From an uncultured Chitinophagaceae bacterium (lineage in GTDB: Bacteria > Bacteroidota > Bacteroidia > Chitinophagales > Chitinophagaceae), in contig CAITVK010000122.1 of the NCBI GenBank assembly GCA_903895845.1, positions 1 through 64,000 of the forward strand: 64,000 nt of DNA, in the 5' to 3' direction. This document shows, in pieces, positions 1-64,000 of this stretch. Numbering within the stretch: position 1 is the stretch's first letter; the number at the start of each line of letters is the position of its first letter. Position numbers and translations under genes: made by a program. The notes under the pieces were generated by a model. It was not told the origin of the DNA and ran no database searches. It saw only the letters and a list, made by a program, of their open reading frames with translations.

Positions 1-127
1 AGTAGAGAGAACATTTTCTTGGTTTGACAATGACCGAAGATTGTGCAGGAATTATGAGTTGTTAATGGAATCCGCTGAAGAAATGGTCAAATTATCTGCT
101 ATAAAGCTTTTATTGAATAAATTTTAA
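1..127 (+). mobile_element. IS5-like transposase, C-terminal fragment cut by the window edge
   Basis: Reading from base 2 gives 41 residues beginning VERTFSWFDNDRRLCRNYE and a TAA stop. The pattern V-E-R-T-F-x-W followed by R-R-L and N-Y-E is the conserved C-terminal signature of DDE transposases of the IS5 family (IS427-like group), where the E of the VERTF block is the last catalytic acid. Only the tail is visible, so it is not possible to say whether the element is intact to the left. It sits directly upstream of the polysaccharide cluster. Confidence 0.75.
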
Positions 128-136
128 ACAGGCTCT
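123..136 (+). repeat. Probable right terminal inverted repeat of the IS5-like element
   Basis: The bases TTTAAACAGGCTCT overlap the transposase stop codon. Their reverse complement, AGAGCCTGTTTAAA, looks like the usual left end of IS5-family elements, and the next bases TAA would fit a short target duplication. The left end is outside the window, so the pairing cannot be verified. Confidence 0.4.
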
Positions 137-257
137 AAGTTTTCTGCAGAATATAAATAAAAAATTCAATGCTTTTCCTCCTGTTTTGAGATATGAAAGA
201 AAATCAAAAAAGTTTCAGTTTTAGGGATTAAAATTTTTCAATTAGCTTTCTTTAAGT

Positions 258-1061
258 ATGTACTCAAAAAAGGTATCTATAATAACCGTAAATCTAAATA
301 ATTCTTCGGGTCTTAAAAAGACCATAGAAAGTGTTGTTCATCAGACATTTAAAGATTTTGAGTTCATAGTAATAGATGGTGGTAGTACGGATGGTGGAGT
401 AGAAGTAATACGGCAATATGAGGATAAGATAGATTATTGGGTCAGCGAACCAGACAAGGGGATTTTTAATGCTATGAACAAAGGTACCTTGGTAGCACGA
501 GGAGAGTTCCTTTTGTTTTTGAATAGTGGGGATTATTTTGTTAACGAAAGAATTCTTCAAACATTTATTGAAGACATTGACGGTTATGATATTATTTATG
601 GGGACTGGTTGCAATATTATACGGATGATAGAATCATAGAGGGAAAGTATCCGGATTTTTTGAGCTTTTATTTTGTAGCCTTTAAATCGGGATTGCCACA
701 TCAGGCGACTTTAATACGAAGGAGTGTTTTGTTGGCTAATAATCTTTATGATGAGGATATGAAAATTATTTCTGATTGGAAATTTTTCATGTTAGCAATT
801 TTTAAGCAACAATGTAAATATCTGCACAAGCCAAAATATATAGTTTATTACAATAATGAAGGGGTCAGTTCAACAGAAAAGGCTTACGAGGTGCAAACAA
901 TTGAAAGAAATACCTTTTTGAAAAGTGAGTTCCCTAATTTTATGGGTGAGAAGCAAGAAGGAGACAACCTAAGAAAAATAATACGATATTTTAATAATCT
1001 ATTTATTATACGAGTATTAAAAAAAATCGGATTAATAAAAAAAGAGAATACTACAAATTAG
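258..1061 (+). CDS. Family 2 glycosyltransferase (WcaE/WcaA-like)
   Basis: This 267-residue protein is a GT-A fold, inverting family 2 glycosyltransferase that would add a sugar from a nucleotide-sugar donor to a growing polysaccharide at the inner face of the inner membrane. The N-terminal beta strand is followed by DGGSTDG at residues 40-46, the donor-binding EPDKGIFNAMN at 64-74, and LNSGDYF at 88-94, which holds the metal-binding acid. The C-terminal 60 residues are basic. It is the first gene of a same-strand run of surface-polysaccharide genes and starts 121 bases after the end of the insertion sequence. Donor and acceptor cannot be told from sequence. Confidence 0.88.
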   Translation: MYSKKVSIITVNLNNSSGLKKTIESVVHQTFKDFEFIVIDGGSTDGGVEVIRQYEDKIDYWVSEPDKGIFNAMNKGTLVARGEFLLFLNSGDYFVNERILQTFIEDIDGYDIIYGDWLQYYTDDRIIEGKYPDFLSFYFVAFKSGLPHQATLIRRSVLLANNLYDEDMKIISDWKFFMLAIFKQQCKYLHKPKYIVYYNNEGVSSTEKAYEVQTIERNTFLKSEFPNFMGEKQEGDNLRKIIRYFNNLFIIRVLKKIGLIKKENTTN

Positions 1062-1085
1062 TTTAGTTCTTGAAAATATGTTCCT

Positions 1086-2120
1086 GTGAGATTAAGCCTA
1101 CTTTCTAACAAAATATCTTGGTTTGGTAAATATTCGGGATATGAATGTCTTACGAATTACTTCCCAACGAGTATTGAGGTGGGTGTTATATCGCCCAGAG
1201 ATAAGGTTTTCAATAAAATCATAGGAAAGGTAGTTCAAAAAGTGAACGGTTGGATTAAAGTACAGCCTGCCGAAATATTTGCAGAAATAAAATTTTTTGC
1301 AAAATTGAATGGAGCTGAGGTGTCTCACATTCTGTATCTGGAGAATCATTTACATTGTTTAAAAGATAAATTTAAAAAAGAAAATTTAATTGGCACTATT
1401 CATCTCCCTTTTAAACAATGGAAGCCTGAAATGCTTAAAAAGCTTGAATTGTTGCCTAATGCAATTGTGCTATATGAGGAAGAAATACCACTATTTTCCA
1501 AATACATAGACCCTAATAAAATACAGTATATAAAACATGGGGTAGATACTGATTTTTTTTGCCCTGGGAATGATAATCTAGTAGAAAAAAACAAAATTTT
1601 GTTTGTTGGTCATTACTTACGAAATTTCAAAATGTTTTTGGAAGTATATCACCAAATAAATAAGGATCGAAACAGGAAAGCCATTGAATTTCATTTTCTA
1701 ATTCCCTCTTTTTTTAGGGGACTCCCAAGTATTAGAGACATTGTAGGGCTTCCGAATGTATTTTTTCATGAGGGACTTAGTGATGAAGCTTTGTTAAGAT
1801 TTTATCAAACTAGTTATGTACTCCTTATGCCAATGGAGGATTCGGGAGCAAATACGGCTATAGTACAAGCCTTATCCACTGGTCTTCCAATAATTACAAC
1901 TAATGTTGGGGGGATAAAATCCTATGGGGGGGGGGAGGTATTTCCAATTGTTAATGATAATGATGTGGTAGAAATGGTTCGGCTTTTTGAAAAATACTAT
2001 TCAGATAATGCATTCAGGACACAAATTTCAAACGCTCAGCGAAAATTTGCAGTAGAGCAACTAGATTGGAGGATAATTTCTAAAAAACATATAGATGTCT
2101 ATAAACGACTTTTAAAATAG
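1086..2120 (+). CDS. Family 4 glycosyltransferase with GTG start
   Basis: The 344-residue protein has the GT-B layout. The N-terminal half is poorly conserved, HGVDTDFFCPG at residues 151-161 is the usual start of the C-terminal domain, and EDSGANTAIVQALSTGLPII at 251-270 carries the E-x7-E type donor-binding motif of family 4 retaining enzymes. The only start that keeps the first strand is GTG; an ATG eight bases upstream runs into a stop at once. It begins 24 bases after the GT2 gene and 12 bases before the next gene, so co-transcription is likely. Confidence 0.82.
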   Translation: MRLSLLSNKISWFGKYSGYECLTNYFPTSIEVGVISPRDKVFNKIIGKVVQKVNGWIKVQPAEIFAEIKFFAKLNGAEVSHILYLENHLHCLKDKFKKENLIGTIHLPFKQWKPEMLKKLELLPNAIVLYEEEIPLFSKYIDPNKIQYIKHGVDTDFFCPGNDNLVEKNKILFVGHYLRNFKMFLEVYHQINKDRNRKAIEFHFLIPSFFRGLPSIRDIVGLPNVFFHEGLSDEALLRFYQTSYVLLMPMEDSGANTAIVQALSTGLPIITTNVGGIKSYGGGEVFPIVNDNDVVEMVRLFEKYYSDNAFRTQISNAQRKFAVEQLDWRIISKKHIDVYKRLLK

Positions 2121-2132
2121 ATAGTGTAAAAT

Positions 2133-3101
2133 ATGAATACTGTGGTCTGTACTTTATTTGAGGGGAGCTATCATTATGGAGTTGCGGCATTAACTAACTC
2201 GTTATATAAAAACGGATATAGGGGAGACGTGTATGCTGGATACAAGGGAAAACTGCCAATATGGGCAAATAGTGCACTAGATAATTTAGAAATTGGAGAT
2301 GAAAATATAAAAACACTTAATTTGACAAATAGTCTTACTATCCATTTTGTCCTTTTACAAACTAATAATCATTTAACTAACTACAAACCAGATTATATGT
2401 TAGAGTTATTAGACGGACCAGCTATGGGGGTAGATGCAATTTTCTATGCAGATCCAGATATAGTTTTAAATGCACCTTGGACATTTATCGAGGAATGGGT
2501 TACATGTGGGGTGGCATTGTGTGAAGACATCAATTCGCCTCTTCCCAGCTTGCATCCTAGAAGAGTTGCTTGGAGACGAAAACTTAAGGATTATAATATT
2601 AATTTAAAGTTTAAAGAACAGCAATATGTAAATGGAGGGTTTGTTGGGGTTAGTTCAGTGGATATTTCTTTTTTGGAACAATGGAAAGATATTCAAGGAA
2701 AAATGGCCAATTTTATTGGAGGATTAGATAAATCGTCTTTAAAAGGGCAGGCTTTGGCTACAGAAAACTCAGGACCATTTGCCCCGTTTTCGAAAACAGA
2801 TCAAGATGCACTAAATTGTACCGTTGAAGCAACTAGCTTAGTTTGCTCAATAATAGGTAAGGAGGCAATGGGATTTATTGCAGGTACTCCTTGTTTGCCA
2901 CATGCTTTAGGTACACCCAAACCATGGGATTGGAATTTTTTTAAGAGTGTATTAAATGGAATAGCGCCTTCAACTAGTGTAAAAAAATATTGGGAAAGTT
3001 CTAATTCCCCAATCATTTGCTATTCTTCTTTCTATTTAAAAGTTAAGATGGTACAACTGAAAATATCCTCTTTTTTAGGACGATTTTATAGCAAAAATTA
3101 A
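2133..3101 (+). CDS. Probable GT8-like nucleotide-sugar transferase
   Basis: This 322-residue protein has no signal peptide or membrane segment. It shows FYADPDI at residues 104-110 (a D-x-D metal site), NGGFVGV at 167-173, DQDALN at 223-228 and HALGTPKPW at 257-265. These follow the order of the family 8 (GT-A, retaining) signature: D-x-D, then N-x-G, then D-Q-D-x-x-N, then H-x-x-G-x-x-K-P-W. The overall resemblance is weak, so the family assignment is an inference from motif order. Close spacing to the flanking genes (12 and 8 bases) places it in the polysaccharide operon. Confidence 0.62.
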   Translation: MNTVVCTLFEGSYHYGVAALTNSLYKNGYRGDVYAGYKGKLPIWANSALDNLEIGDENIKTLNLTNSLTIHFVLLQTNNHLTNYKPDYMLELLDGPAMGVDAIFYADPDIVLNAPWTFIEEWVTCGVALCEDINSPLPSLHPRRVAWRRKLKDYNINLKFKEQQYVNGGFVGVSSVDISFLEQWKDIQGKMANFIGGLDKSSLKGQALATENSGPFAPFSKTDQDALNCTVEATSLVCSIIGKEAMGFIAGTPCLPHALGTPKPWDWNFFKSVLNGIAPSTSVKKYWESSNSPIICYSSFYLKVKMVQLKISSFLGRFYSKN

Positions 3102-3109
3102 TTGACATT

Positions 3110-4240
3110 TTGACTATCGTTTTTGTATGCGGTTCTATTGAAAAAGGAAGAGACGGAGTAGGGGATTATACAAGACTATTAGCGGTAGAACTTACTAAAA
3201 TTGGACATCATTGTTCGATTCTGGCATTAGCTGACAAGTTTATCAATAAAGAAATTTTTGGGGAAGAAAACGAAGGTGAAATCAAAATAGACTTCCTCCG
3301 ATTGCCATTTCGGAATGGACATTTTAATAACTCTATTCTAGCTAAAGAATGGATTAAGAGTAGAAAACCTGATTGGGTTAGTATTCAATATGTTCCTTTT
3401 TCCTTTCATAAAAAGGGGCTTCCATTTGGAATAGCTAAATCTTTTAGAAGAATTTCCGAGGGAACTAAGTTGCATATCATGTTTCATGAAATGTGGGTGG
3501 GTATTAGCAAAATATCTCCTTTAAAACATAAAGTAATTGGTTTTTTTCAGATTCAAATTGCAAAAAGAATAATAAAAAAAAACATGCCTATTTATGTAAC
3601 CACGACAAATAAACTGTATAACTTAATCTTAGAAAAAGAGTCAATAAAGTCAGAAATTTTAACTTTATTCAGCAATATCAATAAAAATCGGGTTAATAGT
3701 ATAGATATCTCTAGAAGGTTACAAGAATGGAGTATACCCATTGAGGAAAGACCTCGATGGGTATTTTTAGGAATATTTGGTAGTCTCTATCCCAATGTCA
3801 ATTTGCAAGCAGAGATTGAGTTTCAACTTAATAAAATAAATCCCCAAAAACTAAAACTAGCATTTGTCAGTATTGGTAGGATCGGAGAGTCTGGAATAAA
3901 GGAGTTTTTAAGGCTTGAAACTATTTTCGGAAATAGGGTGAAATTCTTCTTGGTGGGGGAAGTTTCCGAAAATGAGGCATCACAAATTGCTCAGATGTTG
4001 GACATTGCTATTTCATGTACTCCGTCGCAACATATAGCAAAAAGTGGTGTTTTTGCTTTTTTAAAATTACATGAAATTCCAACGAAGCTAATATCCAAGG
4101 AGATTTTGCCAGAGTATGAAACTAAAACAGCGGAGTGGCACCATGATTTTATAAATCGGCCAAAGTATTTTTGGGATGTTTCTACTATAGCAAGGGAGTT
4201 CTCACTAAAATTGATTGATAAAAATGTCATGGCCAAATGA
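3110..4240 (+). CDS. Glycosyltransferase-like protein with TTG start
   Basis: The 376-residue protein begins with a Rossmann strand, IVFVCGS, followed by GRDGVGDYTRLLAVEL, the glycine-rich N-terminal loop common in GT-B family 4 enzymes. The C-terminal half lacks a clear E-x7-E motif, so it may be a divergent or inactive member. The TTG start is needed to include the first strand and leaves 8 bases after the previous stop; no in-frame ATG precedes the loop. Its stop overlaps the start of the DUF4254 gene in an ATGA junction, which implies translational coupling. Confidence 0.6.
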   Translation: MTIVFVCGSIEKGRDGVGDYTRLLAVELTKIGHHCSILALADKFINKEIFGEENEGEIKIDFLRLPFRNGHFNNSILAKEWIKSRKPDWVSIQYVPFSFHKKGLPFGIAKSFRRISEGTKLHIMFHEMWVGISKISPLKHKVIGFFQIQIAKRIIKKNMPIYVTTTNKLYNLILEKESIKSEILTLFSNINKNRVNSIDISRRLQEWSIPIEERPRWVFLGIFGSLYPNVNLQAEIEFQLNKINPQKLKLAFVSIGRIGESGIKEFLRLETIFGNRVKFFLVGEVSENEASQIAQMLDIAISCTPSQHIAKSGVFAFLKLHEIPTKLISKEILPEYETKTAEWHHDFINRPKYFWDVSTIAREFSLKLIDKNVMAK

Positions 4241-4851
4241 TTGATGTAAAAAAGATAATTGCATTACAAGAGCAAAATGTTATTGAATGGCATAATTCTT
4301 TACTGGGAAGTTGTCTAGAATCGCCATGGATATTTATTGAAGAAAATAATAAATGGAATTTTAAGCTTTGGCATGAAGAGGATATCGCAAGGGTAAAAGA
4401 TATTGAAGCAGAAAGAATTGTGATTGCTAAAAGAAATATTGATTCATTCAATCAGCGCCGAAATGATGCTATGGAGAAAATAGATGAATGGGTTTTGAAT
4501 TCAATGGTTGACTTTGAAAATCTTTTGTCCAAGGAACTTCCTTTGCACTCTGAAACTCCCGGGATGATGATAGATAGATTATCCATAATGGGGTTAAAAA
4601 AGTATCACATGAATGAAGAGGCTAATAGGTTAGGCACATCTGAAAAACACAGAGAGTTGTGTGCTGACAAAGTTATGTTACTTAATGAGCAAATAAATGA
4701 CTTAGCATTTTGCCTTCATGGGGTTCTTGAAAAAATTAAGAATGGGCAGTTAAAGTTTAAGGTTTACAGACAATTAAAAATGTATAATGATCCAACTTTA
4801 AATCCTCAACTATACTTGCGAGCAAATGGAAAAGAAGATAATCAAGATTGA
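4237..4851 (+). CDS. DUF4254 family protein
   Basis: This 204-residue, mainly helical, charged protein has no signal peptide. WHEEDIARV at residues 45-53 and NQRRNDAMEKID at 72-83 are the hallmark blocks of DUF4254, a family found mostly in Bacteroidetes beside glycosyltransferase genes; its biochemical role is unknown. The gene overlaps the previous one by four bases and the next by 26, so the three products are probably made together. A role as partner or regulator of the following GT9-like protein is an inference from this coupling. Confidence 0.85.
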   Translation: MIDVKKIIALQEQNVIEWHNSLLGSCLESPWIFIEENNKWNFKLWHEEDIARVKDIEAERIVIAKRNIDSFNQRRNDAMEKIDEWVLNSMVDFENLLSKELPLHSETPGMMIDRLSIMGLKKYHMNEEANRLGTSEKHRELCADKVMLLNEQINDLAFCLHGVLEKIKNGQLKFKVYRQLKMYNDPTLNPQLYLRANGKEDNQD

Positions 4852-5848
4852 TTCATCTAAAGGGGGGAATGGGGATGTATGGATGAGATTGGTGAGCTTT
4901 TATGCCTCGGCTGCTTTATTGCCAGATTATTCATTTTCTATTATAGTTCCAGAAATCTTTAAAACATTATCTATTCTTGTATTTGGTGATAGATTAAATA
5001 TTTTGACAGATTCCACTACTTCAAAGGATATGTTGGTTTATACTAACTTGGGGATAAAAGATTTAATCAAACCAATCTTGAATGGACGCAGGTTTATTTC
5101 TCCTTATCAAAGGGCCGTTATTCAGGATAAAAAGAAAAAAGAAATAAAAGACTTTCTCAATATTCTTTTGTTCAAAATTGTAGGAACTTTTGGCTTTGTA
5201 CTTGTGCCTGATAAGAAATGGATCCCCTATTATCAAGGGTATCTAGATATTGTTTCAATTAAAGCGATAGAGGGTATTGAATATACTAACTTTGAAAAGC
5301 AACTTAAGCTCGATTTTGTTCAGCTACTAGAAAGGTTAAATTCTAAAATACCAATCTCGCCAGAATTACATGCCCCATCAGATTTGTGTGATTCAGTACT
5401 AGTATTTCCAACGGGTACGAGCCGGCAATTTATACCTCTTTGGTGGGCATCAAACAATTTAAAAAATGCCTATTTTGCCTTCTATTTTAAAGATGATGAG
5501 GCAAAGGAATTTTTAAAGACTGGCTTAAAGGTCATTTATTTCTACAAAGAGCCAGGTGATATTATATTTTTATCTCAAAAAGCAAAATGGACAGTAAGCA
5601 CCGATAGCTTCCCTTCACATCTATTGCAATATTCAAATCCCAGAACCACAATCGTATTAACCGAAGTGCTTAAAACAAGAATTATTTCCCCGGTATTTAG
5701 CGGTGTAGTAGTCGATTCAGTTGCACCTTGCCATCCCTGTTTACATAAAGCAAAAAAAATACATCCTCTTTGTGATGCAGGACTGAAAGAATGTTTGAAT
5801 TGGAAGAGTAAAGTTTATACCGAGAATATTTTGAAATCTATTAAATAA
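4826..5848 (+). CDS. GT9 (heptosyltransferase)-like protein
   Basis: The 340-residue protein starts with GGNGDVW at residues 13-19, which resembles the GG-x-GD loop of ADP-heptose:LPS heptosyltransferases (family 9). The middle contains FPTGTSRQFIPLWWAS, like the donor-domain start of that family. The C-terminus, at about 300-326, has a cluster of four cysteines in CHPCLH...LCDAGLKEC, also seen in GT9-related proteins of Bacteroidetes. The match is partial. Because the window also holds a heptose pathway (46-49 kb), a heptose-transferring role is attractive but unproven. Confidence 0.5.
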   Translation: MEKKIIKIDSSKGGNGDVWMRLVSFYASAALLPDYSFSIIVPEIFKTLSILVFGDRLNILTDSTTSKDMLVYTNLGIKDLIKPILNGRRFISPYQRAVIQDKKKKEIKDFLNILLFKIVGTFGFVLVPDKKWIPYYQGYLDIVSIKAIEGIEYTNFEKQLKLDFVQLLERLNSKIPISPELHAPSDLCDSVLVFPTGTSRQFIPLWWASNNLKNAYFAFYFKDDEAKEFLKTGLKVIYFYKEPGDIIFLSQKAKWTVSTDSFPSHLLQYSNPRTTIVLTEVLKTRIISPVFSGVVVDSVAPCHPCLHKAKKIHPLCDAGLKECLNWKSKVYTENILKSIK

Positions 5849-5851
5849 ATT

Positions 5852-6976
5852 ATGAATCCAGTAAAGTCTTTTTATTTAGAGTGCTTAAGAATTTTTGCTG
5901 CATTCTATGTCTTTATTTATCATGTCGGATCAGAACGGATTCATAATATACCTTATCTTTCTAATGAAAAATTTGTAAGTTACTTACACCTTAATTATTC
6001 AACTGCCCACTGTTTTGTAATGATTTTCTTTGTGCTTTCTGGGTACTTAATTTCAATGTCAGCATCTAAACCAGGTATGTCATTTCGTGTATTCATTACT
6101 AATCGACTGGGTAGATTGTACTCAGTATTGATTCCATCACTTTTATTCTCGTTTTTATTGGCATATTTTTTTAAGTTCTCAAGCTATGATATAGGGAGAG
6201 ACATTGAAAACTTATATCTACCTGTTCAGAGAGGTCTTCTCAATCTTTTCTTTTTAGGACAAGCATATACACTTTGTAGTGTTCCTCCTTTTAATGGGGC
6301 ATTTTGGTCAGTAGAATATGAATTTATATACTACCTTTTTTTTGGTGTTTTTGTAACAATAAGAAGTTGGTGGAAGTATCTAATCCTGATGATACTATTA
6401 TTCATTTCATGGATAAAAATTTTACTCCTATTTCCAATTTGGCTAATGGGAAGCTTTTTATATTTTATCGAAAAGAAGTATAAATTGAAGTTGAGTCTTT
6501 CAATCGTTCTTTTCGCAATAAGTTTGGCTACCTTACTATATTACTTGTCCAATTCTTCCTCTATGCCTTTTCAAAAGGATACTTCAGACAATCATTTGTT
6601 TTCATATCATTTGTTTTTATCTTGGAATTTCAGAGCGGATTATCTTTTCGCTTTAGTGGTATTTATCAACATGTATAGCCTGTTTCAAATTTCTGATGCC
6701 ATCAACAAAAAAATAGTTAATGCTAGTTGGTTTCAAAGCATGTATGATAAGTTGAACATTGTTGGCAATTGTACTTATACTTTGTATTTGTTCCATACGC
6801 CATTATTGTTTTTCTACGCTACGATTTTGCCTTACAATAGATTTAATAATTTTCATGTTTTGGGCGTTATTTTTCTAGTTGTTATAACTGTTTACTTTAT
6901 CGCTAGAGTAACAGAATGGAAAGTTGTATTCTGGAGAAATAATGTTAACTCTCTCTTGAAACTTTTCGTCAAGTAA
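5852..6976 (+). CDS. Acyltransferase 3 family integral membrane protein
   Basis: This 374-residue multi-pass membrane protein belongs to the OafA/NodX acyltransferase family. LRIFAAFYVFIYH at residues 12-24 carries the conserved histidine of the first helix, and FFVLSGYLIS follows in the second. About ten hydrophobic segments cover the rest. Such enzymes O-acylate (usually O-acetylate) sugars of exported glycans at the inner membrane. It starts three bases after the GT9-like gene. It is the last gene before a 337-base gap, so it may end a first transcription unit. Confidence 0.9.
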   Translation: MNPVKSFYLECLRIFAAFYVFIYHVGSERIHNIPYLSNEKFVSYLHLNYSTAHCFVMIFFVLSGYLISMSASKPGMSFRVFITNRLGRLYSVLIPSLLFSFLLAYFFKFSSYDIGRDIENLYLPVQRGLLNLFFLGQAYTLCSVPPFNGAFWSVEYEFIYYLFFGVFVTIRSWWKYLILMILLFISWIKILLLFPIWLMGSFLYFIEKKYKLKLSLSIVLFAISLATLLYYLSNSSSMPFQKDTSDNHLFSYHLFLSWNFRADYLFALVVFINMYSLFQISDAINKKIVNASWFQSMYDKLNIVGNCTYTLYLFHTPLLFFYATILPYNRFNNFHVLGVIFLVVITVYFIARVTEWKVVFWRNNVNSLLKLFVK

Positions 6977-7313
6977 AAGATTCTTCCTTCCTAGCCTATA
7001 TAATAAAAATGAAGCTCTTTTCTTCTGCTACCAATTGCGGATAGCTAAATAGAAGCAACTTTTTCCATATCCGAGGTTTAGGATGTAACATACAAGACAC
7101 CTTTTACAATATCCTAGGTCTAGGATATGCCTCCCGAGATACCTTTTGTCGCAGCCGACTTCTAGGAAATGATTTTAGAGGTAACTTTTTCCGTAGCCTA
7201 CATTCAGGATGCGACATTCGAGATGCTTTTTGTGGTATCCGAGGTCTTAGTTGTTTCAAAAAGTTAGTAGCAAACGTCTTAAATCCTTATCACTTAGCAA
7301 TTATTAATTATTG
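6977..7313. other. Intergenic region filled by a 21-base-period array
   Basis: No open frame or RNA gene is seen. Positions 7017-7247 are a diverged tandem array, described separately. The remaining 66 bases before the next gene are AT-rich with no clear promoter. Confidence 0.7.
7017..7247. repeat. Diverged tandem array, 11 units of exactly 21 bases, alternating types
   Basis: The array divides without any insertion or deletion into eleven 21-base units. Odd units begin CTTTT and contain a TATCC-like core; even units begin AGGAT. Each odd/even pair forms an inverted repeat around the junction, clearest at 7109-7128 (ATATCCTAG, two bases, CTAGGATAT). The real unit is therefore 42 bases with internal dyad symmetry. 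Sequence identity between units is low while the register is exact. Confidence 0.85.
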
Positions 7314-8306
7314 ATGACTGTTTCAGTTTGTATCCCAACCTATAATCAGGAGAAATTTATTGAGCAAGCTGTCAGGAGTGCATATAATCAAACATTCAAG
7401 CCAGTTGAGATTGTAGTAAGTGATGATTCAAGTAATGATAATACAGGGTTTATTTTAAGGAAACTTCAGGATGAGATACCCATTTTGAAAGTGATTTGGC
7501 AAGAAACTAATCAAGGGATAACCAAAAATGTTAACACATGTTTAAGGGGGGCTAAAGGAGATTTGATTGTAAGACTTGATTCTGATGATATTTTGCATAA
7601 AACTTATATTGAAAACTTTGTTCCGCTTTTTAAAGCGAATGATAATATTGGCTTTGGGCATTGTTCTATTCAGGAGATTGATAGTAATGGAAATATTAGA
7701 AAATTAAGAGACCTGTTTAGAAAAGAAGGAATCCAGAATAGTAACGATGCGTTGAGGGAAGCTATTGATGGGTATAAAGTTGCAGCTAATATTATTATTT
7801 TCAGAAGGAAGGCGTTGGAGGAAGTCGGATTTATAAAGTCCAGAATAAATTTTGCGGAGGACTACTATTTAGCTTGTTCAATTTCAGATTTTGGATATGA
7901 TAATGCTTATTTAAAAAGAAGGTTGGCCAGCTATCGGGTTTGGAGTGACCAACATAAATTGAGGTCTAGAAGAAAGCTTAGTGAAATTATGGGGCTAGTA
8001 GCAGTCTATGATGAAGTGTTGGAGCCTGCTTTTTTGAGAAGAAATTGGCCGGTGAATAGGATTGAAATTGCAAAAGAAAAACTAGCAATCAGGCAAGCAG
8101 ATTGTTTAGGATGGGAAGTATACAGTTTGGCAGAAAAAAGGGAAATTGAGGCTGAATTAAGCAAGTTGTCAAATAGTTTGAAAGCACGTTTTTTTTATTA
8201 TTTGCATTTGCACAGACTAGGTAGTATTGTAAGCCTCCCTAAATCGGTTAAAAATAAATTGAAGATGGCGCTAAAATCCTTTCTTTTTAAAAAACAGGTT
8301 CAATGA
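7314..8306 (+). CDS. Family 2 glycosyltransferase
   Basis: This 330-residue GT-A glycosyltransferase has VSVCIPTYNQ at the N-terminus, DDSSNDNT at residues 37-44 and LDSDD at 88-92 (metal and donor binding), followed by a basic, less conserved C-terminal third. ATG at 7314 is preferred over the TTG three bases upstream. It is the first gene after the 21-base array and overlaps the next gene by four bases (ATGA), so it starts the second half of the polysaccharide cluster. Confidence 0.88.
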   Translation: MTVSVCIPTYNQEKFIEQAVRSAYNQTFKPVEIVVSDDSSNDNTGFILRKLQDEIPILKVIWQETNQGITKNVNTCLRGAKGDLIVRLDSDDILHKTYIENFVPLFKANDNIGFGHCSIQEIDSNGNIRKLRDLFRKEGIQNSNDALREAIDGYKVAANIIIFRRKALEEVGFIKSRINFAEDYYLACSISDFGYDNAYLKRRLASYRVWSDQHKLRSRRKLSEIMGLVAVYDEVLEPAFLRRNWPVNRIEIAKEKLAIRQADCLGWEVYSLAEKREIEAELSKLSNSLKARFFYYLHLHRLGSIVSLPKSVKNKLKMALKSFLFKKQVQ

Positions 8307-9529
8307 AAATTCTTTTATCACATCCAACCGGAAATGCAAATGTAAGGTCGGTCTTGAAAGGATTGGTTAATGCTGGAATGCTTGAATCGTTTTATACATC
8401 TTTGGCATGCTATCCCAATAGTATATTGGATTCTTTGAGTCGTTTGAGCGTATTTTCTGAACTTCAAAGAAGAAAGTTTGACCCGGCATTAGAACCATAT
8501 ACGTATATCCATTCTTTAAAAGAAGTCGGTCGGGTTTTGTCTTCTAAATTTGGAATAAAAAGTTTGATAAGGCATGAAACAGGTTTTTTTTCTATAGACG
8601 CTGTTTATGAGTATGCTGGTAGAAAAGCTGCAATCTCTTTGAGCAAAAAGAAAAATATTGATGCGGTTTATGCTTATGAAGATGGGGCATTGTCGCTGTT
8701 CAAGCAGGCAAAGAAAATGGGAATTGAGTGCATTTATGATTTGCCTATTGCTTATTGGGAAACAGGTCGAAGACTAATGCTTGATGAAGCTTTGCGACTT
8801 CCTGATTGGGCACCTACTCTTGCTGGAGGGATAAAAGACAGCCAAGCTAAATTGGATCGAAAAACGGAAGAACTAGCTTTAGCTGATGTTATTGTAGTAG
8901 CATCAAAATTTGTTAAAGACTCATTACCTTCTCATGCAACATCAAAAAAAATAATTTTTTCTCCCTTTGGCTCTCCTAAAACGAGCTTGATAAGTACCAA
9001 AAAAAGAGATAATACTAAGCCATTAAGGGTATTGTTTGCGGGTTCCATGGGGCAGCGAAAAGGATTGGGTGATTTATTTAAAGCGATTAAATTACTCAAA
9101 AGCATAAATATTCAATTGGTTGTGATGGGGTCGTTGTTGGCCCCAATGAAATTTTATGAAGATCAAATTGGAGATTTTATTTATGAGCCTCCAAGACCTC
9201 ACTCGGAAGTATTAGCACTGATGCGTACTTGTGATGTTTTTTGCCTACCTTCAATAGTAGAAGGGAGGGCATTGGTGATGCAAGAGGCAATGAGTGAAGG
9301 ATTGCCTATCGTAATAACACGTAACACGGGGGGGGAGGATCTTGTTATAGATGGCAAAACAGGTTTTCTGGTTCCAATTAGTAGTCCTGAAGCGATTGCC
9401 GAGAAATTAGAGTGGTTTGCAAATAACAGAAGTGAACTTGAAGCGATGTCCCAATATTCTAAAGAACATGCAATGAACTATACTTGGGAACGATATGCTG
9501 AGACTATTATATCAGGCATTTTAGAATAA
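8303..9529 (+). CDS. Family 4 glycosyltransferase
   Basis: The 408-residue GT-B protein has an atypical N-terminal domain, then LRVLFAGSMGQRKGL as the start of the C-terminal domain, and PSIVEGRALVMQEAMSEGLP with the family 4 donor-binding glutamates, then TGFLVP. It would be a cytoplasmic or membrane-associated retaining transferase acting on the lipid-linked repeat unit. It is translationally coupled to the preceding GT2. Confidence 0.87.
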   Translation: MKILLSHPTGNANVRSVLKGLVNAGMLESFYTSLACYPNSILDSLSRLSVFSELQRRKFDPALEPYTYIHSLKEVGRVLSSKFGIKSLIRHETGFFSIDAVYEYAGRKAAISLSKKKNIDAVYAYEDGALSLFKQAKKMGIECIYDLPIAYWETGRRLMLDEALRLPDWAPTLAGGIKDSQAKLDRKTEELALADVIVVASKFVKDSLPSHATSKKIIFSPFGSPKTSLISTKKRDNTKPLRVLFAGSMGQRKGLGDLFKAIKLLKSINIQLVVMGSLLAPMKFYEDQIGDFIYEPPRPHSEVLALMRTCDVFCLPSIVEGRALVMQEAMSEGLPIVITRNTGGEDLVIDGKTGFLVPISSPEAIAEKLEWFANNRSELEAMSQYSKEHAMNYTWERYAETIISGILE

Positions 9530-9583
9530 ACATAAGAATTGAATATAAGTACCACACATAGCCTAAGTTACAATGGTAGAACG

Positions 9584-10885
9584 ATGAAAAGTAGTTCGGA
9601 GAGAGATGCATTGATAATTAAGAAAAGTCTACTGATTTATTTTTGGTTGCTACTTTTCGAAGGGGCACTAAGAAAATGGGTTCTTCCTGGGTTGGCTACT
9701 CCTTTGCTTGTAATCAGGGATCCAATTGCAATTTATATTGTTTTCAAGGCCGTCAACTCTAAACTTGTACCAATTAATGGATATATAATTACTAGTTGGT
9801 GCATATCTGTTATCTGTATACCGATAGCTGTTTTCTTTGGTCACGGTAATGTATTGGTGGCAATATATGGAGCTAGGATTTTTATTTTCCATTTTCCTCT
9901 CATTTTTATCATCGGGTCTATTTTTGATAAAGAGGATGTTGTGCAATTAGGTAAAAAAGTATTGGCTTTAATTATTCCTACCACAATTCTAATAGCTTCA
10001 CAGTTTTATAGCCCTCAAAGCTCATTTGTTAACAGAGGGGTAGGCGGGGATGAAAAGGGGGCTGGTTTTGGGGGGGCATTGGGATATTCACGTCCTCCAG
10101 GTATTTTCTCATTTACGAGTGGGAACGTATTGTATTTCTGTGTAGCCTTATGTTTTATCTTTTATTTTTGGTTATCTGAGGAAAATAAAATAAACAGGGT
10201 TCTACTCATTTGCTACACAATCGCATTTGTGATTGCTTTTCCTATGTGTATAAGCAGGAGTCTGTTCTTTCAGATAGTATTAACTTCCCTCTTTAGCCTC
10301 ATTGCGGTTTCAAGAGACAAAAAGATTTTTGTAAAAATTCTTTTTACGTTTATTATAGCAATGGTATTAATTCTTATCCTACAAAACACCTTGTTTTTTC
10401 AGACATCAGTTGGTGCATTTTCTGCACGCTTTGAGAGTGCCAACCAAACTGAGGGGGGAGTAAGAGGAGTTATTCTTGATCGTTTTTTGGGAGGATTGAT
10501 TGGTGCCCTTTTTTTAAATGATAATCCTATTCCCTATTTTGGTTATGGCATTGGGCTCGGTACAAATGTAGGTGCTATGTTGACAACAGGGGGCGTTGGT
10601 TTTATTGTATCGGAAGGTGAATGGGGACGCTTGGTTGGTGAAATGGGGTTTGTACTGGGTATTGCTATGATCCTTGTAAGAACCAAATTAGGAATCGATT
10701 TATTGGGGACCTCTTATAAAGCGATAGCAAAAAAAAACATTCTTCCATGGATATTAATGAGTTGGACCTTTTTGGCAATTTTGCAAAATCAGTTGGGGCA
10801 GCCAACCTCACTCGGTTTTACTGTTCTACTTGGAGGGTTAGTAATGGCGGCATTTCGAGATAAAGCAGTTGTAACTAATAACTAA
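9584..10885 (+). CDS. Polysaccharide polymerase-like (Wzy/O-antigen ligase type) membrane protein
   Basis: The protein of 433 residues has about ten to twelve hydrophobic helices. Near the N-terminus it has FEGALRKWVLPGL followed by IRDP, a block typical of the O-antigen polymerase/ligase-like proteins of Bacteroidetes. A large loop with PPGIFSFTSGN and glycine-rich segments lies between the middle helices. It would polymerise or ligate repeat units at the periplasmic face of the inner membrane. A TTG at 9539 gives a 15-residue longer form only nine bases after the previous stop; ATG at 9584 is chosen because the extension adds no recognisable structure. Confidence 0.75.
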   Translation: MKSSSERDALIIKKSLLIYFWLLLFEGALRKWVLPGLATPLLVIRDPIAIYIVFKAVNSKLVPINGYIITSWCISVICIPIAVFFGHGNVLVAIYGARIFIFHFPLIFIIGSIFDKEDVVQLGKKVLALIIPTTILIASQFYSPQSSFVNRGVGGDEKGAGFGGALGYSRPPGIFSFTSGNVLYFCVALCFIFYFWLSEENKINRVLLICYTIAFVIAFPMCISRSLFFQIVLTSLFSLIAVSRDKKIFVKILFTFIIAMVLILILQNTLFFQTSVGAFSARFESANQTEGGVRGVILDRFLGGLIGALFLNDNPIPYFGYGIGLGTNVGAMLTTGGVGFIVSEGEWGRLVGEMGFVLGIAMILVRTKLGIDLLGTSYKAIAKKNILPWILMSWTFLAILQNQLGQPTSLGFTVLLGGLVMAAFRDKAVVTNN

Positions 10886-10932
10886 GTCCAGATCTGTTGA
10901 TTGTGGAATGGTATCAACTTAAAGGATAATAG

Positions 10933-12099
10933 GTGAAGATATTACGTGTAATTTCAACAATGAATCCTGCCACCGGTGGCCCATGCCAAGGGATTAGAAA
11001 TTTAGTGCCCGAACTGATAAAATCTGGGATTGAAAATGAAATAGTCTGTTTGGACGAACCTGATGCAAGCTATTTAAAAGGCGAGTCATTCAAAATTTAT
11101 GCAATCGGAAAGTCTGAAGGAGCATGGCAGTATAATAGACTACTTATCCAATGGCTTCGAGAAAACATTTTGAAATATGACATTGTAATCGTTCATGGTT
11201 TGTGGTTGTATCATGGATATGCAGTAAGGAAGATTTTGAAAGAACTAAACAATCCTGTTCCTTATTTTGTGATGGCACACGGAATGCTTGATCCTTACTT
11301 TCAAAAGAATGAAGCCAGAAAGTTAAAGGCTATTAGAAATATTTTTTATTGGAAACTAGTGGAGTCTAAAGTAATAAAAGATTCCGATGGACTTCTTTTT
11401 ACCTGCGAGGAGGAATTAAAACTTGCCAGGAAGGCCTTTACTCCATATTTACCTAAACTTGAATTGAATATTGGGTATGGTATTCCTAAGCCAATATCTT
11501 TAGTGAAAGTAACTTCATTAAATGAAAATAATCCTTATCTCCTCTTTTTGAGTCGAATTCATCTAAAGAAAGGAGTTGATATGTTGGTTGATGCCTACAT
11601 ACAGCTGTTAATTGCCAATAATTATTCGGAAATGCCAAATTTGGTTATTGTAGGACCCGGTCTTGAAGATGATTTTGGCAATGAATTACTCAAACGTGTT
11701 CAAGAAAATTCTTTAGCGAAAGAAAAGATTAAATTCAAGGGTATGCTGACCGGCATAGAAAAGTGGAAAGTGTTTAATGGTTGCGAGGCTTTTATTCTAC
11801 CAAGTCATCAAGAAAATTTTGGAATTGCAGTTGTAGAAGCATTGGCTTGCGGAAAGCCAGTTCTAATCTCTGACAAAGTCAATATCTGGAGGGAAATAAA
11901 GAATAGTGAGGCAGGGTTGATTGAATCGGATACCATCACCGGCACTTTTCGGATGTTGCAAACATGGATTGGCTATTCAAAGAATCAAAAAAGGGAGATG
12001 TCCGAAGCAGCTCTAGCTTGCTATTTAAATCATTTTACTGTAGAGCGTGCAGCCAAAAGAACGTATGAGGTATTGTCTGACGCTACTGGTATTAAGTAA
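10933..12099 (+). CDS. Family 4 glycosyltransferase with GTG start
   Basis: This 388-residue GT-B protein starts MKILRVISTMNPATGGP, the usual N-terminal glycine-rich loop. The motifs LFLSRIHLKKGVDMLVDAY and PSHQENFGIAVVEALACGKP, near residues 205 and 295, are classical for family 4 and carry the R/K pair and E-x7-E motif that bind the nucleotide-sugar. GTG is the only start that keeps the first strand. It lies 47 bases after the polymerase gene and 15 before the acetyltransferase gene. Confidence 0.9.
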   Translation: MKILRVISTMNPATGGPCQGIRNLVPELIKSGIENEIVCLDEPDASYLKGESFKIYAIGKSEGAWQYNRLLIQWLRENILKYDIVIVHGLWLYHGYAVRKILKELNNPVPYFVMAHGMLDPYFQKNEARKLKAIRNIFYWKLVESKVIKDSDGLLFTCEEELKLARKAFTPYLPKLELNIGYGIPKPISLVKVTSLNENNPYLLFLSRIHLKKGVDMLVDAYIQLLIANNYSEMPNLVIVGPGLEDDFGNELLKRVQENSLAKEKIKFKGMLTGIEKWKVFNGCEAFILPSHQENFGIAVVEALACGKPVLISDKVNIWREIKNSEAGLIESDTITGTFRMLQTWIGYSKNQKREMSEAALACYLNHFTVERAAKRTYEVLSDATGIK

Positions 12100-12114
12100 T
12101 TATATTCGAAATTA

Positions 12115-12657
12115 ATGATTAATACCGATACATATACTGGCGCATCTTTCTCGCTTAAAAATAGAATAGGCAGGGTAATCTGGCAGATTGTCTGTCTATT
12201 TTTTTTTAAGTATTCACCCAGACCTTTTCATGGATGGCGAAGATTTGTGTTACGTTGTTTTGGTGCAAAGGTTGGAGTAGGGGTGCATGTATATCCTAAA
12301 GTTATGGTTTGGGCACCATGGAATTTGGAGTTGGATGATTATTGTGGTGTAGGAAATGGGGCAAACTTGTATTCGCAAGGAAAGATTTATATAGGTAAAA
12401 AGTCTGTCATTTCACAAGGGGTACAAGTTTGTACAGGAACACACGATTTCACACTGAATGGGTTTCCGCTTGTAACAAAACCAATTTTCATTGGAGCAGA
12501 TGTGTGGGTTGCCTCTGATGCTTTTATTCATCCAGGTATTACAATAGGCGATGGTGCAGTTATTGGTGCCCGCTCTGTTGTAATTAAGGACATGCCAGCA
12601 TGGATGGTATGTGCAGGGCATCCATGCAAACCAATAAAAGAGCGGATATTAGGCTAA
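12115..12657 (+). CDS. wcaF: WcaF-like colanic-acid-type acetyltransferase
   Basis: The 180-residue protein has hexapeptide repeats forming a left-handed beta helix, visible as I/V-G-x4-I periodicity from about residue 75 to 165, with GTHDF containing the catalytic histidine of this family. The N-terminal segment, with RIGRVIWQIVCLFFFKYSPRP, is the WcaF signature. It would transfer acetyl from acetyl-CoA to a sugar of the exported glycan. WcaF and WcaI types often occur together in Bacteroidetes exopolysaccharide clusters, as here. Confidence 0.88.
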   Translation: MINTDTYTGASFSLKNRIGRVIWQIVCLFFFKYSPRPFHGWRRFVLRCFGAKVGVGVHVYPKVMVWAPWNLELDDYCGVGNGANLYSQGKIYIGKKSVISQGVQVCTGTHDFTLNGFPLVTKPIFIGADVWVASDAFIHPGITIGDGAVIGARSVVIKDMPAWMVCAGHPCKPIKERILG

Positions 12658-12667
12658 ATATTATTTA

Positions 12668-13492
12668 ATGCTAGACCTTACAATTGTTATTCCTACAAAA
12701 AATGAATCGAAAAACCTAGTAGGTTGTATCGAATCAATTGGTACTGATTTTGCAAAGAAGGTACTCCTTGTGGATTCTCAAAGTGAGGATGAAACAAAGT
12801 TAATAGCAGCAAAACTTGGTATTGAGGTCATTGATTTTGTTTGGAATGGGCAGTTCCCCAAGAAAAGGAATTGGTATCTAAGAAATCATACACCTGATAC
12901 ACAATGGGTACTTTTTCTAGATGCTGATGAATATCTGACAAACGATTTTAAACTTGAGGTAAAAACTAAGTTAACAAGAGATACTGATAAAGTAGGATAC
13001 TGGCTTAACTATTCTATTTACTTTCTGGGTAAGCAGTTGAAGGGTGGTTATCCTTTAAAGAAATTAGCGCTCTTCAGAGTGGGCTCTGGCGAATATGAAA
13101 GAATTGATGAGAAGAGATGGAGTAAGTTGGATATGGAAATTCACGAGCATCCAATTTTGGCAGGAGAAACGGGCGAGATAAAAAGTAGAATTGACCATCG
13201 CGATTTTAGACCTGTCGATTATTATTTTACAAAACATCAGGAGTATGCTTCTTGGGAAGCAGAAAGATACCTGAATGATATTAATGATGAAGCTAAAAAA
13301 GCTTCATGGACATGGAAGCAAAAACTTAAATACAGGTTGTTGAACAGCCCCCTTGTTGGAACAATTTATTTTTTTGGCAGTTATATATTAATGGGAGGAT
13401 TCAGGGATGGTAGTAGGGGATTTGCTTTTGCGATATTAAAAATGAGTTACTTTACTCAAGTTTATTGCAAGATAGTTGAGAAGACAAAATAG
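12668..13492 (+). CDS. Family 2 glycosyltransferase, WaaE/KdtX-like
   Basis: This 274-residue GT-A enzyme has LTIVIPTKNE at the N-terminus, LLVDSQSEDET near residue 37, QFPKKRNW near 60, and VLFLDADEYL near 82. The combination of K-R-N with D-A-D-E is characteristic of the lipopolysaccharide-core beta-glucosyltransferase group (WaaE/KdtX) and related polysaccharide enzymes. It starts ten bases after wcaF. The acceptor is not predictable. Confidence 0.87.
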   Translation: MLDLTIVIPTKNESKNLVGCIESIGTDFAKKVLLVDSQSEDETKLIAAKLGIEVIDFVWNGQFPKKRNWYLRNHTPDTQWVLFLDADEYLTNDFKLEVKTKLTRDTDKVGYWLNYSIYFLGKQLKGGYPLKKLALFRVGSGEYERIDEKRWSKLDMEIHEHPILAGETGEIKSRIDHRDFRPVDYYFTKHQEYASWEAERYLNDINDEAKKASWTWKQKLKYRLLNSPLVGTIYFFGSYILMGGFRDGSRGFAFAILKMSYFTQVYCKIVEKTK

Positions 13493-13558
13493 AAACAAGT
13501 TAGTGTCTGTTTTCTTTTTATTTTTGTCAATCGCCCCTTAATTAAAAACGTATTTATT

Positions 13559-14827
13559 TTGTCTAAATCTATTTTGTTAATTGGAATTAATTACTCTCCG
13601 GAAATAACTGGAATTGGCAAGTACACCTCTGAGTTCGCAACTTATCTCGCAAATAAAAAAGACTATCAGGTTAGGGTTATTACAGGAATTCCTTACTATC
13701 CTCAATGGAAAATTTATAATGGCTACAGAAATAGATTTTATACAGAAGAGATGGAAGGTGCTATCATTCATCGCTGCCCGTTATATATCCCCCAAAAACC
13801 CACTGGGCTCAGACGATTGATTCAAGATTTATTGTTTTTTGCCTGCGCCTTCTTTTATGTAACATGGCTGATTCTAACAAGAAAACGAGTTGATATTGTT
13901 TTCATTCCAATTCCTCCCTTCTCCATCGGCTTACTAGGTCTTTATTATCGCTTTTTCTTTAAAGGATCAAAGGTGGTTTACCATGTACAGGATCTACAGA
14001 TAGATGCAGCAGAAAAGCTAGGAATGATTAGAAGTAATTTCTTTATTAAGTTCCTATTTAGAATTGAAAAATATATACTTGGTAAAGTAGATGTTGTCTC
14101 AACTATTTCCCAAGGAATGATCAACAAGATAATGTCCAAAAACTCTAATCTGAAGGAGTGTTTGATATTTCCAAATTGGATTGATAGTAAAAGTATTTAT
14201 CCAATTCTTGATGGGGCGTCTATCGATGAGGTTGCTCACTTAAAAAATAAGAAAATTGTTCTTTATTCTGGTGCGATAGGAGAGAAGCAAGGGCTGGAAA
14301 TAGTAATAGAGGCTGCCGATTTCTTCAGGGAAAATAGTGAACTGGTGTTTGTTATCTCAGGTGAAGGTCCTTACAGGCAAAGGCTTCAGGACTATGCCGA
14401 GGAAAAGAAAGTAAACAATGTTGTCTTCTTGAATCTATTACCGTTAGAGTCCTTCAATAAGTTATTGAATGCCTCTTACTTGCATTTAGTATTACAAAAG
14501 GAATCGGGTGGGGACTTATTTCTCCCGTCAAAGCTTTCTAATATATTGGGTGTGGGAGGTTGTGTTATTGTTACTGCTTCTGCAAAGACATCGCTCTACA
14601 AAATTATCAGTGGCAACAAATGCGGTTTGGTCATTCCTCCATCTAATATGGAAGAGTTGTGCAATGCGATACAGGTATTGTGTGCGGATGATACGCTTAA
14701 GGATGAATTGAAACACAACGCATTTAAATACGCTCAGAGTCAACTTTATAAAGCAAGTATTATTGATTCTTTCTTAGAAAAAATCAATAATACTTCTACT
14801 ATAACCAATCCGTTGCCTACGCTTTAG
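13559..14827 (+). CDS. wcaI: WcaI-like family 4 glycosyltransferase, TTG start
   Basis: The 422-residue protein matches the colanic acid WcaI type. N-terminal NYSPEITGIGKYTSEFA and GIPYYPQWKIY are followed by a hydrophobic segment near residues 90-125 that probably anchors it to the membrane, then VVYHVQDLQIDAA, and a GT-B C-terminal domain with LPSKLSNILGVGG. TTG is the only start that keeps the first strand; it follows 66 AT-rich bases after the previous stop. The last 11 bases overlap the 3' end of the convergent trxB, and this is the end of the cluster. Confidence 0.85.
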   Translation: MSKSILLIGINYSPEITGIGKYTSEFATYLANKKDYQVRVITGIPYYPQWKIYNGYRNRFYTEEMEGAIIHRCPLYIPQKPTGLRRLIQDLLFFACAFFYVTWLILTRKRVDIVFIPIPPFSIGLLGLYYRFFFKGSKVVYHVQDLQIDAAEKLGMIRSNFFIKFLFRIEKYILGKVDVVSTISQGMINKIMSKNSNLKECLIFPNWIDSKSIYPILDGASIDEVAHLKNKKIVLYSGAIGEKQGLEIVIEAADFFRENSELVFVISGEGPYRQRLQDYAEEKKVNNVVFLNLLPLESFNKLLNASYLHLVLQKESGGDLFLPSKLSNILGVGGCVIVTASAKTSLYKIISGNKCGLVIPPSNMEELCNAIQVLCADDTLKDELKHNAFKYAQSQLYKASIIDSFLEKINNTSTITNPLPTL

Positions 14828-15758
14828 TGCTTAGGTATCTTTCTGCATCCAAGGCTGCCATACAACCACTTCCCGCAGCCGTTACAGCTTGACGATAATT
14901 TTTGTCTTGCACATCTCCCGCAGCAAATACCCCTTCTAAGTTTGTTTTTGAAGTCCCTGGAATGGTTTTGATATATCCAGTTTCATCCATGTCTATGAAT
15001 CCCTTGAAGATGTCGCTATTAGGTTTGTGACCAATTGCAACAAAGAAGCCTCCAATTGCAACATCTTGTGTTGTATTGTCTTTTGTATTTTTTATGCGTA
15101 CGCCTTCCACTTTGTGTTCGCCCAATATCTCATCGGTTTCACTGTTCCAGTAGACTGTAATATTGGGGGCATTCAATACCCTGTCCTGCATTACTTTACT
15201 AGCACGCATGGCATCCCTTCTCACAATCATATGTACGTGTGTACAAAGTTTAGATAGGTATAATGCTTCTTCAGCTGCTGTGTCACCTGCACCTACAATT
15301 GCCACTTCTTTTCCTCTAAAAAAGAAACCATCGCATACTGCGCAGGCACTCACCCCAAAACCATTCAGGCGTTGTTCGCTTTCTATACCCAACCATTTGG
15401 CAGAGGCGCCAGTAGAAATAATTACGGCATCAGCTTCTATCCAGTTCTCCTCGTCAATCTCCACTCTGTAAGGCTGCACACTAAAATCTACTTTAGTAGC
15501 CATCCCATAACGGATGTCGGCACCCATTCTTACCGCTTGTTTCTCAAAGTTTATCATCATCTCAGGACCTTGAATCCCTTCAGGATAGCCCGGATAGTTT
15601 TCCACTTCTGTTGTAATGGTAAGTTGTCCCCCAGGTTGTATTCCCTGGTATAGCACAGGTTTCATGTTTGCCCTGGCGGCATAAATGGCAGCGGTATATC
15701 CTGCCGGGCCACTTCCAATAATCAACAAGTGTACTTTTTCTATTTCTTTGTTACTCAT
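14817..15758 (-). CDS. trxB: Thioredoxin reductase
   Basis: The 313-residue flavoprotein uses NADPH to reduce thioredoxin in the cytoplasm. FAD-binding GSGPAG is at residues 15-20, the redox CAVC pair at 139-142, NADPH-binding GAGDTAAEE near 156, and GVFAAGDVQD near the C-terminus. Length is normal for the bacterial low-molecular-weight type. The start at 15758 is preferred to an in-frame ATG at 15809 because a perfect TAnnTTTG promoter element lies between the two. The gene is monocistronic as far as can be seen and converges on the polysaccharide cluster with an 11-base overlap. Confidence 0.96.
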   Translation of the reverse strand: MSNKEIEKVHLLIIGSGPAGYTAAIYAARANMKPVLYQGIQPGGQLTITTEVENYPGYPEGIQGPEMMINFEKQAVRMGADIRYGMATKVDFSVQPYRVEIDEENWIEADAVIISTGASAKWLGIESEQRLNGFGVSACAVCDGFFFRGKEVAIVGAGDTAAEEALYLSKLCTHVHMIVRRDAMRASKVMQDRVLNAPNITVYWNSETDEILGEHKVEGVRIKNTKDNTTQDVAIGGFFVAIGHKPNSDIFKGFIDMDETGYIKTIPGTSKTNLEGVFAAGDVQDKNYRQAVTAAGSGCMAALDAERYLSTKA

Positions 15759-15778
15759 TATTTTTCTTTTTGGGATAG

Positions 15779-15786
15779 CAAATTTA
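15779..15786 (-). promoter_or_regulatory. Promoter -7 element for trxB (TAAATTTG)
   Basis: TAAATTTG on the minus strand matches the Bacteroidetes -7 consensus TAnnTTTG exactly and sits about 20 bases before the chosen trxB start. No clear -33 TTTG is present. Confidence 0.5.
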
Positions 15787-15884
15787 TCGTTAGTAAAAGT
15801 AATAGACACATAAAGTAATCAACTTACGTTAATTACTTTCTTATTCCGATAGTAGAATGATAGCAAGCGCTTGATTTTGTTCAT

Positions 15885-15909
15885 CCACACACACACAAAA
15901 AAAAAAAAT
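15885..15909. repeat. Simple-sequence tract: (AC)n followed by poly-A
   Basis: About six AC dinucleotides run into a tract of about 13 A in the gap between the MacB-like permease stop and trxB. Such tracts are prone to slippage; no gene lies across it. Confidence 0.8.
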
Positions 15910-15946
15910 ATTCATAAAGCAGGAATGTATGGTAGAAGTCAATTGG

Positions 15947-17194
15947 CTATTTGGTTCTGATTGCGACTACTGGATCCATTTTTGCTGCAATAGATGCTGG
16001 TATGATACCCGAAAGGATACCCAGTATAATGCAGATGCTCAGGGCAAGTAGTACAATACCTGGTGCAATAAATATGGGAAAAGGGAGTACCCCGCTTAGT
16101 ATTGTTGCCAATATCCATACAAAGAACAATCCGAAGAGGCCGCCCAGAATACAAAGAAAAGCACTTTCCAGCAAGAACTCGGTTAGTATGGTACTGCTCT
16201 TTGCGCCAATTGCTTTTTTCAATCCAATCTGGCTGGTACGTTCCCGCACAGTAACAAACATAATATTGGCAACACCAAAAGCGCCTACAATCAGGCTCAA
16301 TCCAGCAATGGCCCATCCACCTAAGTTTATTTTACCAAATAATCCTTCCAGGTTATCCGAGAAAGAACTGATGTCATTCAGGCTAAAGTTATCATCCTGT
16401 ATGGGGCTTAATCTTCTTATCTGCCTCACCACACCTTTCAGTTCGTCTTGCAAAGCCTTGGTGGCAACACCTTCTTTACCCTGTATCAGGATGGACGGAT
16501 TTGTTTTATTGGGTTGAAACAGGCTTGCAAAATAGTTGTAGGGGGTAACGATGGCATTGTCGAAATCGAAGATATTGACAAAGGACTGACCTTGCTTTTT
16601 GATGACTCCCGTAATTTCAAGTTTGTGACCATTAAAGGTAATTTCTTTGCCAACAGCATATTGTGGACCACCGTATAATTGTATGGCCACCTCGTTTCCA
16701 ATAACTGCGGAAGGAGTGCCTCTGGTAAACTCGCCATCAGAAAGGTAGCGTCCGGTTTGGGTTTCAATCGACTGTATCTTACTGAAATCTTCTGTTGTGC
16801 CAAAGATGTTTATGTTCGATAATATATTGTCCAGATAGCTCACATTGCCCGATTGCCTGCACAAAAAAGCTATGTTACCTGTTAGTTGTGATTTCTCTTT
16901 AATAAATTTCATCTCTTCTATCTTTGGGATGGGGCGGTTGATGTATTTCCACCAGGGATAGTTGTCGCCACCGCCATATTCCCATTTATCCAGATAGATA
17001 CTATTGCTACCCACTTGTTTTATGTCTCCCTGCACTTTCCTTTTCAGGCTGTCCACGGTAGCCAGGACGCCAATGATGCAGAATATGCCAAACGTAATTC
17101 CTAGCAATGAGAGGAATGTCCGCATCTTATTGGCCTTCAATTCTCCAATTGCCAGCTTGAAACTGTTCCACAAAATGTTGAGTAACTTTAGCAT
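15947..17194 (-). CDS. MacB/FtsX-type ABC transporter permease
   Basis: The 415-residue protein has one N-terminal helix (about residues 20-45, after KANKMRTFLSLLGI), a large periplasmic MacB core domain, and three C-terminal helices with the FtsX motif GLKKAIGAKSSTILTEFLLE near 325-345. This is the topology of MacB-type permeases, which couple a cytoplasmic ATPase to periplasmic events such as lipoprotein, peptide or drug export. No ATPase gene is adjacent, so its partner is elsewhere. The N-terminal KANKMRTFLSLLGI pattern is typical of the Bacteroidetes members. Confidence 0.9.
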   Translation of the reverse strand: MLKLLNILWNSFKLAIGELKANKMRTFLSLLGITFGIFCIIGVLATVDSLKRKVQGDIKQVGSNSIYLDKWEYGGGDNYPWWKYINRPIPKIEEMKFIKEKSQLTGNIAFLCRQSGNVSYLDNILSNINIFGTTEDFSKIQSIETQTGRYLSDGEFTRGTPSAVIGNEVAIQLYGGPQYAVGKEITFNGHKLEITGVIKKQGQSFVNIFDFDNAIVTPYNYFASLFQPNKTNPSILIQGKEGVATKALQDELKGVVRQIRRLSPIQDDNFSLNDISSFSDNLEGLFGKINLGGWAIAGLSLIVGAFGVANIMFVTVRERTSQIGLKKAIGAKSSTILTEFLLESAFLCILGGLFGLFFVWILATILSGVLPFPIFIAPGIVLLALSICIILGILSGIIPASIAAKMDPVVAIRTK

Positions 17195-17217
17195 CAGGTA
17201 AAAGTAAGGGAAATATT

Positions 17218-17259
17218 TAGTGATTAATGGGTAATGATTAGTGTTTAATGATTAATGTT
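17218..17259. repeat. Heptad repeat, six 7-base units
   Basis: Six consecutive 7-base units vary on TAATGAT (for example TAGTGAT and TAATGTT), with TA fixed at positions 1-2 or nearly so. They fill most of the gap between the MacB-like gene and its upstream neighbour. See the finding on heptads. Confidence 0.8.
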
Positions 17260-17278
17260 TTTTGCTGTTGATAGTGGT

Positions 17279-17827
17279 TCAGATTAGTTTCCCCAAAAAC
17301 TCAAAGACATAATCACTTTCATCCGAACGGTTTACATAAAGTACCAACTGATTGTCCTCAATATAGTTGGTTAGCGTCTTTGCATTGAAAGGGAAAGATT
17401 GACTCGTCATTCGTAACTTTTTGTCACCAGTCTCAAGGTAATAGATAATTGCGGACTGCTCAATGAAGTCCTGTTGATTTCTATTGGAATCATGTAGTGC
17501 ATCAATTATCTCAACTGTCGAGTTGCTTTCATTATTCACTTCCACATAGTAGTTGTTTTCTCTAATTTCGCAGTTGTCTACCGTAAGCAGAATCTTATCT
17601 CCATTTAGCTTTAGTTTACTAAGCCGTTCCATCGTATACTTTTCCTGCTTAGAAAGTGTATTGGATTTAGATAAATATATCAAATAGAATCCAGCTATTG
17701 AAATTGCCAAACTTAAACAGCACCACAGAACCGGATAAGGAATCTGTTCGCCATTATATTTTCTAAAAAAAGCAGACCCAATAACTCCGGTTACAGCTAA
17801 AAAGTAACCAACAACCTTTTTAAGCAT
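17279..17827 (-). CDS. Hypothetical membrane protein
   Basis: This 182-residue protein has two N-terminal hydrophobic helices (about residues 5-20 and 30-53) and a hydrophilic C-terminal domain rich in beta-type sequence that would face the cytoplasm if both ends are inside. No recognisable motif is present. It lies between two minus-strand genes but is separated from the next by a heptad repeat and may be independently expressed. No function is assigned. Confidence 0.6.
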   Translation of the reverse strand: MLKKVVGYFLAVTGVIGSAFFRKYNGEQIPYPVLWCCLSLAISIAGFYLIYLSKSNTLSKQEKYTMERLSKLKLNGDKILLTVDNCEIRENNYYVEVNNESNSTVEIIDALHDSNRNQQDFIEQSAIIYYLETGDKKLRMTSQSFPFNAKTLTNYIEDNQLVLYVNRSDESDYVFEFLGKLI

Positions 17828-17883
17828 GTTTGTTTAATTAGTTTCGTTGAGAAAGTGTACGAACAAATAGGTTACAATGCTCA

Positions 17884-18471
17884 TTATTCAGACTCCGTAG
17901 AACCATCCAGCTTCTTTAGGATACTAGATACATAATTATTAACTCCGTTGCACATACGATCCATCCTAGCCGATTTGCGGGAGAATGTAGCACCAGTTTC
18001 TATAAAGCTCACAACCGTTTTACCATTGTTGCCTGCCAACTCGGGCGACAGACTGGTTTTTAAACGAATATGATCGGTAGCAAAATACCAGAAGAACACA
18101 ATTCCCTGTCCATTGGATGCGGAGTACATGGTAATTGGGGCTGCAATCAGCCCGATGGCCGATACAAGATAAGAGGCAGTAATTTCTCCATCGCCCGTAA
18201 ATTTACCCCTAGAGAAGTTGATGGTTAGCCCTTCCGGTTCGGTAGCTAGTTTCTTATGAACTTTAAAAGAGTGGCTGTGACTATTGTAATTGGCTATAAC
18301 GACAGTCATAACCGAATCGATGTTAGGGATATATTCCCGGTCCACGCTTTTGCTAAATGTCCAGTCAATACTTAAGTCCTTTACGGTCGCCTTCTTTTCT
18401 GCCGAGAAATGGAGTGTAGCACAAGAGGAAAGGAAGACCAGAGAGATAGTCAGGATAATTAAAGGCTTCAT
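17884..18471 (-). CDS. Hypothetical lipoprotein
   Basis: The 195-residue protein starts MKPLIILTISLVFLSSCATL, a lipoprotein signal with the modified cysteine at residue 17. The mature part is mostly beta-type, with a hydrophobic stretch near 105-130 (AIGLIAAPITMY). It is not recognised as a known family. It ends 56 bases before the small membrane protein gene on the same strand, so the two may be co-transcribed. Confidence 0.65.
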   Translation of the reverse strand: MKPLIILTISLVFLSSCATLHFSAEKKATVKDLSIDWTFSKSVDREYIPNIDSVMTVVIANYNSHSHSFKVHKKLATEPEGLTINFSRGKFTGDGEITASYLVSAIGLIAAPITMYSASNGQGIVFFWYFATDHIRLKTSLSPELAGNNGKTVVSFIETGATFSRKSARMDRMCNGVNNYVSSILKKLDGSTESE

Positions 18472-19048
18472 AAACGTTTTGTTTGATAAAAGTTTGTGTG
18501 TTTAGTTTATTTAAACAAAAGCAATGCTATTGTTCATCGGTCAAATATATATTATTGTGGCATAGGTAGAAGTTTTATTTACAAATTTCGAGTGATTATC
18601 CTATCGGGGTTTTATAGTTATTAATAGTTATTTGTGCGTGTTGTTGTATTTTTTTTCACCGGATCGATCCATTGAGGTGTTTTGTATTTAAGCGAACGGC
18701 AACTATGTTTTTGGAGGAAGAAAAATTGATTTTCTCCTCCCTAAAAATTTTATAGTTCAAGCATTTTACAAAAATAAAGAGGCATCGTATCAATACGAGG
18801 CATGTTTTAAAACTTTTGAGAGGCATCAATTTTATACGAGGGCATTTTAAAAACTTTTGAGAGGCATCAATTTTATACGAGGCCACTTTCTTCGCGATAA
18901 AACATGGCTCGTATTGATAGAAAATCTGTTTTTAGGGATATTTTGGGTGCATTCTCTATATAAAGAGGGAATGCGGAAAATGAATTTAGTTGATAGTATT
19001 TTCTTAGATTTGTACTGACGGAGGTTTTATAAGGTAAAAAAATAAAAT
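18472..19048. other. Intergenic region with a 41-base-period array
   Basis: No convincing gene is found. Positions 18779-18901 carry a GAGGCAT-based tandem array listed separately. The left 300 bases are AT-rich without visible structure. Confidence 0.6.
18779..18901. repeat. Tandem array of about three 41-base units (GAGGCAT...)
   Basis: Unit starts are at 18779, 18820 and 18861. Each unit has two sub-units of about 18 and 23 bases, both starting GAGG. Units one and two are near identical outside an eight-base block; the third diverges after 22 bases. TCGTATCAATACGA in the first unit is an inverted repeat. The period is 41, unlike the 21-base arrays elsewhere in the window. Confidence 0.85.
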
Positions 19049-19534
19049 GTGATTTACAAAACATCATTAGACAAATTAGCTAAGGGAGTAACAATTGGAA
19101 TAACTATAGTATTTGCCTTTGTCATCATTGTACTTTGTTCAATAATTAAAGAGACAGGAATAGTTATACCAATTTGTATAATCATTTTACTGCTATTGAT
19201 TTATTTTATTGTGTCTGCATATAGACCAATCAATTATGTAGTTTCTGCTGATAACATTATCATTCACAGACCAGTTTTAGATGTAAAAATTAGCCGAGAC
19301 ACAATAAAAAGTGTTGAACTATTGGATAGAGAAAAAATGTACGGAGTAATTAGGACATTTGGAGTGGGTGGATTATTTGGCTATTACGGACAGTTTTATA
19401 ATTCAAAAATTGGGAGTATGACTTGGTATGCAACAAGACAAAACAATACTGTTTTAGTTAGGACGATAGACAATAAAAATATTGTTTTGACACCTGACGA
19501 ACCTGAAAAATTTGTTGCAAACTTTGTCACATGA
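19049..19534 (+). CDS. Small membrane protein with PH-like domain
   Basis: The 161-residue protein has two hydrophobic helices (about residues 14-33 and 39-57) followed by a beta-rich domain of about 95 residues, containing NYVVSADNIIIHRP and ISRDTIKSVELLDRE. This two-helix plus PH-like layout is common in small bacterial membrane proteins of unknown role. GTG is the start; no ATG precedes the first helix. It stands alone on the plus strand. Confidence 0.6.
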   Translation: MIYKTSLDKLAKGVTIGITIVFAFVIIVLCSIIKETGIVIPICIIILLLLIYFIVSAYRPINYVVSADNIIIHRPVLDVKISRDTIKSVELLDREKMYGVIRTFGVGGLFGYYGQFYNSKIGSMTWYATRQNNTVLVRTIDNKNIVLTPDEPEKFVANFVT

Positions 19535-19745
19535 GTATATCCTGTCACCAATATTAATGTTTAGGAAAATTTTGCGGAAGTATTTCAGTAATTGTACTTT
19601 TTCTAAGCTTTGTTCCTGCCTGCCAATTAATTCCAATCTGCACAACAATTACTCATCTGGAACCCCTTTTTATCCACTCATTTGAAATTGCTTTGGAAAA
19701 AGCCCGAAAATTGAGGTTATTTGCAGCGAACTAAATGAACAATAA

Positions 19746-20462
19746 ATGTTACCTAAGTACAAAAGAGTATTGCTGAAGTTGTCGGGAGAAGCCTTATTGG
19801 GCAATCAGAGGAATGGTGATCCATTTAACCCGAAAATTATTGAACAGTATGCAGTAGATATCAAGTCTGTAACAGATTTGGGCGTTCAAGTAGCAATTGT
19901 TATTGGTGGTGGTAACATCTACAGAGGTATGAATGAAGCCGAAAGTGGTATTGAACGTGCTCACGGCGATTATATGGGTATGCTTGCTACCGTAATAAAT
20001 GCGATGGCAATGCAGGCAATGTTGGAGCGGATTGGTGTGTACACTAGGTTACAAAGTGCCATACACATGGAGCAGGTTGCCGAGCCTTACATCCGTAGAA
20101 AAGCATTGAGACACTTGGAAAAAGGTCGTGTAGTTATATTTGGTGCAGGTACAGGTAATCCTTATTTCACAACAGACACAGCGGGTAGTCTTCGTGCAGT
20201 AGAAATGAAGGCAGATGTAATTTTGAAAGGTACAAGAGTGGATGGTATTTATACCGCTGACCCCGAGAAAGACCCTACTGCCACCAAGTTTGAGACACTG
20301 AGTTACCAAGATTGTCTTACCAAAAACCTGAAGGTGATGGATATGACGGCTTTTACATTGTGTATGGAAAATAAGATGCCGATTATTGTTTTTGACATGA
20401 ACCAACCCGGCAACCTCTTAAGAGTGATTGAAGGAAGCAATGTTGGAACACTGGTGAAATAG
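19746..20462 (+). CDS. pyrH: UMP kinase
   Basis: This 238-residue cytoplasmic enzyme of the amino-acid-kinase fold phosphorylates UMP to UDP with ATP in pyrimidine synthesis. [14 protein letters not shown] at the N-terminus, [10 protein letters not shown] near residue 57, [12 protein letters not shown] near 135 and [17 protein letters not shown] near 163 are the family blocks. Length is that of the bacterial hexameric enzyme. It is followed by a strong bidirectional terminator. Confidence 0.97.
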
Positions 20463-20466
20463 GATT

Positions 20467-20515
20467 TAGATATTAGATATTAGATAGTAGTAGTTAATAA
20501 CAATAGATACTAGAC
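20467..20515. repeat. Heptad repeat, seven units, left arm
   Basis: Seven 7-base units vary on TAGATAT between the pyrH stop and the terminator hairpin. A matching set in reverse complement lies on the other side (20566-20607), so the terminator is flanked by inverted heptad arms. Confidence 0.8.
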
Positions 20516-20562
20516 AAAAAGAAAGCCCTTGAAGAACTAACTTCAAGAGCTTTCTTTTTGTC
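20513..20562. terminator. Bidirectional rho-independent terminator between pyrH and the TPR gene
   Basis: GACAAAAAGAAAGC pairs with GCTTTCTTTTTGTC, with an inner CTTGAAG/CTTCAAG stem and a six-base loop. A-runs on one side and T-runs on the other let it serve both convergent genes. Confidence 0.85.
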
Positions 20563-20565
20563 ACA

Positions 20566-20607
20566 GTTAATATCTACTATCTAATAACTAATAACTACTA
20601 TCTACTA
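20566..20607. repeat. Heptad repeat, six units, right arm
   Basis: Six 7-base units (for example TCTACTA, ACTAATA) are the reverse-complement type of the heptads at 20467-20515. They end just before the stop of the minus-strand TPR gene. Confidence 0.8.
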
Positions 20608-20613
20608 TCTCTC

Positions 20614-21273
20614 TTATTGCATTCTCGACATATACTTATCCATCTCTTTCATCTGATCGATGATTTGCTTGCTCTTTGGTTTACAGTCTTTTGCTTTTCT
20701 AAAGAAATCCCTTCCTGCTTTAAACTGACGCTTTTGCACAAAAATCTGTGCCATACTCATATACGCTACTGCTTCACTGTCTTTATCGGCAAAACCCAAA
20801 CGGAGTGCTGCCCTGTAGTAACCTTCCGCAGTTTTAAAATCTCCTTTCTGCATAGCCATCATTCCTAGCTGAAGCTTGTTTGAACTTTCGGCATGTGGCA
20901 TTGCCGTACCGATATTAGAACTTTGCTTTAAGTACTTTTCAGCACCATCAAAGTCTTTATTCATCATAGATAAGTTACCTTTAATGGTGTAATAACCACT
21001 ACGGATGGGCTTATACAATAAGTTTGGATACCATACCAGCTTCAAAATCTTTTCTACTTCTTCTACCTCACCCGATTCCATGTATTGCTCTACCAAGCGA
21101 AGTGGACCAATAAAGAAGTGACTGAACAATCCAATTACGCCCAAGAAATACAAAGGAGAAGCTGGCCAAAAACCTGCAGAGCCTGTAACATTCAAGATGA
21201 TACCAATGAAAATTCCTGCAAGACTTAGCCAGAAACGGTATCTGATCAACAAATAATAAAACTTCATACTCAA
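20614..21273 (-). CDS. Membrane-anchored TPR protein
   Basis: The 219-residue protein has two N-terminal hydrophobic helices (about residues 12-28 and 36-54) and a soluble C-terminal part with two to three tetratricopeptide-like repeats, such as GMMAMQKGDFKTAEGYYRAALRLG near 130-153. Such proteins usually act as scaffolds; no partner can be inferred. It is convergent with pyrH. Confidence 0.75.
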   Translation of the reverse strand: MSMKFYYLLIRYRFWLSLAGIFIGIILNVTGSAGFWPASPLYFLGVIGLFSHFFIGPLRLVEQYMESGEVEEVEKILKLVWYPNLLYKPIRSGYYTIKGNLSMMNKDFDGAEKYLKQSSNIGTAMPHAESSNKLQLGMMAMQKGDFKTAEGYYRAALRLGFADKDSEAVAYMSMAQIFVQKRQFKAGRDFFRKAKDCKPKSKQIIDQMKEMDKYMSRMQ

Positions 21274-21416
21274 CTATTAGGCGCCAAATATAAGGAGAGT
21301 TTATTTAGCCATCAGGAAATGTGACCCGAATATTGGTCTGTTAGGAGGGGGGAAAAGAAAAAGTATGACCTAATAAAGCATTGTAGTGGCAGAACCATTA
21401 TTTTTGCCGCCTTGTC

Positions 21417-21488
21417 GGTCTCATAGTTCAATGGATAGAATAGGCGTTTCCTAAACTCTAGATACAGGTTCGATCCCTGTTGAGACCA
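21417..21488 (+). tRNA. tRNA-Arg (anticodon CCU)
   Basis: A 72-base cloverleaf is complete. The acceptor stem GGTCTCA pairs with TGAGACC, the D arm is GTTC/GAAT around AATGGATA, the anticodon loop TTCCTAA holds CCT, and the T arm is ACAGG-TTCGATC-CCTGT, with A as discriminator. The anticodon stem has one C/T mismatch in its middle. It reads the AGG arginine codon. CCA is not encoded in full. Confidence 0.9.
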
Positions 21489-21498
21489 CACAACAAAC

Positions 21499-21530
21499 AA
21501 AAGGTTAGGCTTTATAGTCTAGCCTTTTTT
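21499..21530 (+). terminator. Terminator after tRNA-Arg
   Basis: AAAGGTTAGGCT pairs with AGTCTAGCCTTT through a TTAT loop, with two G-T wobbles, and is followed by a T run ten bases after the tRNA. Confidence 0.7.
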
Positions 21531-21691
21531 ATTGTCATTGCATTTTCTTTGGCTTATACTTTGATAATTTGATAATATTGTGGTTCAATTGATTCAATAA
21601 AAGTTACAAACAGCGTTTATATAGCTTTAGGTCATCATTGTAAATAATCCTTTTGGCGGGTTGCTTTGTATTACTACTAGAAAATAAGATT

Positions 21692-24010
21692 ATGCGTAGA
21701 TATATCCTTCTTTCATTACTGCTGATTGCTTTTGCTGCAAGCGCTATGGCACAAGTATTTACCAACAAGCAAGCCCTCGATAAAATAGCAAGTGACCGTA
21801 GAACACTGGCAGAAAATAACCGCTTCAAGGCTATTGCGCTGGCAAAGCTGAGAAACTGGACACTGGAGGAAAACGTGAAAGGGAAAGGCTATGTGAGGTT
21901 GGTTGGAGTTGATAAAAACAATCATCCAAGATATTACACCACTTTTAATAACTTGGATGCAGCTGCTACAGTAAACACAACTGCTTTGTGGCCAGGAGGA
22001 AGTAGTGGATTGAAACTGAATGGTTCTTCTGCCAATATGAAAAACAAATTAGGCGTTTGGGATGGAGGGCGTGTGCGGGAAACGCATCAAGAATTGGTAG
22101 GAAGGATAACGCGGATGGATAGTTCTTATGATAATGGGGGAGGATCGGAACATGCCACACATGTAACGGGGACAATGATTGCAACCGGCATTAATCCACT
22201 TGCAAAAGGGATGGCTAATGGATTGCAAGGAATCCTTACCTACAGTATTTCTATTGGTGATGACATTGCACAGGTAACTGAACAGTCTAAAAATATTTTA
22301 TTATCCAATCATTCTTATGGCGATCAATGTGGATGGATCTATAGCGATTATTATGGTGCTTGGGTGTTTATGGGCAATTATGGCGATACAGTAGATTATA
22401 ATTTTGGATATTACAATAGCGATGCGGCTACTTTGGATAAAATTGCTTATAACGCTCCTTATTATTTGCATGTGAGTGCGGCGGGTAATTACAGAAATGA
22501 AAATGGTCCGGCAGTGGGGGAGATCTATGATTACTATGACAGCACTGGTACGTTACAACAAGGAAACAGACCTGTAGGTATTTCGGATAACAGCAGTTAT
22601 CAAACTATTCCTACTTATAATAACGCGAAGAATATTTTGACAGTTGGGGCTATCTCTGCTATCAAGGGAGGATATACCCAGCCAAGTGATGCGGTGATGA
22701 GTGCTTTTAGCAGTTGGGGGCCAACCAATGATGGCCGCATTAAGCCAGATATTGTAGGGGATGGTGTTTATGTATTGTCCAGCGTAAATTATAACGATAG
22801 TTCCTACGATTATTATAATGGCACTTCACAAGCAGCACCTAGTATAACTGGCTCTTTGTTTTTGTTGCAAGAGTACTATTCTCGTTTGCATAGTGGCAGT
22901 TTTATGCGGGCAGCTACGCTTAAAGGGTTGGCAATACATACAGCAAATGAAGCAGGAATTGCTGCTGGGCCAGATTATCAATTTGGTTGGGGGGTATTGA
23001 ATAATCAGTTGGCAGCAGAGGCCATTAAAGTATCCAATTCAACAAAGAATTCAATTGCTTCAAAGCATATCATAGAAGAAAATATATTGACTAACGCCCA
23101 GCCATTTAGCCAAACTTTTACTGCAACTGCAAGCGGAACTTTGAAGGCAACTATTTCTTGGACGGATCCTGCAGGGCCAGTAACGACCGTAGATTCCAAG
23201 CACAAACCTGTTGCCGAATTGGTGAATGATCTGGATCTGCGCATCCTGAAAAATGGGGTTACTTATTATCCCTGGGTGTTGAACCCTTATATTCCAGCAG
23301 CTGCCGCCACCAAAGGAGACAATGTGCTGGACAATGTGGAACAGGTGGTTGTAGATGGTATAAAGAAAGGGGATACCTACACGATTCAAGTATCCAACAA
23401 AGGAACTTTATATGGTGGATCGCAAGCTTATTCATTACTTCTTTCGCAACCAGGCGACACTGCCTTGCCCTTGAAACTAATTAGTTTCAAAGCCTCATTG
23501 GTTAATAATACAGTACAGTTGCAATGGGTAACAGCCAATGAATTGAATACGCAATCGTTTACAGTGCAAACTAGTACGGATGGAAGTACATGGGAGGATA
23601 TCAGTAATTTGGCTGCAAAGAAAACGACCAGTAATAACCAGTATTCGGTAAATAATATCATCCCGCAAAGTGGTCTCAATTATTACAGGCTTTTGATTGA
23701 GGATGCAGACGGAAGTATAACGTATTCGCCTGTTCAGACAATACAAATTCCTCAGGTTAAGAATGTGTTTACAATATTGCCCAATCCTGCCAATGCCGAA
23801 GCTACTTTGGTATTTGATGCCGACGAAAAGGATGTTACTATTGTGTTATCGAATGTGCTGGGAAGGGTAGTGGCTACCAAACAACTGAGTTTGCAATCCA
23901 GCAATACCTATCAATTTGAAACTTCACAGCTACCTGCGGGTATTTATTATGTTCGTGTGAATGGTGCTAATGGAATTGTAACCAGAAAATTAATGATTAT
24001 TCATAATTGA
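21692..24010 (+). CDS. Secreted subtilisin-like (S8) protease with type IX sorting domain
   Basis: The 772-residue precursor has a signal peptide (MRRYILLSLLLIAFAASAMA), a propeptide, and an S8 catalytic domain with the triad D124 (GVWDGG), H154 (HATHVTGTM) and S379 (NGTSQAAPS), plus oxyanion N266 in SAAGN. A beta-sandwich domain follows, with TATASGTLKATISWTDP, and the last 75 residues, from LPNPANAEATLVF to RKLMIIHN, are a T9SS type A sorting domain. It would cross the outer membrane through the type IX system. ATG at 21692 is chosen because upstream TTG adds residues before the signal peptide. The 3' end overlaps dgkA by 21 bases. Confidence 0.93.
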   Translation: MRRYILLSLLLIAFAASAMAQVFTNKQALDKIASDRRTLAENNRFKAIALAKLRNWTLEENVKGKGYVRLVGVDKNNHPRYYTTFNNLDAAATVNTTALWPGGSSGLKLNGSSANMKNKLGVWDGGRVRETHQELVGRITRMDSSYDNGGGSEHATHVTGTMIATGINPLAKGMANGLQGILTYSISIGDDIAQVTEQSKNILLSNHSYGDQCGWIYSDYYGAWVFMGNYGDTVDYNFGYYNSDAATLDKIAYNAPYYLHVSAAGNYRNENGPAVGEIYDYYDSTGTLQQGNRPVGISDNSSYQTIPTYNNAKNILTVGAISAIKGGYTQPSDAVMSAFSSWGPTNDGRIKPDIVGDGVYVLSSVNYNDSSYDYYNGTSQAAPSITGSLFLLQEYYSRLHSGSFMRAATLKGLAIHTANEAGIAAGPDYQFGWGVLNNQLAAEAIKVSNSTKNSIASKHIIEENILTNAQPFSQTFTATASGTLKATISWTDPAGPVTTVDSKHKPVAELVNDLDLRILKNGVTYYPWVLNPYIPAAAATKGDNVLDNVEQVVVDGIKKGDTYTIQVSNKGTLYGGSQAYSLLLSQPGDTALPLKLISFKASLVNNTVQLQWVTANELNTQSFTVQTSTDGSTWEDISNLAAKKTTSNNQYSVNNIIPQSGLNYYRLLIEDADGSITYSPVQTIQIPQVKNVFTILPNPANAEATLVFDADEKDVTIVLSNVLGRVVATKQLSLQSSNTYQFETSQLPAGIYYVRVNGANGIVTRKLMIIHN

Positions 24011-24369
24011 TAATAGGGAAATAATCCTCGGAATAAAAATAATACCCCCAATAACTAAGCTAATGATAGCAGACCATAGTACTGCAGCGGCTGAGATGTC
24101 TTTTACTGCTTTTATTACCACATTATAGTTAGGCTCAACAAGGTCGGATAGTTTTTCTAAGGCAGTGTTAATCATCTCCAAAGAGATGACCAATGCCGTG
24201 CATAGAAAGACTGCTATCCATTCTAAATGGCTTATCCTGAAAAAGAACCCAGCAATAATTACCAATAAGGCAATTAATAGCTGTTTTTGTCCATTGCGTT
24301 CGGACTTAAAAAGGATTGTATTCCATCCAAAGCATTGCCTAGGGAACGGAGGAAGGTTTGTTTATTCAT
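23990..24369 (-). pseudogene. dgkA: dgkA-type diacylglycerol/undecaprenol kinase, frameshifted
   Basis: Reading from ATG at 24369 gives MNKQTFLRSLGNALDGIQSF, then goes out of frame near 24307-24312 (A-run on the plus strand) and stops. In the next frame the protein continues K-S-E-R-N-G-Q-K-Q-L-L-I-A-L-L into VIIAGFFFRISHLEWIAVFL and the DgkA motif EMINTALEKLSDLVEP with its catalytic E and N, to the stop at 23990. Restoring one base to the homopolymer gives a 126-residue protein, normal for the family. It may be a true pseudogene, a phase-variable gene or a sequencing error. The intact 91-residue downstream frame alone lacks the first amphipathic helix. Confidence 0.8.
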
Positions 24370-24718
24370 ATAAAAGAATTTTGGGTGAAAATAAATCATT
24401 GGATGAAACCGATTTATTTATTGTATCAATCAACTACAGAGTTACGTTAAAAGAGTGAGGAATGGAAGTAAATGCCGGAAGTAGCAACGGTAAGCAATAC
24501 AGTTAGAAACAGATTTGACTCATACGCACTAGTGAAGTAGTTTCGTTAGATTGAAAGGTGTATTATAAATGTACAAGAGCTAATAGATAAATGGGGAAGG
24601 AGTCTTAAAAGAACAAGGATTTGATAGTGTTCTGTACTTAGCTCTAAAACAAAAAGTCCCGACAGTTATTAAAAACTGTCAGGACTTTTAAAAAGTGTTA
24701 TTTTAGGTATCCTATCTA
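24370..24718. other. Intergenic region, 349 bases
   Basis: No gene of support is seen here apart from the terminator at 24653-24688. The rest is AT-rich with several stops in all frames. Confidence 0.5.
24653..24688 (-). terminator. Terminator of the Oar-like gene
   Basis: AAAGTCC-GACAGT pairs with ACTGTC-GGACTTT with one mismatch and an eight-base loop; on the minus strand it runs into a T-rich tract, 31 bases after the stop of the Oar-like gene. Confidence 0.85.
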
Positions 24719-27700
24719 CTAGAAAGTATATCTTAAACCCATTTGCATTTGGAAACGTGATGCAAATAAATCAACTGCGTACGGTGTTCCTGGATCAGAC
24801 CAAGAATAAACTGGGTAAGCTGATGGAGTTCCAGCTTTTACAACTTTCAAGCCAACGGATGAAGTTGAGTTGTAAGTATCTGGTGAGTAGTAAACATAAC
24901 CCCAATTGCTGTTTAGCAAGTTTGAAAGGTTCACGATGTCATACGTGAAAGTGAAAGAACGTGTTTTCCCCTTAATTGGCAAATTGAAATCTAGTGCATA
25001 ACGGAAATCTAATTTGTTATTCCAAGGAGTGCGCGCACCATTTCTTTCTGTGAATTGACCACGACGAGAACTTAAGTATTTATTTGCATCAATGTAGGCA
25101 TTGAAGGCAGCCGCCTGACCTTGCGAAGCTGCATCACTAGCAAAGAATTTAGTTGCCTCATCTTTGGTTGGAATGTAAACTAGGCTAATTTGTTGACCAG
25201 TACCATCAATAGTAGAGTTAACAAAGCCGAATGTATAAGGGTCACCTGAAGCGGCGCTAAAGAACAAAGTGAAGTTGTGTACATACTTTCCTTTAGCAGA
25301 AGACAATCTGTAGTTCCAAGTTGAAACTATTCTGTTTCTGATATCGAAGTTAGAATTAGCCAAACCTGGACTGTTAGGATTTAAAGCTGGATTTAATTGC
25401 CAGTTTGATTCCATTGAGTTACGAATACCATTTGCAATATCCTTAGATTGACCATAAGTGTATGCTGCCATAGCTGTTAAACCAAAATCGAATGCTTTGC
25501 TAACTTGTGCAGTAATGCTGTAACGATACCCTTGATTAGTGTTAGACACCAGGTAATTGTTGGTAAGTATTGAATTGTTTTTTGCACCAGAGAATATCGG
25601 TTGCAAATGATTTACGTCATAAATCATATACTTAGGTGTATCCACATAGTTAACTTGTTGGAATTTTAGATCCTCCAAAGTCTTTGTATAAATAGCTTCA
25701 AGAGTAAACTTCCACTTGTTTTCAGTGGTGTAATCAACTGCAACACTACTTCTCAAAACCTCTGGCATTTTGAAATGATTGTCAATCATATCAATTTGAG
25801 TTTGACTAGCTGGATTATTGATTGCAACACCTTGTTTTGCAGCAAAGTTTGCATCCCCAATAGCTTGACCATTAACAGGGGTTATAGCATCAACAACTGG
25901 ATTTGAACCAGTAGCTATTTTCTTAGTAGCACTAAACTTTGTATCATAAGCACCGAAAGTTGTACCGTTGTTATAATAAGCATAGCCCATCCATGCAAAA
26001 GGAATACGACCAGTGAAGATACCTGTACCACCTCTGATAATCAATTTCTGATTACCATTAACATCATAGTTAAACCCTAAACGAGGAGAAATTTCTGGTT
26101 GACCAAAGAAATCATTCTTGATTGTATTAGGTTGTGTATAGGTATAGGTTGTACCATAGTAAGGGCTAACAGTTGCACTAGAGATTTTAGTACTCAAAGG
26201 TTGTTTGTTAGGCACTTGTGTTAAATCAACACGCAAACCTGGAGTCAATTTTAATTTGCCCAAGCGGATCTCATCTTCTGCATAAGCACTATACATGTTT
26301 ACTTTAAACTTAGCTGGAGGGTTAGCCATAATGCCAGCTCTTGTGTTATCAAAGTAGTTATAGTTTGTACGTACACGGTTAGGGTTATTGTTCAAAAAGT
26401 CGTTAACACTGCTGTAATCAACACGACCATTCCAACTATTTACAAATCCATAAGTAATGTCATACAACTCATTGTGAGTACCAACAGTTATAGTGTTGTT
26501 TCCCTTGTTGATTGTTAAGTTGTCAGTAATTTCTATTGCATTTTGCTTCATATTGAAAATCGCACCCTCACGGTCAGTACCTAAGAATATAGTGCCACCA
26601 TTTGAAGCAGCAATTTGTATTTGAGGTAATGCTGGATTTGAATTAGGTGTTCTGTAATCATGAACTGCGGAGTATCCTACAATAGCACTATTTGATACAT
26701 TGCCTGAAATCTTAGATTTTAACTCTGCAACGGTAGATGTATGGTTGTTTGTTTGAACATAATCTATTCCACCAAAACGAAAATCTTTGTTATCACGTTG
26801 TAAAGTAGTCGCCTCTGAATGAACTGTATTGTTTCTGATTGATAGTTTGTTTTTATCATTGATAACCCAATCCAAACGATTGAAAAATTTGTTTGAATTA
26901 GAATAAATAGTAGTGTTTTGATATGCACCTGCACCACTTCCTGTCCAAACTTTCATGATTGAATCAATACTTGTAGCTTGAGCATTTGTAATCAAAGTTG
27001 GAACCGCACCTGCACCTTGTATTACTGGATCAACTCTACGAGTAATTTCCTCATTCGTAAAGAAGAACAATTTGTCTTTAATAATTGGTAACCCTAAACG
27101 TGCACCCACTTGATAATTATAAAACCCAGAAGGCTCAGAACTTTTGTCTCCTCCTACAGCAGTTGGTGCATTGTTTGGTCCAATTAAAACTGGTGCAGAT
27201 CCATAAGCATAAACTGAACCTGCCAATGTATTTGTACCACTGCGTGTTACAGCGTTAACACTACCTCCCAAAAAGTTACCAATCTTTACATCATAAGGGG
27301 CTATGTAAACTTGTACGTCTTGAATCGCATCCAAAGAAAATGGAGCTGTACGAGTACTACTTCCTGGCTGACCAGAAGACGCTGTTTGACCACCGATAGA
27401 AGGGCTAAAACCAATCGCATCATTGTTGATAACACCATCTACAGTTACGTTGTTGTAGCGGAAGTTTGTACCAGCAAATGAGTTGTTGTTGCTCTGAGGC
27501 GTTAAGCGTGTGATGTCTTGAAGGTTTCTGTTGAAAGCAGGCATTGTCTTAATCTGGTTTTGACCAATCTGTATACCAGCACCCGTTCTTAAACCAGCAC
27601 CTTTACTTTTTACTACTACTTCATTTAGTGTAGCTGTGTTTTCTACTAGTTTAATGTTTAACGAATTTGAACCTAGAGAAAGGTTGTAATCGCTTTTTTC

Positions 27701-27973
27701 TTCTGTTTTTAACCCAACATGGCTAAAAGTTACTTCATAAGGACCACCAGACTGTAGATTGGATACATAAAAGCTACCCTTGTTGTTAGTTTGTGTGGAT
27801 GTTGTGGCACCAGTAGGAATGTGTTTTACAACTACTGTTACACCGCTAATTAAAGCACCTTTACTGTCTTTAACCTGACCACTCAATGTTGCAGTAGTTT
27901 CTTGAGCGAAACTGTACACTGAAAGGCAAACGAAAATGATAGCTTGCAATACAAGAATCAAATTTTTCTTCAT
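24719..27973 (-). CDS. Oar-like TonB-dependent outer-membrane protein
   Basis: The 1084-residue protein has a signal peptide (to about residue 23), a CarboxypepD_reg-like Ig domain (TATLSGQVKDSKGALISGVTVVV, about 27-110), a plug domain with LNEVVVKSKGAGLRTGAGIQIGQNQIKTMPAFN near 115-150, and a long beta barrel ending MQMGLRYTF, with the terminal F typical of outer-membrane barrels. This architecture is that of Oar/adhesin-type TonB receptors. Substrate is unknown; no SusD partner is adjacent, so it is not a standard SusCD pair. A perfect TATGTTTG promoter element lies upstream and a strong terminator downstream, so it is monocistronic. Confidence 0.9.
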   Translation of the reverse strand: MKKNLILVLQAIIFVCLSVYSFAQETTATLSGQVKDSKGALISGVTVVVKHIPTGATTSTQTNNKGSFYVSNLQSGGPYEVTFSHVGLKTEEKSDYNLSLGSNSLNIKLVENTATLNEVVVKSKGAGLRTGAGIQIGQNQIKTMPAFNRNLQDITRLTPQSNNNSFAGTNFRYNNVTVDGVINNDAIGFSPSIGGQTASSGQPGSSTRTAPFSLDAIQDVQVYIAPYDVKIGNFLGGSVNAVTRSGTNTLAGSVYAYGSAPVLIGPNNAPTAVGGDKSSEPSGFYNYQVGARLGLPIIKDKLFFFTNEEITRRVDPVIQGAGAVPTLITNAQATSIDSIMKVWTGSGAGAYQNTTIYSNSNKFFNRLDWVINDKNKLSIRNNTVHSEATTLQRDNKDFRFGGIDYVQTNNHTSTVAELKSKISGNVSNSAIVGYSAVHDYRTPNSNPALPQIQIAASNGGTIFLGTDREGAIFNMKQNAIEITDNLTINKGNNTITVGTHNELYDITYGFVNSWNGRVDYSSVNDFLNNNPNRVRTNYNYFDNTRAGIMANPPAKFKVNMYSAYAEDEIRLGKLKLTPGLRVDLTQVPNKQPLSTKISSATVSPYYGTTYTYTQPNTIKNDFFGQPEISPRLGFNYDVNGNQKLIIRGGTGIFTGRIPFAWMGYAYYNNGTTFGAYDTKFSATKKIATGSNPVVDAITPVNGQAIGDANFAAKQGVAINNPASQTQIDMIDNHFKMPEVLRSSVAVDYTTENKWKFTLEAIYTKTLEDLKFQQVNYVDTPKYMIYDVNHLQPIFSGAKNNSILTNNYLVSNTNQGYRYSITAQVSKAFDFGLTAMAAYTYGQSKDIANGIRNSMESNWQLNPALNPNSPGLANSNFDIRNRIVSTWNYRLSSAKGKYVHNFTLFFSAASGDPYTFGFVNSTIDGTGQQISLVYIPTKDEATKFFASDAASQGQAAAFNAYIDANKYLSSRRGQFTERNGARTPWNNKLDFRYALDFNLPIKGKTRSFTFTYDIVNLSNLLNSNWGYVYYSPDTYNSTSSVGLKVVKAGTPSAYPVYSWSDPGTPYAVDLFASRFQMQMGLRYTF

Positions 27974-27995
27974 AATAAAGTTTTTGTTTAGGGCG

Positions 27996-28003
27996 CAAAC
28001 ATA
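27996..28003 (-). promoter_or_regulatory. Promoter -7 element of the Oar-like gene (TATGTTTG)
   Basis: TATGTTTG matches TAnnTTTG exactly. An ATTG lies 17 bases further upstream as a possible -33 element. The leader to the start codon would be about 20 bases. Confidence 0.55.
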
Positions 28004-28126
28004 GATTTACAATGTTATCTCAATGTTAACTTTTGTCTTATTTAGCTGACAAAAGGCGCCTCCTAAACTTCTAACTGATTATTGCCTTCGATTCTAAAAT
28101 CTTTGCAGAAAGCTGCTAATGAAATG

Positions 28127-29098
28127 TTATTTTTTATTGTTCTTGCTCTTTTTGGCTTCTTTTCTTTTTACGAATGTATCATCAAAATAACACTCCATAC
28201 CTCTTCTGTTACCGCAACTCCCCTTTTCTTTTAAGGTCACTTCATTACCTTCAAAGTTGAAATCAATAACACATGGATCACCAGCTTGGCTATAAATGCC
28301 CGTTGCTGCATCTGTCATTTTCAGCTGTCCTTTCAGTTCACCTACACAAGTGCCGTCTTTTTTTTCAAAATGGATAAAGAACATGTAGGTATTGGCATCT
28401 TTTCCATCGCGGATGCTCATAAAGTTCTGCTTATCGGTAGCATATTCCCCACTCAGTTTGTTCTTTCTAGGTAGTGTATCTATTGGGTTCAGCACCACGC
28501 CCACCTTTTTTGGGTCTTCGTTGGTATCGTTCACAACTACCATAAATACCCCTGCTGTATTGTACACCCATCCCACTTTGGTAAACTGCAATTGTTTTGT
28601 TTCTTTATTGATGCGCTCTTTGCTTACCGTAAAAGTGGGTTCTTTATTAATGGAAAGGGAATGAACGTATCCATCTTCATCTGCATCATTACTCAGCAGG
28701 ACCTTTGCTGCCAAAAATTTATTCTCCTTATTAAATACCACCGCTACCTCCTGCACTTGCTCGTGCTGAATGACGTTGAACAATAAATAGATTTCATTTT
28801 CTTTATTGATTCGTCCAACGGGATGGATAATGTATTTTGCTTTGGTATCAATCAATTCTTCCAACACGCTATCCGGAATAAATTGTCCCAATACTTTATG
28901 ACTGATTCTTATCGTATCGGCAAAAGCATTGATGTTGGTATCTGCCACTGTGTATGGCAAGGCAATGGGAGCAAAGGCAGCCACAAAATCATTCACTTTC
29001 ACAGGGGCATCGCCCTCTAGATTCGTTTTCTTGTTTTTGCAGCTAAAAGTAGCAATCGCAACCAGTATTATAAGGAAGAACTGAATATTACGTACCAT
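28127..29098 (-). CDS. Hypothetical lipoprotein
   Basis: The 323-residue protein begins MVRNIQFFLIILVAIATFSC, a lipoprotein-like signal with cysteine at 20 followed by a lysine-rich stretch. The mature part has no recognised domain; it is beta-rich and ends in a basic tail (KRKEAKKSKNNKK). An in-frame ATG at 29113 is an alternative start. The open frame extends to 29263 only because it reads through three units of a 21-base array, which should not be taken as coding. A Bacteroidetes-type surface or periplasmic lipoprotein is the most that can be said. Confidence 0.65.
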   Translation of the reverse strand: MVRNIQFFLIILVAIATFSCKNKKTNLEGDAPVKVNDFVAAFAPIALPYTVADTNINAFADTIRISHKVLGQFIPDSVLEELIDTKAKYIIHPVGRINKENEIYLLFNVIQHEQVQEVAVVFNKENKFLAAKVLLSNDADEDGYVHSLSINKEPTFTVSKERINKETKQLQFTKVGWVYNTAGVFMVVVNDTNEDPKKVGVVLNPIDTLPRKNKLSGEYATDKQNFMSIRDGKDANTYMFFIHFEKKDGTCVGELKGQLKMTDAATGIYSQAGDPCVIDFNFEGNEVTLKEKGSCGNRRGMECYFDDTFVKRKEAKKSKNNKK

Positions 29099-29676
29099 AT
29101 TATTATATACCATAGTGTTTTTTGACGCGATAAAAATAGGTGTATTCGGTAGAATAGGGCAATTCTTAATTGATAAAAGGTTCATCTTCTTCCTTTTTAG
29201 GCTAGCCTGAAGTCGTTCCAAGCTAGCCTGAAGTCGTTCTAAGCTAGGCTGAAGTCGTTCCAAGCTGGGCTAAAGTCATTCCAAGCTAGCCTAAAGTCAT
29301 TCCAAGCTAGCCTGAAGTCATTCCAAGCTAGGCTGAAGTCATTCTAGGCTAGCTTGAAATCGTTTCATAGTGGCCGAATCGGTCAGAAGCGAGCAATTGA
29401 ATCAAGCCAAACTAATAAGGAGACAAATAATCGGGTGAATTGGATTACAAATCTTTCCTAAATGTCACTCAATAAGGTAATTATAGGTTGGGAATTGCTG
29501 ATTTATAATACGATTGTCCATCTGAATGATAATAATCATCTAAAAATTTATTCATTACTGATGAAGGTCACTTTGCACCTTCTGATTGTTTAGCAATTTG
29601 CACCCATCAAAATAATGACAGAAAAACACACACTCCTCATTATAAAAACGCTTTTTAAAACTTAAAATATAAAGTT
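29099..29676. other. Divergent intergenic region with a 21-base array
   Basis: The region between the lipoprotein gene and pckG holds the 21-base array (29201-29368). Upstream of pckG, TTTGCACC occurs twice, at 29572 and 29597, and may belong to its promoter, but no exact TAnnTTTG is present. Nothing else was seen. Confidence 0.5.
29201..29368. repeat. Tandem array, eight 21-base units (GCTAGCCTGAAGTC...)
   Basis: Eight head-to-tail units start at 29201 and every 21 bases after. The first GCTAGCCTGA and a central AGTCGTTC or AGTCATTC are well kept and the last three bases are mostly CAA. No insertion or deletion breaks the register. On the minus strand three units read as L-E-R-L-Q-A-S repeats, but stops appear in the others. 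Confidence 0.92.
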
Positions 29677-31536
29677 ATGATTCAGGAAACAAAATTCCCT
29701 TTTCAAGAAGTTTCACCAGCAAAAGCTGATCTTGAAAGTTGGGTAAACAGTATCGCCAACCATTGCGAAGCAGACTTCGTAAAATGGTGCGATGGAACTC
29801 AAGAAGAATACGACGGCCTCTGTCGATTGCTTGTCAACAAAGGAACCTTTATTAAATTGAACCCAGAAAAACGCCCAAACAGCTTCGCTTGTTTCAGTGA
29901 TCCTAGTGATGTTGCGAGAGTAGAAGACAAAACATTTATTTGTAGCCGCAGAAAAGAAGATGCTGGCCCTACCAACAACTGGATGGAACCAAAAGAAATG
30001 AAAACTTTGTTGAATGGCTTGTTGCAAGGTTCTATGCAAGGACGTACTTTGTATGTTATTCCTTTTTGTATGGGGCCATTGGGCTCACCGTATGCAAGGT
30101 ATGGCGTTCAATTGACCGACTCTGAATATGTTGTTGCCAATATGCACATCATGACAAGAATGGGCGGTCAGGTTTATCCTTATCTGCACAAAGGAGAATA
30201 CGTAAAATGTATTCACTCAGTAGGTGCACCTTTAGGGCCAACTCAGCAAGACTCCAAATGGCCAAACAATCCAACAGTTAAATACATTTCTCATTTCCCT
30301 GAAGACAGGTTAGTGATTTCTTATGGTAGTGGATATGGTGGAAATGCATTGATGGGTAAAAAATGTTTCGCACTGCGTATTGCCTCTGTAATGGGACGTG
30401 AAGAAGGATGGCTGGCAGAACACATGCTTATTCTAGGTGTTGAATCACCCGAAAAACAAAAAACTTATGTAGCTGCGGCCTTCCCTAGTGCTTGTGGAAA
30501 AACAAACTTTTCTATGATGATTCCTGCAAAAGGAGTAGACGATTGGAAAGTGACTACTGTGGGTGATGATATCGCATGGATTCATAAAGGAGAAGATGGT
30601 CGTTTATATGCCATCAATCCAGAAGCTGGCTACTTTGGTGTTGCACCAGGAACCAACTACAAAACAAATCCGAATGCAATGGAAAGCATCAAGGAAAATA
30701 CCATCTTTACCAACGTAGCTATCACACCTGATGGAGATGTTTGGTGGGAAGGAATGACCAAAGAAGTTCCTGCTGGATTAACTAACTGGAAAGGTTTGCC
30801 TCACGATCCTGCAAGCGGACAACCTGCTGCACACGCTAACTCTAGGTTTACTGCACCTGCTTACCAAAATCCTGCAATAGATAGCGAATGGGATAGCCCT
30901 AAAGGTGTGCCAATCGAAGCATTTGTTTTTGGAGGAAGAAGAAGTACTGCTGTACCATTGGTTTGTCAATCTTTCAACTGGAATTTCGGTGTTTATACCG
31001 CCGCAACCATGGGTAGTGAAATGACTGCTGCTGCTTTTGGAGAAATAGGAAAGGTTCGTCGTGATCCATTTGCGATGTTGCCATTTATGGGTTATCACAT
31101 GGGCGACTATGTAAACCATTGGTTACAATTTGGTCGTACTTTGGGTAATGCACCTCGTATCTTTAGTGTAAACTGGTTTAGAAAAGATGAAAATGGCAAA
31201 TTCTTATGGCCAGGCTTTGGTGAAAATATGAGGGTATTGAAATGGATTGTTCAACGTGTGCATGGTGGTGCAAGTGCAGTAGAAAGCCCAATTGGCTGGA
31301 TGCCTCGCTATGAAGATATGGACTGGACAGGCATTGAAGACTTTGACAAAAATGATTTTGCAAAAATTATGACTGTAGACAGAGAACCTTGGAAACAAGA
31401 ATTATTGTCTCATGAAGAGTTATTTGCAAAATTATATGACAAACTTCCTAAGGAGTTTTACTTTATGAGAGAATTACTGTTGTCTGCGTTATGGCGTTCC
31501 CCTGAACATTGGGCCTTGGAACCTGAAAGAGAATAG
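29677..31536 (+). CDS. pckG: GTP-dependent phosphoenolpyruvate carboxykinase
   Basis: This 619-residue cytoplasmic enzyme interconverts oxaloacetate and phosphoenolpyruvate with GTP, the first committed step of gluconeogenesis. [13 protein letters not shown] near residue 268 is the P-loop with the hyper-reactive cysteine of the GTP class; [14 protein letters not shown] near 415 and the substrate-binding [11 protein letters not shown] near 130 are also in place. Length is normal. It is followed by a strong terminator, so it is monocistronic. Confidence 0.97.
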
Positions 31537-31553
31537 AAAACGAGAACTATACG

Positions 31554-31585
31554 AAAGGGAACAAGTAATTTTGCTTGTTCCCTTT
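31554..31585 (+). terminator. Terminator of pckG
   Basis: AAAGGGAACAAG pairs with CTTGTTCCCTTT through an eight-base loop and is followed by TTCTTT. Confidence 0.9.
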
Positions 31586-31625
31586 TTCTTTAAGTTTCAT
31601 CACCAAAATAGATTGAAAATTATTT

Positions 31626-32411
31626 ATGAATGAATTAGAAAACAGTATAACCAATGTAGAGGAAATGAAAGAAGTGGCAGACATACTTCTAAAAACCGGC
31701 ACTATGCTGATGAGTGCGGGTGCCAATACAGGCAGGGTAAGAACAACGGTGCACAGAATGGCAGATGCGTTTGGATATTCTATTGACTTACATATCAGTC
31801 AACGTTCTATCTGGCTAACCATGCTCAACGAACACGGAGCTTCAATATTCACCATCGTACGGGTAACCCCTTCACATATCATCAATTTCAGAACAATCTC
31901 TGGTATCAGTAAAATGAGCTGGAGTTTGGTAGAGGAGCGTTGGACTATAAATCAAATCACTGATGAGCTGAAAAGATTGGAACAATTACCTCGCTTTCCC
32001 AGATGGCTGGTATTAACATTAGTTGGGTTGGCTGGTGCGGGTTTCTGTTCACTGGCAGATGGTACTCCCATTGAACTAGCTTTTACTTTTGTGGCGTCTT
32101 TTCTTGGTCTTTATGTTCGTCAGGAGGCGCTGAAGGGAGGCTTCAATCCGTATGTTTCAGTTTATTTTTCTGCTTTTACTGCATCGCTCATAGCAGGTTC
32201 AGCATCTAAATTAGGGCTGAGCGATAGTCAGAATCATGCTTATGTAACTTCAGTACTATTTCTTATTCCAGGTGTGCCTCTCATCAATTCATTCTCGGAT
32301 ATATTGGATGGCAATGTGCAAAATGGTGTTACCCGAGGTTTCGTCGGGTTTCTGATTTCTTTTTCAATCGCTTTAGGAATACTTACTTCTGCTTTAATCT
32401 ATCAATTTTAA
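31626..32411 (+). CDS. ThrE-type exporter, N-terminal component
   Basis: The 261-residue protein is the ThrE/DUF1212 half of a threonine/serine exporter. The cytoplasmic start with MSAGANTGRVRTTVHRMADAFG near residue 38 is the family signature, followed by five hydrophobic helices from about residue 125. In Corynebacterium ThrE both halves are one protein; here the C-terminal half is the next gene, three bases downstream, as in many other bacteria. It would export small amino acids or peptides by proton exchange. Confidence 0.88.
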   Translation: MNELENSITNVEEMKEVADILLKTGTMLMSAGANTGRVRTTVHRMADAFGYSIDLHISQRSIWLTMLNEHGASIFTIVRVTPSHIINFRTISGISKMSWSLVEERWTINQITDELKRLEQLPRFPRWLVLTLVGLAGAGFCSLADGTPIELAFTFVASFLGLYVRQEALKGGFNPYVSVYFSAFTASLIAGSASKLGLSDSQNHAYVTSVLFLIPGVPLINSFSDILDGNVQNGVTRGFVGFLISFSIALGILTSALIYQF

Positions 32412-32414
32412 CCT

Positions 32415-32912
32415 ATGTCTTGGATATTAATCATATTATACAAATCAATTTGGGGAGGCCTTGCCGCCCTAGGCTTTGCGGCTTTGTTCAATGTGCCTGT
32501 TCGTAGTTTCTTTCATATTTTTTTATTTGGAGGAATAGGTGTTTTTATCAAGTTCACTTTACTACATTTCAATTTCAATATTGCGCTTTCTTCTCTGGCA
32601 GGTGCAGTGGCAATTGGGTTCCTAAGTATTCCGGCAGCACATTACAAGCATACACCTCCTCTTATATTCTATATCCCGGCGGTTATACCAATGATTCCGG
32701 GGATACTAGCTTATCGGATGATTTTAGGTTTAATCACTCTTACAGGTAATCCAAAATCTGCTACCTATGGCGCCACTTTATCTGAAACCATCAATTATGG
32801 CTTGAAGGTGGTTTTTATACTTATCAGCCTATCAGTCGGGGTGGTGATACCAATGTTACTATTACGCAAAGAATCTGTAAAAGATATAAAAGTGCCTTTT
32901 ACCAGAAAATAG
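32415..32912 (+). CDS. ThrE-type exporter, C-terminal component
   Basis: The 165-residue protein has five hydrophobic helices and the block FYIPAVIPMIPGILAYR near residue 97, typical of the DUF3815 half of ThrE exporters. It follows the N-terminal half with a three-base gap and is surely co-translated. The C-terminus is a short basic tail. Confidence 0.88.
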   Translation: MSWILIILYKSIWGGLAALGFAALFNVPVRSFFHIFLFGGIGVFIKFTLLHFNFNIALSSLAGAVAIGFLSIPAAHYKHTPPLIFYIPAVIPMIPGILAYRMILGLITLTGNPKSATYGATLSETINYGLKVVFILISLSVGVVIPMLLLRKESVKDIKVPFTRK

Positions 32913-32950
32913 TGCTTTATACCTTATTTTATTTACTAAAAAACATTAAA

Positions 32951-33715
32951 ATGAAACAGTTTAAACTTCATTACTGCTTGTGCTTTGCCACAATGCTGTT
33001 GGTTATTAGTATGTTTACCACTAGCATCGTCCACGCACAAGTAACACAAAGAGTCGTTAACAACCAGACACAAACCTGGATTAGCATCAACAGTACCGAA
33101 CGTTTTACCAATAAGTGGGGAATTGTGGCAGATTTACACTACAGGTCTAACCAAATACTTGCTAGTCCCAACTTTTATTTTGCCCGCGCTGGAATTAATT
33201 ATTGGTTAAACGATAATATCACATTTACTGTAGGGTATGCTCACATGTGGTTAGCGCCAACTATTGCAGGATGGCATACTTACTCCAACGAAAACCGTAT
33301 TTATGAGCAGGCACAGTTTATTACCAAATTTGGTAAAGTAACTTTTTTGGGAAGGCTTAGAAATGAGCAAAGATGGCAAGAGAAGATAGTAAATGACAAG
33401 AGTACTCACACTAATAAGTTCACAGACAGGGTTCGTACGCTAGGGTATTTTACGATTCCATTGTTTAAAAACCCCAAACTGCCCGCACTTGCATTGGCTG
33501 ATGAACTATGTGTTCAGACTGGAAAGGAAGTAGTGTATAATGTATTTGATCAGAATAGATTCTTCATTGGGATAAAACAAAAAGTGAACAAAAATTTAAG
33601 CTTCGATTTTGGATATATGTTGCTGGATCAAGAAAAAGCAGATGGCTATCACTTTGATCAAGACCATACATTACGCTGTTTTTTTTATTACATGCCCGAC
33701 CTGAGAAAGAAGTAG
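32951..33715 (+). CDS. DUF2490 secreted protein
   Basis: The 254-residue precursor has a signal peptide ending in SIVHAQ and a beta-barrel-like mature part with alternating aromatic residues. TWISINSTERFTNKWGIVAD, YARAGINYW-like and FFIGIKQK motifs match DUF2490, small outer-membrane barrels of unknown role. The ATG at 32951 is chosen because the GTG at 32912 would overlap the exporter gene and place extra residues before the signal. It is probably the last gene of the ThrE unit, ahead of a terminator. Confidence 0.8.
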   Translation: MKQFKLHYCLCFATMLLVISMFTTSIVHAQVTQRVVNNQTQTWISINSTERFTNKWGIVADLHYRSNQILASPNFYFARAGINYWLNDNITFTVGYAHMWLAPTIAGWHTYSNENRIYEQAQFITKFGKVTFLGRLRNEQRWQEKIVNDKSTHTNKFTDRVRTLGYFTIPLFKNPKLPALALADELCVQTGKEVVYNVFDQNRFFIGIKQKVNKNLSFDFGYMLLDQEKADGYHFDQDHTLRCFFYYMPDLRKK

Positions 33716-33769
33716 AAATGCTGTGCTGATTGTTATAATTGGGGTAGTGCTGGTAATCATAGAAAAAGT

Positions 33770-33813
33770 AAAGAGTCTGTTTGAGGTAAAAACTTCAATA
33801 CAGACTCTTTGCT
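33770..33813. terminator. Terminator between the DUF2490 gene and the convergent hydrolase gene
   Basis: AAAGAGTCTGT pairs with ACAGACTCTTT, with an inner TTGAG/CTTCAA stem. The run GCTTTTGTTT follows on the plus strand. Confidence 0.8.
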
Positions 33814-33831
33814 TTTGTTTAACTTAAATCA

Positions 33832-34740
33832 TTAATACAATTTATTCGCTTTCATCCACACAAAAACCCAATCCAACCAGTCGCCAGGCTCATCTTTATT
33901 GTGCAATCCAAACCCATGTCCGCCCTTCTGAACAATATGAACCTCTGCAGGAACTTTATTCTTTTTCAGTGCCAAAAAGAATTCAAGGCTGTTCTCCACT
34001 TTCACAGTTTTATCATCCGCCGCATGAATCAAAAACGTTGGTGGCGTATTGGGAGTCACTTGCAATTCGTTGCTATATAACTCAATTTTTTCTTTAGATG
34101 CCTTCTTTCCCAACATATTATCCCTGCTTCCTTTGTGTGCGAGACTATCTGTAAAACTGATGACAGGATACCCCAATACCATAAAGTCGGGACGTAAATT
34201 AGTATTTTCTTTATTGGTGATCAGGCTAACAGCATAGTGTGTTCCTAAGGAAGAAGCCAGATGCCCGCCCGCCGAAAAGCCCATGATGCCAACGTTACCA
34301 GGGTTAATATTAAATTCGGCAGCCCTGTCACGCACTATTTTTATGGCTTGTTGTGCATCCATCAATGCCACTGTTTCTGTGTTCTCAACACAAGCGGTAT
34401 CAATTGGTAGCCTATATTTCAATACAAAAGCAGCAATGCCTTGTTTGTTATAATTCTTTGCTACTTCATGTCCTTCGTGGTCAATAGCCAGTCTCGAGTA
34501 ACCGCCCCCGGGACAAATAATTACGGCTGCCTTTGCGCTATCCGGTTTCTCCGGCAAATACGCATACAAAACAGGAACAGTTACACCACCCACCCTACCC
34601 GGAAGAGGCGAAACTTCAACTACACTACAAGGTCTGCTGTTTGGGATAGCTCCTTTGTACAAAGGAATAATTGTTTGTGAATGAATGGACGACATAAGCA
34701 TGATTGACAAAGGCAATAAAAATGATTTCTTAAAATTCAT
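33832..34740 (-). CDS. Secreted alpha/beta hydrolase (esterase, BD-FAE type) A
   Basis: The 302-residue precursor has a signal peptide (MNFKKSFLLPLSIMLMSSIHS). ICPGGGYSRLA is the oxyanion loop, GFSAGGHLASSLGTHY holds the nucleophile serine, AADDKTV the acid and KGGHGFGL the catalytic histidine. This is the acetylxylan-esterase-like/feruloyl esterase-like group of Bacteroidetes, which de-esterify plant or microbial glycans in the periplasm. A clear paralogue is encoded divergently at 35573, so the pair arose by duplication. Confidence 0.88.
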   Translation of the reverse strand: MNFKKSFLLPLSIMLMSSIHSQTIIPLYKGAIPNSRPCSVVEVSPLPGRVGGVTVPVLYAYLPEKPDSAKAAVIICPGGGYSRLAIDHEGHEVAKNYNKQGIAAFVLKYRLPIDTACVENTETVALMDAQQAIKIVRDRAAEFNINPGNVGIMGFSAGGHLASSLGTHYAVSLITNKENTNLRPDFMVLGYPVISFTDSLAHKGSRDNMLGKKASKEKIELYSNELQVTPNTPPTFLIHAADDKTVKVENSLEFFLALKKNKVPAEVHIVQKGGHGFGLHNKDEPGDWLDWVFVWMKANKLY

Positions 34741-35009
34741 ACTGGCAATTAATTAAAAATAATGGGCTAAAAGTAGGTAATTATTCTTTTTGATTGAACA
34801 GGCAATTCTTCAGCTGATTTTTACCTAGACATATAGATAGAACAGTTTTCTGGTTAAATACTTGCTTGGCTAGTATGCAAGAGTGATGTTGATGAAAGAC
34901 TGATGGCGGATGAGCGATTAGTGGCATCCTTAATAAGATTCCGGATAGAAACCGCGAGGCATGACAGAATCATGCTAAACTTCGACATTAAACCTAGGTT
35001 TTTGCAGTT

Positions 35010-35240
35010 TTTCTTTGTTAGTTTCTAAAGTTTCTTTGTTAGTTTCTTGTTTTCCTTTAAAAGAAAAACTAATTCCACAAGAGAAAGCTTATTTTCTTTA
35101 TTAGTTTCCTCTGTTTCTTTCAAAGAAAACTTCCATTCTTTGTTAGTTTCTAACTTTTCTTTCTAAGAAAAACTATATTCCTTTAAAGAAAAACTCGCTT
35201 TTCTCGCTTTCTAACCATATTCTCAATTGGTTTCCAAACA
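35010..35240. repeat. Diverged tandem array, 11 units of 21 bases (TTCTTT...)
   Basis: Units begin TTCTTT or TTCCTTT every 21 bases from 35010. One type continues GTTAGTTTCT and another AAAGAAAAACT, so some units are palindromic (TTCTTTCAAAGAA at 35115). The register is kept with no indel over eleven units while the bases vary strongly. Confidence 0.8.
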
Positions 35241-35244
35241 ACTT

Positions 35245-35550
35245 CTTGACAAATGTGGTTTCCTGTAGCACTCTGCATATCAAAAGAAATAGGCATAGTA
35301 AGCTTGTGTTCTATTGCCCGTATGGAAGTTGTCATTTACAGATAAGGTGAGAGAGGTTACCTTTCCACCTTTCCATGTCCAGTCTTTTTTAATGCCTGCA
35401 TCCACGTGCCCGCTAGTCCTCTTACTCGCTTAAATCTACAAAAGCTTGCGCATTGCGTCTCGTGTGTGCATTCCTAAGGTATAATCCTTTTTGTTCCGAA
35501 TAACCATTATCTGCTAAGTTTGTAGCCACAACGAGTTGTAAATGCGTTTA
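35245..35550 (-). pseudogene. Possible remnant of an outer-membrane beta-barrel gene
   Basis: On the minus strand two fragments in different frames resemble the C-terminal barrel of TonB-dependent receptors of the OMP_b-brl type: first N-L-A-D-N-G-Y-S-E-Q-K-G-L-Y, then after two stops D-A-G-I-K-K-D-W-T-W-K-G-G and S-L-T-L-S-V-N-D-N-F. The G-I-x-K-D and L-T-L-x-V-N-D-x-F pattern is typical of that family. There is no start and at least one frame change. It suggests that the two hydrolase paralogues once flanked such a gene. Confidence 0.45.
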
Positions 35551-35572
35551 TTGGGGATTAATTACAAGAAAG

Positions 35573-36496
35573 ATGATACTAAAATTAAAAGTTACTGTTC
35601 TGTTTTTGTTGTCGGTTGCCTTGTTGCAACAAACTATTGCACAAGCCTTTATTCCTCTGTGGCCTGCGGGTAAAATGCCCAATACCAAAGGGTTGGTACT
35701 AACAGATAGCATCTTTAATGAGCGTTATCAACGGATAGGGACGCCCGGTATCTATGCATTTTTTCCATCGAGACAAGAAAATAAAAATACGGCTGTTATT
35801 CTATGTCCGGGTGGCGGATATCATCATTATGCGCACGTAAGTACTTTTCAGGTTGCCAAATGGTTCAACACCATGGGCATCAGCGCCTTTGTTCTCATCT
35901 CCCGTTTGCCACATTCCCCCGATTTGGTTGAGCGTTCAAAAGCCCCTTTGCAAGATGCACAAAGAGCCATGAGACTGATAAGGGCCAATGCACAAACATG
36001 GAACATTAATCCAGATAAAATTGGAATCATGGGTTTCTCAGCTGGCGGTCATGTAGCGTCTACCTTGGGCACGCATACCGAGGATGTTTCTTCCATCAAT
36101 GATTCTTTGGATAAAATATCCTTCAATCCCAATTTTATGTTGCTGGTTTCCCCCGTAATTACAATGGGAGAGTGGGCGCACAAGGGTAGTAAGGATAATT
36201 TACTGGGAGAAAATCCTTCCAAAGAATTAATAGAAACGTATTCTTCCGAACTTCAGGTGACCACAAAGACACCGCCTACTTTTATTGTGGTTGCAGAAAA
36301 TGATAAAACCGTTCCTCCCCAAAATAGTCTCTTATTTTACAATGCCTTGCGAGCAAAAAATGTATCTGCTTCCTTGCATGTGTTTCCTTTTGGGGGGCAT
36401 GCCATCGGGTTACAAAATAATCCGGGCAGTACCAGATTGTGGAGAGAACTCTGCGAGCTTTGGTTGGTGGAAATGGGATTTGTAAAAGGAGAATAA
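35573..36496 (+). CDS. Secreted alpha/beta hydrolase (esterase, BD-FAE type) B
   Basis: The 307-residue precursor has a signal peptide ending ...QQTIAQA. ILCPGGGYHHYAH is the oxyanion loop, GFSAGGHVASTLGTH the nucleophile elbow, ENDKTVPPQNS the acid and FGGHAIGLQ the histidine. It is a paralogue of the divergent gene at 33832, sharing WAHKGSKDNLLG-like and YSSELQVT-like blocks. It would act on ester groups of glycans outside the cytoplasm. No carbohydrate-utilisation genes surround the pair. Confidence 0.88.
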   Translation: MILKLKVTVLFLLSVALLQQTIAQAFIPLWPAGKMPNTKGLVLTDSIFNERYQRIGTPGIYAFFPSRQENKNTAVILCPGGGYHHYAHVSTFQVAKWFNTMGISAFVLISRLPHSPDLVERSKAPLQDAQRAMRLIRANAQTWNINPDKIGIMGFSAGGHVASTLGTHTEDVSSINDSLDKISFNPNFMLLVSPVITMGEWAHKGSKDNLLGENPSKELIETYSSELQVTTKTPPTFIVVAENDKTVPPQNSLLFYNALRAKNVSASLHVFPFGGHAIGLQNNPGSTRLWRELCELWLVEMGFVKGE

Positions 36497-36606
36497 ATTG
36501 ATGAGGGCTAGAAGTCTTGATAGAGGTTTACTAAATAAAAACTGATTTTATTTGTCGTATTCAGTATTAATCCTTTATTTCACTCTCTATTAATCGCTCA
36601 GTTTGT

Positions 36607-37752
36607 ATGCAATCTCCGCAACGTTACATTGCCCATCTGGATCTGGATAGCTTTTTTGTAAGTGTGAAGGTATTAAATAACCCCCAACTGAAGGGAAAGC
36701 CAATTATTGTTGGCGGTTCCAAAGACAGAGGAGTGGTAAGTACCTGTAGTTATGAGGCACGCAAGTTTGGTGTGCATAGTGCCATGCCAATGAAAAAAGC
36801 GATGGAATTGTGTCCTGATGCCATTTTGGTTCATGGGACTCGTGGAGAATACAGCCGGTTTTCCAGATGGGTAACCGATATCATTGCTGCGAAAGCACCT
36901 TTGTTTGAAAAAGCCAGTATTGATGAGTTCTATGTTGATTTAACCGGAATGGATAAGTTTTTTGACCCCTATCAATGGACAATAGACCTACGCGCTGAGA
37001 TAATAGATAAGACACAGCTGCCAATTTCTTTTGGATTGGCTACAAACAAAATGGTTGCAAAGATTGCTACCGATATGGCAAAACCCAACGGGTATCTTTT
37101 TGTACGGCCTGGTATGGAACAAGCTTTTCTGGCGTCGCTTCCTGTCAATAAGTTTTCGGGGGTAGGAGATGTTACCCATAAGGTTCTAAATGAGATGGGA
37201 ATCAAAACCATCGGTGATATTTTGGGGATACCATTAACTATACTGGAGAAAAAATTAGGGAAGTGGGGGGTAGATTTATACAATAAAGCACGAGGAATAC
37301 ATAATGGACAAGTGAATAATTATCATGAAGCAAAATCTATTTCTACCGAAAGTACTTTTGAAGAGAACACATCTGATATGAATTTCCTGTTGAAAGAATT
37401 GGTAAGGATGACCGAAAGGGTGGGTTTTGAACTTCGTAGGGAAGAAAAACTAACAGGTTGTGTTGCGGTGAAGATTAGATATGCCAACTTTGAAACAACT
37501 ACCAAGCAAGCCACCATCAATTTTACTTTTAGTGATGATGAGTTGATAGTTGCCGCTATGCAGTTGTTTCATCAATTATATAAATCAGAAAAACCAGTCA
37601 GGTTGCTTGGTGTACGGCTAAGTGAGATAAGTAGTCACTCATTACAAGGAAGTTTGTTTGATAGTCCCGAAAAGAAAGTAAACCTTTATAAGGCAATAGA
37701 CGATGTGAAGAATAAATATGGAAGAGGGGCATTGAAAAGGGCCAGGAGTTGA
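36607..37752 (+). CDS. dinB: DNA polymerase IV
   Basis: The 381-residue Y-family polymerase performs error-prone translesion synthesis. IAHLDLDSFFVSV near residue 8 gives the first metal-binding acid, YEARKFGVHSAMPM near 46 and KASIDEFYVDLTG near 102 the other two. Little-finger and helix-hairpin-helix regions follow, and LQGSLFDSPEKK near the C-terminus resembles a beta-clamp-binding motif (Q-G-S-L-F). No LexA box was recognised upstream. Confidence 0.95.
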   Translation: MQSPQRYIAHLDLDSFFVSVKVLNNPQLKGKPIIVGGSKDRGVVSTCSYEARKFGVHSAMPMKKAMELCPDAILVHGTRGEYSRFSRWVTDIIAAKAPLFEKASIDEFYVDLTGMDKFFDPYQWTIDLRAEIIDKTQLPISFGLATNKMVAKIATDMAKPNGYLFVRPGMEQAFLASLPVNKFSGVGDVTHKVLNEMGIKTIGDILGIPLTILEKKLGKWGVDLYNKARGIHNGQVNNYHEAKSISTESTFEENTSDMNFLLKELVRMTERVGFELRREEKLTGCVAVKIRYANFETTTKQATINFTFSDDELIVAAMQLFHQLYKSEKPVRLLGVRLSEISSHSLQGSLFDSPEKKVNLYKAIDDVKNKYGRGALKRARS

Positions 37753-37767
37753 CAGGAAGTTAAATAT

Positions 37768-37781
37768 CTTATCATGATAAG
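37768..37781. other. Perfect 14-base palindrome after dinB
   Basis: CTTATCATGATAAG is a perfect inverted repeat 16 bases after the dinB stop. It is too short and lacks a T run for a terminator and could be a protein-binding site. Confidence 0.35.
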
Positions 37782-37903
37782 TAATCTTTCTGTGTTTGTA
37801 TTATGAGTAGAAAGAAGCTTTAACATTCAATCTTTTCATTCTTGATATAATAGCGCTGTTTGAAGCGGAGCGTAATTAGAGTAAAAAAAAAACAAGTAGA
37901 ATG

Positions 37904-37930
37904 ACCCATTTGAGTCTATGTGGGTTTTTA
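37904..37930 (+). terminator. Weak terminator-like hairpin before ddl
   Basis: ACCCA pairs with TGGGT through a loop of about 12 bases and is followed by five T. The stem is short, so this is tentative. Confidence 0.35.
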
Positions 37931-37999
37931 ACAAAATAAATTCAGATTGGTTTGTCTAACATTACTTCCAACTCATTCTCATAACTAATAAAAGGACAC

Positions 38000-38007
38000 T
38001 ATATTTG
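38000..38007 (+). promoter_or_regulatory. Promoter -7 element of ddl (TATATTTG)
   Basis: TATATTTG matches TAnnTTTG exactly 18 bases before the ATG at 38026. It covers the alternative TTG start at 38005 and so supports the later ATG. Confidence 0.5.
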
Positions 38008-38025
38008 GCACTCATACAGGAAGGA

Positions 38026-39009
38026 ATGAAAAAGAAGATTGCATTGGTTACGGGTGGTTATAGTGGTGAGGCAGAAATTAGCTATAAAAGCGCTATCACA
38101 GTGGGTAATAACATTGATACAGATAAATTTGATAGCTACAAGATAGATATTACGCCAACCGAATGGGCATATATCAATGATAAAGGGGAACGCTCCCCAG
38201 TTAATAAAGAAGACTTTTCTATTACTGATACTGAGGGAAACAAAGTTACTTTCGATGCCATATTGCTTTGCATCCACGGAACCCCCGGGGAGGATGGTAA
38301 ATTACAAGGCTACTTTGATATGCTAAAACTTCCCTACACCAGTTGTGATGTTGCTACTAGTGCCATCACTTTCAATAAACGATACACGGTTGCCATTGCT
38401 GCATTTGGTGGCATAAATGTTGCAAAGAGTCTACATCTTTTCAAACATACCCCTGTTTCTAATGAAACTATATTGACTGCATTAAAGCTACCACTGTTTG
38501 TAAAGCCCAATAATGGGGGCAGTAGCTTAGGCATCAGTAAAGTAAATAGAACTGAAGAATTGGGTGCGGCACTGGACAAGGCTTTCAAAGAAGATGATCA
38601 GGTTTTGGTAGAGGAGTTTATTAAAGGGCGTGAGTTTACAATAGGTGTATTTAAGTCTAAAGGAATAATAACGACACTGCCAATCACAGAGATTATTACT
38701 AAGAAAGAGTTCTTTGATTATGAAGCAAAATATCAGGGACTGAGTGAAGAAATAACACCGGCTTCCCTTGATGCTTCCGATGCTGAGGCCATCAGCGAAG
38801 CCGCTTTGAAAGTATATAAGGTGTTGAATTGTAGGGGAGTGGTGCGGATAGATTTTATATTGAATGAAGCAGATAAGTTGCCTTATATGTTGGAAGTGAA
38901 TACAGTGCCTGGGCAGAGTGCGGCTAGCATTATTCCGCAGCAAGTAGTGGCAATGAGTTGGAATTTGAAAGATTTTTATACAGCAATAATAGAAGAAGCA
39001 ATTTTGTAG
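38026..39009 (+). CDS. ddl: D-alanine--D-alanine ligase
   Basis: This 327-residue ATP-grasp enzyme makes the D-Ala-D-Ala dipeptide for peptidoglycan in the cytoplasm. The N-terminal GGYSGEAEISYKSA, the ATP-grasp VKPNNGGSSLGISKV near residue 160, VEEFIKGREFTIGV near 195, and EVNTVPGQSAASIIPQQ near the C-terminus (metal-binding E and N) are all present. It leads a unit with the PASTA protein and rhodanese genes. The gap to the next gene is a long heptad hairpin. Confidence 0.96.
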   Translation: MKKKIALVTGGYSGEAEISYKSAITVGNNIDTDKFDSYKIDITPTEWAYINDKGERSPVNKEDFSITDTEGNKVTFDAILLCIHGTPGEDGKLQGYFDMLKLPYTSCDVATSAITFNKRYTVAIAAFGGINVAKSLHLFKHTPVSNETILTALKLPLFVKPNNGGSSLGISKVNRTEELGAALDKAFKEDDQVLVEEFIKGREFTIGVFKSKGIITTLPITEIITKKEFFDYEAKYQGLSEEITPASLDASDAEAISEAALKVYKVLNCRGVVRIDFILNEADKLPYMLEVNTVPGQSAASIIPQQVVAMSWNLKDFYTAIIEEAIL

Positions 39010-39077
39010 TTATGAGTTATGACTGATGAGTTATTGCTTTCACTTATAACCCATCAGTCATAACTCATAACTCATAA
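39008..39077. repeat. Heptad repeat arranged as a long hairpin, ten units
   Basis: Ten 7-base units begin in the last codon of ddl. The left arm uses AGTTATG-type units and the right arm their reverse complements (CTCATAA, GTCATAA). The arms can pair over about 27 bases around a GCTTTC loop. Confidence 0.9.
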
Positions 39078-39087
39078 CTAAATAATT

Positions 39088-39906
39088 ATGGTTAAATTCA
39101 TTACGTCAAAGCCTTTGTGGGTAAATATAACGGTAGCGGTTTTGGCAACTGCTGTAGTGATATTGTTTTTCTTTGTAAGCCTTAGCTGGATTACTGGTCA
39201 TGGGAAATACGATAAAGTCCCCGATATTGTAGGACAGAATGTATATGCTGCCAAAAACTCATTGGAAGCACAAGGATTTAGAGTAGAAGTGTCCGATTCT
39301 GTGTTCACAACAGCAGTTCCGGGGCTTACCATCACCAAACAGATTCCCGAAGGTGGAGCGCTTGTTAAGTATGGTCGTACTATTTACCTCACCATTAACA
39401 GGTCGGAAGCCCCTAAGATAGAAATGCCTAGCCTGATTGGGTTCTCCTTCAAAAGTGCAGCTTTGTACTTGGAAGGAATGGGACTGAAACTTGGCGACAC
39501 AACCTACAAGCCAGATTTCGCACGTAATGCAGTACTAGAACAGTTATTCAACAAACAACCGATTAAACCGGGTACACAGATTGCCATTGGTAGTACCATC
39601 AGTTTTGTATTGGGAAGTGGCGTTACAGATAGCATCATGAACATGCCCGATGTAGTGGGACTCACTTTGAATGTAGCAAAGTCTAAGTTGGCTTTAATGA
39701 ACCTTAGTGTTGGTAGTGTTGTTGCTATGGGCGATGTAAGTGATACACTGAATGCATTTGTGGTAAAACAGAATCCTGCCATATTCAGTGAAGCTATTGC
39801 AGGACAAAAAACAATAAACAAGATTAAACCCGGAAATTCTGTCGACCTGTACATCAGTACAACAGCACCGGTAAAAGATTCGACTAATACATATCCACAA
39901 CAATAA
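39088..39906 (+). CDS. PASTA-domain membrane protein
   Basis: The 272-residue protein has a short cytoplasmic start, one transmembrane helix (about residues 12-34) and three PASTA domains in the periplasm, starting at YDKVPDIVGQN (about 44), IEMPSLIGFS (about 112) and MNMPDVVGLT (about 185). PASTA domains bind peptidoglycan fragments or act as spacers. Here there is no kinase or transpeptidase domain; such stand-alone proteins are common in Bacteroidetes. Its place right after ddl fits a cell-wall role. Confidence 0.9.
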   Translation: MVKFITSKPLWVNITVAVLATAVVILFFFVSLSWITGHGKYDKVPDIVGQNVYAAKNSLEAQGFRVEVSDSVFTTAVPGLTITKQIPEGGALVKYGRTIYLTINRSEAPKIEMPSLIGFSFKSAALYLEGMGLKLGDTTYKPDFARNAVLEQLFNKQPIKPGTQIAIGSTISFVLGSGVTDSIMNMPDVVGLTLNVAKSKLALMNLSVGSVVAMGDVSDTLNAFVVKQNPAIFSEAIAGQKTINKIKPGNSVDLYISTTAPVKDSTNTYPQQ

Positions 39907-39921
39907 ATAAATAGTATAACA

Positions 39922-40230
39922 ATGAAAGAGATTACAGTAGAAGCCTTGAAGGCGAGGATGGATGCAGGTGAAAAGATTCACTTATTAGATGTACGTGAAC
40001 CATCAGAATATGCAGAATTCAATATCGGCGGACAGTTGATTCCGTTGGGTAATATTCAGGCAATGGCTATTGATGAAATAGAAGATTTGCGTAATGAAGA
40101 AGTTATTATTCATTGTCGTAGTGGTAAAAGAAGCGCAACGGCTTGTGCCTTGCTCGAACAATTTGGCTTCACCGATACTACCAACGTAGTAGGAGGGGTG
40201 TTGGCATGGCAAGAGAAGTTTGGAGGATAA
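39922..40230 (+). CDS. Rhodanese-domain protein
   Basis: The 102-residue single-domain protein has LLDVREPSEYAEFNIGGQLIPLG near residue 20 and the active-site loop HCRSGKRSATAC near 67 with the persulfide-forming cysteine. It would carry sulfane sulfur in the cytoplasm. It follows the PASTA gene by 15 bases, so it probably belongs to the same unit. Confidence 0.93.
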   Translation: MKEITVEALKARMDAGEKIHLLDVREPSEYAEFNIGGQLIPLGNIQAMAIDEIEDLRNEEVIIHCRSGKRSATACALLEQFGFTDTTNVVGGVLAWQEKFGG

Positions 40231-40236
40231 GGGTTT

Positions 40237-40303
40237 ATTTTAAATTTTGAATGATGAGTTTTAAATTGTCGCTAAAAATTCTTGGTAATTCAAAATTTTA
40301 AAT
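40237..40303. terminator. Hairpin between convergent rhodanese and RsmB-like genes
   Basis: A 16-base stem (15 matches) of ATTTTAAATTTTGAAT-type sequence at 40237-40252 pairs with 40288-40303. The loop of 35 bases is long for a terminator, and it may be one of the inverted heptad-like elements. Confidence 0.45.
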
Positions 40304-40309
40304 AAAAAC

Positions 40310-41470
40310 TTATAATCTAAAAAGAGCTGCATACATAGTGTCGGCTCTTTTTTTATGCCCTTCAATAATGGAAGCTGATACAAGTTGTAGTTGCGGAAAT
40401 TGTTGTTGGATAAAGGCAACTATCGCTTCATTCTCTGCCGTAAATACCGAACAAGTGATATAAAGAAAGTAACCGCCTGCCACTAGATGAGCAATAGAAT
40501 GACTAACAATCTTTTGTTGTAATACATTGAACTGTTGGATAGATTCCTGCTTGAAATAGACTAAATTCTCGGGTGTTCTGCCCCAAGTGCCACTCCCCGT
40601 ACAAGGCGCATCACAGATTATCAAATCAAAATAATGCCCTTTTAGTTGTGGGATGTCAGTAGCTATATCTGCCACAAAAGATTGGTATCTTGTGATGCCC
40701 GCTCTTTCAAAGCGCTTCCGTAAATTTTGAATAATAGATGACCGCACATCGCTTGTAGTGAGATTTATACTCCCTAGCACATCTACAGCCATAATAGATT
40801 TTCCCCCACTTGCCGCACAACAGTCCCATACTTTCAGCGTCTTTTTACTATTTATAAGTGGCGCTAATAAATCGGCTACCTGTTGCGACGAATAGTCTTG
40901 TATCACCACTTCTTTGTCTACATCCAGTATCGTATCCAAGGATGTTGCATTGCTGATAGAAAGACAACTATCCGATAGCTCTATAAAACCAATGCCATTG
41001 GCCTGCAGTTTATTCTTTACCTGCTGAGATTTGTTTGGACGTATCCTGATAAATAAGTCGGGTTGTATCAGGTGCGATAAATTAAATCTAGCCTTGTCGA
41101 TGCCTTCTTGAATTTCGTTTGTAAAAGGGAAAATATGTAACTGATTTAATTCGTCTAGCAGCGTAATTTTATCGGGTAATGGTAAATCTATCTTATTATT
41201 CCATTCCGGCTTTAGAAGTTTCAAAAGTTCACTCGAGGTTGTCCTGCAAAGGAAAAGTGAAATGCCAATCCGCTCCTCAAAGGAACAAGTAACCGACTTT
41301 CCCAACCGATAATATTGATAAACAATAGAAGAAACCTCCCTTCTGTCTCTGCTGCCCATTTGCTTGCGCGTGGCAAAAAACTGCTTCAGCCAGATTGCTA
41401 ATGGCAATTCTCCTTTATAGTTGGAGACTACTTCCTTGGCAGTATTCAGGTAAGAGTAATATCGGCTCAT
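40310..41470 (-). CDS. RsmB/NOP2-type RNA 5-methylcytosine methyltransferase
   Basis: The 386-residue protein has an N-terminal RNA-binding part resembling the NusB-like region of RsmB, then a SAM-dependent methylase domain with VWDCCAASGGKSIMAVD near residue 213, ICDAPCTGSGTWGRTPE near 283 (motif IV cysteine) and YITCSVFTAENEAIV near 337 (motif VI catalytic cysteine). It would methylate C5 of a cytosine in ribosomal RNA. The exact target is not certain. Confidence 0.88.
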   Translation of the reverse strand: MSRYYSYLNTAKEVVSNYKGELPLAIWLKQFFATRKQMGSRDRREVSSIVYQYYRLGKSVTCSFEERIGISLFLCRTTSSELLKLLKPEWNNKIDLPLPDKITLLDELNQLHIFPFTNEIQEGIDKARFNLSHLIQPDLFIRIRPNKSQQVKNKLQANGIGFIELSDSCLSISNATSLDTILDVDKEVVIQDYSSQQVADLLAPLINSKKTLKVWDCCAASGGKSIMAVDVLGSINLTTSDVRSSIIQNLRKRFERAGITRYQSFVADIATDIPQLKGHYFDLIICDAPCTGSGTWGRTPENLVYFKQESIQQFNVLQQKIVSHSIAHLVAGGYFLYITCSVFTAENEAIVAFIQQQFPQLQLVSASIIEGHKKRADTMYAALFRL

Positions 41471-41593
41471 CCGGGTTGCTATGATTCATTCTTTTCTAAA
41501 ACTCACATTCTTTCTGCTCCTATTGCTTTAATGAAAGTGATTCTCTATTTTAACTAAAACAATAAGTGAAAGTCCAAAACTTCTTTCTAAATA

Positions 41594-41628
41594 AAAACGG
41601 CTAACCCATTCAATTGGTTAGCCGTTTT
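41594..41628. terminator. Terminator of the FKBP-lipoprotein gene
   Basis: AAAACGGCTAACC pairs perfectly with GGTTAGCCGTTTT through a nine-base loop, 20 bases after the stop of the minus-strand FKBP gene. It could also act on the other strand. Confidence 0.9.
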
Positions 41629-41647
41629 ATCAATATCAGTGCATCAA

Positions 41648-42574
41648 TTATTTATGACCGTGCATCATCATCTGTGGATTCATTCCAGAAGCCGCAGCAG
41701 CAGGTGGTGCCGGCGCAGGAGTAGCTACATCTACAATCTGTACATCAAATATAAGATTGCTGTAAGGTTTAATCGGGCCGCCGCCACGTTCGCCATAGCC
41801 CAACATTGCAGGAACAAGGATCTTGCCTCTACCTCCCTTCGCAAACAAACGCAAGCCTTCATCCCAACCTGGAATTACTTTTCTTTCACCAACAATCACT
41901 TTAAAAGGTGGTGCACCTGCCTTGTCTATGTTGCTGTCAAAAACTTTTCCGTCAACAGTGTAACCTTTATACAAAACAGTCACTTCCTTGCCACTGTCTG
42001 CTTTATTGCTCAAGTCGCCAGCATTTTCAATAACAACTTCTGCACCACTTGGTGTTTTCTCTGTCTTATATCCTTTGGCGGCAGCATAAGCGTCCAGATC
42101 CTTTATTTCTCTTGCTTTCTCAGCTTCAAAAGCTTTGTTCATATAGTTGGATACGCCAGCCTGATTGTCAAAGGAAGCCAATATCTCTACCTTTCCTTTT
42201 ATCGCGCCACCTTTTGTAAAGGTCTTGTCAAAGTCGGGGATAGCACCTAGATTCTTTAAAGTGTCAATACTTAAAGTGAAGTTGATTACGTCGCCTACAG
42301 CACACTTTGGCAATACTTCTGTAAAGTTATATTTGCCCAATTGAGCCGTGTCAAAACGAAAAGATACTGGAATCTTACCAAATGTATTGTTCAGGATCGA
42401 ATCCTTACTACCCAACTTGAACTCTAGGTTCAGCACAACATAAGAACCATTCTTTAGTAGCGCCGTACTGCCACCCTTTGTTATTTTGTATGGCATCCCC
42501 GACTTCGTTTTGTCGAATTGATTGCAACTTACCAACACGATGGCAAGGGCTAAAACTGCTGTTAATTGTTTCAT
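41648..42574 (-). CDS. FKBP-type peptidyl-prolyl isomerase lipoprotein
   Basis: The 308-residue precursor has a lipoprotein signal (MKQLTAVLALAIVLVSC, cysteine at 17). The C-terminal domain (about 190-285) is a typical FKBP: VTVLYKGYTVDGKVFDSNID, VIPGWDEGLRLFAKGGRGKILVP, and GPIKPYSNLIFDVQIVDV. The N-terminal half contains a second, divergent FKBP-like domain. The tail is proline- and alanine-rich and ends with methionines and histidines. It would assist folding of periplasmic or surface proteins. Confidence 0.92.
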   Translation of the reverse strand: MKQLTAVLALAIVLVSCNQFDKTKSGMPYKITKGGSTALLKNGSYVVLNLEFKLGSKDSILNNTFGKIPVSFRFDTAQLGKYNFTEVLPKCAVGDVINFTLSIDTLKNLGAIPDFDKTFTKGGAIKGKVEILASFDNQAGVSNYMNKAFEAEKAREIKDLDAYAAAKGYKTEKTPSGAEVVIENAGDLSNKADSGKEVTVLYKGYTVDGKVFDSNIDKAGAPPFKVIVGERKVIPGWDEGLRLFAKGGRGKILVPAMLGYGERGGGPIKPYSNLIFDVQIVDVATPAPAPPAAAASGMNPQMMMHGHK

Positions 42575-42628
42575 TATCTGTAATTAAAATTTGTGTCCTT
42601 TCTTTTATTTTCTTGTAGTAAGGAACGG

Positions 42629-43636
42629 TTAGTGTAATTGTTGTTCGTATTCGGGTAAAATCTTTTTAAATTTAGCTAATGTATCCTCCAGATTGGCATC
42701 ACTTCTGCCTCCTGCTGCGTTAAAATGTCCTCCTCCCTCAAAGTGAATGCGTGCAAATGTATTGACATCGAAGTCTCCTTTACTCCTGAAGCTCCATTTT
42801 CTCTCCTCATCTCGGTCAATCACAATAGCACCAAACTTAATTCCTTGCATCGAAAGTAGATAATTCACCAACCCTTCCGTATCGCCTGTCTTGATCTCAA
42901 ATCGTTTTAGATCCTGACTATATATGTACATAATAGCGGTATTATATTCATACAATACCTCCATCCTGTTCAATAAAGCAAAGCCAGTAAAACGTAATCG
43001 GTTCTCAAGCGAGCTGTCGAATATATTACTATGAATCTCAGAATGCTCCAACCCTATCTCTTTCAAATAAGCCACCATCAGGTGTACAGAAGCAGTGGTA
43101 GATGGAAAACGAAACGACCCAGTGTCTGTCATCACCCCCGTATACAGGCTCTTGGCAACGTCTAGGTTAATTTTATCTTGGTTGCCAGAAGCCACAATAA
43201 AGTCATAAACCATTTCGCAAGTACTGCTTTTTGTAGTAAGACTGATGCCATAAGTAAATTCTTCTTCTGCCGGCTGTTGATGATGGTCAATCAATACTTT
43301 AATGCAGTTAGCAGCAGCCAAAGGCTTTTCAAGATGCTTCGTACGGTGCAAGATGTTGAAATCCAGGCAAAAAATAATGTCCGCTTCGTCTACAATAGCT
43401 TGTGCTTTATGTTTAAACTGCTCATAATTAATCACTAGATCCACGCCTGGCATCCAGTTAAGGAAGTCTGCCCAGTTAGTAGGCGAGATAACGGTGACTT
43501 TATGTCCCAGTTGAATCAGAAAATGATACAATCCCAACGAACTGCCCATCGCATCGCCATCAGGTTTCTGATGACACGTAATAACGATGTTGCTAGGTGT
43601 ATTAAGTAAAGGAAAAAAACGACCGATTGCTTCCAT
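42629..43636 (-). CDS. nrnA: Bifunctional nanoRNase/pAp phosphatase
   Basis: This 335-residue DHH/DHHA1 phosphoesterase degrades short RNA oligomers and 3'-phosphoadenosine 5'-phosphate in the cytoplasm. HQKPDGDAMGSSLGLYHFL near residue 22 and IDHHQQP near 115 are the DHH metal sites, and GGGHFNAAGGR near 307 is the DHHA1 substrate loop. Length and motif order match the NrnA group. It shares direction with the FKBP gene 54 bases downstream. Confidence 0.9.
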   Translation of the reverse strand: MEAIGRFFPLLNTPSNIVITCHQKPDGDAMGSSLGLYHFLIQLGHKVTVISPTNWADFLNWMPGVDLVINYEQFKHKAQAIVDEADIIFCLDFNILHRTKHLEKPLAAANCIKVLIDHHQQPAEEEFTYGISLTTKSSTCEMVYDFIVASGNQDKINLDVAKSLYTGVMTDTGSFRFPSTTASVHLMVAYLKEIGLEHSEIHSNIFDSSLENRLRFTGFALLNRMEVLYEYNTAIMYIYSQDLKRFEIKTGDTEGLVNYLLSMQGIKFGAIVIDRDEERKWSFRSKGDFDVNTFARIHFEGGGHFNAAGGRSDANLEDTLAKFKKILPEYEQQLH

Positions 43637-44011
43637 AAAGGCGGCAAATTTGCAGTATTCAATCCAAACAGTGAAATTTCATTTGAAAGGTACATGGTAT
43701 GGGGGTAATTTTAAAATGGTTTTTGCTGTAATCCGGGTATGTAGCGAAAAGTTTTAGGTGACCCTGTAACTAATTTATATGACCTAAAGAAAGTTTTGAG
43801 TATTGTATTTATCCAGTGATACGGGGTGGTGATGTCTCAATTTTCAAAGAAGCTTAACGAACAAGTATTGTAAAAGATAATCAAGGCGATCACACAAATT
43901 ATTGATATAAGCTTCCATAACTAAGTGAAGGGAGTTGCTACTTTGTATATATATTATGTAAAAGCAACGCAAGGTTGAATTGATAAAATGAAATCGAAAC
44001 AAGCAATTAAA
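43637..44011. other. Intergenic region, 375 bases, no feature recognised
   Basis: Between nrnA and miaA there is no open frame with support, no tandem repeat and no convincing hairpin or promoter match. Confidence 0.5.
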
Positions 44012-44920
44012 TCAAGAATCAGCTATAATTTCCAATACCTGCTCTAAAACATCCCCCTGATTAATAAACCAATTAAAGTCTGTATCTTTTTTAAACCAGG
44101 TCATCTGACGCTTGGCATAATTGCGGGTATTTATTTTTAGTTGATTGATAGCTTGCGGTAAAGAACATTCCCCATTGAAATGAGCAAAAAACTCTTTGTA
44201 TCCTACCGTTTGTAATGCATTCAAATGCTGATAGGGCAACAGGCTTTTAACTTCCTCCAGCAAACCTGCCTCCATCATTTTATCTATTCGTGTGTTGATG
44301 TTTTCTACCAGTTGTGCACGAGGAAGTTCCAGTGCTATCTTAACTATATTGAAGGGACGCTCCACTTTTTGGTTACTACGATACTGATTAATAGATTTTC
44401 CGGTGGTAAGTACCACCTCCAATGCGCGCATGAGTCTTTGTGGATTTTGCTGCTCTGCTATTGACCAAAAAGCAGGATCTTTCTCTGCTATTTCATTTTG
44501 TAACCAATGCAATCCCTCCGACTGATAGGAACTGATAATTTGTTCTCTCATCTCCGAAGGAATAGTGGGCATTATGTCTATTCCTTCTGCAAAAGCCTTG
44601 ATATACAAGCCTGTGCCGCCAACTAGTATGGCCACCGGGTTATTCTGAAAGATAGTACTTGTAGCTTCCAACGCATACTGCTCATAGATACCCGCGTTTA
44701 CTTCGTCCTGAATAGAATGTGAATTGATAAAATAGTGATGTACTGCATTCAGTTCCGAAGGCGTTGGTTTGGCAACACCAATATTCAATTCCTTGAAACA
44801 TTGCCTGCTATCCGCAGAGATAATCTCCGTGCCAAAATGCTTTGCCAAATCAATTGCCAAAGATGTTTTGCCAACAGCAGTAGGGCCAGCTATGATGATT
44901 ACCGTGTTTTTCTGCATCAA
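44012..44920 (-). CDS. miaA: tRNA dimethylallyltransferase
   Basis: The 302-residue enzyme adds a dimethylallyl group to A37 of tRNAs that read U-starting codons. The P-loop GPTAVGKTSLAI near residue 12, ADSRQCF near 36, GGTGLYIKAF near 100 and the C-terminal NTRNYAKRQMTWFKKD are all characteristic. Length is normal. It is 21 bases downstream of the secreted-protein gene on the same strand. Confidence 0.95.
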   Translation of the reverse strand: MMQKNTVIIIAGPTAVGKTSLAIDLAKHFGTEIISADSRQCFKELNIGVAKPTPSELNAVHHYFINSHSIQDEVNAGIYEQYALEATSTIFQNNPVAILVGGTGLYIKAFAEGIDIMPTIPSEMREQIISSYQSEGLHWLQNEIAEKDPAFWSIAEQQNPQRLMRALEVVLTTGKSINQYRSNQKVERPFNIVKIALELPRAQLVENINTRIDKMMEAGLLEEVKSLLPYQHLNALQTVGYKEFFAHFNGECSLPQAINQLKINTRNYAKRQMTWFKKDTDFNWFINQGDVLEQVLEIIADS

Positions 44921-44941
44921 AAAGATTGACTAAATAATGAA

Positions 44942-46000
44942 CTAATACTCATTTTGCTGCTGAGGCTGTTGTTTGGGTTTCTTTGGGGGAGATTTCTTGT
45001 CGACCGGCTTATTGTTTTCTTTGTCTTCCTCCTGTTGCAGTACTTTATTTTTCTTAATCATCTCATCCAGCTTGGTTTGATTCACATTGCCATCTTCATC
45101 TAATATAGCACTTTCAAGTGGAGCATTTCCATTCCCTAAAATTTGCGTTGGTAGTTTTGATACGTGTTCCCATCTGTCACCCGTCCATTTAAAGCCTTCA
45201 TAACTTCCGTCAGGCACAAAAGTGTATGGGTTCTCTGGTTCCTCAGACTCACTACTCACATGGTCGTAAACAATCATATTTTCATCTTTGTCGAAGTTAA
45301 GTTTTAGTCGTGCCTCTTTTTTGTATTCAACGCTATAACGATATAAAGTAGGCGCTTTTACCGTATCCTTTTTTGAAGTTTCAAACTTGAAGTAATCCCC
45401 TCCAAAATGAGGAATTCCATCTTCATCGAAGGTTAATATTTCTATCCATTTCTTGTTACTGCGGGGGCCATTCTCGTCAAAGCCAAAAAGGGTATATATT
45501 TTCCTGTCGCCAACAGTATGCATTAATATGCGATAATAGATAGCGCCAATCCAGTTTCTGGTGTCTCTAACAGAATCATTTGGGTTCTTGGTAAAATCGG
45601 AAACGTCAAACAAAGGAAATAACTTCAAGCTGCCATCGCTAGTGTGCATCTGAATGGCGCCACGCTGACGATAATAGGTATAATCGCGCATCATCTGCCA
45701 GGTAAAAATGCGGAAACTGCTGTCTGGAGCGTATATGGAAGAAACAGTCTGTATAGAATCGAAACGATAGGAAAAGGAGTTTTTTACTTTCAAAGCCTTT
45801 ACAAAGCCTCGAGTGAAAAGACTGTCGGCAACAAAGCGCAGGTACCAATGCTTGCCATTAATCATTTCATCGGAATACCCCTTGATGTCAGATTCTATTT
45901 TACGCAATTCTGTATGACTATCTGTTGTCTTATATCCCTGCTGTGAAAAGGCGGAACCAACACAACAAAAGAAAGCCAGATAGGAGAGGAGTTGTTTCAT
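44942..46000 (-). CDS. Hypothetical secreted protein
   Basis: The 352-residue precursor has a signal peptide ending AFSQQ (about residue 20), a beta-rich middle part, and a low-complexity C-terminus rich in lysine, proline and glutamine (KKSPPKKPKQQPQQQ). No known domain is recognised. The aromatic content suggests an envelope-associated protein. Genomic setting between miaA and the heptose genes gives no clear role. Confidence 0.7.
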   Translation of the reverse strand: MKQLLSYLAFFCCVGSAFSQQGYKTTDSHTELRKIESDIKGYSDEMINGKHWYLRFVADSLFTRGFVKALKVKNSFSYRFDSIQTVSSIYAPDSSFRIFTWQMMRDYTYYRQRGAIQMHTSDGSLKLFPLFDVSDFTKNPNDSVRDTRNWIGAIYYRILMHTVGDRKIYTLFGFDENGPRSNKKWIEILTFDEDGIPHFGGDYFKFETSKKDTVKAPTLYRYSVEYKKEARLKLNFDKDENMIVYDHVSSESEEPENPYTFVPDGSYEGFKWTGDRWEHVSKLPTQILGNGNAPLESAILDEDGNVNQTKLDEMIKKNKVLQQEEDKENNKPVDKKSPPKKPKQQPQQQNEY

Positions 46001-46067
46001 GCAACGGGTTTAATAAGCAACTAAGATAGCAGAAACAATTTGGATTTATTTATTGCGACTTTCAACT

Positions 46068-46625
46068 TTAGGATTTCGTTAATGCCTTGGCGAATGCAAG
46101 CAGGTCATCAAAACGAAAATCTACAGTAGGGTGGGGGTGTTCTGTATCGGGATTGGTAGTTGCTACAAATACGGTATTGATTCCCGCATTTCTACCAAAC
46201 TTCATGTCACTGATTTTATTTCCCACCATGATACTCTTACTGAAATCGATGGATGGATAGTCTTTCTTTGCCTGAAAAGCCATTCCAGCATTAGGCTTTC
46301 TGTTAGGCGAATCATCTTCTAAATCAGCGCAGTAATAAATCTTATCTACCCTTCCGTTCTTCCCGTTAATAGTGGATAGCATATTGGTATGGATACGATT
46401 CAGGTCATCAACCGTCATTAGTCCTTTACCGACTCCTTTTTGATTGGTGACCATTACAATTACGCCAAACTTGTCGTTCAATATTTCTAGTGCTTCCAAC
46501 ACACCATCATAGAAGGCAAACTCCTCCCAATTCCGGATATAGTCCGCCTTCTTTTCGTGGTTAATTACGCCATCCCTGTCTAGGAAGAGTGTCCAGCTTT
46601 TATCTATTAAGTTTAAATCAATCAT
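46068..46625 (-). CDS. gmhB: D-glycero-D-manno-heptose 1,7-bisphosphate phosphatase
   Basis: The 185-residue HAD-superfamily phosphatase has FLDRDGVINHE near residue 15 (nucleophile D and general acid D), TNQKGVGKG near 60, and KPNAGMAFQAKKDY near 110, with MVGNKISDMKFGRNAG near 137 holding the last metal-binding acid. GmhB removes the C7 phosphate before nucleotide transfer. It is the last of four heptose genes transcribed in one direction. Confidence 0.9.
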   Translation of the reverse strand: MIDLNLIDKSWTLFLDRDGVINHEKKADYIRNWEEFAFYDGVLEALEILNDKFGVIVMVTNQKGVGKGLMTVDDLNRIHTNMLSTINGKNGRVDKIYYCADLEDDSPNRKPNAGMAFQAKKDYPSIDFSKSIMVGNKISDMKFGRNAGINTVFVATTNPDTEHPHPTVDFRFDDLLAFAKALTKS

Positions 46626-46636
46626 AAATAATTGTT

Positions 46637-46664
46637 AGTCGTAAGTGGTAAGTCGTAAGTAAAG
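46637..46664. repeat. Heptad repeat, four units (AGTCGTA type)
   Basis: Four 7-base units of the form AGTCGTA or AGTGGTA lie just upstream of gmhB. Confidence 0.8.
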
Positions 46665-46671
46665 CAAAGAA

Positions 46672-46699
46672 CCTAATACCTATTACTTAATACTTAAGA
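46672..46699. repeat. Heptad repeat, four units (CTTAATA type), entering hddC
   Basis: Four units (for example CCTATTA and CTTAATA) run through the stop codon of hddC at 46683 into its last codons. Confidence 0.75.
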
Positions 46700-47381
46700 A
46701 GTCTTTCTGTGCTTGTAAATAATCTTGTGGTATACCAATGTCAATAAAGTAAGCGTCTTGAACCAGTCCACTCATCTTTCTTTGGCGGAAGTATGCTTCC
46801 ATATAATCTTTCTCGAAAGAGAACTTCTCTGTAAATGATTCTGCAAGGAAGTTGGCGACATTCAGTACATACAAACCGCCATTGATTAACCCTTCTTTAT
46901 AATGTTGTTTTTCCTTGAAAGAAGCAATAGAGTCATCTTCATTTAACTCTACAACGCCATACCTGTCAAAATCTTTCATGGGTTTAAGAGATAGCGTACA
47001 ATCAGATGTAGTGGTAATATGTTTTTGTAATAAATCAGAGAGATTTACATCAAACAGCGTATCACCATTGGTAACAAATACATTTTGTTCGGTTGCTTTG
47101 GTGCAAGAAAGATAGATTGCGCCACCTGTGCCTAAAGGCTCTTTTTCTATTGCAAACTGAACATTTAAAGAGGGATAGTCTTTGTTAATATAATCTATGA
47201 TGGCATCACTCATATATCCCAGTGAAAGGATGAACTTAGTAACGCCCTGTTTCTGCAAATAATCAATTACATAACCGATAAATGGTTTTCCATTAACTGG
47301 CGCCATACATTTAGGTAAGTCAGGGACGGCACTGCGTAACCTTGTACCCAATCCACCAGCAAGGATGATTGCTTCTTTCAT
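46683..47381 (-). CDS. hddC: D-glycero-alpha-D-manno-heptose 1-phosphate guanylyltransferase
   Basis: This 232-residue nucleotidyltransferase begins EAIILAGGLGTRLRSAVPDLPKCMAPVNGKPF, the classic signature with the G-x-G-x-R loop and activating lysine. VTNGDTLFDV near residue 105 carries metal-binding D. In the context of hddA, gmhA and gmhB it should make GDP-heptose; the nucleotide (GDP versus ADP) is inferred from hddA, since the ADP pathway uses HldE. The start overlaps the stop of gmhA in a TAATG junction. Confidence 0.85.
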   Translation of the reverse strand: MKEAIILAGGLGTRLRSAVPDLPKCMAPVNGKPFIGYVIDYLQKQGVTKFILSLGYMSDAIIDYINKDYPSLNVQFAIEKEPLGTGGAIYLSCTKATEQNVFVTNGDTLFDVNLSDLLQKHITTTSDCTLSLKPMKDFDRYGVVELNEDDSIASFKEKQHYKEGLINGGLYVLNVANFLAESFTEKFSFEKDYMEAYFRQRKMSGLVQDAYFIDIGIPQDYLQAQKDFLSIK

Positions 47382-47956
47382 TAGCCGAATACTTTTTCTT
47401 CTACTAGTTCACAGATAATATGTCCTAGCAATATGTGACTCTCTTGAATTCTTGGAGTTGTTGTTGAAGGAACATTGAAGAGGTAATCGCTAAAAGGTTT
47501 CATTGTTCCACCAGTAGCACCAGTTAGCCCGATGGTTGCAATGCCCATTTCTCTAGCAACCTCAAACGCTTTAATGATATTGGTTGAATTGCCAGAAGTG
47601 CTGAAGCCTAGTAATACATCGCCCTTTACGCCAATACCATCTACCAGACGCGCATAAATTACATCGTAACTATAATCGTTGGCAACTGCTGTAAGGTAAG
47701 AAGTGTTGCAATGCAATGCCTCGGCAGGCAGCGCTTTCCTGTTCTTATAAAAGCGTCCACTGAACTCTGCTGCCAAGTGTTGTGCATCAGCAGCACTGCC
47801 ACCATTACCACAAAACAATACTTTGTTGCCAGCAGCAAAAGCATCGCTGATTACTTGCACAACAGCATCTATTGTTTTCAGCATTGCCTCATCTTGCAAT
47901 AGAGATTGTTTCACACTAATCGAATCCTGTATCAGACTCTTAATTCTTTCACTCAT
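47381..47956 (-). CDS. gmhA: Phosphoheptose isomerase
   Basis: The 191-residue SIS-domain protein converts sedoheptulose 7-phosphate to D-glycero-D-manno-heptose 7-phosphate. NKVLFCGNGGSAADAQHLAAEFSGRF near residue 44 and LLGFSTSGNSTNIIKAFEVA near 115 are the substrate-binding blocks. Length is normal. It is the second gene of the heptose set. Confidence 0.95.
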   Translation of the reverse strand: MSERIKSLIQDSISVKQSLLQDEAMLKTIDAVVQVISDAFAAGNKVLFCGNGGSAADAQHLAAEFSGRFYKNRKALPAEALHCNTSYLTAVANDYSYDVIYARLVDGIGVKGDVLLGFSTSGNSTNIIKAFEVAREMGIATIGLTGATGGTMKPFSDYLFNVPSTTTPRIQESHILLGHIICELVEEKVFG

Positions 47957-47984
47957 ATAGTTAATTTATACTTCTATTCTAAAA

Positions 47985-48040
47985 AGTCGTAAGTAGCAAG
48001 TCATAAGTCGTAGGTTTTACTTACGACTTATGATTTACTA
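47985..48040. repeat. Heptad repeat arranged as a hairpin, eight units
   Basis: Eight units run from AGTCGTA types to their reverse complements (CTTACGA, CTTATGA) and can fold back on themselves. The repeat fills the gap between hddA and gmhA and ends two bases before the hddA stop. Confidence 0.88.
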
Positions 48041-48042
48041 CT

Positions 48043-49068
48043 TTATTGCGTTGTCCAGGTTGTTAATCCGTGTTGTGTAAGCTGGTAATTCTTTACTTCG
48101 CCGCCAAACTTCAGTAAGGTCTCTATTACCTTATATCTGTTGTTACCCGGACAATAGAACGTCATAAAGCCACCACCACCTGCGCCACTAATCTTACCAC
48201 CACTTGCGCCCGCCGCTTTTGCAGCCGTATATATTTCTTCAATTAGGCTATTAGTAATGCTTTTTGCCATCAATCTCTTTTGCTCAAAGCCATAGTCCAG
48301 TATTTCTCCAATCTCATGCAGGCGTCCCTTTAGCAGGGCTTCTTTCATCATCCTGGATTGTTCTTTCAGTTGGTGCATCGCATCTATCGATCCTGTATTC
48401 TTTTCTTTTACATTACTCTGCTGCTCCTTGATAATCGTCGCGCTCTCTCTGCTAGTTGCTGTGTAATAAAGAACCAGGTTGTTTTCTAGTTCGTTCAGAT
48501 ATTCTTGTCTGATACGCAATGGATTTACAATCACTTTATCATTGCCATAGAATTCCATGAAGTTTACGCCGCCAAATGTAGCAGCATATTGGTCTTGTTT
48601 ACCACCACTTAGCTGAAGATCGTTTCGTTCAATATCGTATGCGTAATGTGCAATGTCGTAGTCGCCCAATGGAAGTTTAAGCATCTCCACAAATGCGCCG
48701 ATGATGGCAACTACCAATGTAGAAGAAGTTCCGAGGCCACTACCCGCAGGTGCATCTACAAATGTACTCAGCTTGAATCCGCTTTGTTTGATGCCGTGAT
48801 CTTTCTGGATACGGTTATATACCCCCTTTAATAAATCCAATTTCCCATTGATGGGTAGTGTTGCTGCCCACTCGTATTGCTCTTCTTCGTTTCTGTCCTG
48901 TGCTTGAACTGTAATTTTATTGCCATCGGTAAGTTCAATGGAAGCATGTGCATACAAAGAGATGGTTGCATTGAGGATGGCACCACCAAATTCGTCACTG
49001 TACGGACTTACATCAGTTCCACCACCTGCCAGACCAATACGTAAAGGAGCTTTACTACGATATATCAT
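48043..49068 (-). CDS. hddA: D-glycero-alpha-D-manno-heptose 7-phosphate kinase
   Basis: This 341-residue GHMP kinase phosphorylates the C1 position of heptose 7-phosphate in the alpha configuration. RIGLAGGGTDVSPYSDEFGG near residue 11 and VDAPAGSGLGTSSTLVVA near 108 (the GHMP ATP loop), with KISGAGGGGFMTFY near 294, are the HddA pattern. It opens the four-gene heptose set. A candidate TAGTTTTG promoter element lies about 85 bases upstream. Confidence 0.9.
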   Translation of the reverse strand: MIYRSKAPLRIGLAGGGTDVSPYSDEFGGAILNATISLYAHASIELTDGNKITVQAQDRNEEEQYEWAATLPINGKLDLLKGVYNRIQKDHGIKQSGFKLSTFVDAPAGSGLGTSSTLVVAIIGAFVEMLKLPLGDYDIAHYAYDIERNDLQLSGGKQDQYAATFGGVNFMEFYGNDKVIVNPLRIRQEYLNELENNLVLYYTATSRESATIIKEQQSNVKEKNTGSIDAMHQLKEQSRMMKEALLKGRLHEIGEILDYGFEQKRLMAKSITNSLIEEIYTAAKAAGASGGKISGAGGGGFMTFYCPGNNRYKVIETLLKFGGEVKNYQLTQHGLTTWTTQ

Positions 49069-49151
49069 TTCGTCTTTTTTATCTTAGGAGCGTTGGTTCT
49101 CATTAATAGTTAACCCAACAATTGTGTGCGGCAAAGCAAAGCTTTTTTCTT

Positions 49152-49159
49152 CAAAACTA
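49152..49159 (-). promoter_or_regulatory. Possible promoter -7 element of the heptose operon (TAGTTTTG)
   Basis: TAGTTTTG on the minus strand matches TAnnTTTG exactly. The nearest TTTG upstream is at 25 bases, longer than usual. Confidence 0.35.
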
Positions 49160-49333
49160 GTAGTATTGTTTATTTATGCTAAAGCAAAATTGAAAGTGAG
49201 TTTAGGTAGAAACGCCTATTGATACTTTTATTAAACTTACTCTTTCCCAAAATCTAGCAATTGCAATTCAGGACGTGTCAAGTTTAATTTAGGGTTAACT
49301 GAGTGAAATTTTGCTGAATTCTCAATCCCAAAA

Positions 49334-49347
49334 TGATAAATTTATCA
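49334..49347. other. Perfect 14-base palindrome upstream of rpoD
   Basis: TGATAAATTTATCA is a perfect inverted repeat; ATAATGCATTAT, another perfect one of 12 bases, lies at 49365-49376. They may be binding sites for a dimeric regulator. Confidence 0.35.
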
Positions 49348-49637
49348 AGGTTCATAAATCATTTATAATGCATTATGATAGTTTTAAAATACTTTGAAAT
49401 AGATTTTTGTACTTAAAATATTTTGCTTAGTGTGCCTTAATCAAATAAATATTACCCAAATAGTTTAAAATATTTGTTATTGGCAAAGTTTTTTCTTACA
49501 AAAAATAGGCTATTTCGTTTAGTAGTTGTATTTTCGCCGACTTTTAAAATTTTCGTTGTTGGATAATTCTTAAATTACAGTCAACTAACACGCTTAAATA
49601 ACGTTCATCACCTTACGCACAAGCATAAACACCATAT

Positions 49638-50495
49638 ATGAGGCAGCTCAAAATTGCAACACAGATTACCAACAGAGATTCACAGGCCGTAGAAAAGTAT
49701 CTGCAGGAAATTTCTAAAATTCCGATGATTACTCCCGAAGAGGAGACAACACTGGCACAGAAAATCAAAATGGGTAATCAAAGAGCTCTTGACAAATTGG
49801 TTCAAGCGAATCTAAGATTTGTGGTATCTGTCGCTAAGCAGTACCAACATCAAGGGCTATCTCTTAGTGATTTAATTAACGAGGGTAACCTCGGATTGAT
49901 CAAAGCAGCACAACGCTTTGATGAAACAAAAGGTTTCAAATTTATCTCTTACGCCGTGTGGTGGATTCGCCAATCTATACTACAAGCGTTGGCAGAGCAG
50001 GGCAGATTAGTCCGCTTGCCTCAAAACAAAATTGGCACGTACAACAAAGCCAATAAGGCTTACATGGCTTTCGAACAAGAACACGAACGCGAGCCATCAA
50101 CAGAAGAGTTAAGCGACATCCTTGAGATGAGCGAAACTGAAATCAACAACATTTTCCAAAGCAACACCCGTCACACTTCTTTGGACGCACCTGTGCATGA
50201 AGCGGAAGACGTAGCAATGGGCGATTTGTTGGAGGGTAGCGATGATACAGACGACGATGTAATGAAAGACTCTTTAAGAGAAGAAATTCGTCGTGTACTG
50301 AAATCCTTAAGCCCAAGAGAAGCAGAAATAGTGAATGCATACTTTGGTCTTGATGGTGAAAGTGGTGTTACTATCGAGCAGATTGGTTCGAAATACGATC
50401 TTACCAAAGAGCGTATCAGACAAATTAAAGAACGTGCCATCAAGCGTTTGCAAAAAGCACGTTACAGCAATGCTCTTAAAGCATATTTAGGATAA
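49638..50495 (+). CDS. rpoD: Primary sigma factor (Bacteroidetes type)
   Basis: The 285-residue sigma-70 protein lacks region 1.1 and the long non-conserved insert, as is usual for Bacteroidetes primary sigma factors. Region 1.2 (VEKYLQEISKIPMITPEEE), region 2 (LVQANLRFVVSVAKQY, LSDLINEGNLGLIKAAQRFD and FISYAVWWIRQSILQAL), region 3, and region 4 (SLREEIRRVLKSLSPREAEIV with TLTKERIRQIKE-like helix-turn-helix) are all intact. It would read the -33 TTTG/-7 TAnnTTTG promoters noted here. Confidence 0.96.
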   Translation: MRQLKIATQITNRDSQAVEKYLQEISKIPMITPEEETTLAQKIKMGNQRALDKLVQANLRFVVSVAKQYQHQGLSLSDLINEGNLGLIKAAQRFDETKGFKFISYAVWWIRQSILQALAEQGRLVRLPQNKIGTYNKANKAYMAFEQEHEREPSTEELSDILEMSETEINNIFQSNTRHTSLDAPVHEAEDVAMGDLLEGSDDTDDDVMKDSLREEIRRVLKSLSPREAEIVNAYFGLDGESGVTIEQIGSKYDLTKERIRQIKERAIKRLQKARYSNALKAYLG

Positions 50496-50518
50496 ATTAA
50501 ACGTTGTCCCAAAGTTTA

Positions 50519-50551
50519 AAGGAGATCTCTCTACGAGGGATCTCCTTTTTT
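50519..50551 (+). terminator. Terminator of rpoD
   Basis: AAGGAGATC pairs with GATCTCCTT around a loop of about ten bases and is followed by a run of T. Confidence 0.88.
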
Positions 50552-50669
50552 TTACCTAATCTGACGAGCCAAGCGAGCTGATAGTTGAACTTCTTTTTAT
50601 TCGAAAATGAAACTATTCAATTTTCGCTTATTTTCGCAACTATTCTGACGATTATTAAAATTAGTAGCT

Positions 50670-51686
50670 ATGTCTAAAGTTGATTTAAAAATGCTTGCCA
50701 CACAATTGAATGTGTCTGTCTCCACTGTATCTAAGGCGTTGAGGGATAGCCATGAGATAGGTGAAGCTACAAAAAAGAGAATCCTTGAGAAAGCAAAGGA
50801 GTTAGGCTACAGACCCAATCCGTATGCAAGTTATATGCGTCAGCAAAAGAGCAAAACGATTGCGTTGATTATCCCTGAACTAAATAATAGTTTCTTTCTT
50901 CAAGTTATTAATGGTGCTGAATCAATTGCAGGAGAAAAAGATTATCATTTACTCATCTACATTACCCACGAAGATGTCGAAAGAGAAATGAGCATTATCA
51001 AACACTTGCAAAACGGTAGGGTTGATGGAATTTTAATGGCCGTTTCTCTTACAACAAAAGATTATACCCACCTAGAAGAATGCATAGAAAATGAATTGCC
51101 CATTGTTTTCTTTGATAGGGTATGCCATGAGATAGAAACCACCAAGATTGTTACAGATGACTTTGCCAGTGCTTTTACTGCTACAGAACACCTGATAAAA
51201 AATGGCTGTAGAAACATTGGCTACCTATCTATTTCAGATCACCTTTCTATAGGCATCAAGAGATTTAACGGTTACCTGGAAGCGCTAAACAAATATGATA
51301 TCGTATTTAAGGAGGACAATGTTTTAAAAGGAAGTAATAATGAAACAGAAAACTATGGCAAAATCAAGGAAATGCTTAGTCGTGGAGACAAGATAGATGG
51401 CATTTTTGCTTCAGTTGAAAGGTTCGCTCTCTCCACGTATAGTGTTTGTAAAGAATTGAATCTGAGAATACCAGACGACGTAAAGGTGATTTGCTTCTCC
51501 AACATATATACTGCAGATTTTCTTAGTCCAACGCTCAGCACAATCAGTCAGCCTGCATTTGAGATGGGGGCTACTGCCGCCGAGACCCTATTCAAGCATT
51601 TGGATAAAAAGAAGATTCAATTGGCCAATGAAAATATTGTTATCAAATCGACATTGATGGCACGAGAATCCTCCGCTAGGAAGTAG
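50670..51686 (+). CDS. LacI-family transcriptional regulator
   Basis: The 338-residue protein has a LacI helix-turn-helix (LKMLATQLNVSVSTVSKALRD, about residues 6-26) with the hinge helix region RPNPYASYMRQ, then a periplasmic-binding-like effector domain with KTIALIIPELNNSFFLQVINGAE and VKVICFSNIYTADFLSPTLSTISQP. It would bind a palindromic operator and respond to a sugar. No sugar operon is adjacent, so its target is not known. It is monocistronic and followed by a strong terminator. Confidence 0.92.
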   Translation: MSKVDLKMLATQLNVSVSTVSKALRDSHEIGEATKKRILEKAKELGYRPNPYASYMRQQKSKTIALIIPELNNSFFLQVINGAESIAGEKDYHLLIYITHEDVEREMSIIKHLQNGRVDGILMAVSLTTKDYTHLEECIENELPIVFFDRVCHEIETTKIVTDDFASAFTATEHLIKNGCRNIGYLSISDHLSIGIKRFNGYLEALNKYDIVFKEDNVLKGSNNETENYGKIKEMLSRGDKIDGIFASVERFALSTYSVCKELNLRIPDDVKVICFSNIYTADFLSPTLSTISQPAFEMGATAAETLFKHLDKKKIQLANENIVIKSTLMARESSARK

Positions 51687-51766
51687 ATTGCTTGAGTACT
51701 TCATTCAATGATACTTTTTACGAAAAAGTGTTGGAATAATATTGCTTCTTATTGAAATAAAATTCT

Positions 51767-51810
51767 TTAATAATAAAGGGGTTGTTAAAAAACAACCCCT
51801 TTATTATTAA
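51767..51810. terminator. Strong bidirectional terminator after the LacI-family gene
   Basis: A perfect 20-base stem with a four-base AAAA loop joins TTAATAATAAAGGGGTTGTT and its reverse complement. It serves the LacI gene and possibly the convergent FKBP gene. Confidence 0.92.
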
Positions 51811-51867
51811 ATTCTAAAACTTGTTATAACAATAGGTGACTAGTATATATTTACTAATAAGCAATTT

Positions 51868-52611
51868 TTATTTGCTATCACCTTTCTCGATACCCAACAA
51901 TTCTACAGTGAAAATCAAGGTAGAACCTGGAGCAATACTAGGACCCGCTTGTTGATCGCCATAAGCTAAATCAGAAGGAATATATAATTTCCATTTGCTA
52001 CCTACAGTCATTAATTGTACCGCTTCTTGCCAACCTTTAATAACGCCATTCAAAGGGAAAGTGATAGGTTCGCCTCTATCTACAGAGCTATCAAATACTT
52101 TTCCGTTAATCAACGTACCGTGATAATGACATTTTACTTTATCAGTCAACAACGGATGGGTTGTGTCGCTACCTGCTTTAATTACTTCGTATTGTAAGCC
52201 ATCCGGTAAGACTTTTACACCTGGTTTCTTTGCATTAGATGCCAAGAAATCTGCTCCTTCCTTTTTAGCAACAGCAGATTTTGCATCCATAGCTGCTTTG
52301 TGATAAGATTCTAAACTAGCATCTATCAAAGAATCGGGTATGGCCAATGTTTTGTTTTGCAATACATCGCCTATGGCTCTTTTCAATAAATCCTGGTTTA
52401 CACCATCAAACCCTTGTGACTTTAAATTTTGCGCAATACGAACGCCAATACCATAACTGGCAGTATCAGAATTGGTTTTAAAAGGCGAAGCTGAAGTATT
52501 GGCAACGGCTGGTTTTGCCGCAGGCTTTTTTACCACAGGCTTCTTTACATCTTGAGCGTTGATAGAGATTGCAACAACAGTAGTTACGATTAGGAGTGCT
52601 GTTTTTTTCAT
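51868..52611 (-). CDS. FKBP-type peptidyl-prolyl isomerase, FkpA/Mip-like
   Basis: The 247-residue precursor has a signal peptide (MKKTALLIVTTVVAISINAQ), a lysine/proline/alanine-rich linker, an FKBP_N dimerisation domain from TASYGIGVRIAQNLKSQGF (about 50-125), and a C-terminal FKBP domain with VKCHYHGTLINGKVFDSSVDRG, VIKGWQEAVQLMTVGSKWKLYIP and GPSIAPGSTLIFTVELLGI. It would be a dimeric periplasmic folding factor. It lies after argH but has its own gap of 21 bases, so co-transcription with the arginine operon is possible. Confidence 0.93.
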   Translation of the reverse strand: MKKTALLIVTTVVAISINAQDVKKPVVKKPAAKPAVANTSASPFKTNSDTASYGIGVRIAQNLKSQGFDGVNQDLLKRAIGDVLQNKTLAIPDSLIDASLESYHKAAMDAKSAVAKKEGADFLASNAKKPGVKVLPDGLQYEVIKAGSDTTHPLLTDKVKCHYHGTLINGKVFDSSVDRGEPITFPLNGVIKGWQEAVQLMTVGSKWKLYIPSDLAYGDQQAGPSIAPGSTLIFTVELLGIEKGDSK

Positions 52612-52632
52612 TTTTTTAATTGTAAATGTTTA

Positions 52633-53964
52633 TTAATTAACTAATTTATTGATGGCGTCGTGCACCTTTTGAAAGCCAAACATAGTAAACGTTTCTTCCA
52701 TCATCGAATTTATTTCTGAATTACATAAATTTCCAATGGTTCCTTCGTGTGTATGGTGGATATCGATGCTATAATTGAAGGCATTATTCTCAATTGCACG
52801 GCCTACCTGTTTGTAGGCATCGCGGAAAGGAATTCCTTGTAAAACAAGCTTGTTTACTTCCTCTACACTGAAAATGTATTTATACTTTTCATCGGTAAGA
52901 ATCTGTTCCTTTACCGTAACATTACTCAGCATAAGTGTTGCCATTTTGATGCAATCCTTCAACGTAGTAAACGCAGGGAAAAGATGTTCCTTCAATAATT
53001 GTAAATCGCGGTGATACCCACTAGGTAAGTTGGTGGTCATCATCATGATCTCGTTTGGCAATGCCTTGATACGGTTGCAATGACTACGAATTAATTCAAA
53101 AACATCCGGATTCTTTTTGTGTGGCATTATGCTGCTACCAGTTGTTAGTTCTTGAGGGAACGAAACAAAATCAAAGTTTTGATTAAGGTATAAACACATA
53201 TCCATGCTTAACCTTGCCAATGTTTCGGCTACGTTAGCCAACGCTTGTGCGGTGATACGTTCCGCTTTGCCACGTCCCATTTGAGCGTACACTACGTTAT
53301 AATTAAGATTGTCAAAGCCTAATAACTTAGTAGTCAAGGTACGATTGATGGGAAAAGAAGAACCGTAACCAGCAGCTGAACCAAGCGGGTTTTTATTAAC
53401 CACTTTATAAGCAGCCTTTAGAGTGATTACATCATCCACCAAACTCTCTGCATACGCACCAAACCACAATCCAAAAGATGATGGCATTGCTAATTGTAAA
53501 TGCGTATAACCAGGGAATAAATGATTTTTGAATGCTTCGCTTTGAGACTGTAACAAGGAGAAGAAAGGAAGGATCGTGTTAACCAAGTCTTCAATCTCGT
53601 TACGAAGAAATAGTTTAATATCTACCAACACCTGATCGTTGCGACTACGGGCAGAATGTATCTTCTTACCCATCTCGCCCAACTTCTCTGTTAATAGAAA
53701 TTCTATTTGCGAGTGAATATCCTCAACTCCGTCCTCTATCTTAAAGTCCGTACCAAGCGTTCTTAGGTAAATAGATTGTAATTCCTTAACGATAATATCC
53801 TTTTCTTCATTTGTCAACAGGCCAATGGTAGCCAACATGGTAACGTGCGCAATAGACCCCAATACATCGAAAGGGGCAAGGAGCAAATCCATTTCACGGT
53901 CTTTACCTACGGTGAATGTTTCTACTTCCTTAAGCGAGGTGATATCTTTTTGCCAGAGTTTCAA
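52633..53964 (-). CDS. argH: Argininosuccinate lyase
   Basis: This 443-residue fumarase-superfamily enzyme splits argininosuccinate to arginine and fumarate, the last step of the pathway. HSARSRNDQVLVDIKLFLRN near residue 102, HLQLAMPSSFGLWFGAYAE near 155 and TGSSIMPHKKNPDVFELIR near 271 with the catalytic serine are in place. It is the last arginine gene of the operon and shares a heptad repeat with argE upstream. Confidence 0.95.
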   Translation of the reverse strand: MKLWQKDITSLKEVETFTVGKDREMDLLLAPFDVLGSIAHVTMLATIGLLTNEEKDIIVKELQSIYLRTLGTDFKIEDGVEDIHSQIEFLLTEKLGEMGKKIHSARSRNDQVLVDIKLFLRNEIEDLVNTILPFFSLLQSQSEAFKNHLFPGYTHLQLAMPSSFGLWFGAYAESLVDDVITLKAAYKVVNKNPLGSAAGYGSSFPINRTLTTKLLGFDNLNYNVVYAQMGRGKAERITAQALANVAETLARLSMDMCLYLNQNFDFVSFPQELTTGSSIMPHKKNPDVFELIRSHCNRIKALPNEIMMMTTNLPSGYHRDLQLLKEHLFPAFTTLKDCIKMATLMLSNVTVKEQILTDEKYKYIFSVEEVNKLVLQGIPFRDAYKQVGRAIENNAFNYSIDIHHTHEGTIGNLCNSEINSMMEETFTMFGFQKVHDAINKLVN

Positions 53965-53967
53965 AGT

Positions 53968-54002
53968 AGTGATAAGTTATGAATGATGAGTTATGAGTTA
54001 AA
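53968..54002. repeat. Heptad repeat, five units, across the argE stop
   Basis: Units AGTGATA, AGTTATG and AATGATG fill the argH-argE junction and cover the argE stop codon (53998). Confidence 0.75.
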
Positions 54003-55059
54003 GCACAAGTTGATTCAACAACTTAACGTAAGTATTTATTCCGTCCTCGAGCTCAGACACATAAATATATTCGTCGGCAGTATGGCTTCTAGCACTGTCG
54101 CCAGGTCCCATTTTTAAAGTTGCAAAAGGCATCAATGCTTTGTCACTTGTTGTTGGGGAACCATAATAACCTTTACCTAAAGCAATCCCTGCCTTTACCA
54201 AAGGATGATCTAGAGCGATAGAAGTCGATTTCATTCTGGTAGTCCTAGGCTTGAACTGACTCTTTAAGTTATGTTTCAAAGACTCTAATATTTCCTCGAA
54301 TGTGTACAGCTCGTTTACACGAACATCTATCACAAACTTGCATTGGGAAGGGACTACATTGTGCTGTTTGTTTTCAGTATCGATAACAGTAACAGTCAAC
54401 CTTGACTCGCCCAATAAATCGCTTACCTTTTCAAATTTGTAATCACGAATCCAGTTAATATCATCTATTGCTTTATACAAAGCATTTTCCCCTTCGTTGC
54501 GAGCTGCATGTCCAGCGCGACCTTGAGCCGTACAATCAATCACCATCAACCCACGTTCTGCAACAGCCATTTCTAGTTTAGTAGGCTCGCCTACAATACC
54601 GAAGTTGATGTTTCCTAAGTAAGGCAAAACCAATTCTATCCCATTCACCCCGCTGATTTCTTCCTCGGCACTTGCTGCAAATACAACATTGTATTTCAGG
54701 TTATCCTGATGGTAATAATGCAAGAAAGTAGCAATCAACGAAACCAAACAACCACCTGCATCATTACTTCCTAATCCAAATATCTTCCCGTCTTTTTCTA
54801 TCGGCGTGAAAGGATCCATCGTGTAGCCTTTGTTGGGCTTCACAGTATCGTGGTGCGAGTTTAACAGGATACTTTCCTTATTAACATCATACGATTTATT
54901 CTTAGCATAAATATTATTGCCTACTCGAGAATAAGGGATGCCATGCTCATCGAAGAAAGCTCCTAATATCTCTGCCGTCTCATTCTCTTCCTTGGAAAAA
55001 GAAGGGGTAGCAATCAATAGTTTCAGAAGCCTTATCGCTTCATCGGTCAAATGTTTCAT
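53998..55059 (-). CDS. argE: M20-family N-acylornithine deacylase
   Basis: This 353-residue metallopeptidase-type enzyme hydrolyses the N-acyl group of an arginine precursor. LLNSHHDTVKP near residue 66 (metal-binding H and catalytic D), GSNDAGGCLVSLIATFLH near 98, ASAEEEISGVNGIE near 130 (catalytic E-E) and the C-terminal SARSHTADEYIYV are the M20 motifs. Operon position implies the arginine pathway. In a transcarbamylase-type pathway the true substrate would be N-acylcitrulline, so the classic ArgE name is used only loosely. Confidence 0.88.
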   Translation of the reverse strand: MKHLTDEAIRLLKLLIATPSFSKEENETAEILGAFFDEHGIPYSRVGNNIYAKNKSYDVNKESILLNSHHDTVKPNKGYTMDPFTPIEKDGKIFGLGSNDAGGCLVSLIATFLHYYHQDNLKYNVVFAASAEEEISGVNGIELVLPYLGNINFGIVGEPTKLEMAVAERGLMVIDCTAQGRAGHAARNEGENALYKAIDDINWIRDYKFEKVSDLLGESRLTVTVIDTENKQHNVVPSQCKFVIDVRVNELYTFEEILESLKHNLKSQFKPRTTRMKSTSIALDHPLVKAGIALGKGYYGSPTTSDKALMPFATLKMGPGDSARSHTADEYIYVSELEDGINTYVKLLNQLVL

Positions 55060-55104
55060 TTTATTCTTTTAATATTTCAAAGCCTCCATGTTTCCCTTCA
55101 GGGG

Positions 55105-55887
55105 TTAGGGGTTTATTGTCGTACCAGCCTCACCAGTAATCAGTTGTTGCAGTTGTTCTGCCTTGCCAATAATCACTTTACTAACTCCACTATTTATAGC
55201 TGCAAAAGCATTATCCAACTTAGGAATCATCCCTGCAAAAATGACTTGCTTCTCTTTCAATTCACTGTAAGTTGTTGGATTGATAGATGGAATTACACTT
55301 GCATCATCATCTGCATTCATCAATACCCCACTCTTTTCAAAACTATAAATCAATTCAACATCATAAATACTACTCAATGCTTTAGCCGTTTCCTGTGCAA
55401 TAGTGTCTGCATTTGTGTTTAGCAATAAGCCATTTCCATCATGCGTAATGGGTGCTAATACAATTGCTATATTCTGTTCTAAGAGACTTTTCAACAGCCC
55501 CGTATTTACTTCATCCACATCACCAACAAATCCATAATCAATAGTTGGGTGATTTCTTTTATGCGCCTTGATGGCATTTCCATCAGCACCAGTCAATCCT
55601 ATTGCATTGCAACCATTGGCTTGCAATTGTGCCACCACATTCTTGTTGATAGCACCTGCATAAACCATAGTAACAATCTTTAGGGTAGCAGCATCTGTAA
55701 TACGTCTGCCATCAATCATCTGTTGTTCAATGCCTAAATCAGCAGCTAGTTTAGTCGCCAACTTACCGCCTCCATGCACCAAAATTTTCAATCCCTCCAC
55801 AGCAGCAAAGTCCCTGATAAACGCAGCAAGCTTCACTTCGTTATCAATGATGTTGCCCCCAATCTTTATGACATATAATTTCTTCAA
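55105..55887 (-). CDS. argB: N-acetylglutamate kinase (N-acylglutamate kinase)
   Basis: This 260-residue amino-acid-kinase-fold enzyme phosphorylates the gamma-carboxylate of N-acylglutamate. VIKIGGNIIDNE near residue 6, LVHGGGKLATKLAADLG near 37, and NTNADTIAQETAKAL near 157 are family blocks. The length is that of the unregulated, non-arginine-sensitive form. Whether the acyl group is acetyl or succinyl is discussed under argF'. Confidence 0.93.
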   Translation of the reverse strand: MKKLYVIKIGGNIIDNEVKLAAFIRDFAAVEGLKILVHGGGKLATKLAADLGIEQQMIDGRRITDAATLKIVTMVYAGAINKNVVAQLQANGCNAIGLTGADGNAIKAHKRNHPTIDYGFVGDVDEVNTGLLKSLLEQNIAIVLAPITHDGNGLLLNTNADTIAQETAKALSSIYDVELIYSFEKSGVLMNADDDASVIPSINPTTYSELKEKQVIFAGMIPKLDNAFAAINSGVSKVIIGKAEQLQQLITGEAGTTINP

Positions 55888-55900
55888 TGCTATTCTTTTA

Positions 55901-55956
55901 CTTACTACTTAATACTTACAACCTACTACGTATTACGTAAAACGTATAACGTACTA
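55901..55956. repeat. Heptad repeat, eight units, entering the argF' stop
   Basis: Eight exact 7-base units run from CTTACTA types to CGTATTA and CGTATAA types. The last three bases are the argF' stop codon. Confidence 0.9.
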
Positions 55957-56949
55957 CTTCTTCCCTTTTAATATTTCCGCCAACACCGCTTGTGCTGCCC
56001 AAACCCTGTTACCTGCTTCTTGCGTCACAATACTATTCGGACTATCCAATATCTCATCGCTAAGTTCCACATTTCTTCTCACAGGAAGACAGTGCATCAC
56101 CTTCGCATTATTGGTCAAAGCCAACTTTTCCTTGGTTAGCATCCATCGTGGATCGTTGGTGTGCATCTTTCCATAATCATGGTAAGTACTCCAATTCTTC
56201 ACATAGATATAATCGGCATCAGCCAAAGCCTCATCCTGATTTTGATTGATTGTGGCTCCCTTTGTAAACTTTTCATCCAACGCATAACCTTCAGGATGCG
56301 TAATTACAAAGTCCGCCTCGCCCCAGGCATTGATCCATTCTGCAAAACTATTTGCCACACACTGAGGCAAAGGCTTTACGTGAGGTGCCCAAGTAAGTAC
56401 CACCTTAGGACGTTTTTTTGTTGATGGATTAGCCAACAAATCTTCTTGAATCGTAATAATATCCGTGAAAGATTGAAGAGGATGTAACGTAGCACTCTCC
56501 AAACTTACCACCGGTACGCCCGCATATTTGATAAACTGATTCACATACATTTCGCTGTAATCATCGGTCCGGTTTTGCAAGCTAGGGAAAGTTCTTATCG
56601 CCAATATATCAAAGTATAAACCCATTATCGGGGCGGCATCCTTAATGTGTTCAACGGTGTTGCCACTCATGATGGCACCTTCTTCAAATTCCAATGCCCA
56701 ACCTTCCTTATCCACATTAAAAACAATTGCCTCCATTCCCAGATTCTGAGCAGCAACCTGTGTACTCAATCTTGTACGCAAACTCGGATTGAGAAATAAA
56801 AGCCCGATACGTTTATTAGCCCCCAATGCCTTATCTATCATCGGATTGGCCTTATATGCCAATGCCTTTTTAGCCAAATCGTTGATGGCCGCACCAATAT
56901 TTGGTTGCGAAGGCGTTATTAAGTCATTAACCGAAATAAATTGTTTCAT
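55954..56949 (-). CDS. argF': N-acyl-L-ornithine carbamoyltransferase
   Basis: The 331-residue transcarbamylase makes N-acylcitrulline from N-acylornithine. FLNPSLRTRLSTQ near residue 52 is the carbamoyl-phosphate loop of the Bacteroidetes/Xanthomonas N-acylornithine type, HPLQSFTDIITIQE near 155 and HCLPVRRNVEL near 287 complete the active site. ATG at 56949 is preferred to an eight-residue longer form at 56973. The substrate-discriminating position just before E-H is Val99, where succinylornithine enzymes have Pro and acetylornithine enzymes Glu, so a succinyl substrate is favoured. Confidence 0.9.
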   Translation of the reverse strand: MKQFISVNDLITPSQPNIGAAINDLAKKALAYKANPMIDKALGANKRIGLLFLNPSLRTRLSTQVAAQNLGMEAIVFNVDKEGWALEFEEGAIMSGNTVEHIKDAAPIMGLYFDILAIRTFPSLQNRTDDYSEMYVNQFIKYAGVPVVSLESATLHPLQSFTDIITIQEDLLANPSTKKRPKVVLTWAPHVKPLPQCVANSFAEWINAWGEADFVITHPEGYALDEKFTKGATINQNQDEALADADYIYVKNWSTYHDYGKMHTNDPRWMLTKEKLALTNNAKVMHCLPVRRNVELSDEILDSPNSIVTQEAGNRVWAAQAVLAEILKGKK

Positions 56950-57009
56950 AATCCAAACCCGCTTCTGCGGCATATTTTGATGATAAAATAATTATGTTTT
57001 GCTGCATCC

Positions 57010-57135
57010 AAAGCGTATACCTTCTGTCACAAAGCGTACACGTTCTGTCGTAAAACGTACAGGTTCTGTCACAAAGCGTATACGTTTTGTCATAAAGCGT
57101 ATGCGCTTTGTCGTAAAGCGTACACGCTTTATGCT
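57010..57135. repeat. Tandem array, six 21-base units (AAAGCGTACACGTT...)
   Basis: Six units start at 57010 and every 21 bases. AAAGCGTA and a central ACGTT/CTGTC block are kept; cores such as CGTATACG are self-complementary. The last unit overlaps the argD stop codon at 57129-57131. The array lies inside the arginine operon and would be in its mRNA. Confidence 0.92.
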
Positions 57136-58271
57136 TTCAATAATGCAATAGCCCCCTTCAAAGCCTTCAAAAATTCATCCGCATGTTCCTTGGTTAAAGC
57201 CAATGAAGGCAATAAACGGATAACATTTGGCTTCGCCTCCCCAGTAAAAACCTTGAATTCAGTAAGCAATGTCTTCTTCAAATCCATCAAGTCTTCCGGT
57301 ACATCAAAGCCAATCATCAAGCCTCTTCCACGAACATTTTTTATCCCTTCAATACCCTTCAACTCTTCAATAATATATGCACCCAATTCTTTTGCGTGAT
57401 TAATCAATCCATCTTTTTCTATCACTTCCAACACTGCCAAAGCCGCCGCACAGGCCAGATGATTGCCACCGAAAGTAGTGCCCAGCAAACCATATTTAGC
57501 CTTGATATGTGGCGCAATCAAGATGCCGCCGATAGGAAAACCATTGCCCATACCCTTCGCCATAGAATAGATATCGGCATTAACGCCCGCACAATCGTGA
57601 GCAAAAAACTGTCCGCTCCTGCCATAACCACACTGAACACTATCAGCAATATATACCGCATTGTACTTGTCGCACAAAGTTCTAATTAATTGTAAAAAAC
57701 TAGTATTAGCCAAAATAATTCCTCCAACACCTTGGATACCTTCTATGATAACCGAAGAAATCTCATTGCCATGTTTTTCAAAGCAAGCAGTAAGAGCCGC
57801 TTCGTCATTAAATGGAAGAAAAATAATGTTATCAGTTTTATTAACAGGGGCAACGATAGATAGATTATCAGTAGCAGCCACCGCCAAAGAAGTACGTCCG
57901 TGAAAGGACTTGCTAAACGCAACTACCTTCTTTTTTCCATTATGGAAGCTAGCAAGTTTAAGCGCATTCTCATTTGCTTCTGCACCACTATTACAAAGGA
58001 ATAGCTGATAATCTTCCTTACCGCTCACCTTTCCCAACTTTTCAGCTAACTGCGCTTGGATAGGAATGATGATAGAATTAGAATAAAAAGCAATCTTTTC
58101 CAACTGCTCTTCAATGCGTTTCACCCAATGAGGATGTGTATGCCCGATACTAATTACTGCGTGACCGCCATACATATCCAAATACTGCACACCATTTTCA
58201 TCCCAAACATTGCTTCCAATTGCTTTGGTAATAGTGATATTGTTGAGAGGATATACGTCGAATAATTTCAT
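57129..58271 (-). CDS. argD: N-acetylornithine aminotransferase (N-acylornithine aminotransferase)
   Basis: This 380-residue class III PLP aminotransferase converts N-acylglutamate semialdehyde to N-acylornithine. LDMYGGHAVISIGHTHPHW near residue 32, NSGAEANENALKLA near 95, DSVQCGYGRSGQFFAH near 207 (cofactor-binding D) and SMAKGMGNGFPIGG near 233 (Schiff-base lysine) are all there. Its 3' end runs into the 21-base array. Confidence 0.94.
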   Translation of the reverse strand: MKLFDVYPLNNITITKAIGSNVWDENGVQYLDMYGGHAVISIGHTHPHWVKRIEEQLEKIAFYSNSIIIPIQAQLAEKLGKVSGKEDYQLFLCNSGAEANENALKLASFHNGKKKVVAFSKSFHGRTSLAVAATDNLSIVAPVNKTDNIIFLPFNDEAALTACFEKHGNEISSVIIEGIQGVGGIILANTSFLQLIRTLCDKYNAVYIADSVQCGYGRSGQFFAHDCAGVNADIYSMAKGMGNGFPIGGILIAPHIKAKYGLLGTTFGGNHLACAAALAVLEVIEKDGLINHAKELGAYIIEELKGIEGIKNVRGRGLMIGFDVPEDLMDLKKTLLTEFKVFTGEAKPNVIRLLPSLALTKEHADEFLKALKGAIALLKA

Positions 58272-58274
58272 TTG

Positions 58275-58309
58275 AGTTGAGAGTTATTAATTATGAAATA
58301 CGAGTTCTA
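58275..58309. repeat. Heptad repeat, five units, argD-argC junction
   Basis: AGTTGAG, AGTTATT, AATTATG and related units fill the gap and overlap the argC stop at 58307. Confidence 0.75.
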
Positions 58310-59308
58310 AAACCCTGCGCCTTTAAGTTTAAGCCCCAGCGTTTCTTCAAGACCAAAAATCAAGTTCATATTCTGTACCGCTTGTCCAGAAGCTCCTTTT
58401 AGCAAGTTATCTATGACTGAATGAACAACCACTTTATTGCCTACAATCTCAATATTGATAATACACTTATTGGTGTTTACCACTTGCTTTAGATTAATGG
58501 GTTCAAGCGATATTTTAGTAAAAGGTTCATTCTTATAAGCAGCCTTGAATACTTCCAATATCCTATCCTTACCCCAGTTACATTTAAAAGTAGAACTGAT
58601 GAAGATGCCTCTTGTGAAATCTCCCCTCCAAGGAACAAAGTTTAGGTCTAAGGCTTCAACCCTGTTACCAGTTTCTGCTTGTAATAAAGATTGTATTATC
58701 TCTGCATTATGCTGATGGGTCAATGTTTTGTAAGGGGATATATTATTGGCTCTCCAGCTAAAGTGTGTGGTTGCACTCAAACTTTGCCCTGCACCGGTGC
58801 TGCCTGTAATACCTGTAGTGTAAACATCTTCATTCAAGAAAGCACCTTCTTTAGCAAAGGGTAATAGTCCTAATTGAATAGCTGTAGCAAAACAACCTGG
58901 GTTAGCAATGCTATCTGCTTTCTTTATTTGTTCCCTGTTTAGTTCAGGTAACCCATAGACGAAGTTTCTTCCTTTTATGTTGGCATCAGCCTTCAAGCGG
59001 AAGTCGTTTCCTATATCAATCAGTTTTACTTCTGGGGCAATTTCATGTTCCAACAAGAACTTCTTTGCCTCTCCATGACCCGCACAAAAGAAAATTACAT
59101 CAACAAAGTCTTTTGTTAGAGGTGGGATGGTCGCAACAAACTTGATGTCGGTATCGCCAATCAAATCTGCATGAACCTTACTCAATAAATTGCCCGCATT
59201 GCTTCCACTTTGCACAAAAGCAATCTCTGCCTGTGGGTGATTAATCAGTAACCTAATCAATTCCCCACCTGTATATCCTGCACCGCCTATAATTCCTGCT
59301 CTTATCAT
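58307..59308 (-). CDS. argC: N-acetyl-gamma-glutamyl-phosphate reductase
   Basis: The 333-residue NADPH-dependent reductase has GIIGGAGYTGGELIRLL at the N-terminus (Rossmann loop), SIANPGCFATAIQLGLLP near residue 133 (catalytic cysteine) and HQHNAEI near 194. Length corresponds to the standard form. It acts after ArgB on the acylglutamyl-phosphate and lies in pathway-related order beside argD and argG. Confidence 0.95.
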   Translation of the reverse strand: MIRAGIIGGAGYTGGELIRLLINHPQAEIAFVQSGSNAGNLLSKVHADLIGDTDIKFVATIPPLTKDFVDVIFFCAGHGEAKKFLLEHEIAPEVKLIDIGNDFRLKADANIKGRNFVYGLPELNREQIKKADSIANPGCFATAIQLGLLPFAKEGAFLNEDVYTTGITGSTGAGQSLSATTHFSWRANNISPYKTLTHQHNAEIIQSLLQAETGNRVEALDLNFVPWRGDFTRGIFISSTFKCNWGKDRILEVFKAAYKNEPFTKISLEPINLKQVVNTNKCIINIEIVGNKVVVHSVIDNLLKGASGQAVQNMNLIFGLEETLGLKLKGAGF

Positions 59309-59320
59309 TTCTAAAGTTTT

Positions 59321-59390
59321 ACGTTGTACGTTTTAAGTTATACGTTAAGGAACGTGCAACGTAAAACGTATAACTTATAACGTATTACTT
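59321..59390. repeat. Heptad repeat, ten units, argC-argG junction, entering argG
   Basis: Ten 7-base units change from ACGTTTT types to AAAACGT types, an imperfect hairpin. They cover the argG stop and its last four codons (Ser-Asn-Thr-Leu), so the repeat shapes the protein end. Confidence 0.9.
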
Positions 59391-60583
59391 GCTTGAACCT
59401 TATTCCAAATAGAAGTCTGGTTCCCGAATATCTTACTGAAACCACGAACATCTTCTCCAGTAAAGCCTGTATTCATTTCACCATATTTACCAAACTTAGC
59501 ACTCATCAAATCGTAGTTACTTTCTATTCCTATTATCTGGAAACGATATGGCAATAATTGCACAAACACATCGCCCGTAACGTTTTGCTGACTATTGGTT
59601 AGATAGGCTTCAATATCGCGCATTACTGGGTCAAGAATCTGACCTTCATGCAACCAGTTTCCGTAAAATTGCGCTAATTGATCTTTCCAGTTTAATTGCC
59701 ACTTAGTAAGCACGTGCTTCTCTAAAGCGTGGTGTGCTTTTAAGATAACCATTGGAGCAGCGGCCTCAAAACCAACACGTCCTTTAATACCAATTATAGT
59801 ATCTCCTACATGTATATCTCTACCAATACCATATCCACCTGCTATGGTTTGTAAGTATTGTATAGCCAGAGAAGGGTGACTGAATACTTGGTCATTTATT
59901 GCTTTCAATTCGCCTTTTTCGAAGGTTAGTTTTACTTCTTCTGCTTCATTCTTGGTTACTTGTGTAGGCCAGGCGCTTTCTGGAAGAATCCCCTTACTGT
60001 TCAATGTTTCCTTACCGCCCACACTCGTTCCCCACAAACCTTTATTGATGCTGTACATGCTTTTCTCAAAGTTCATGTCCACATTCTTGCTTTTTAGGTA
60101 AGCAATTTCTTCTTCCCTACTTAGTTTCAAATCACGTATTGGGGTAATGATCTCCACACCCGGAATCATGATATGAAAAATCATATCAAACCTCACTTGG
60201 TCATTTCCTGCGCCCGTGCTGCCGTGTGCAACTGCTGTAGCATTCAGTTTCTTGGCATGTTCTGCAATGTGCAAGGCCTGACTCAAACGTTCGGCACTCA
60301 CACTTAGCGGATAAGTATTGTTCTTCAAAACATTGCCATAAATAAGGTACTTTATAATGCTATCGTAATAATCTTCTACTGCATTAATGGTAACGTGCGT
60401 TTTCACGCCCAACTTATAAGCGTGTGCTTCAATGTGTTTCAACTCTTCCTCACCAAAACCACCTGTGTTTACAATGATGCTATGCACATCAAAACCCCTG
60501 TCTTCTGTCAGATATTTTACGCAATAAGAAGTATCCAATCCACCACTAAAGCCTAGTACTATTTGTTTTCTAGTTTCACTCAT
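59375..60583 (-). CDS. argG: Argininosuccinate synthase
   Basis: This 402-residue ATP-pyrophosphatase ligates citrulline and aspartate. GFSGGLDTSYCVKYL near residue 12 is the nucleotide loop, GSTGAGNDQVRFD near 125 and SMYSINKGLWGTSVGG near 196 the substrate blocks. It is the second gene of the operon, nine bases after the GNAT gene. The last four codons lie in a heptad repeat. Confidence 0.96.
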   Translation of the reverse strand: MSETRKQIVLGFSGGLDTSYCVKYLTEDRGFDVHSIIVNTGGFGEEELKHIEAHAYKLGVKTHVTINAVEDYYDSIIKYLIYGNVLKNNTYPLSVSAERLSQALHIAEHAKKLNATAVAHGSTGAGNDQVRFDMIFHIMIPGVEIITPIRDLKLSREEEIAYLKSKNVDMNFEKSMYSINKGLWGTSVGGKETLNSKGILPESAWPTQVTKNEAEEVKLTFEKGELKAINDQVFSHPSLAIQYLQTIAGGYGIGRDIHVGDTIIGIKGRVGFEAAAPMVILKAHHALEKHVLTKWQLNWKDQLAQFYGNWLHEGQILDPVMRDIEAYLTNSQQNVTGDVFVQLLPYRFQIIGIESNYDLMSAKFGKYGEMNTGFTGEDVRGFSKIFGNQTSIWNKVQASNTL

Positions 60584-60592
60584 CGTTTATAA

Positions 60593-61324
60593 TTATTTTA
60601 TTGTCAATTTCAGGATTACCAAAAGAATTAGGAAGCCAAAGATAGATTTCAGTAAGTTTCCACTTTTCTTTTCATCTTTCTTGTAAAACCATTTCAGTAG
60701 TTTGCTCTGCTTTATGCTGTTAAAGCGTTCATATACTTTAGAATGTTCTTTAAAGTTGTCAGCAGTTTCCTTTGGTTCGTAGTGATCTTTTGGGTCGAAA
60801 AGCATGGCTGTACACATACAGTTCTTCCTTTCTTTGGTCATCAATATGTCGTAGTTAACGCAGCTTTTGCAACCTGCCCAAAAGTCTTCATCATCGGTCA
60901 GTTCGCTGTATGTAACAGGCTCGTAACCAAGGTCGCTGTTTATTTTCATCACAGCCAATCCTGTGGTCAATCCAAATATCTTGGCTTCGGGATATTTCTC
61001 TCTTGATAAAGCAAAGATGGTTTGTTTGATTGTTTTGGCTACACCACTCTTTCTAAATTCTGGTGCCACTATCAGTCCGCTATTGGCTACAAACTTGCCG
61101 TGGCTCCATTCTTCTATGTAGCAAAAGCCCACCCATTGTCCTAGTTTGGTCAATGCGATGACTGCTTTTCCTTCCAACATTTTTGCTGCAATGTATTCTG
61201 GGCTTCTCTTGGCAATTCCGGTTCCCCTTGCCTTGGCAGACGATTCCATTTCGTCTGTAATCCTGATTGCGTAATGTGTATCGAGGTTATTAGCTACACG
61301 AACAATAATATCTTGTTGTTCCAC
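60593..61324 (-). CDS. ArgA-like GNAT acyltransferase with cysteine cluster and C-terminal membrane helix
   Basis: This 243-residue protein probably makes N-acylglutamate, the first step of the pathway, since no other ArgA or ArgJ is in the operon. Residues 1-150 are a GNAT fold with VAPEFRKSGVAKTI near 86-99 as the acetyl-CoA loop. Four cysteines follow (C152, C155, C169, C171), a possible metal site. Residues 224-242 are one hydrophobic helix that may anchor it to the membrane. The start is GTG; no ATG precedes the fold. It heads the operon behind a structured leader. The substrate is an inference from position. Confidence 0.78.
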   Translation of the reverse strand: MEQQDIIVRVANNLDTHYAIRITDEMESSAKARGTGIAKRSPEYIAAKMLEGKAVIALTKLGQWVGFCYIEEWSHGKFVANSGLIVAPEFRKSGVAKTIKQTIFALSREKYPEAKIFGLTTGLAVMKINSDLGYEPVTYSELTDDEDFWAGCKSCVNYDILMTKERKNCMCTAMLFDPKDHYEPKETADNFKEHSKVYERFNSIKQSKLLKWFYKKDEKKSGNLLKSIFGFLILLVILKLTIK

Positions 61325-61361
61325 TGTATAAATAAGTTATAATATTCGAAATAATTGTTGA

Positions 61362-61539
61362 TTGTGCCAGCATCTAAAAATAAGAGATGCTAAAGAGGTC
61401 GGAATATTTCACTGATAGGGGCAACTGGCAAAATGCTCGGCCTATCAGAAACCGGGGCGTGGTCGTGGAGAGAAAATAAAAGCAGGCACAACAGTCGTAG
61501 ACTGTGATGCTTTATTATATGAAGTTGTGTTTTTCAACT
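61362..61539 (-). ncRNA. Structured leader RNA of the arginine operon, possible cis-regulatory element
   Basis: On the minus strand the leader has a 5' hairpin (61523-61539), a stem of AAAGCA with TGCTTT (61508-61513/61479-61484) enclosing ACAGTC-GTA-GACTGT, a hairpin CTGATAGG/CCTATCAG (61441-61448 with 61412-61419), and a hairpin AGCATCT/AGATGCT (61385-61391 with 61369-61375). TTGTGCC at 61485-61491, inside the loop of the second stem, is perfectly complementary to GGCACAA at 61362-61368. It would form either the closing helix of a three-way junction or stay in the loop. The element is GC-richer than its surroundings. No known riboswitch class was recognised. Confidence 0.5.
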
Positions 61540-61570
61540 GCTCTTTTATTTAATGATTAATTTGAGGTAG

Positions 61571-61578
61571 CAAAAGTA
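61571..61578 (-). promoter_or_regulatory. Promoter -7 element of the arginine operon (TACTTTTG)
   Basis: TACTTTTG on the minus strand matches TAnnTTTG exactly and would start a leader of about 240 bases before the GTG of the GNAT gene. No clear -33 TTTG is seen. Confidence 0.5.
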
Positions 61579-61643
61579 TATAGAATATATGGATTATAGT
61601 ACATTTAATTTAAAAAAGGCAGGTTAAAAGAGGTATTAATTTT

Positions 61644-61664
61644 TAGTGATTAGTGTTTAGTTGG
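61644..61664. repeat. Short heptad repeat, three units
   Basis: TAGTGAT, TAGTGTT and TAGTTGG follow one another upstream of the arginine promoter. The same unit type is found at 17218. Confidence 0.6.
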
Positions 61665-61961
61665 CAAAAGGAAGTAGAAAAATATTGTAAGAATTGTCTT
61701 TTTAGTTTTGCTAAGCATCTGGTTTACTAATTTATTATATCTGTTACTAACAAAGTGTAAATACCCATTCATATCCTTTAATGTGTTCTTAAAATTACTT
61801 TGCGTTTTTATTTTATCCTAATCTTGATAAGACTTAACCTTCCGACAAATGCCTTTGGTGCTGAAAAAAAGGAACAAAAAGGTGTATTCACAAAACAAAT
61901 TACAATCAGTTATTAGAATATAAAAATGACTATAAAAAGGCAATCTTGAAATTGCTCAACC

Positions 61962-62270
61962 ATGGGTGGAAAAGTAATAAAAAATATTGGTTATGTTAAG
62001 GAAACTGAAGCAGGTGATAAAATTTCTAAATCTAAAATATTGGAAGGGATAAAAGCTGTGCGTTGAGATATGAAGCATAATAGAATTGGAGACTAAAAAG
62101 ACGCATGCCAAAGACTTCTTGAGATAATTATTACAACTATTGTAGAGGTTTGAAATCGGATATAGTGGCCTTAGTAAAAATCCTTCACTAAAAGCTGAAT
62201 TAGCCGAACTCTTACTTAAATACTTCAAAAAAATTAGCCATGCTAGCCACTGTTTTTACCCACATTTTAT
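61962..62270 (+). pseudogene. Decayed coding fragments, possible toxin-antitoxin pair
   Basis: A 34-codon frame from ATG at 61962 reads ...ISKSKILEGIKAVR then a stop, followed by K-H-N-R-I-G-D; this resembles the C-terminal half of small antitoxins (E-G-I-K-A-V pattern). After frame changes, near 62177-62270, N-P-S-L-K-A-E-L-A-E-L-L resembles the helix of RelE/ParE-type toxins (Y-P-S-L-K-x-E-L-x-E-L). Both are broken by stops and shifts. The assignment is tentative. Confidence 0.4.
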
Positions 62271-62311
62271 ATAATCGTCAATTTGGTAATTAGAGTAGTG
62301 TATTAATCTTT

Positions 62312-62319
62312 TACATTTG
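62312..62319 (+). promoter_or_regulatory. Possible promoter -7 element of parAB (TACATTTG)
   Basis: TACATTTG matches TAnnTTTG exactly, about 87 bases before parA. A TTTG at 62282 is 26 bases upstream, longer than usual. Confidence 0.4.
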
Positions 62320-62405
62320 CCAACTTACAGGGTGGCTAAAACAATAGATACTGTGTATTAATAAAAACAAATCCTTTGCGTTGCGAGGGATAAGAAGATG
62401 AAGAA

Positions 62406-63206
62406 ATGGCAAGAATAATAGGTGTAGCAAATCAAAAAGGGGGAGTAGGTAAAACAACTACCGCAATAAATGTGGCGGCAAGCCTTGCTGTACTCGAATA
62501 TAAGACGCTGCTTGTTGATGCAGATCCACAAGCGAATAGTACCACTGGTACTGGCTTTGACTTGCACAATATCACCAGCAGTTTGTATGACTGTATGGTG
62601 AATAATGCCAAGGCTGAGGATGTGATCCTTAAAAGCGATATCCCTCATCTGGATGTATTGCCTAGTCATATTGACCTTGTTGGTGCGGAAATAGAAATGA
62701 TAAACTATCCTCATCGCGAGAACGTGATGAAGAATATTCTTCAAGCCGTGAGGGATAGATATGATTTTATTGTGATTGACTGCTCACCTTCTCTTGGATT
62801 GATAACTGTGAACTCGTTGGTGGCTGCTGATAGTGTGATTGTGCCTGTACAGTGCGAGTTTTTTGCGTTGGAAGGATTGGGAAAACTACTGAATACCGTA
62901 AAGATTGTTCAAAGCAGGTTGAACCCGCAATTGCAGATTGAAGGTATCCTGATGACGATGTATGATGGAAGATTGCGCTTGTGTAATCAGGTGGTGAGTG
63001 AACTGAGAAGACATTTTGATGACATCGTATTTGCTACCATCATCCATAGAAATAGTAAATTGAGCGAAGCGCCAAGCGTTGGTAAGCCTGTAATTTTATA
63101 CGACTCCGATAGTAAGGGTGCTAATAATTACCTGAATCTGGCTAAGGAAATTCTTCAGAAGAATGAGATGACGAAGATGACTAATGAAGAAAGGATATTG
63201 GACTAA
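62406..63206 (+). CDS. parA: Chromosome-partitioning ATPase ParA (Soj)
   Basis: The 266-residue deviant Walker ATPase starts [25 protein letters not shown], the P-loop with its signature lysine, followed by [14 protein letters not shown] near residue 36 and [18 protein letters not shown] near 118. It binds DNA non-specifically and moves ParB-bound origin regions. It is 96 bases upstream of parB, with a heptad repeat in the gap. ParAB genes usually lie near the replication origin. Confidence 0.96.
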
Positions 63207-63261
63207 TCAATTCCAACGCATATTTCTAGAGACTTTATAATAAATAATTAAAAAAACAGAC

Positions 63262-63296
63262 GGCTAATGGCTCACTGCTAAAGGCTAATAGTTCAT
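63262..63296. repeat. Heptad repeat, five units, parA-parB gap
   Basis: GGCTAAT, GGCTCAC, TGCTAAA, GGCTAAT and AGTTCAT are exact 7-base steps ending seven bases before the parB start. Confidence 0.75.
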
Positions 63297-63302
63297 AAAA
63301 AG

Positions 63303-64000
63303 ATGGCATCTCCCAAATTAAAACAAGATTTACTAGGCAAAGGGATTCGTTCTCTGTTGCAGAATATAGATACTGATTTACAAACTACAGAAGGTAAATT
63401 GAAGAATGAAGTAGTGGAACAAGCAACTACTTCTAGTCGTGTTCCGCTAAAAGATATTGCAATTAATCCAAAGCAACCTCGTCGCGACTTCGACGAGACT
63501 GCCTTACAAGAACTAGCAGCTTCCATTAAGTTACACGATATTATACAACCATTAACTGTTGCCAAATTAGCCAATGGAAAGTATCAGTTAATTGCAGGGG
63601 AGAGGCGTTTCAGAGCTAGTAAACTAGCAGGATTAACCGATGTTCCTGTTTATATCCGTCAGGCTAATGACAATGAATTGTTGGAACTTGCTTTGTTGGA
63701 GAACTTACAACGCGAAAACCTCAACGCGGTAGAAATAGGGCTTAGCTACAAGCGGATGATGGAAGAACTGAACTTTACCCAGGAACAAGTGGCGGAAAGG
63801 ATGGGTAAAGAACGTAGCACCGTTACCAATTACATTCGTTTGTTGAAATTACCTCCAGATATTTTGTTGTCTGTTCGCAATGGCAGCCTTTCTATGGGAC
63901 ATGCGCGTGCATTGATAAATATTGATACTGTTGACAAGCAATTGTTTGTTTTTAAAGAGATAAAAGACAAGGACTTAAGTGTTAGGAAGACCGAAGAATT
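63303..64000 (+). CDS. parB: Chromosome-partitioning protein ParB, cut by the window end
   Basis: The first 232 residues are visible. An N-terminal tail with LKQDLLGKGIRSLL (ParA-interacting start), the ParB/Spo0J nuclease-like domain with IAINPKQPRRDFDE and IAGERRFRASKLAGL (CTP-binding GERRFRA motif), ELALLENLQRENLNAVEIGLSYKRM, and the helix-turn-helix FTQEQVAERMGKERSTVTNYIRLLKLP are present. The C-terminal dimerisation domain is beyond the window. No parS-like site (TGTTCCACGTGGAACA) was seen in the window. Confidence 0.95.
   Translation, partial: MASPKLKQDLLGKGIRSLLQNIDTDLQTTEGKLKNEVVEQATTSSRVPLKDIAINPKQPRRDFDETALQELAASIKLHDIIQPLTVAKLANGKYQLIAGERRFRASKLAGLTDVPVYIRQANDNELLELALLENLQRENLNAVEIGLSYKRMMEELNFTQEQVAERMGKERSTVTNYIRLLKLPPDILLSVRNGSLSMGHARALINIDTVDKQLFVFKEIKDKDLSVRKTEE

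Follow-up and report, generated by a model that had tools for sequence, protein, structure and literature searches.

The window, a stretch of 64,000 nucleotides from an uncultured Chitinophagaceae bacterium, carries on its minus strand an arginine biosynthesis cluster in the order GNAT-argG-argC-argD-argF′-argB-M20-argH, with an FKBP-type gene in the last position (Table 1). The names of argB, argH and the FKBP-type protein were given by reading the translations, and the argD match lies below its curated cut-off. No NCBIfam name was matched for the GNAT protein, a candidate for acyl transfer in the arginine pathway that possibly binds metal; the closest named locus (L115) encodes a GNAT protein 88% identical to it. 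Ten aligned homologues of the protein share invariant Cys residues at C68, C152/C155 (CxxC spacing) and C169/C171 (CxC spacing). Beside the cluster and divergent from it, a ParA-like (62406–63206) and a ParB-like (63303 to the end) gene were read from their translations on the plus strand. Bacteroidetes promoters have the −7 consensus TAnnTTTG, and the −7-like element TACTTTTG is situated ~240 nt from the GNAT start codon (61324), with TACTTTT found in 7 of 9 same-genus leaders.

Table 1. Coordinates of the features of the arginine operon and its leader in the window
Feature	Position	Strand	Basis and remarks
Promoter-like −7 element TACTTTTG	61571..61578	−	Position; Bacteroidetes-like motif
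Leader ORF, 30 codons, MKNTTSYNKASQSTTVVPAFIFSPRPRPGF-stop	61445..61537	−	TTG start presumed; tail S-P-R-P-R-P-G-F-stop
Hairpin of the earlier note, then TTTTATTTT, inside the leader ORF	61473..61510	−	−11.6 kcal/mol; TTTTATTTT 4 nt after the hairpin
Leader Arg codon CGA	61463..61465	−	
Leader Arg codon CGC	61457..61459	−	
Leader stop codon TGA	61445..61447	−	
Hairpin P1	61412..61448	−	CTGATAGG (61441–61448) pairs with CCTATCAG (61412–61419); covariation; covariance model R1
P1 loop segment TGCCAG	61425..61430	−	Candidate partner of downstream CTGGCA; loop complementarity
Second local hairpin P2 (AGCATCT / AGATGCT)	61369..61391	−	Leader folding
CTGGCA, complementary to the P1 loop	61365..61370	−	Overlaps GGCACAA; loop complementarity
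GNAT-family gene, first of the operon	60593..61324	−	GTG start; Pfam GNAT match below cut-off
argG, argC, argD, OTC-type carbamoyltransferase (argF′), argB, M20 peptidase (argE-like), argH, FKBP-type protein	51868..60583	−	Remainder of the cluster

An earlier note on this DNA, made from the sequence alone, had proposed a regulatory RNA in the leader of the arginine operon. Such a leader is real and lies on the minus strand, and comparison with related leaders showed a leader peptide and a stop-codon hairpin in it. The leader RNA folds better than its shuffles (z −2.99; 1 of 200 shuffles was equally good). The absence of any known riboswitch was confirmed: at the gathering threshold Rfam gave for the whole window one tRNA elsewhere and nothing in the leader, and with E up to 5 a search of positions 61250–62000 gave nothing useful, only one chance match (E 1.6). 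The long-range pairing of TTGTGCC (61485–61491) with GGCACAA (61362–61368), on which a two-state switch had been built, is present but at chance level and not conserved. Dinucleotide shuffling of the leader, done 300 times, gave 194 sequences with a perfect complement of at least 7 nt at a distance of at least 60 nt, and the real leader itself contains a longer one (9 nt). Of nine same-genus leaders three have GGCACAA, and one of these three is altered on the TTGTGCC side. As a pairing partner the GGCACAA segment does seem to keep a place, since its GGCA (within 61365–61370) faces the P1 loop TGCCAG, though not TTGTGCC. P1 covaries among homologous leaders. The hairpin described as terminator-type is likewise real, and all nine same-genus leaders fold a hairpin there (−5.3 to −14.0 kcal/mol). 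The hairpin of the window is, however, situated within the leader ORF and fails a strict test for a hairpin followed by a U-run. In the ORF region 3 of 68 leaders of the window's type (type A, see below) pass this test, the window not being among them. The place of P2 holds GGAYTGGTNATCC in many relatives. As for the suggested ligand- or translation-controlled switch, control by translation is possible, while a ligand-binding switch found no support.

For the comparison we collected upstream regions of GNAT homologues, the gene being present in 33 of 59 genomes of relatives and in 231 of 294 genomes of the family, with 80 further loci from named genomes. The 194 upstreams taken, a part of the GNAT matches found, left 158 non-redundant leaders after removal of 36 (near-duplicates and cut or masked upstreams); kinship among leaders enters all the shuffle and permutation comparisons made with them. 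In nearly all usable upstreams there is a small ORF with Arg codons at its end, two in the window leader with one Pro codon between them. By a measure which, like the tail classes A–D used below, was picked after a first look at the peptides, at least three Arg codons among the last seven of some ORF were found in 92 of 158 leaders vs. 2.6 in dinucleotide shuffles, and at least two in 145 of 158 vs. 22.7. The same tail test for the other 19 amino acids in the 158 leaders gave no excess comparable to that of Arg. With codons for the pathway product in a short upstream ORF, the translation of which is putative, these leaders bear a mark of amino-acid leader-peptide regulation in the broad sense.

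The peptides fall into four classes by their tails: type A (n = 68, the type of the window) ends in R-R-G-C/F and similar, type B (n = 39) in RRPR-I/L, type C (n = 29) in ..RR, and type D (n = 8) in P/I/V-R-I/V, the last coming entirely from more distant named loci, e.g. Pedobacter, Mucilaginibacter and Cyclobacteriaceae. Fourteen of the 158 leaders stand outside these classes; by eye, ten of them are variant-like (L007, L021, L030, L059, L078, L081, L082, L127, L165, L168) and four are not (L176, L177, L185, L189). In type B the codon at −2 is Arg in 39/39 leaders, with all six Arg codons in use, the codon at −3 is Pro in 38/39, with four codons in use, and the codon at −1 is Ile or Leu in 38/39. 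As the residues at −2 and −3 are kept with varied codons, selection acts on the peptide. The first two Arg codons of type B are nevertheless CGA in 39/39, and over all leaders 214 of the 415 Arg codons within the eight final positions are CGA, which also opens 128 of 135 RR pairs. Elsewhere this codon is rare, with 3 of 104 among the Arg codons of eleven CDS in the window and 48 of 639 among those of the GNAT genes. Attenuators pick codons sensitive to limitation (PMC1183508). Arg-poor tails (L069, L112 and type D) fit tRNA sensing less well. In the type C leaders L024, L084, L103 and L105, CATAGT after VRR-stop could, as judged by eye, pair either locally or with a downstream ACTATG, a possible switch of different build.

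The stop codon of type A is UGA (68 leaders) and is contained in the 5′ arm of P1, a hairpin with an inner stem and a conserved internal loop (consensus CTGAYAGG-ACGA-RCC...GGY-C-CCTRTCAG). In the unclassified leader L007 UGA is changed to UGG and the stop follows one codon on. Among 86 distinct sequences, 94.1% of the P1 pair cells are standard pairs vs. 32–42% in slid controls, and 100 cells are changed on both sides vs. 35.3 in shuffles. Two of five covariation measures were not above shuffles (both-side-changed pairs, 4 vs. 3.3; further pair types, 12 vs. 11.0), because six of the eight outer pairs never vary and are hence uninformative. The sequence of P1 is conserved beyond the needs of a mere alternative hairpin. 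For the stop codon and the three following nucleotides the mean probability of pairing downstream is 0.98 in the 68 type A leaders vs. 0.50 with shuffled downstream RNA; the pairing is weak in type B (0.46 vs. 0.36), and types C and D do not exceed their shuffles. P1 as such is therefore shown for type A only, and a stop-codon hairpin could not be established in types B, C and D, though their downstream RNA folds better than shuffles.

Of 294 family genomes 92 were hit by a covariance model of P1 (R1), 95 times in all and once in the genome studied here. A GNAT place was among the matches listed for 83 hits, and 82 of these lie 42–85 nt upstream of the GNAT match. Of the 13 other hits 11 were read: GNAT follows in 7 (in one, at a contig end, judged by its first codons), proC follows in 3, and 1, in G281, is coding. 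Other candidates were set aside as well: six places with the P1 pattern but no R1 hit (five stretches, L326–L330) looked by eye chance-like, being coding sequence or palindrome, and a further reading frame that would run across P1 in many leaders of type A (L-[IT]-G-R..Q-stop) is broken, again by eye, by hairpins of 35, 37 and 38 nt. Masking of the P1 5′ arm left the predicted accessibility of the GNAT start unchanged in type A (0.552 vs. 0.554), and as it was without effect in types A–C and changed the value by −0.03 in D, sequestration of the start site via P1 was rejected. The freed 3′ arm pairs downstream with a value of 0.43 vs. 0.41 for shuffled RNA (75 leaders, secondary structure without pseudoknots). 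No alternative structure for the fed state was found by these arm-masking and 3′-arm pairing predictions.

The loop of P1 appears to contact the RNA shortly before the gene. The mean best score of this complementarity was 6.12 in 90 leaders, near-duplicates included and kinship ignored, vs. 5.09 (sd 0.11) with shuffled downstream RNA; in 200 permutations of the partners the mean was 5.37 (sd 0.11) and the highest value 5.73. Forty-four leaders combine a loop ACC with a downstream TGGT; in 27 of them the neighboring variable base is complementary, compared with a permuted mean of 14.8, and 0 of 5000 permutations reached 27, a test in which near-duplicates were again included and kinship was ignored. 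Some of the type A leaders gave no sign of the contact.

In three of five sampled genomes of one genus an arginine-type P1 precedes proC (L195, L196, L197), the pyrroline-5-carboxylate reductase gene, named by reading its translation. The leader peptides there, MKRDIIHIAFFVPCPPPGC, MTGYNFHNASFVPCPPPGC and MTDHLSHISFSFPSPAPGC, for two of which longer starts are possible, keep the hairpin and the G-C-stop and have Pro codons in place of Arg. Since the same P1 goes with Pro codons before proC, the codons follow the product of the pathway, and we regard this version as the strongest single argument for the predicted sensing of codons. No clear leader peptide was seen before proC in 30 loci of relatives, to which the three positive genomes do not belong, or before ilvD in 30 loci, two of them without usable upstream.

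Leaders of the histidine and tryptophan operons served as controls. Those of hisG (L206–L235) encode peptides with a His run, in this genome MNTTGILHHYYHVIPNG (L216, contig C18), and have a stop-codon antiterminator and a terminator with a U-run, as in textbook attenuators; many trpE leaders (L266–L295) encode a WWW peptide, e.g. ..QWWWHTNSSGVL, with a terminator hairpin and U-run. Thirty upstreams were taken for each gene, and of those with the codon run a downstream hairpin with U-run was found in 23/23 for hisG and 26/28 for trpE. After the arginine leader ORF it was found in 0/68 leaders of type A, 4/39 of B, 2/29 of C and 0/8 of D, in a test that starts 30 nt before the stop, the in-ORF hairpin having been tested apart. 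These data indicate that leader-peptide control is general in these bacteria and that its output is what sets the arginine version apart. Of the marks of a classical attenuator, an intrinsic terminator between ORF and gene was not found in type A, nor an alternative partner of the 3′ arm in the 75 leaders. We also searched for the arginine repressor. Of 59 relatives none matched PF01316 and one, at the cut-off, matched PF02863; among 14 controls both models match in Bacteroides and others. ArgR was thus practically not found in the 59 relatives.

Taken together, the comparison of sequences supports the leader ORF, its Arg tail, P1, the loop contact, the near-absence of ArgR and the lack of an intrinsic terminator after the ORF. 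We predict with good confidence that the leader of the arginine operon is a leader-peptide sensor of Arg-tRNA supply, and control is very probably exerted by this supply and not by classical terminator attenuation. In the proposed mechanism, the ribosome would translate the short leader ORF, with Arg among its last codons. When Arg-tRNA is short it would stall on the CGA-enriched Arg codons, presumably sensing charged tRNA, and when Arg-tRNA is ample it would reach the UGA stop. As the stop is in the 5′ arm of P1, the position of the ribosome would decide on the formation of P1 and the loop contact. A ribosome covers ~12 nt past the A-site codon. On the Arg codon four before the stop its leading edge would be located at about the first base of P1, and on the stop codon it would cover the whole 5′ arm and melt the hairpin. 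Starvation should then allow P1 to form, and plenty should oppose it until release, which in types B and D could be slowed by apidaecin-like tails (a resemblance only), prolonging the hold on P1. P1 and the loop contact may keep the mRNA productive through stability, avoidance of Rho or favored translation of GNAT. Decay or Rho seems likelier than occlusion of the start site, because accessibility of the GNAT start is independent of P1 and the 3′ arm has no better partner. The output is the weak part of this mechanism, and that P1 is specifically the ON state is a tentative assignment to which we give somewhat less than an even chance.

The polarity may also be the opposite one, with P1 forming after normal termination and Rho or an RNase acting in the linker, so that a stalled ribosome hinders P1 and turns the operon on. 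We consider this a real possibility, if short of probable: type A lacks an intrinsic terminator after the ORF, a rho gene is present in this genome, and the stop-to-gene linker of type A has more C than G (0.249 vs. 0.174). The excess of C is, however, a weak sign that recurs in the upstream controls of ilvD and proC, and by the geometry given above P1 would remain largely uncovered by a ribosome that waits on the Arg codon at −4 or on one before it. A classical attenuator with antiterminator and intrinsic terminator, or termination at the in-ORF hairpin when the ORF is untranslated, would follow the logic found before hisG and trpE in these same relatives, and the recurrence of an in-ORF hairpin with a T-rich stretch in all nine same-genus leaders suggests that it could end transcription of untranslated RNA. 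Yet the near-complete set of terminators in the his and trp controls against none in type A, and the few type A leaders passing the strict test within the ORF, make this reading highly improbable.

Two further explanations place the sensor elsewhere than in the decoding of Arg codons. TnaC and SpeFL are peptides that sense their ligands by arrest of the nascent chain, and in the same manner the tail of the leader peptide (RRPRI, TPRI, MPRV) might bind the exit tunnel, slow release and sense arginine or an intermediate directly. The conserved non-Arg residues of type B (Pro at −3, Ile/Leu at −1) and the P/I/V-R-I/V-stop kept by distant relatives, some with few Arg codons, would agree with this, and apidaecin, with penultimate Arg and C-terminal Leu, arrests terminating ribosomes (PMC11549390, PMC11347161). 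We hold arrest to be unlikely, as type A mostly ends in G-C/F and the like and not in R-I/L, the proC version trades Arg for Pro but keeps G-C-stop and hairpin, and the strong preference for CGA points to decoding. A riboswitch binding arginine or a pathway intermediate, to which the ORF would be incidental, could account for the highly conserved internal loop and the loop contact of P1. It would leave aside the amino-acid-level constraint on the type B ORF, the CGA bias, the stop codon built into the stem, the Pro codons with the same hairpin before proC and the empty Rfam search, and we judge it very improbable. Sensing of Arg-tRNA supply by the leader peptide therefore stays our preferred reading.

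The leader offers a concrete candidate for control of arginine synthesis in a bacterial group where ArgR is practically not found. Control by its leader peptide would proceed without a terminator after the ORF and with a hairpin module of its own, apparently serving proline too in one genus. More speculatively, we propose a portable RNA module of Bacteroidota, in which a hairpin around the stop codon, having a conserved internal loop and making a kissing contact near the first gene, would convert the position of the ribosome on an Arg (in one genus, Pro) leader ORF into terminator-free gene control, possibly assisted by a release-slowing tail; on the present comparison this broader idea is doubtful. 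The covariance model is available for finding more such hairpins, and the question of the output is testable in culturable relatives, e.g. Chitinophaga or Pedobacter. Among the literature matches listed (titles and starts of abstracts) there is no report of an arginine leader peptide in Bacteroidota, and the available parts of PMC8632094, PMC2965389, PMC4833913 and PMC7366714 contain none; a prior prediction is possible, e.g. Lopatovskaya (2010).

Known systems resemble this leader in different respects. With the his and trp attenuators of these bacteria it shares a leader ORF with codons for the pathway product and a paired stop segment (in his, GGGTAAGC with GCTTACC, by eye), but the type A arginine leaders lack the terminator hairpin and U-run after the ORF. 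In Flavobacterium psychrophilum strong indications of attenuation by leader peptides are reported ahead of amino acid operons (PMC9723704), in a passage that mentions neither an arginine operon nor a stop-codon hairpin. Apidaecin contacts the release factor and the P-site tRNA with its penultimate Arg and last Leu (PMC11549390, PMC11347161), and the C-terminal Arg-Leu of apidaecin-type PrAMPs resembles the tails of types B and D, a resemblance for which no homology is claimed. Apidaecin is, however, a free insect peptide, and most type A tails are without an Arg-Leu end. The study on the Salmonella speF leader (PMC6386406) describes a pause at consecutive Arg codons that lets a hairpin downstream of the stop form and a pause at the stop codon that prevents it; mRNA stability follows the hairpin, Rho is involved as well, and an intrinsic terminator was not observed. 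Type A and speF orf34, as portrayed there, have in common Arg codons in a short ORF, a hairpin at or after the stop and the lack of an intrinsic terminator. They differ in that speF regulates ornithine decarboxylase in gamma-proteobacteria, here replaced by arginine synthesis, that its regulatory Arg pair is early in the ORF, and that the hairpin here overlaps the stop and has a conserved loop contact; the peptide core HIRRT..HIM given in the same study was not seen by eye in the arginine leader peptides. On these grounds we suggest speF orf34 as the closest model of the arginine leader, by way of likeness and not of homology.
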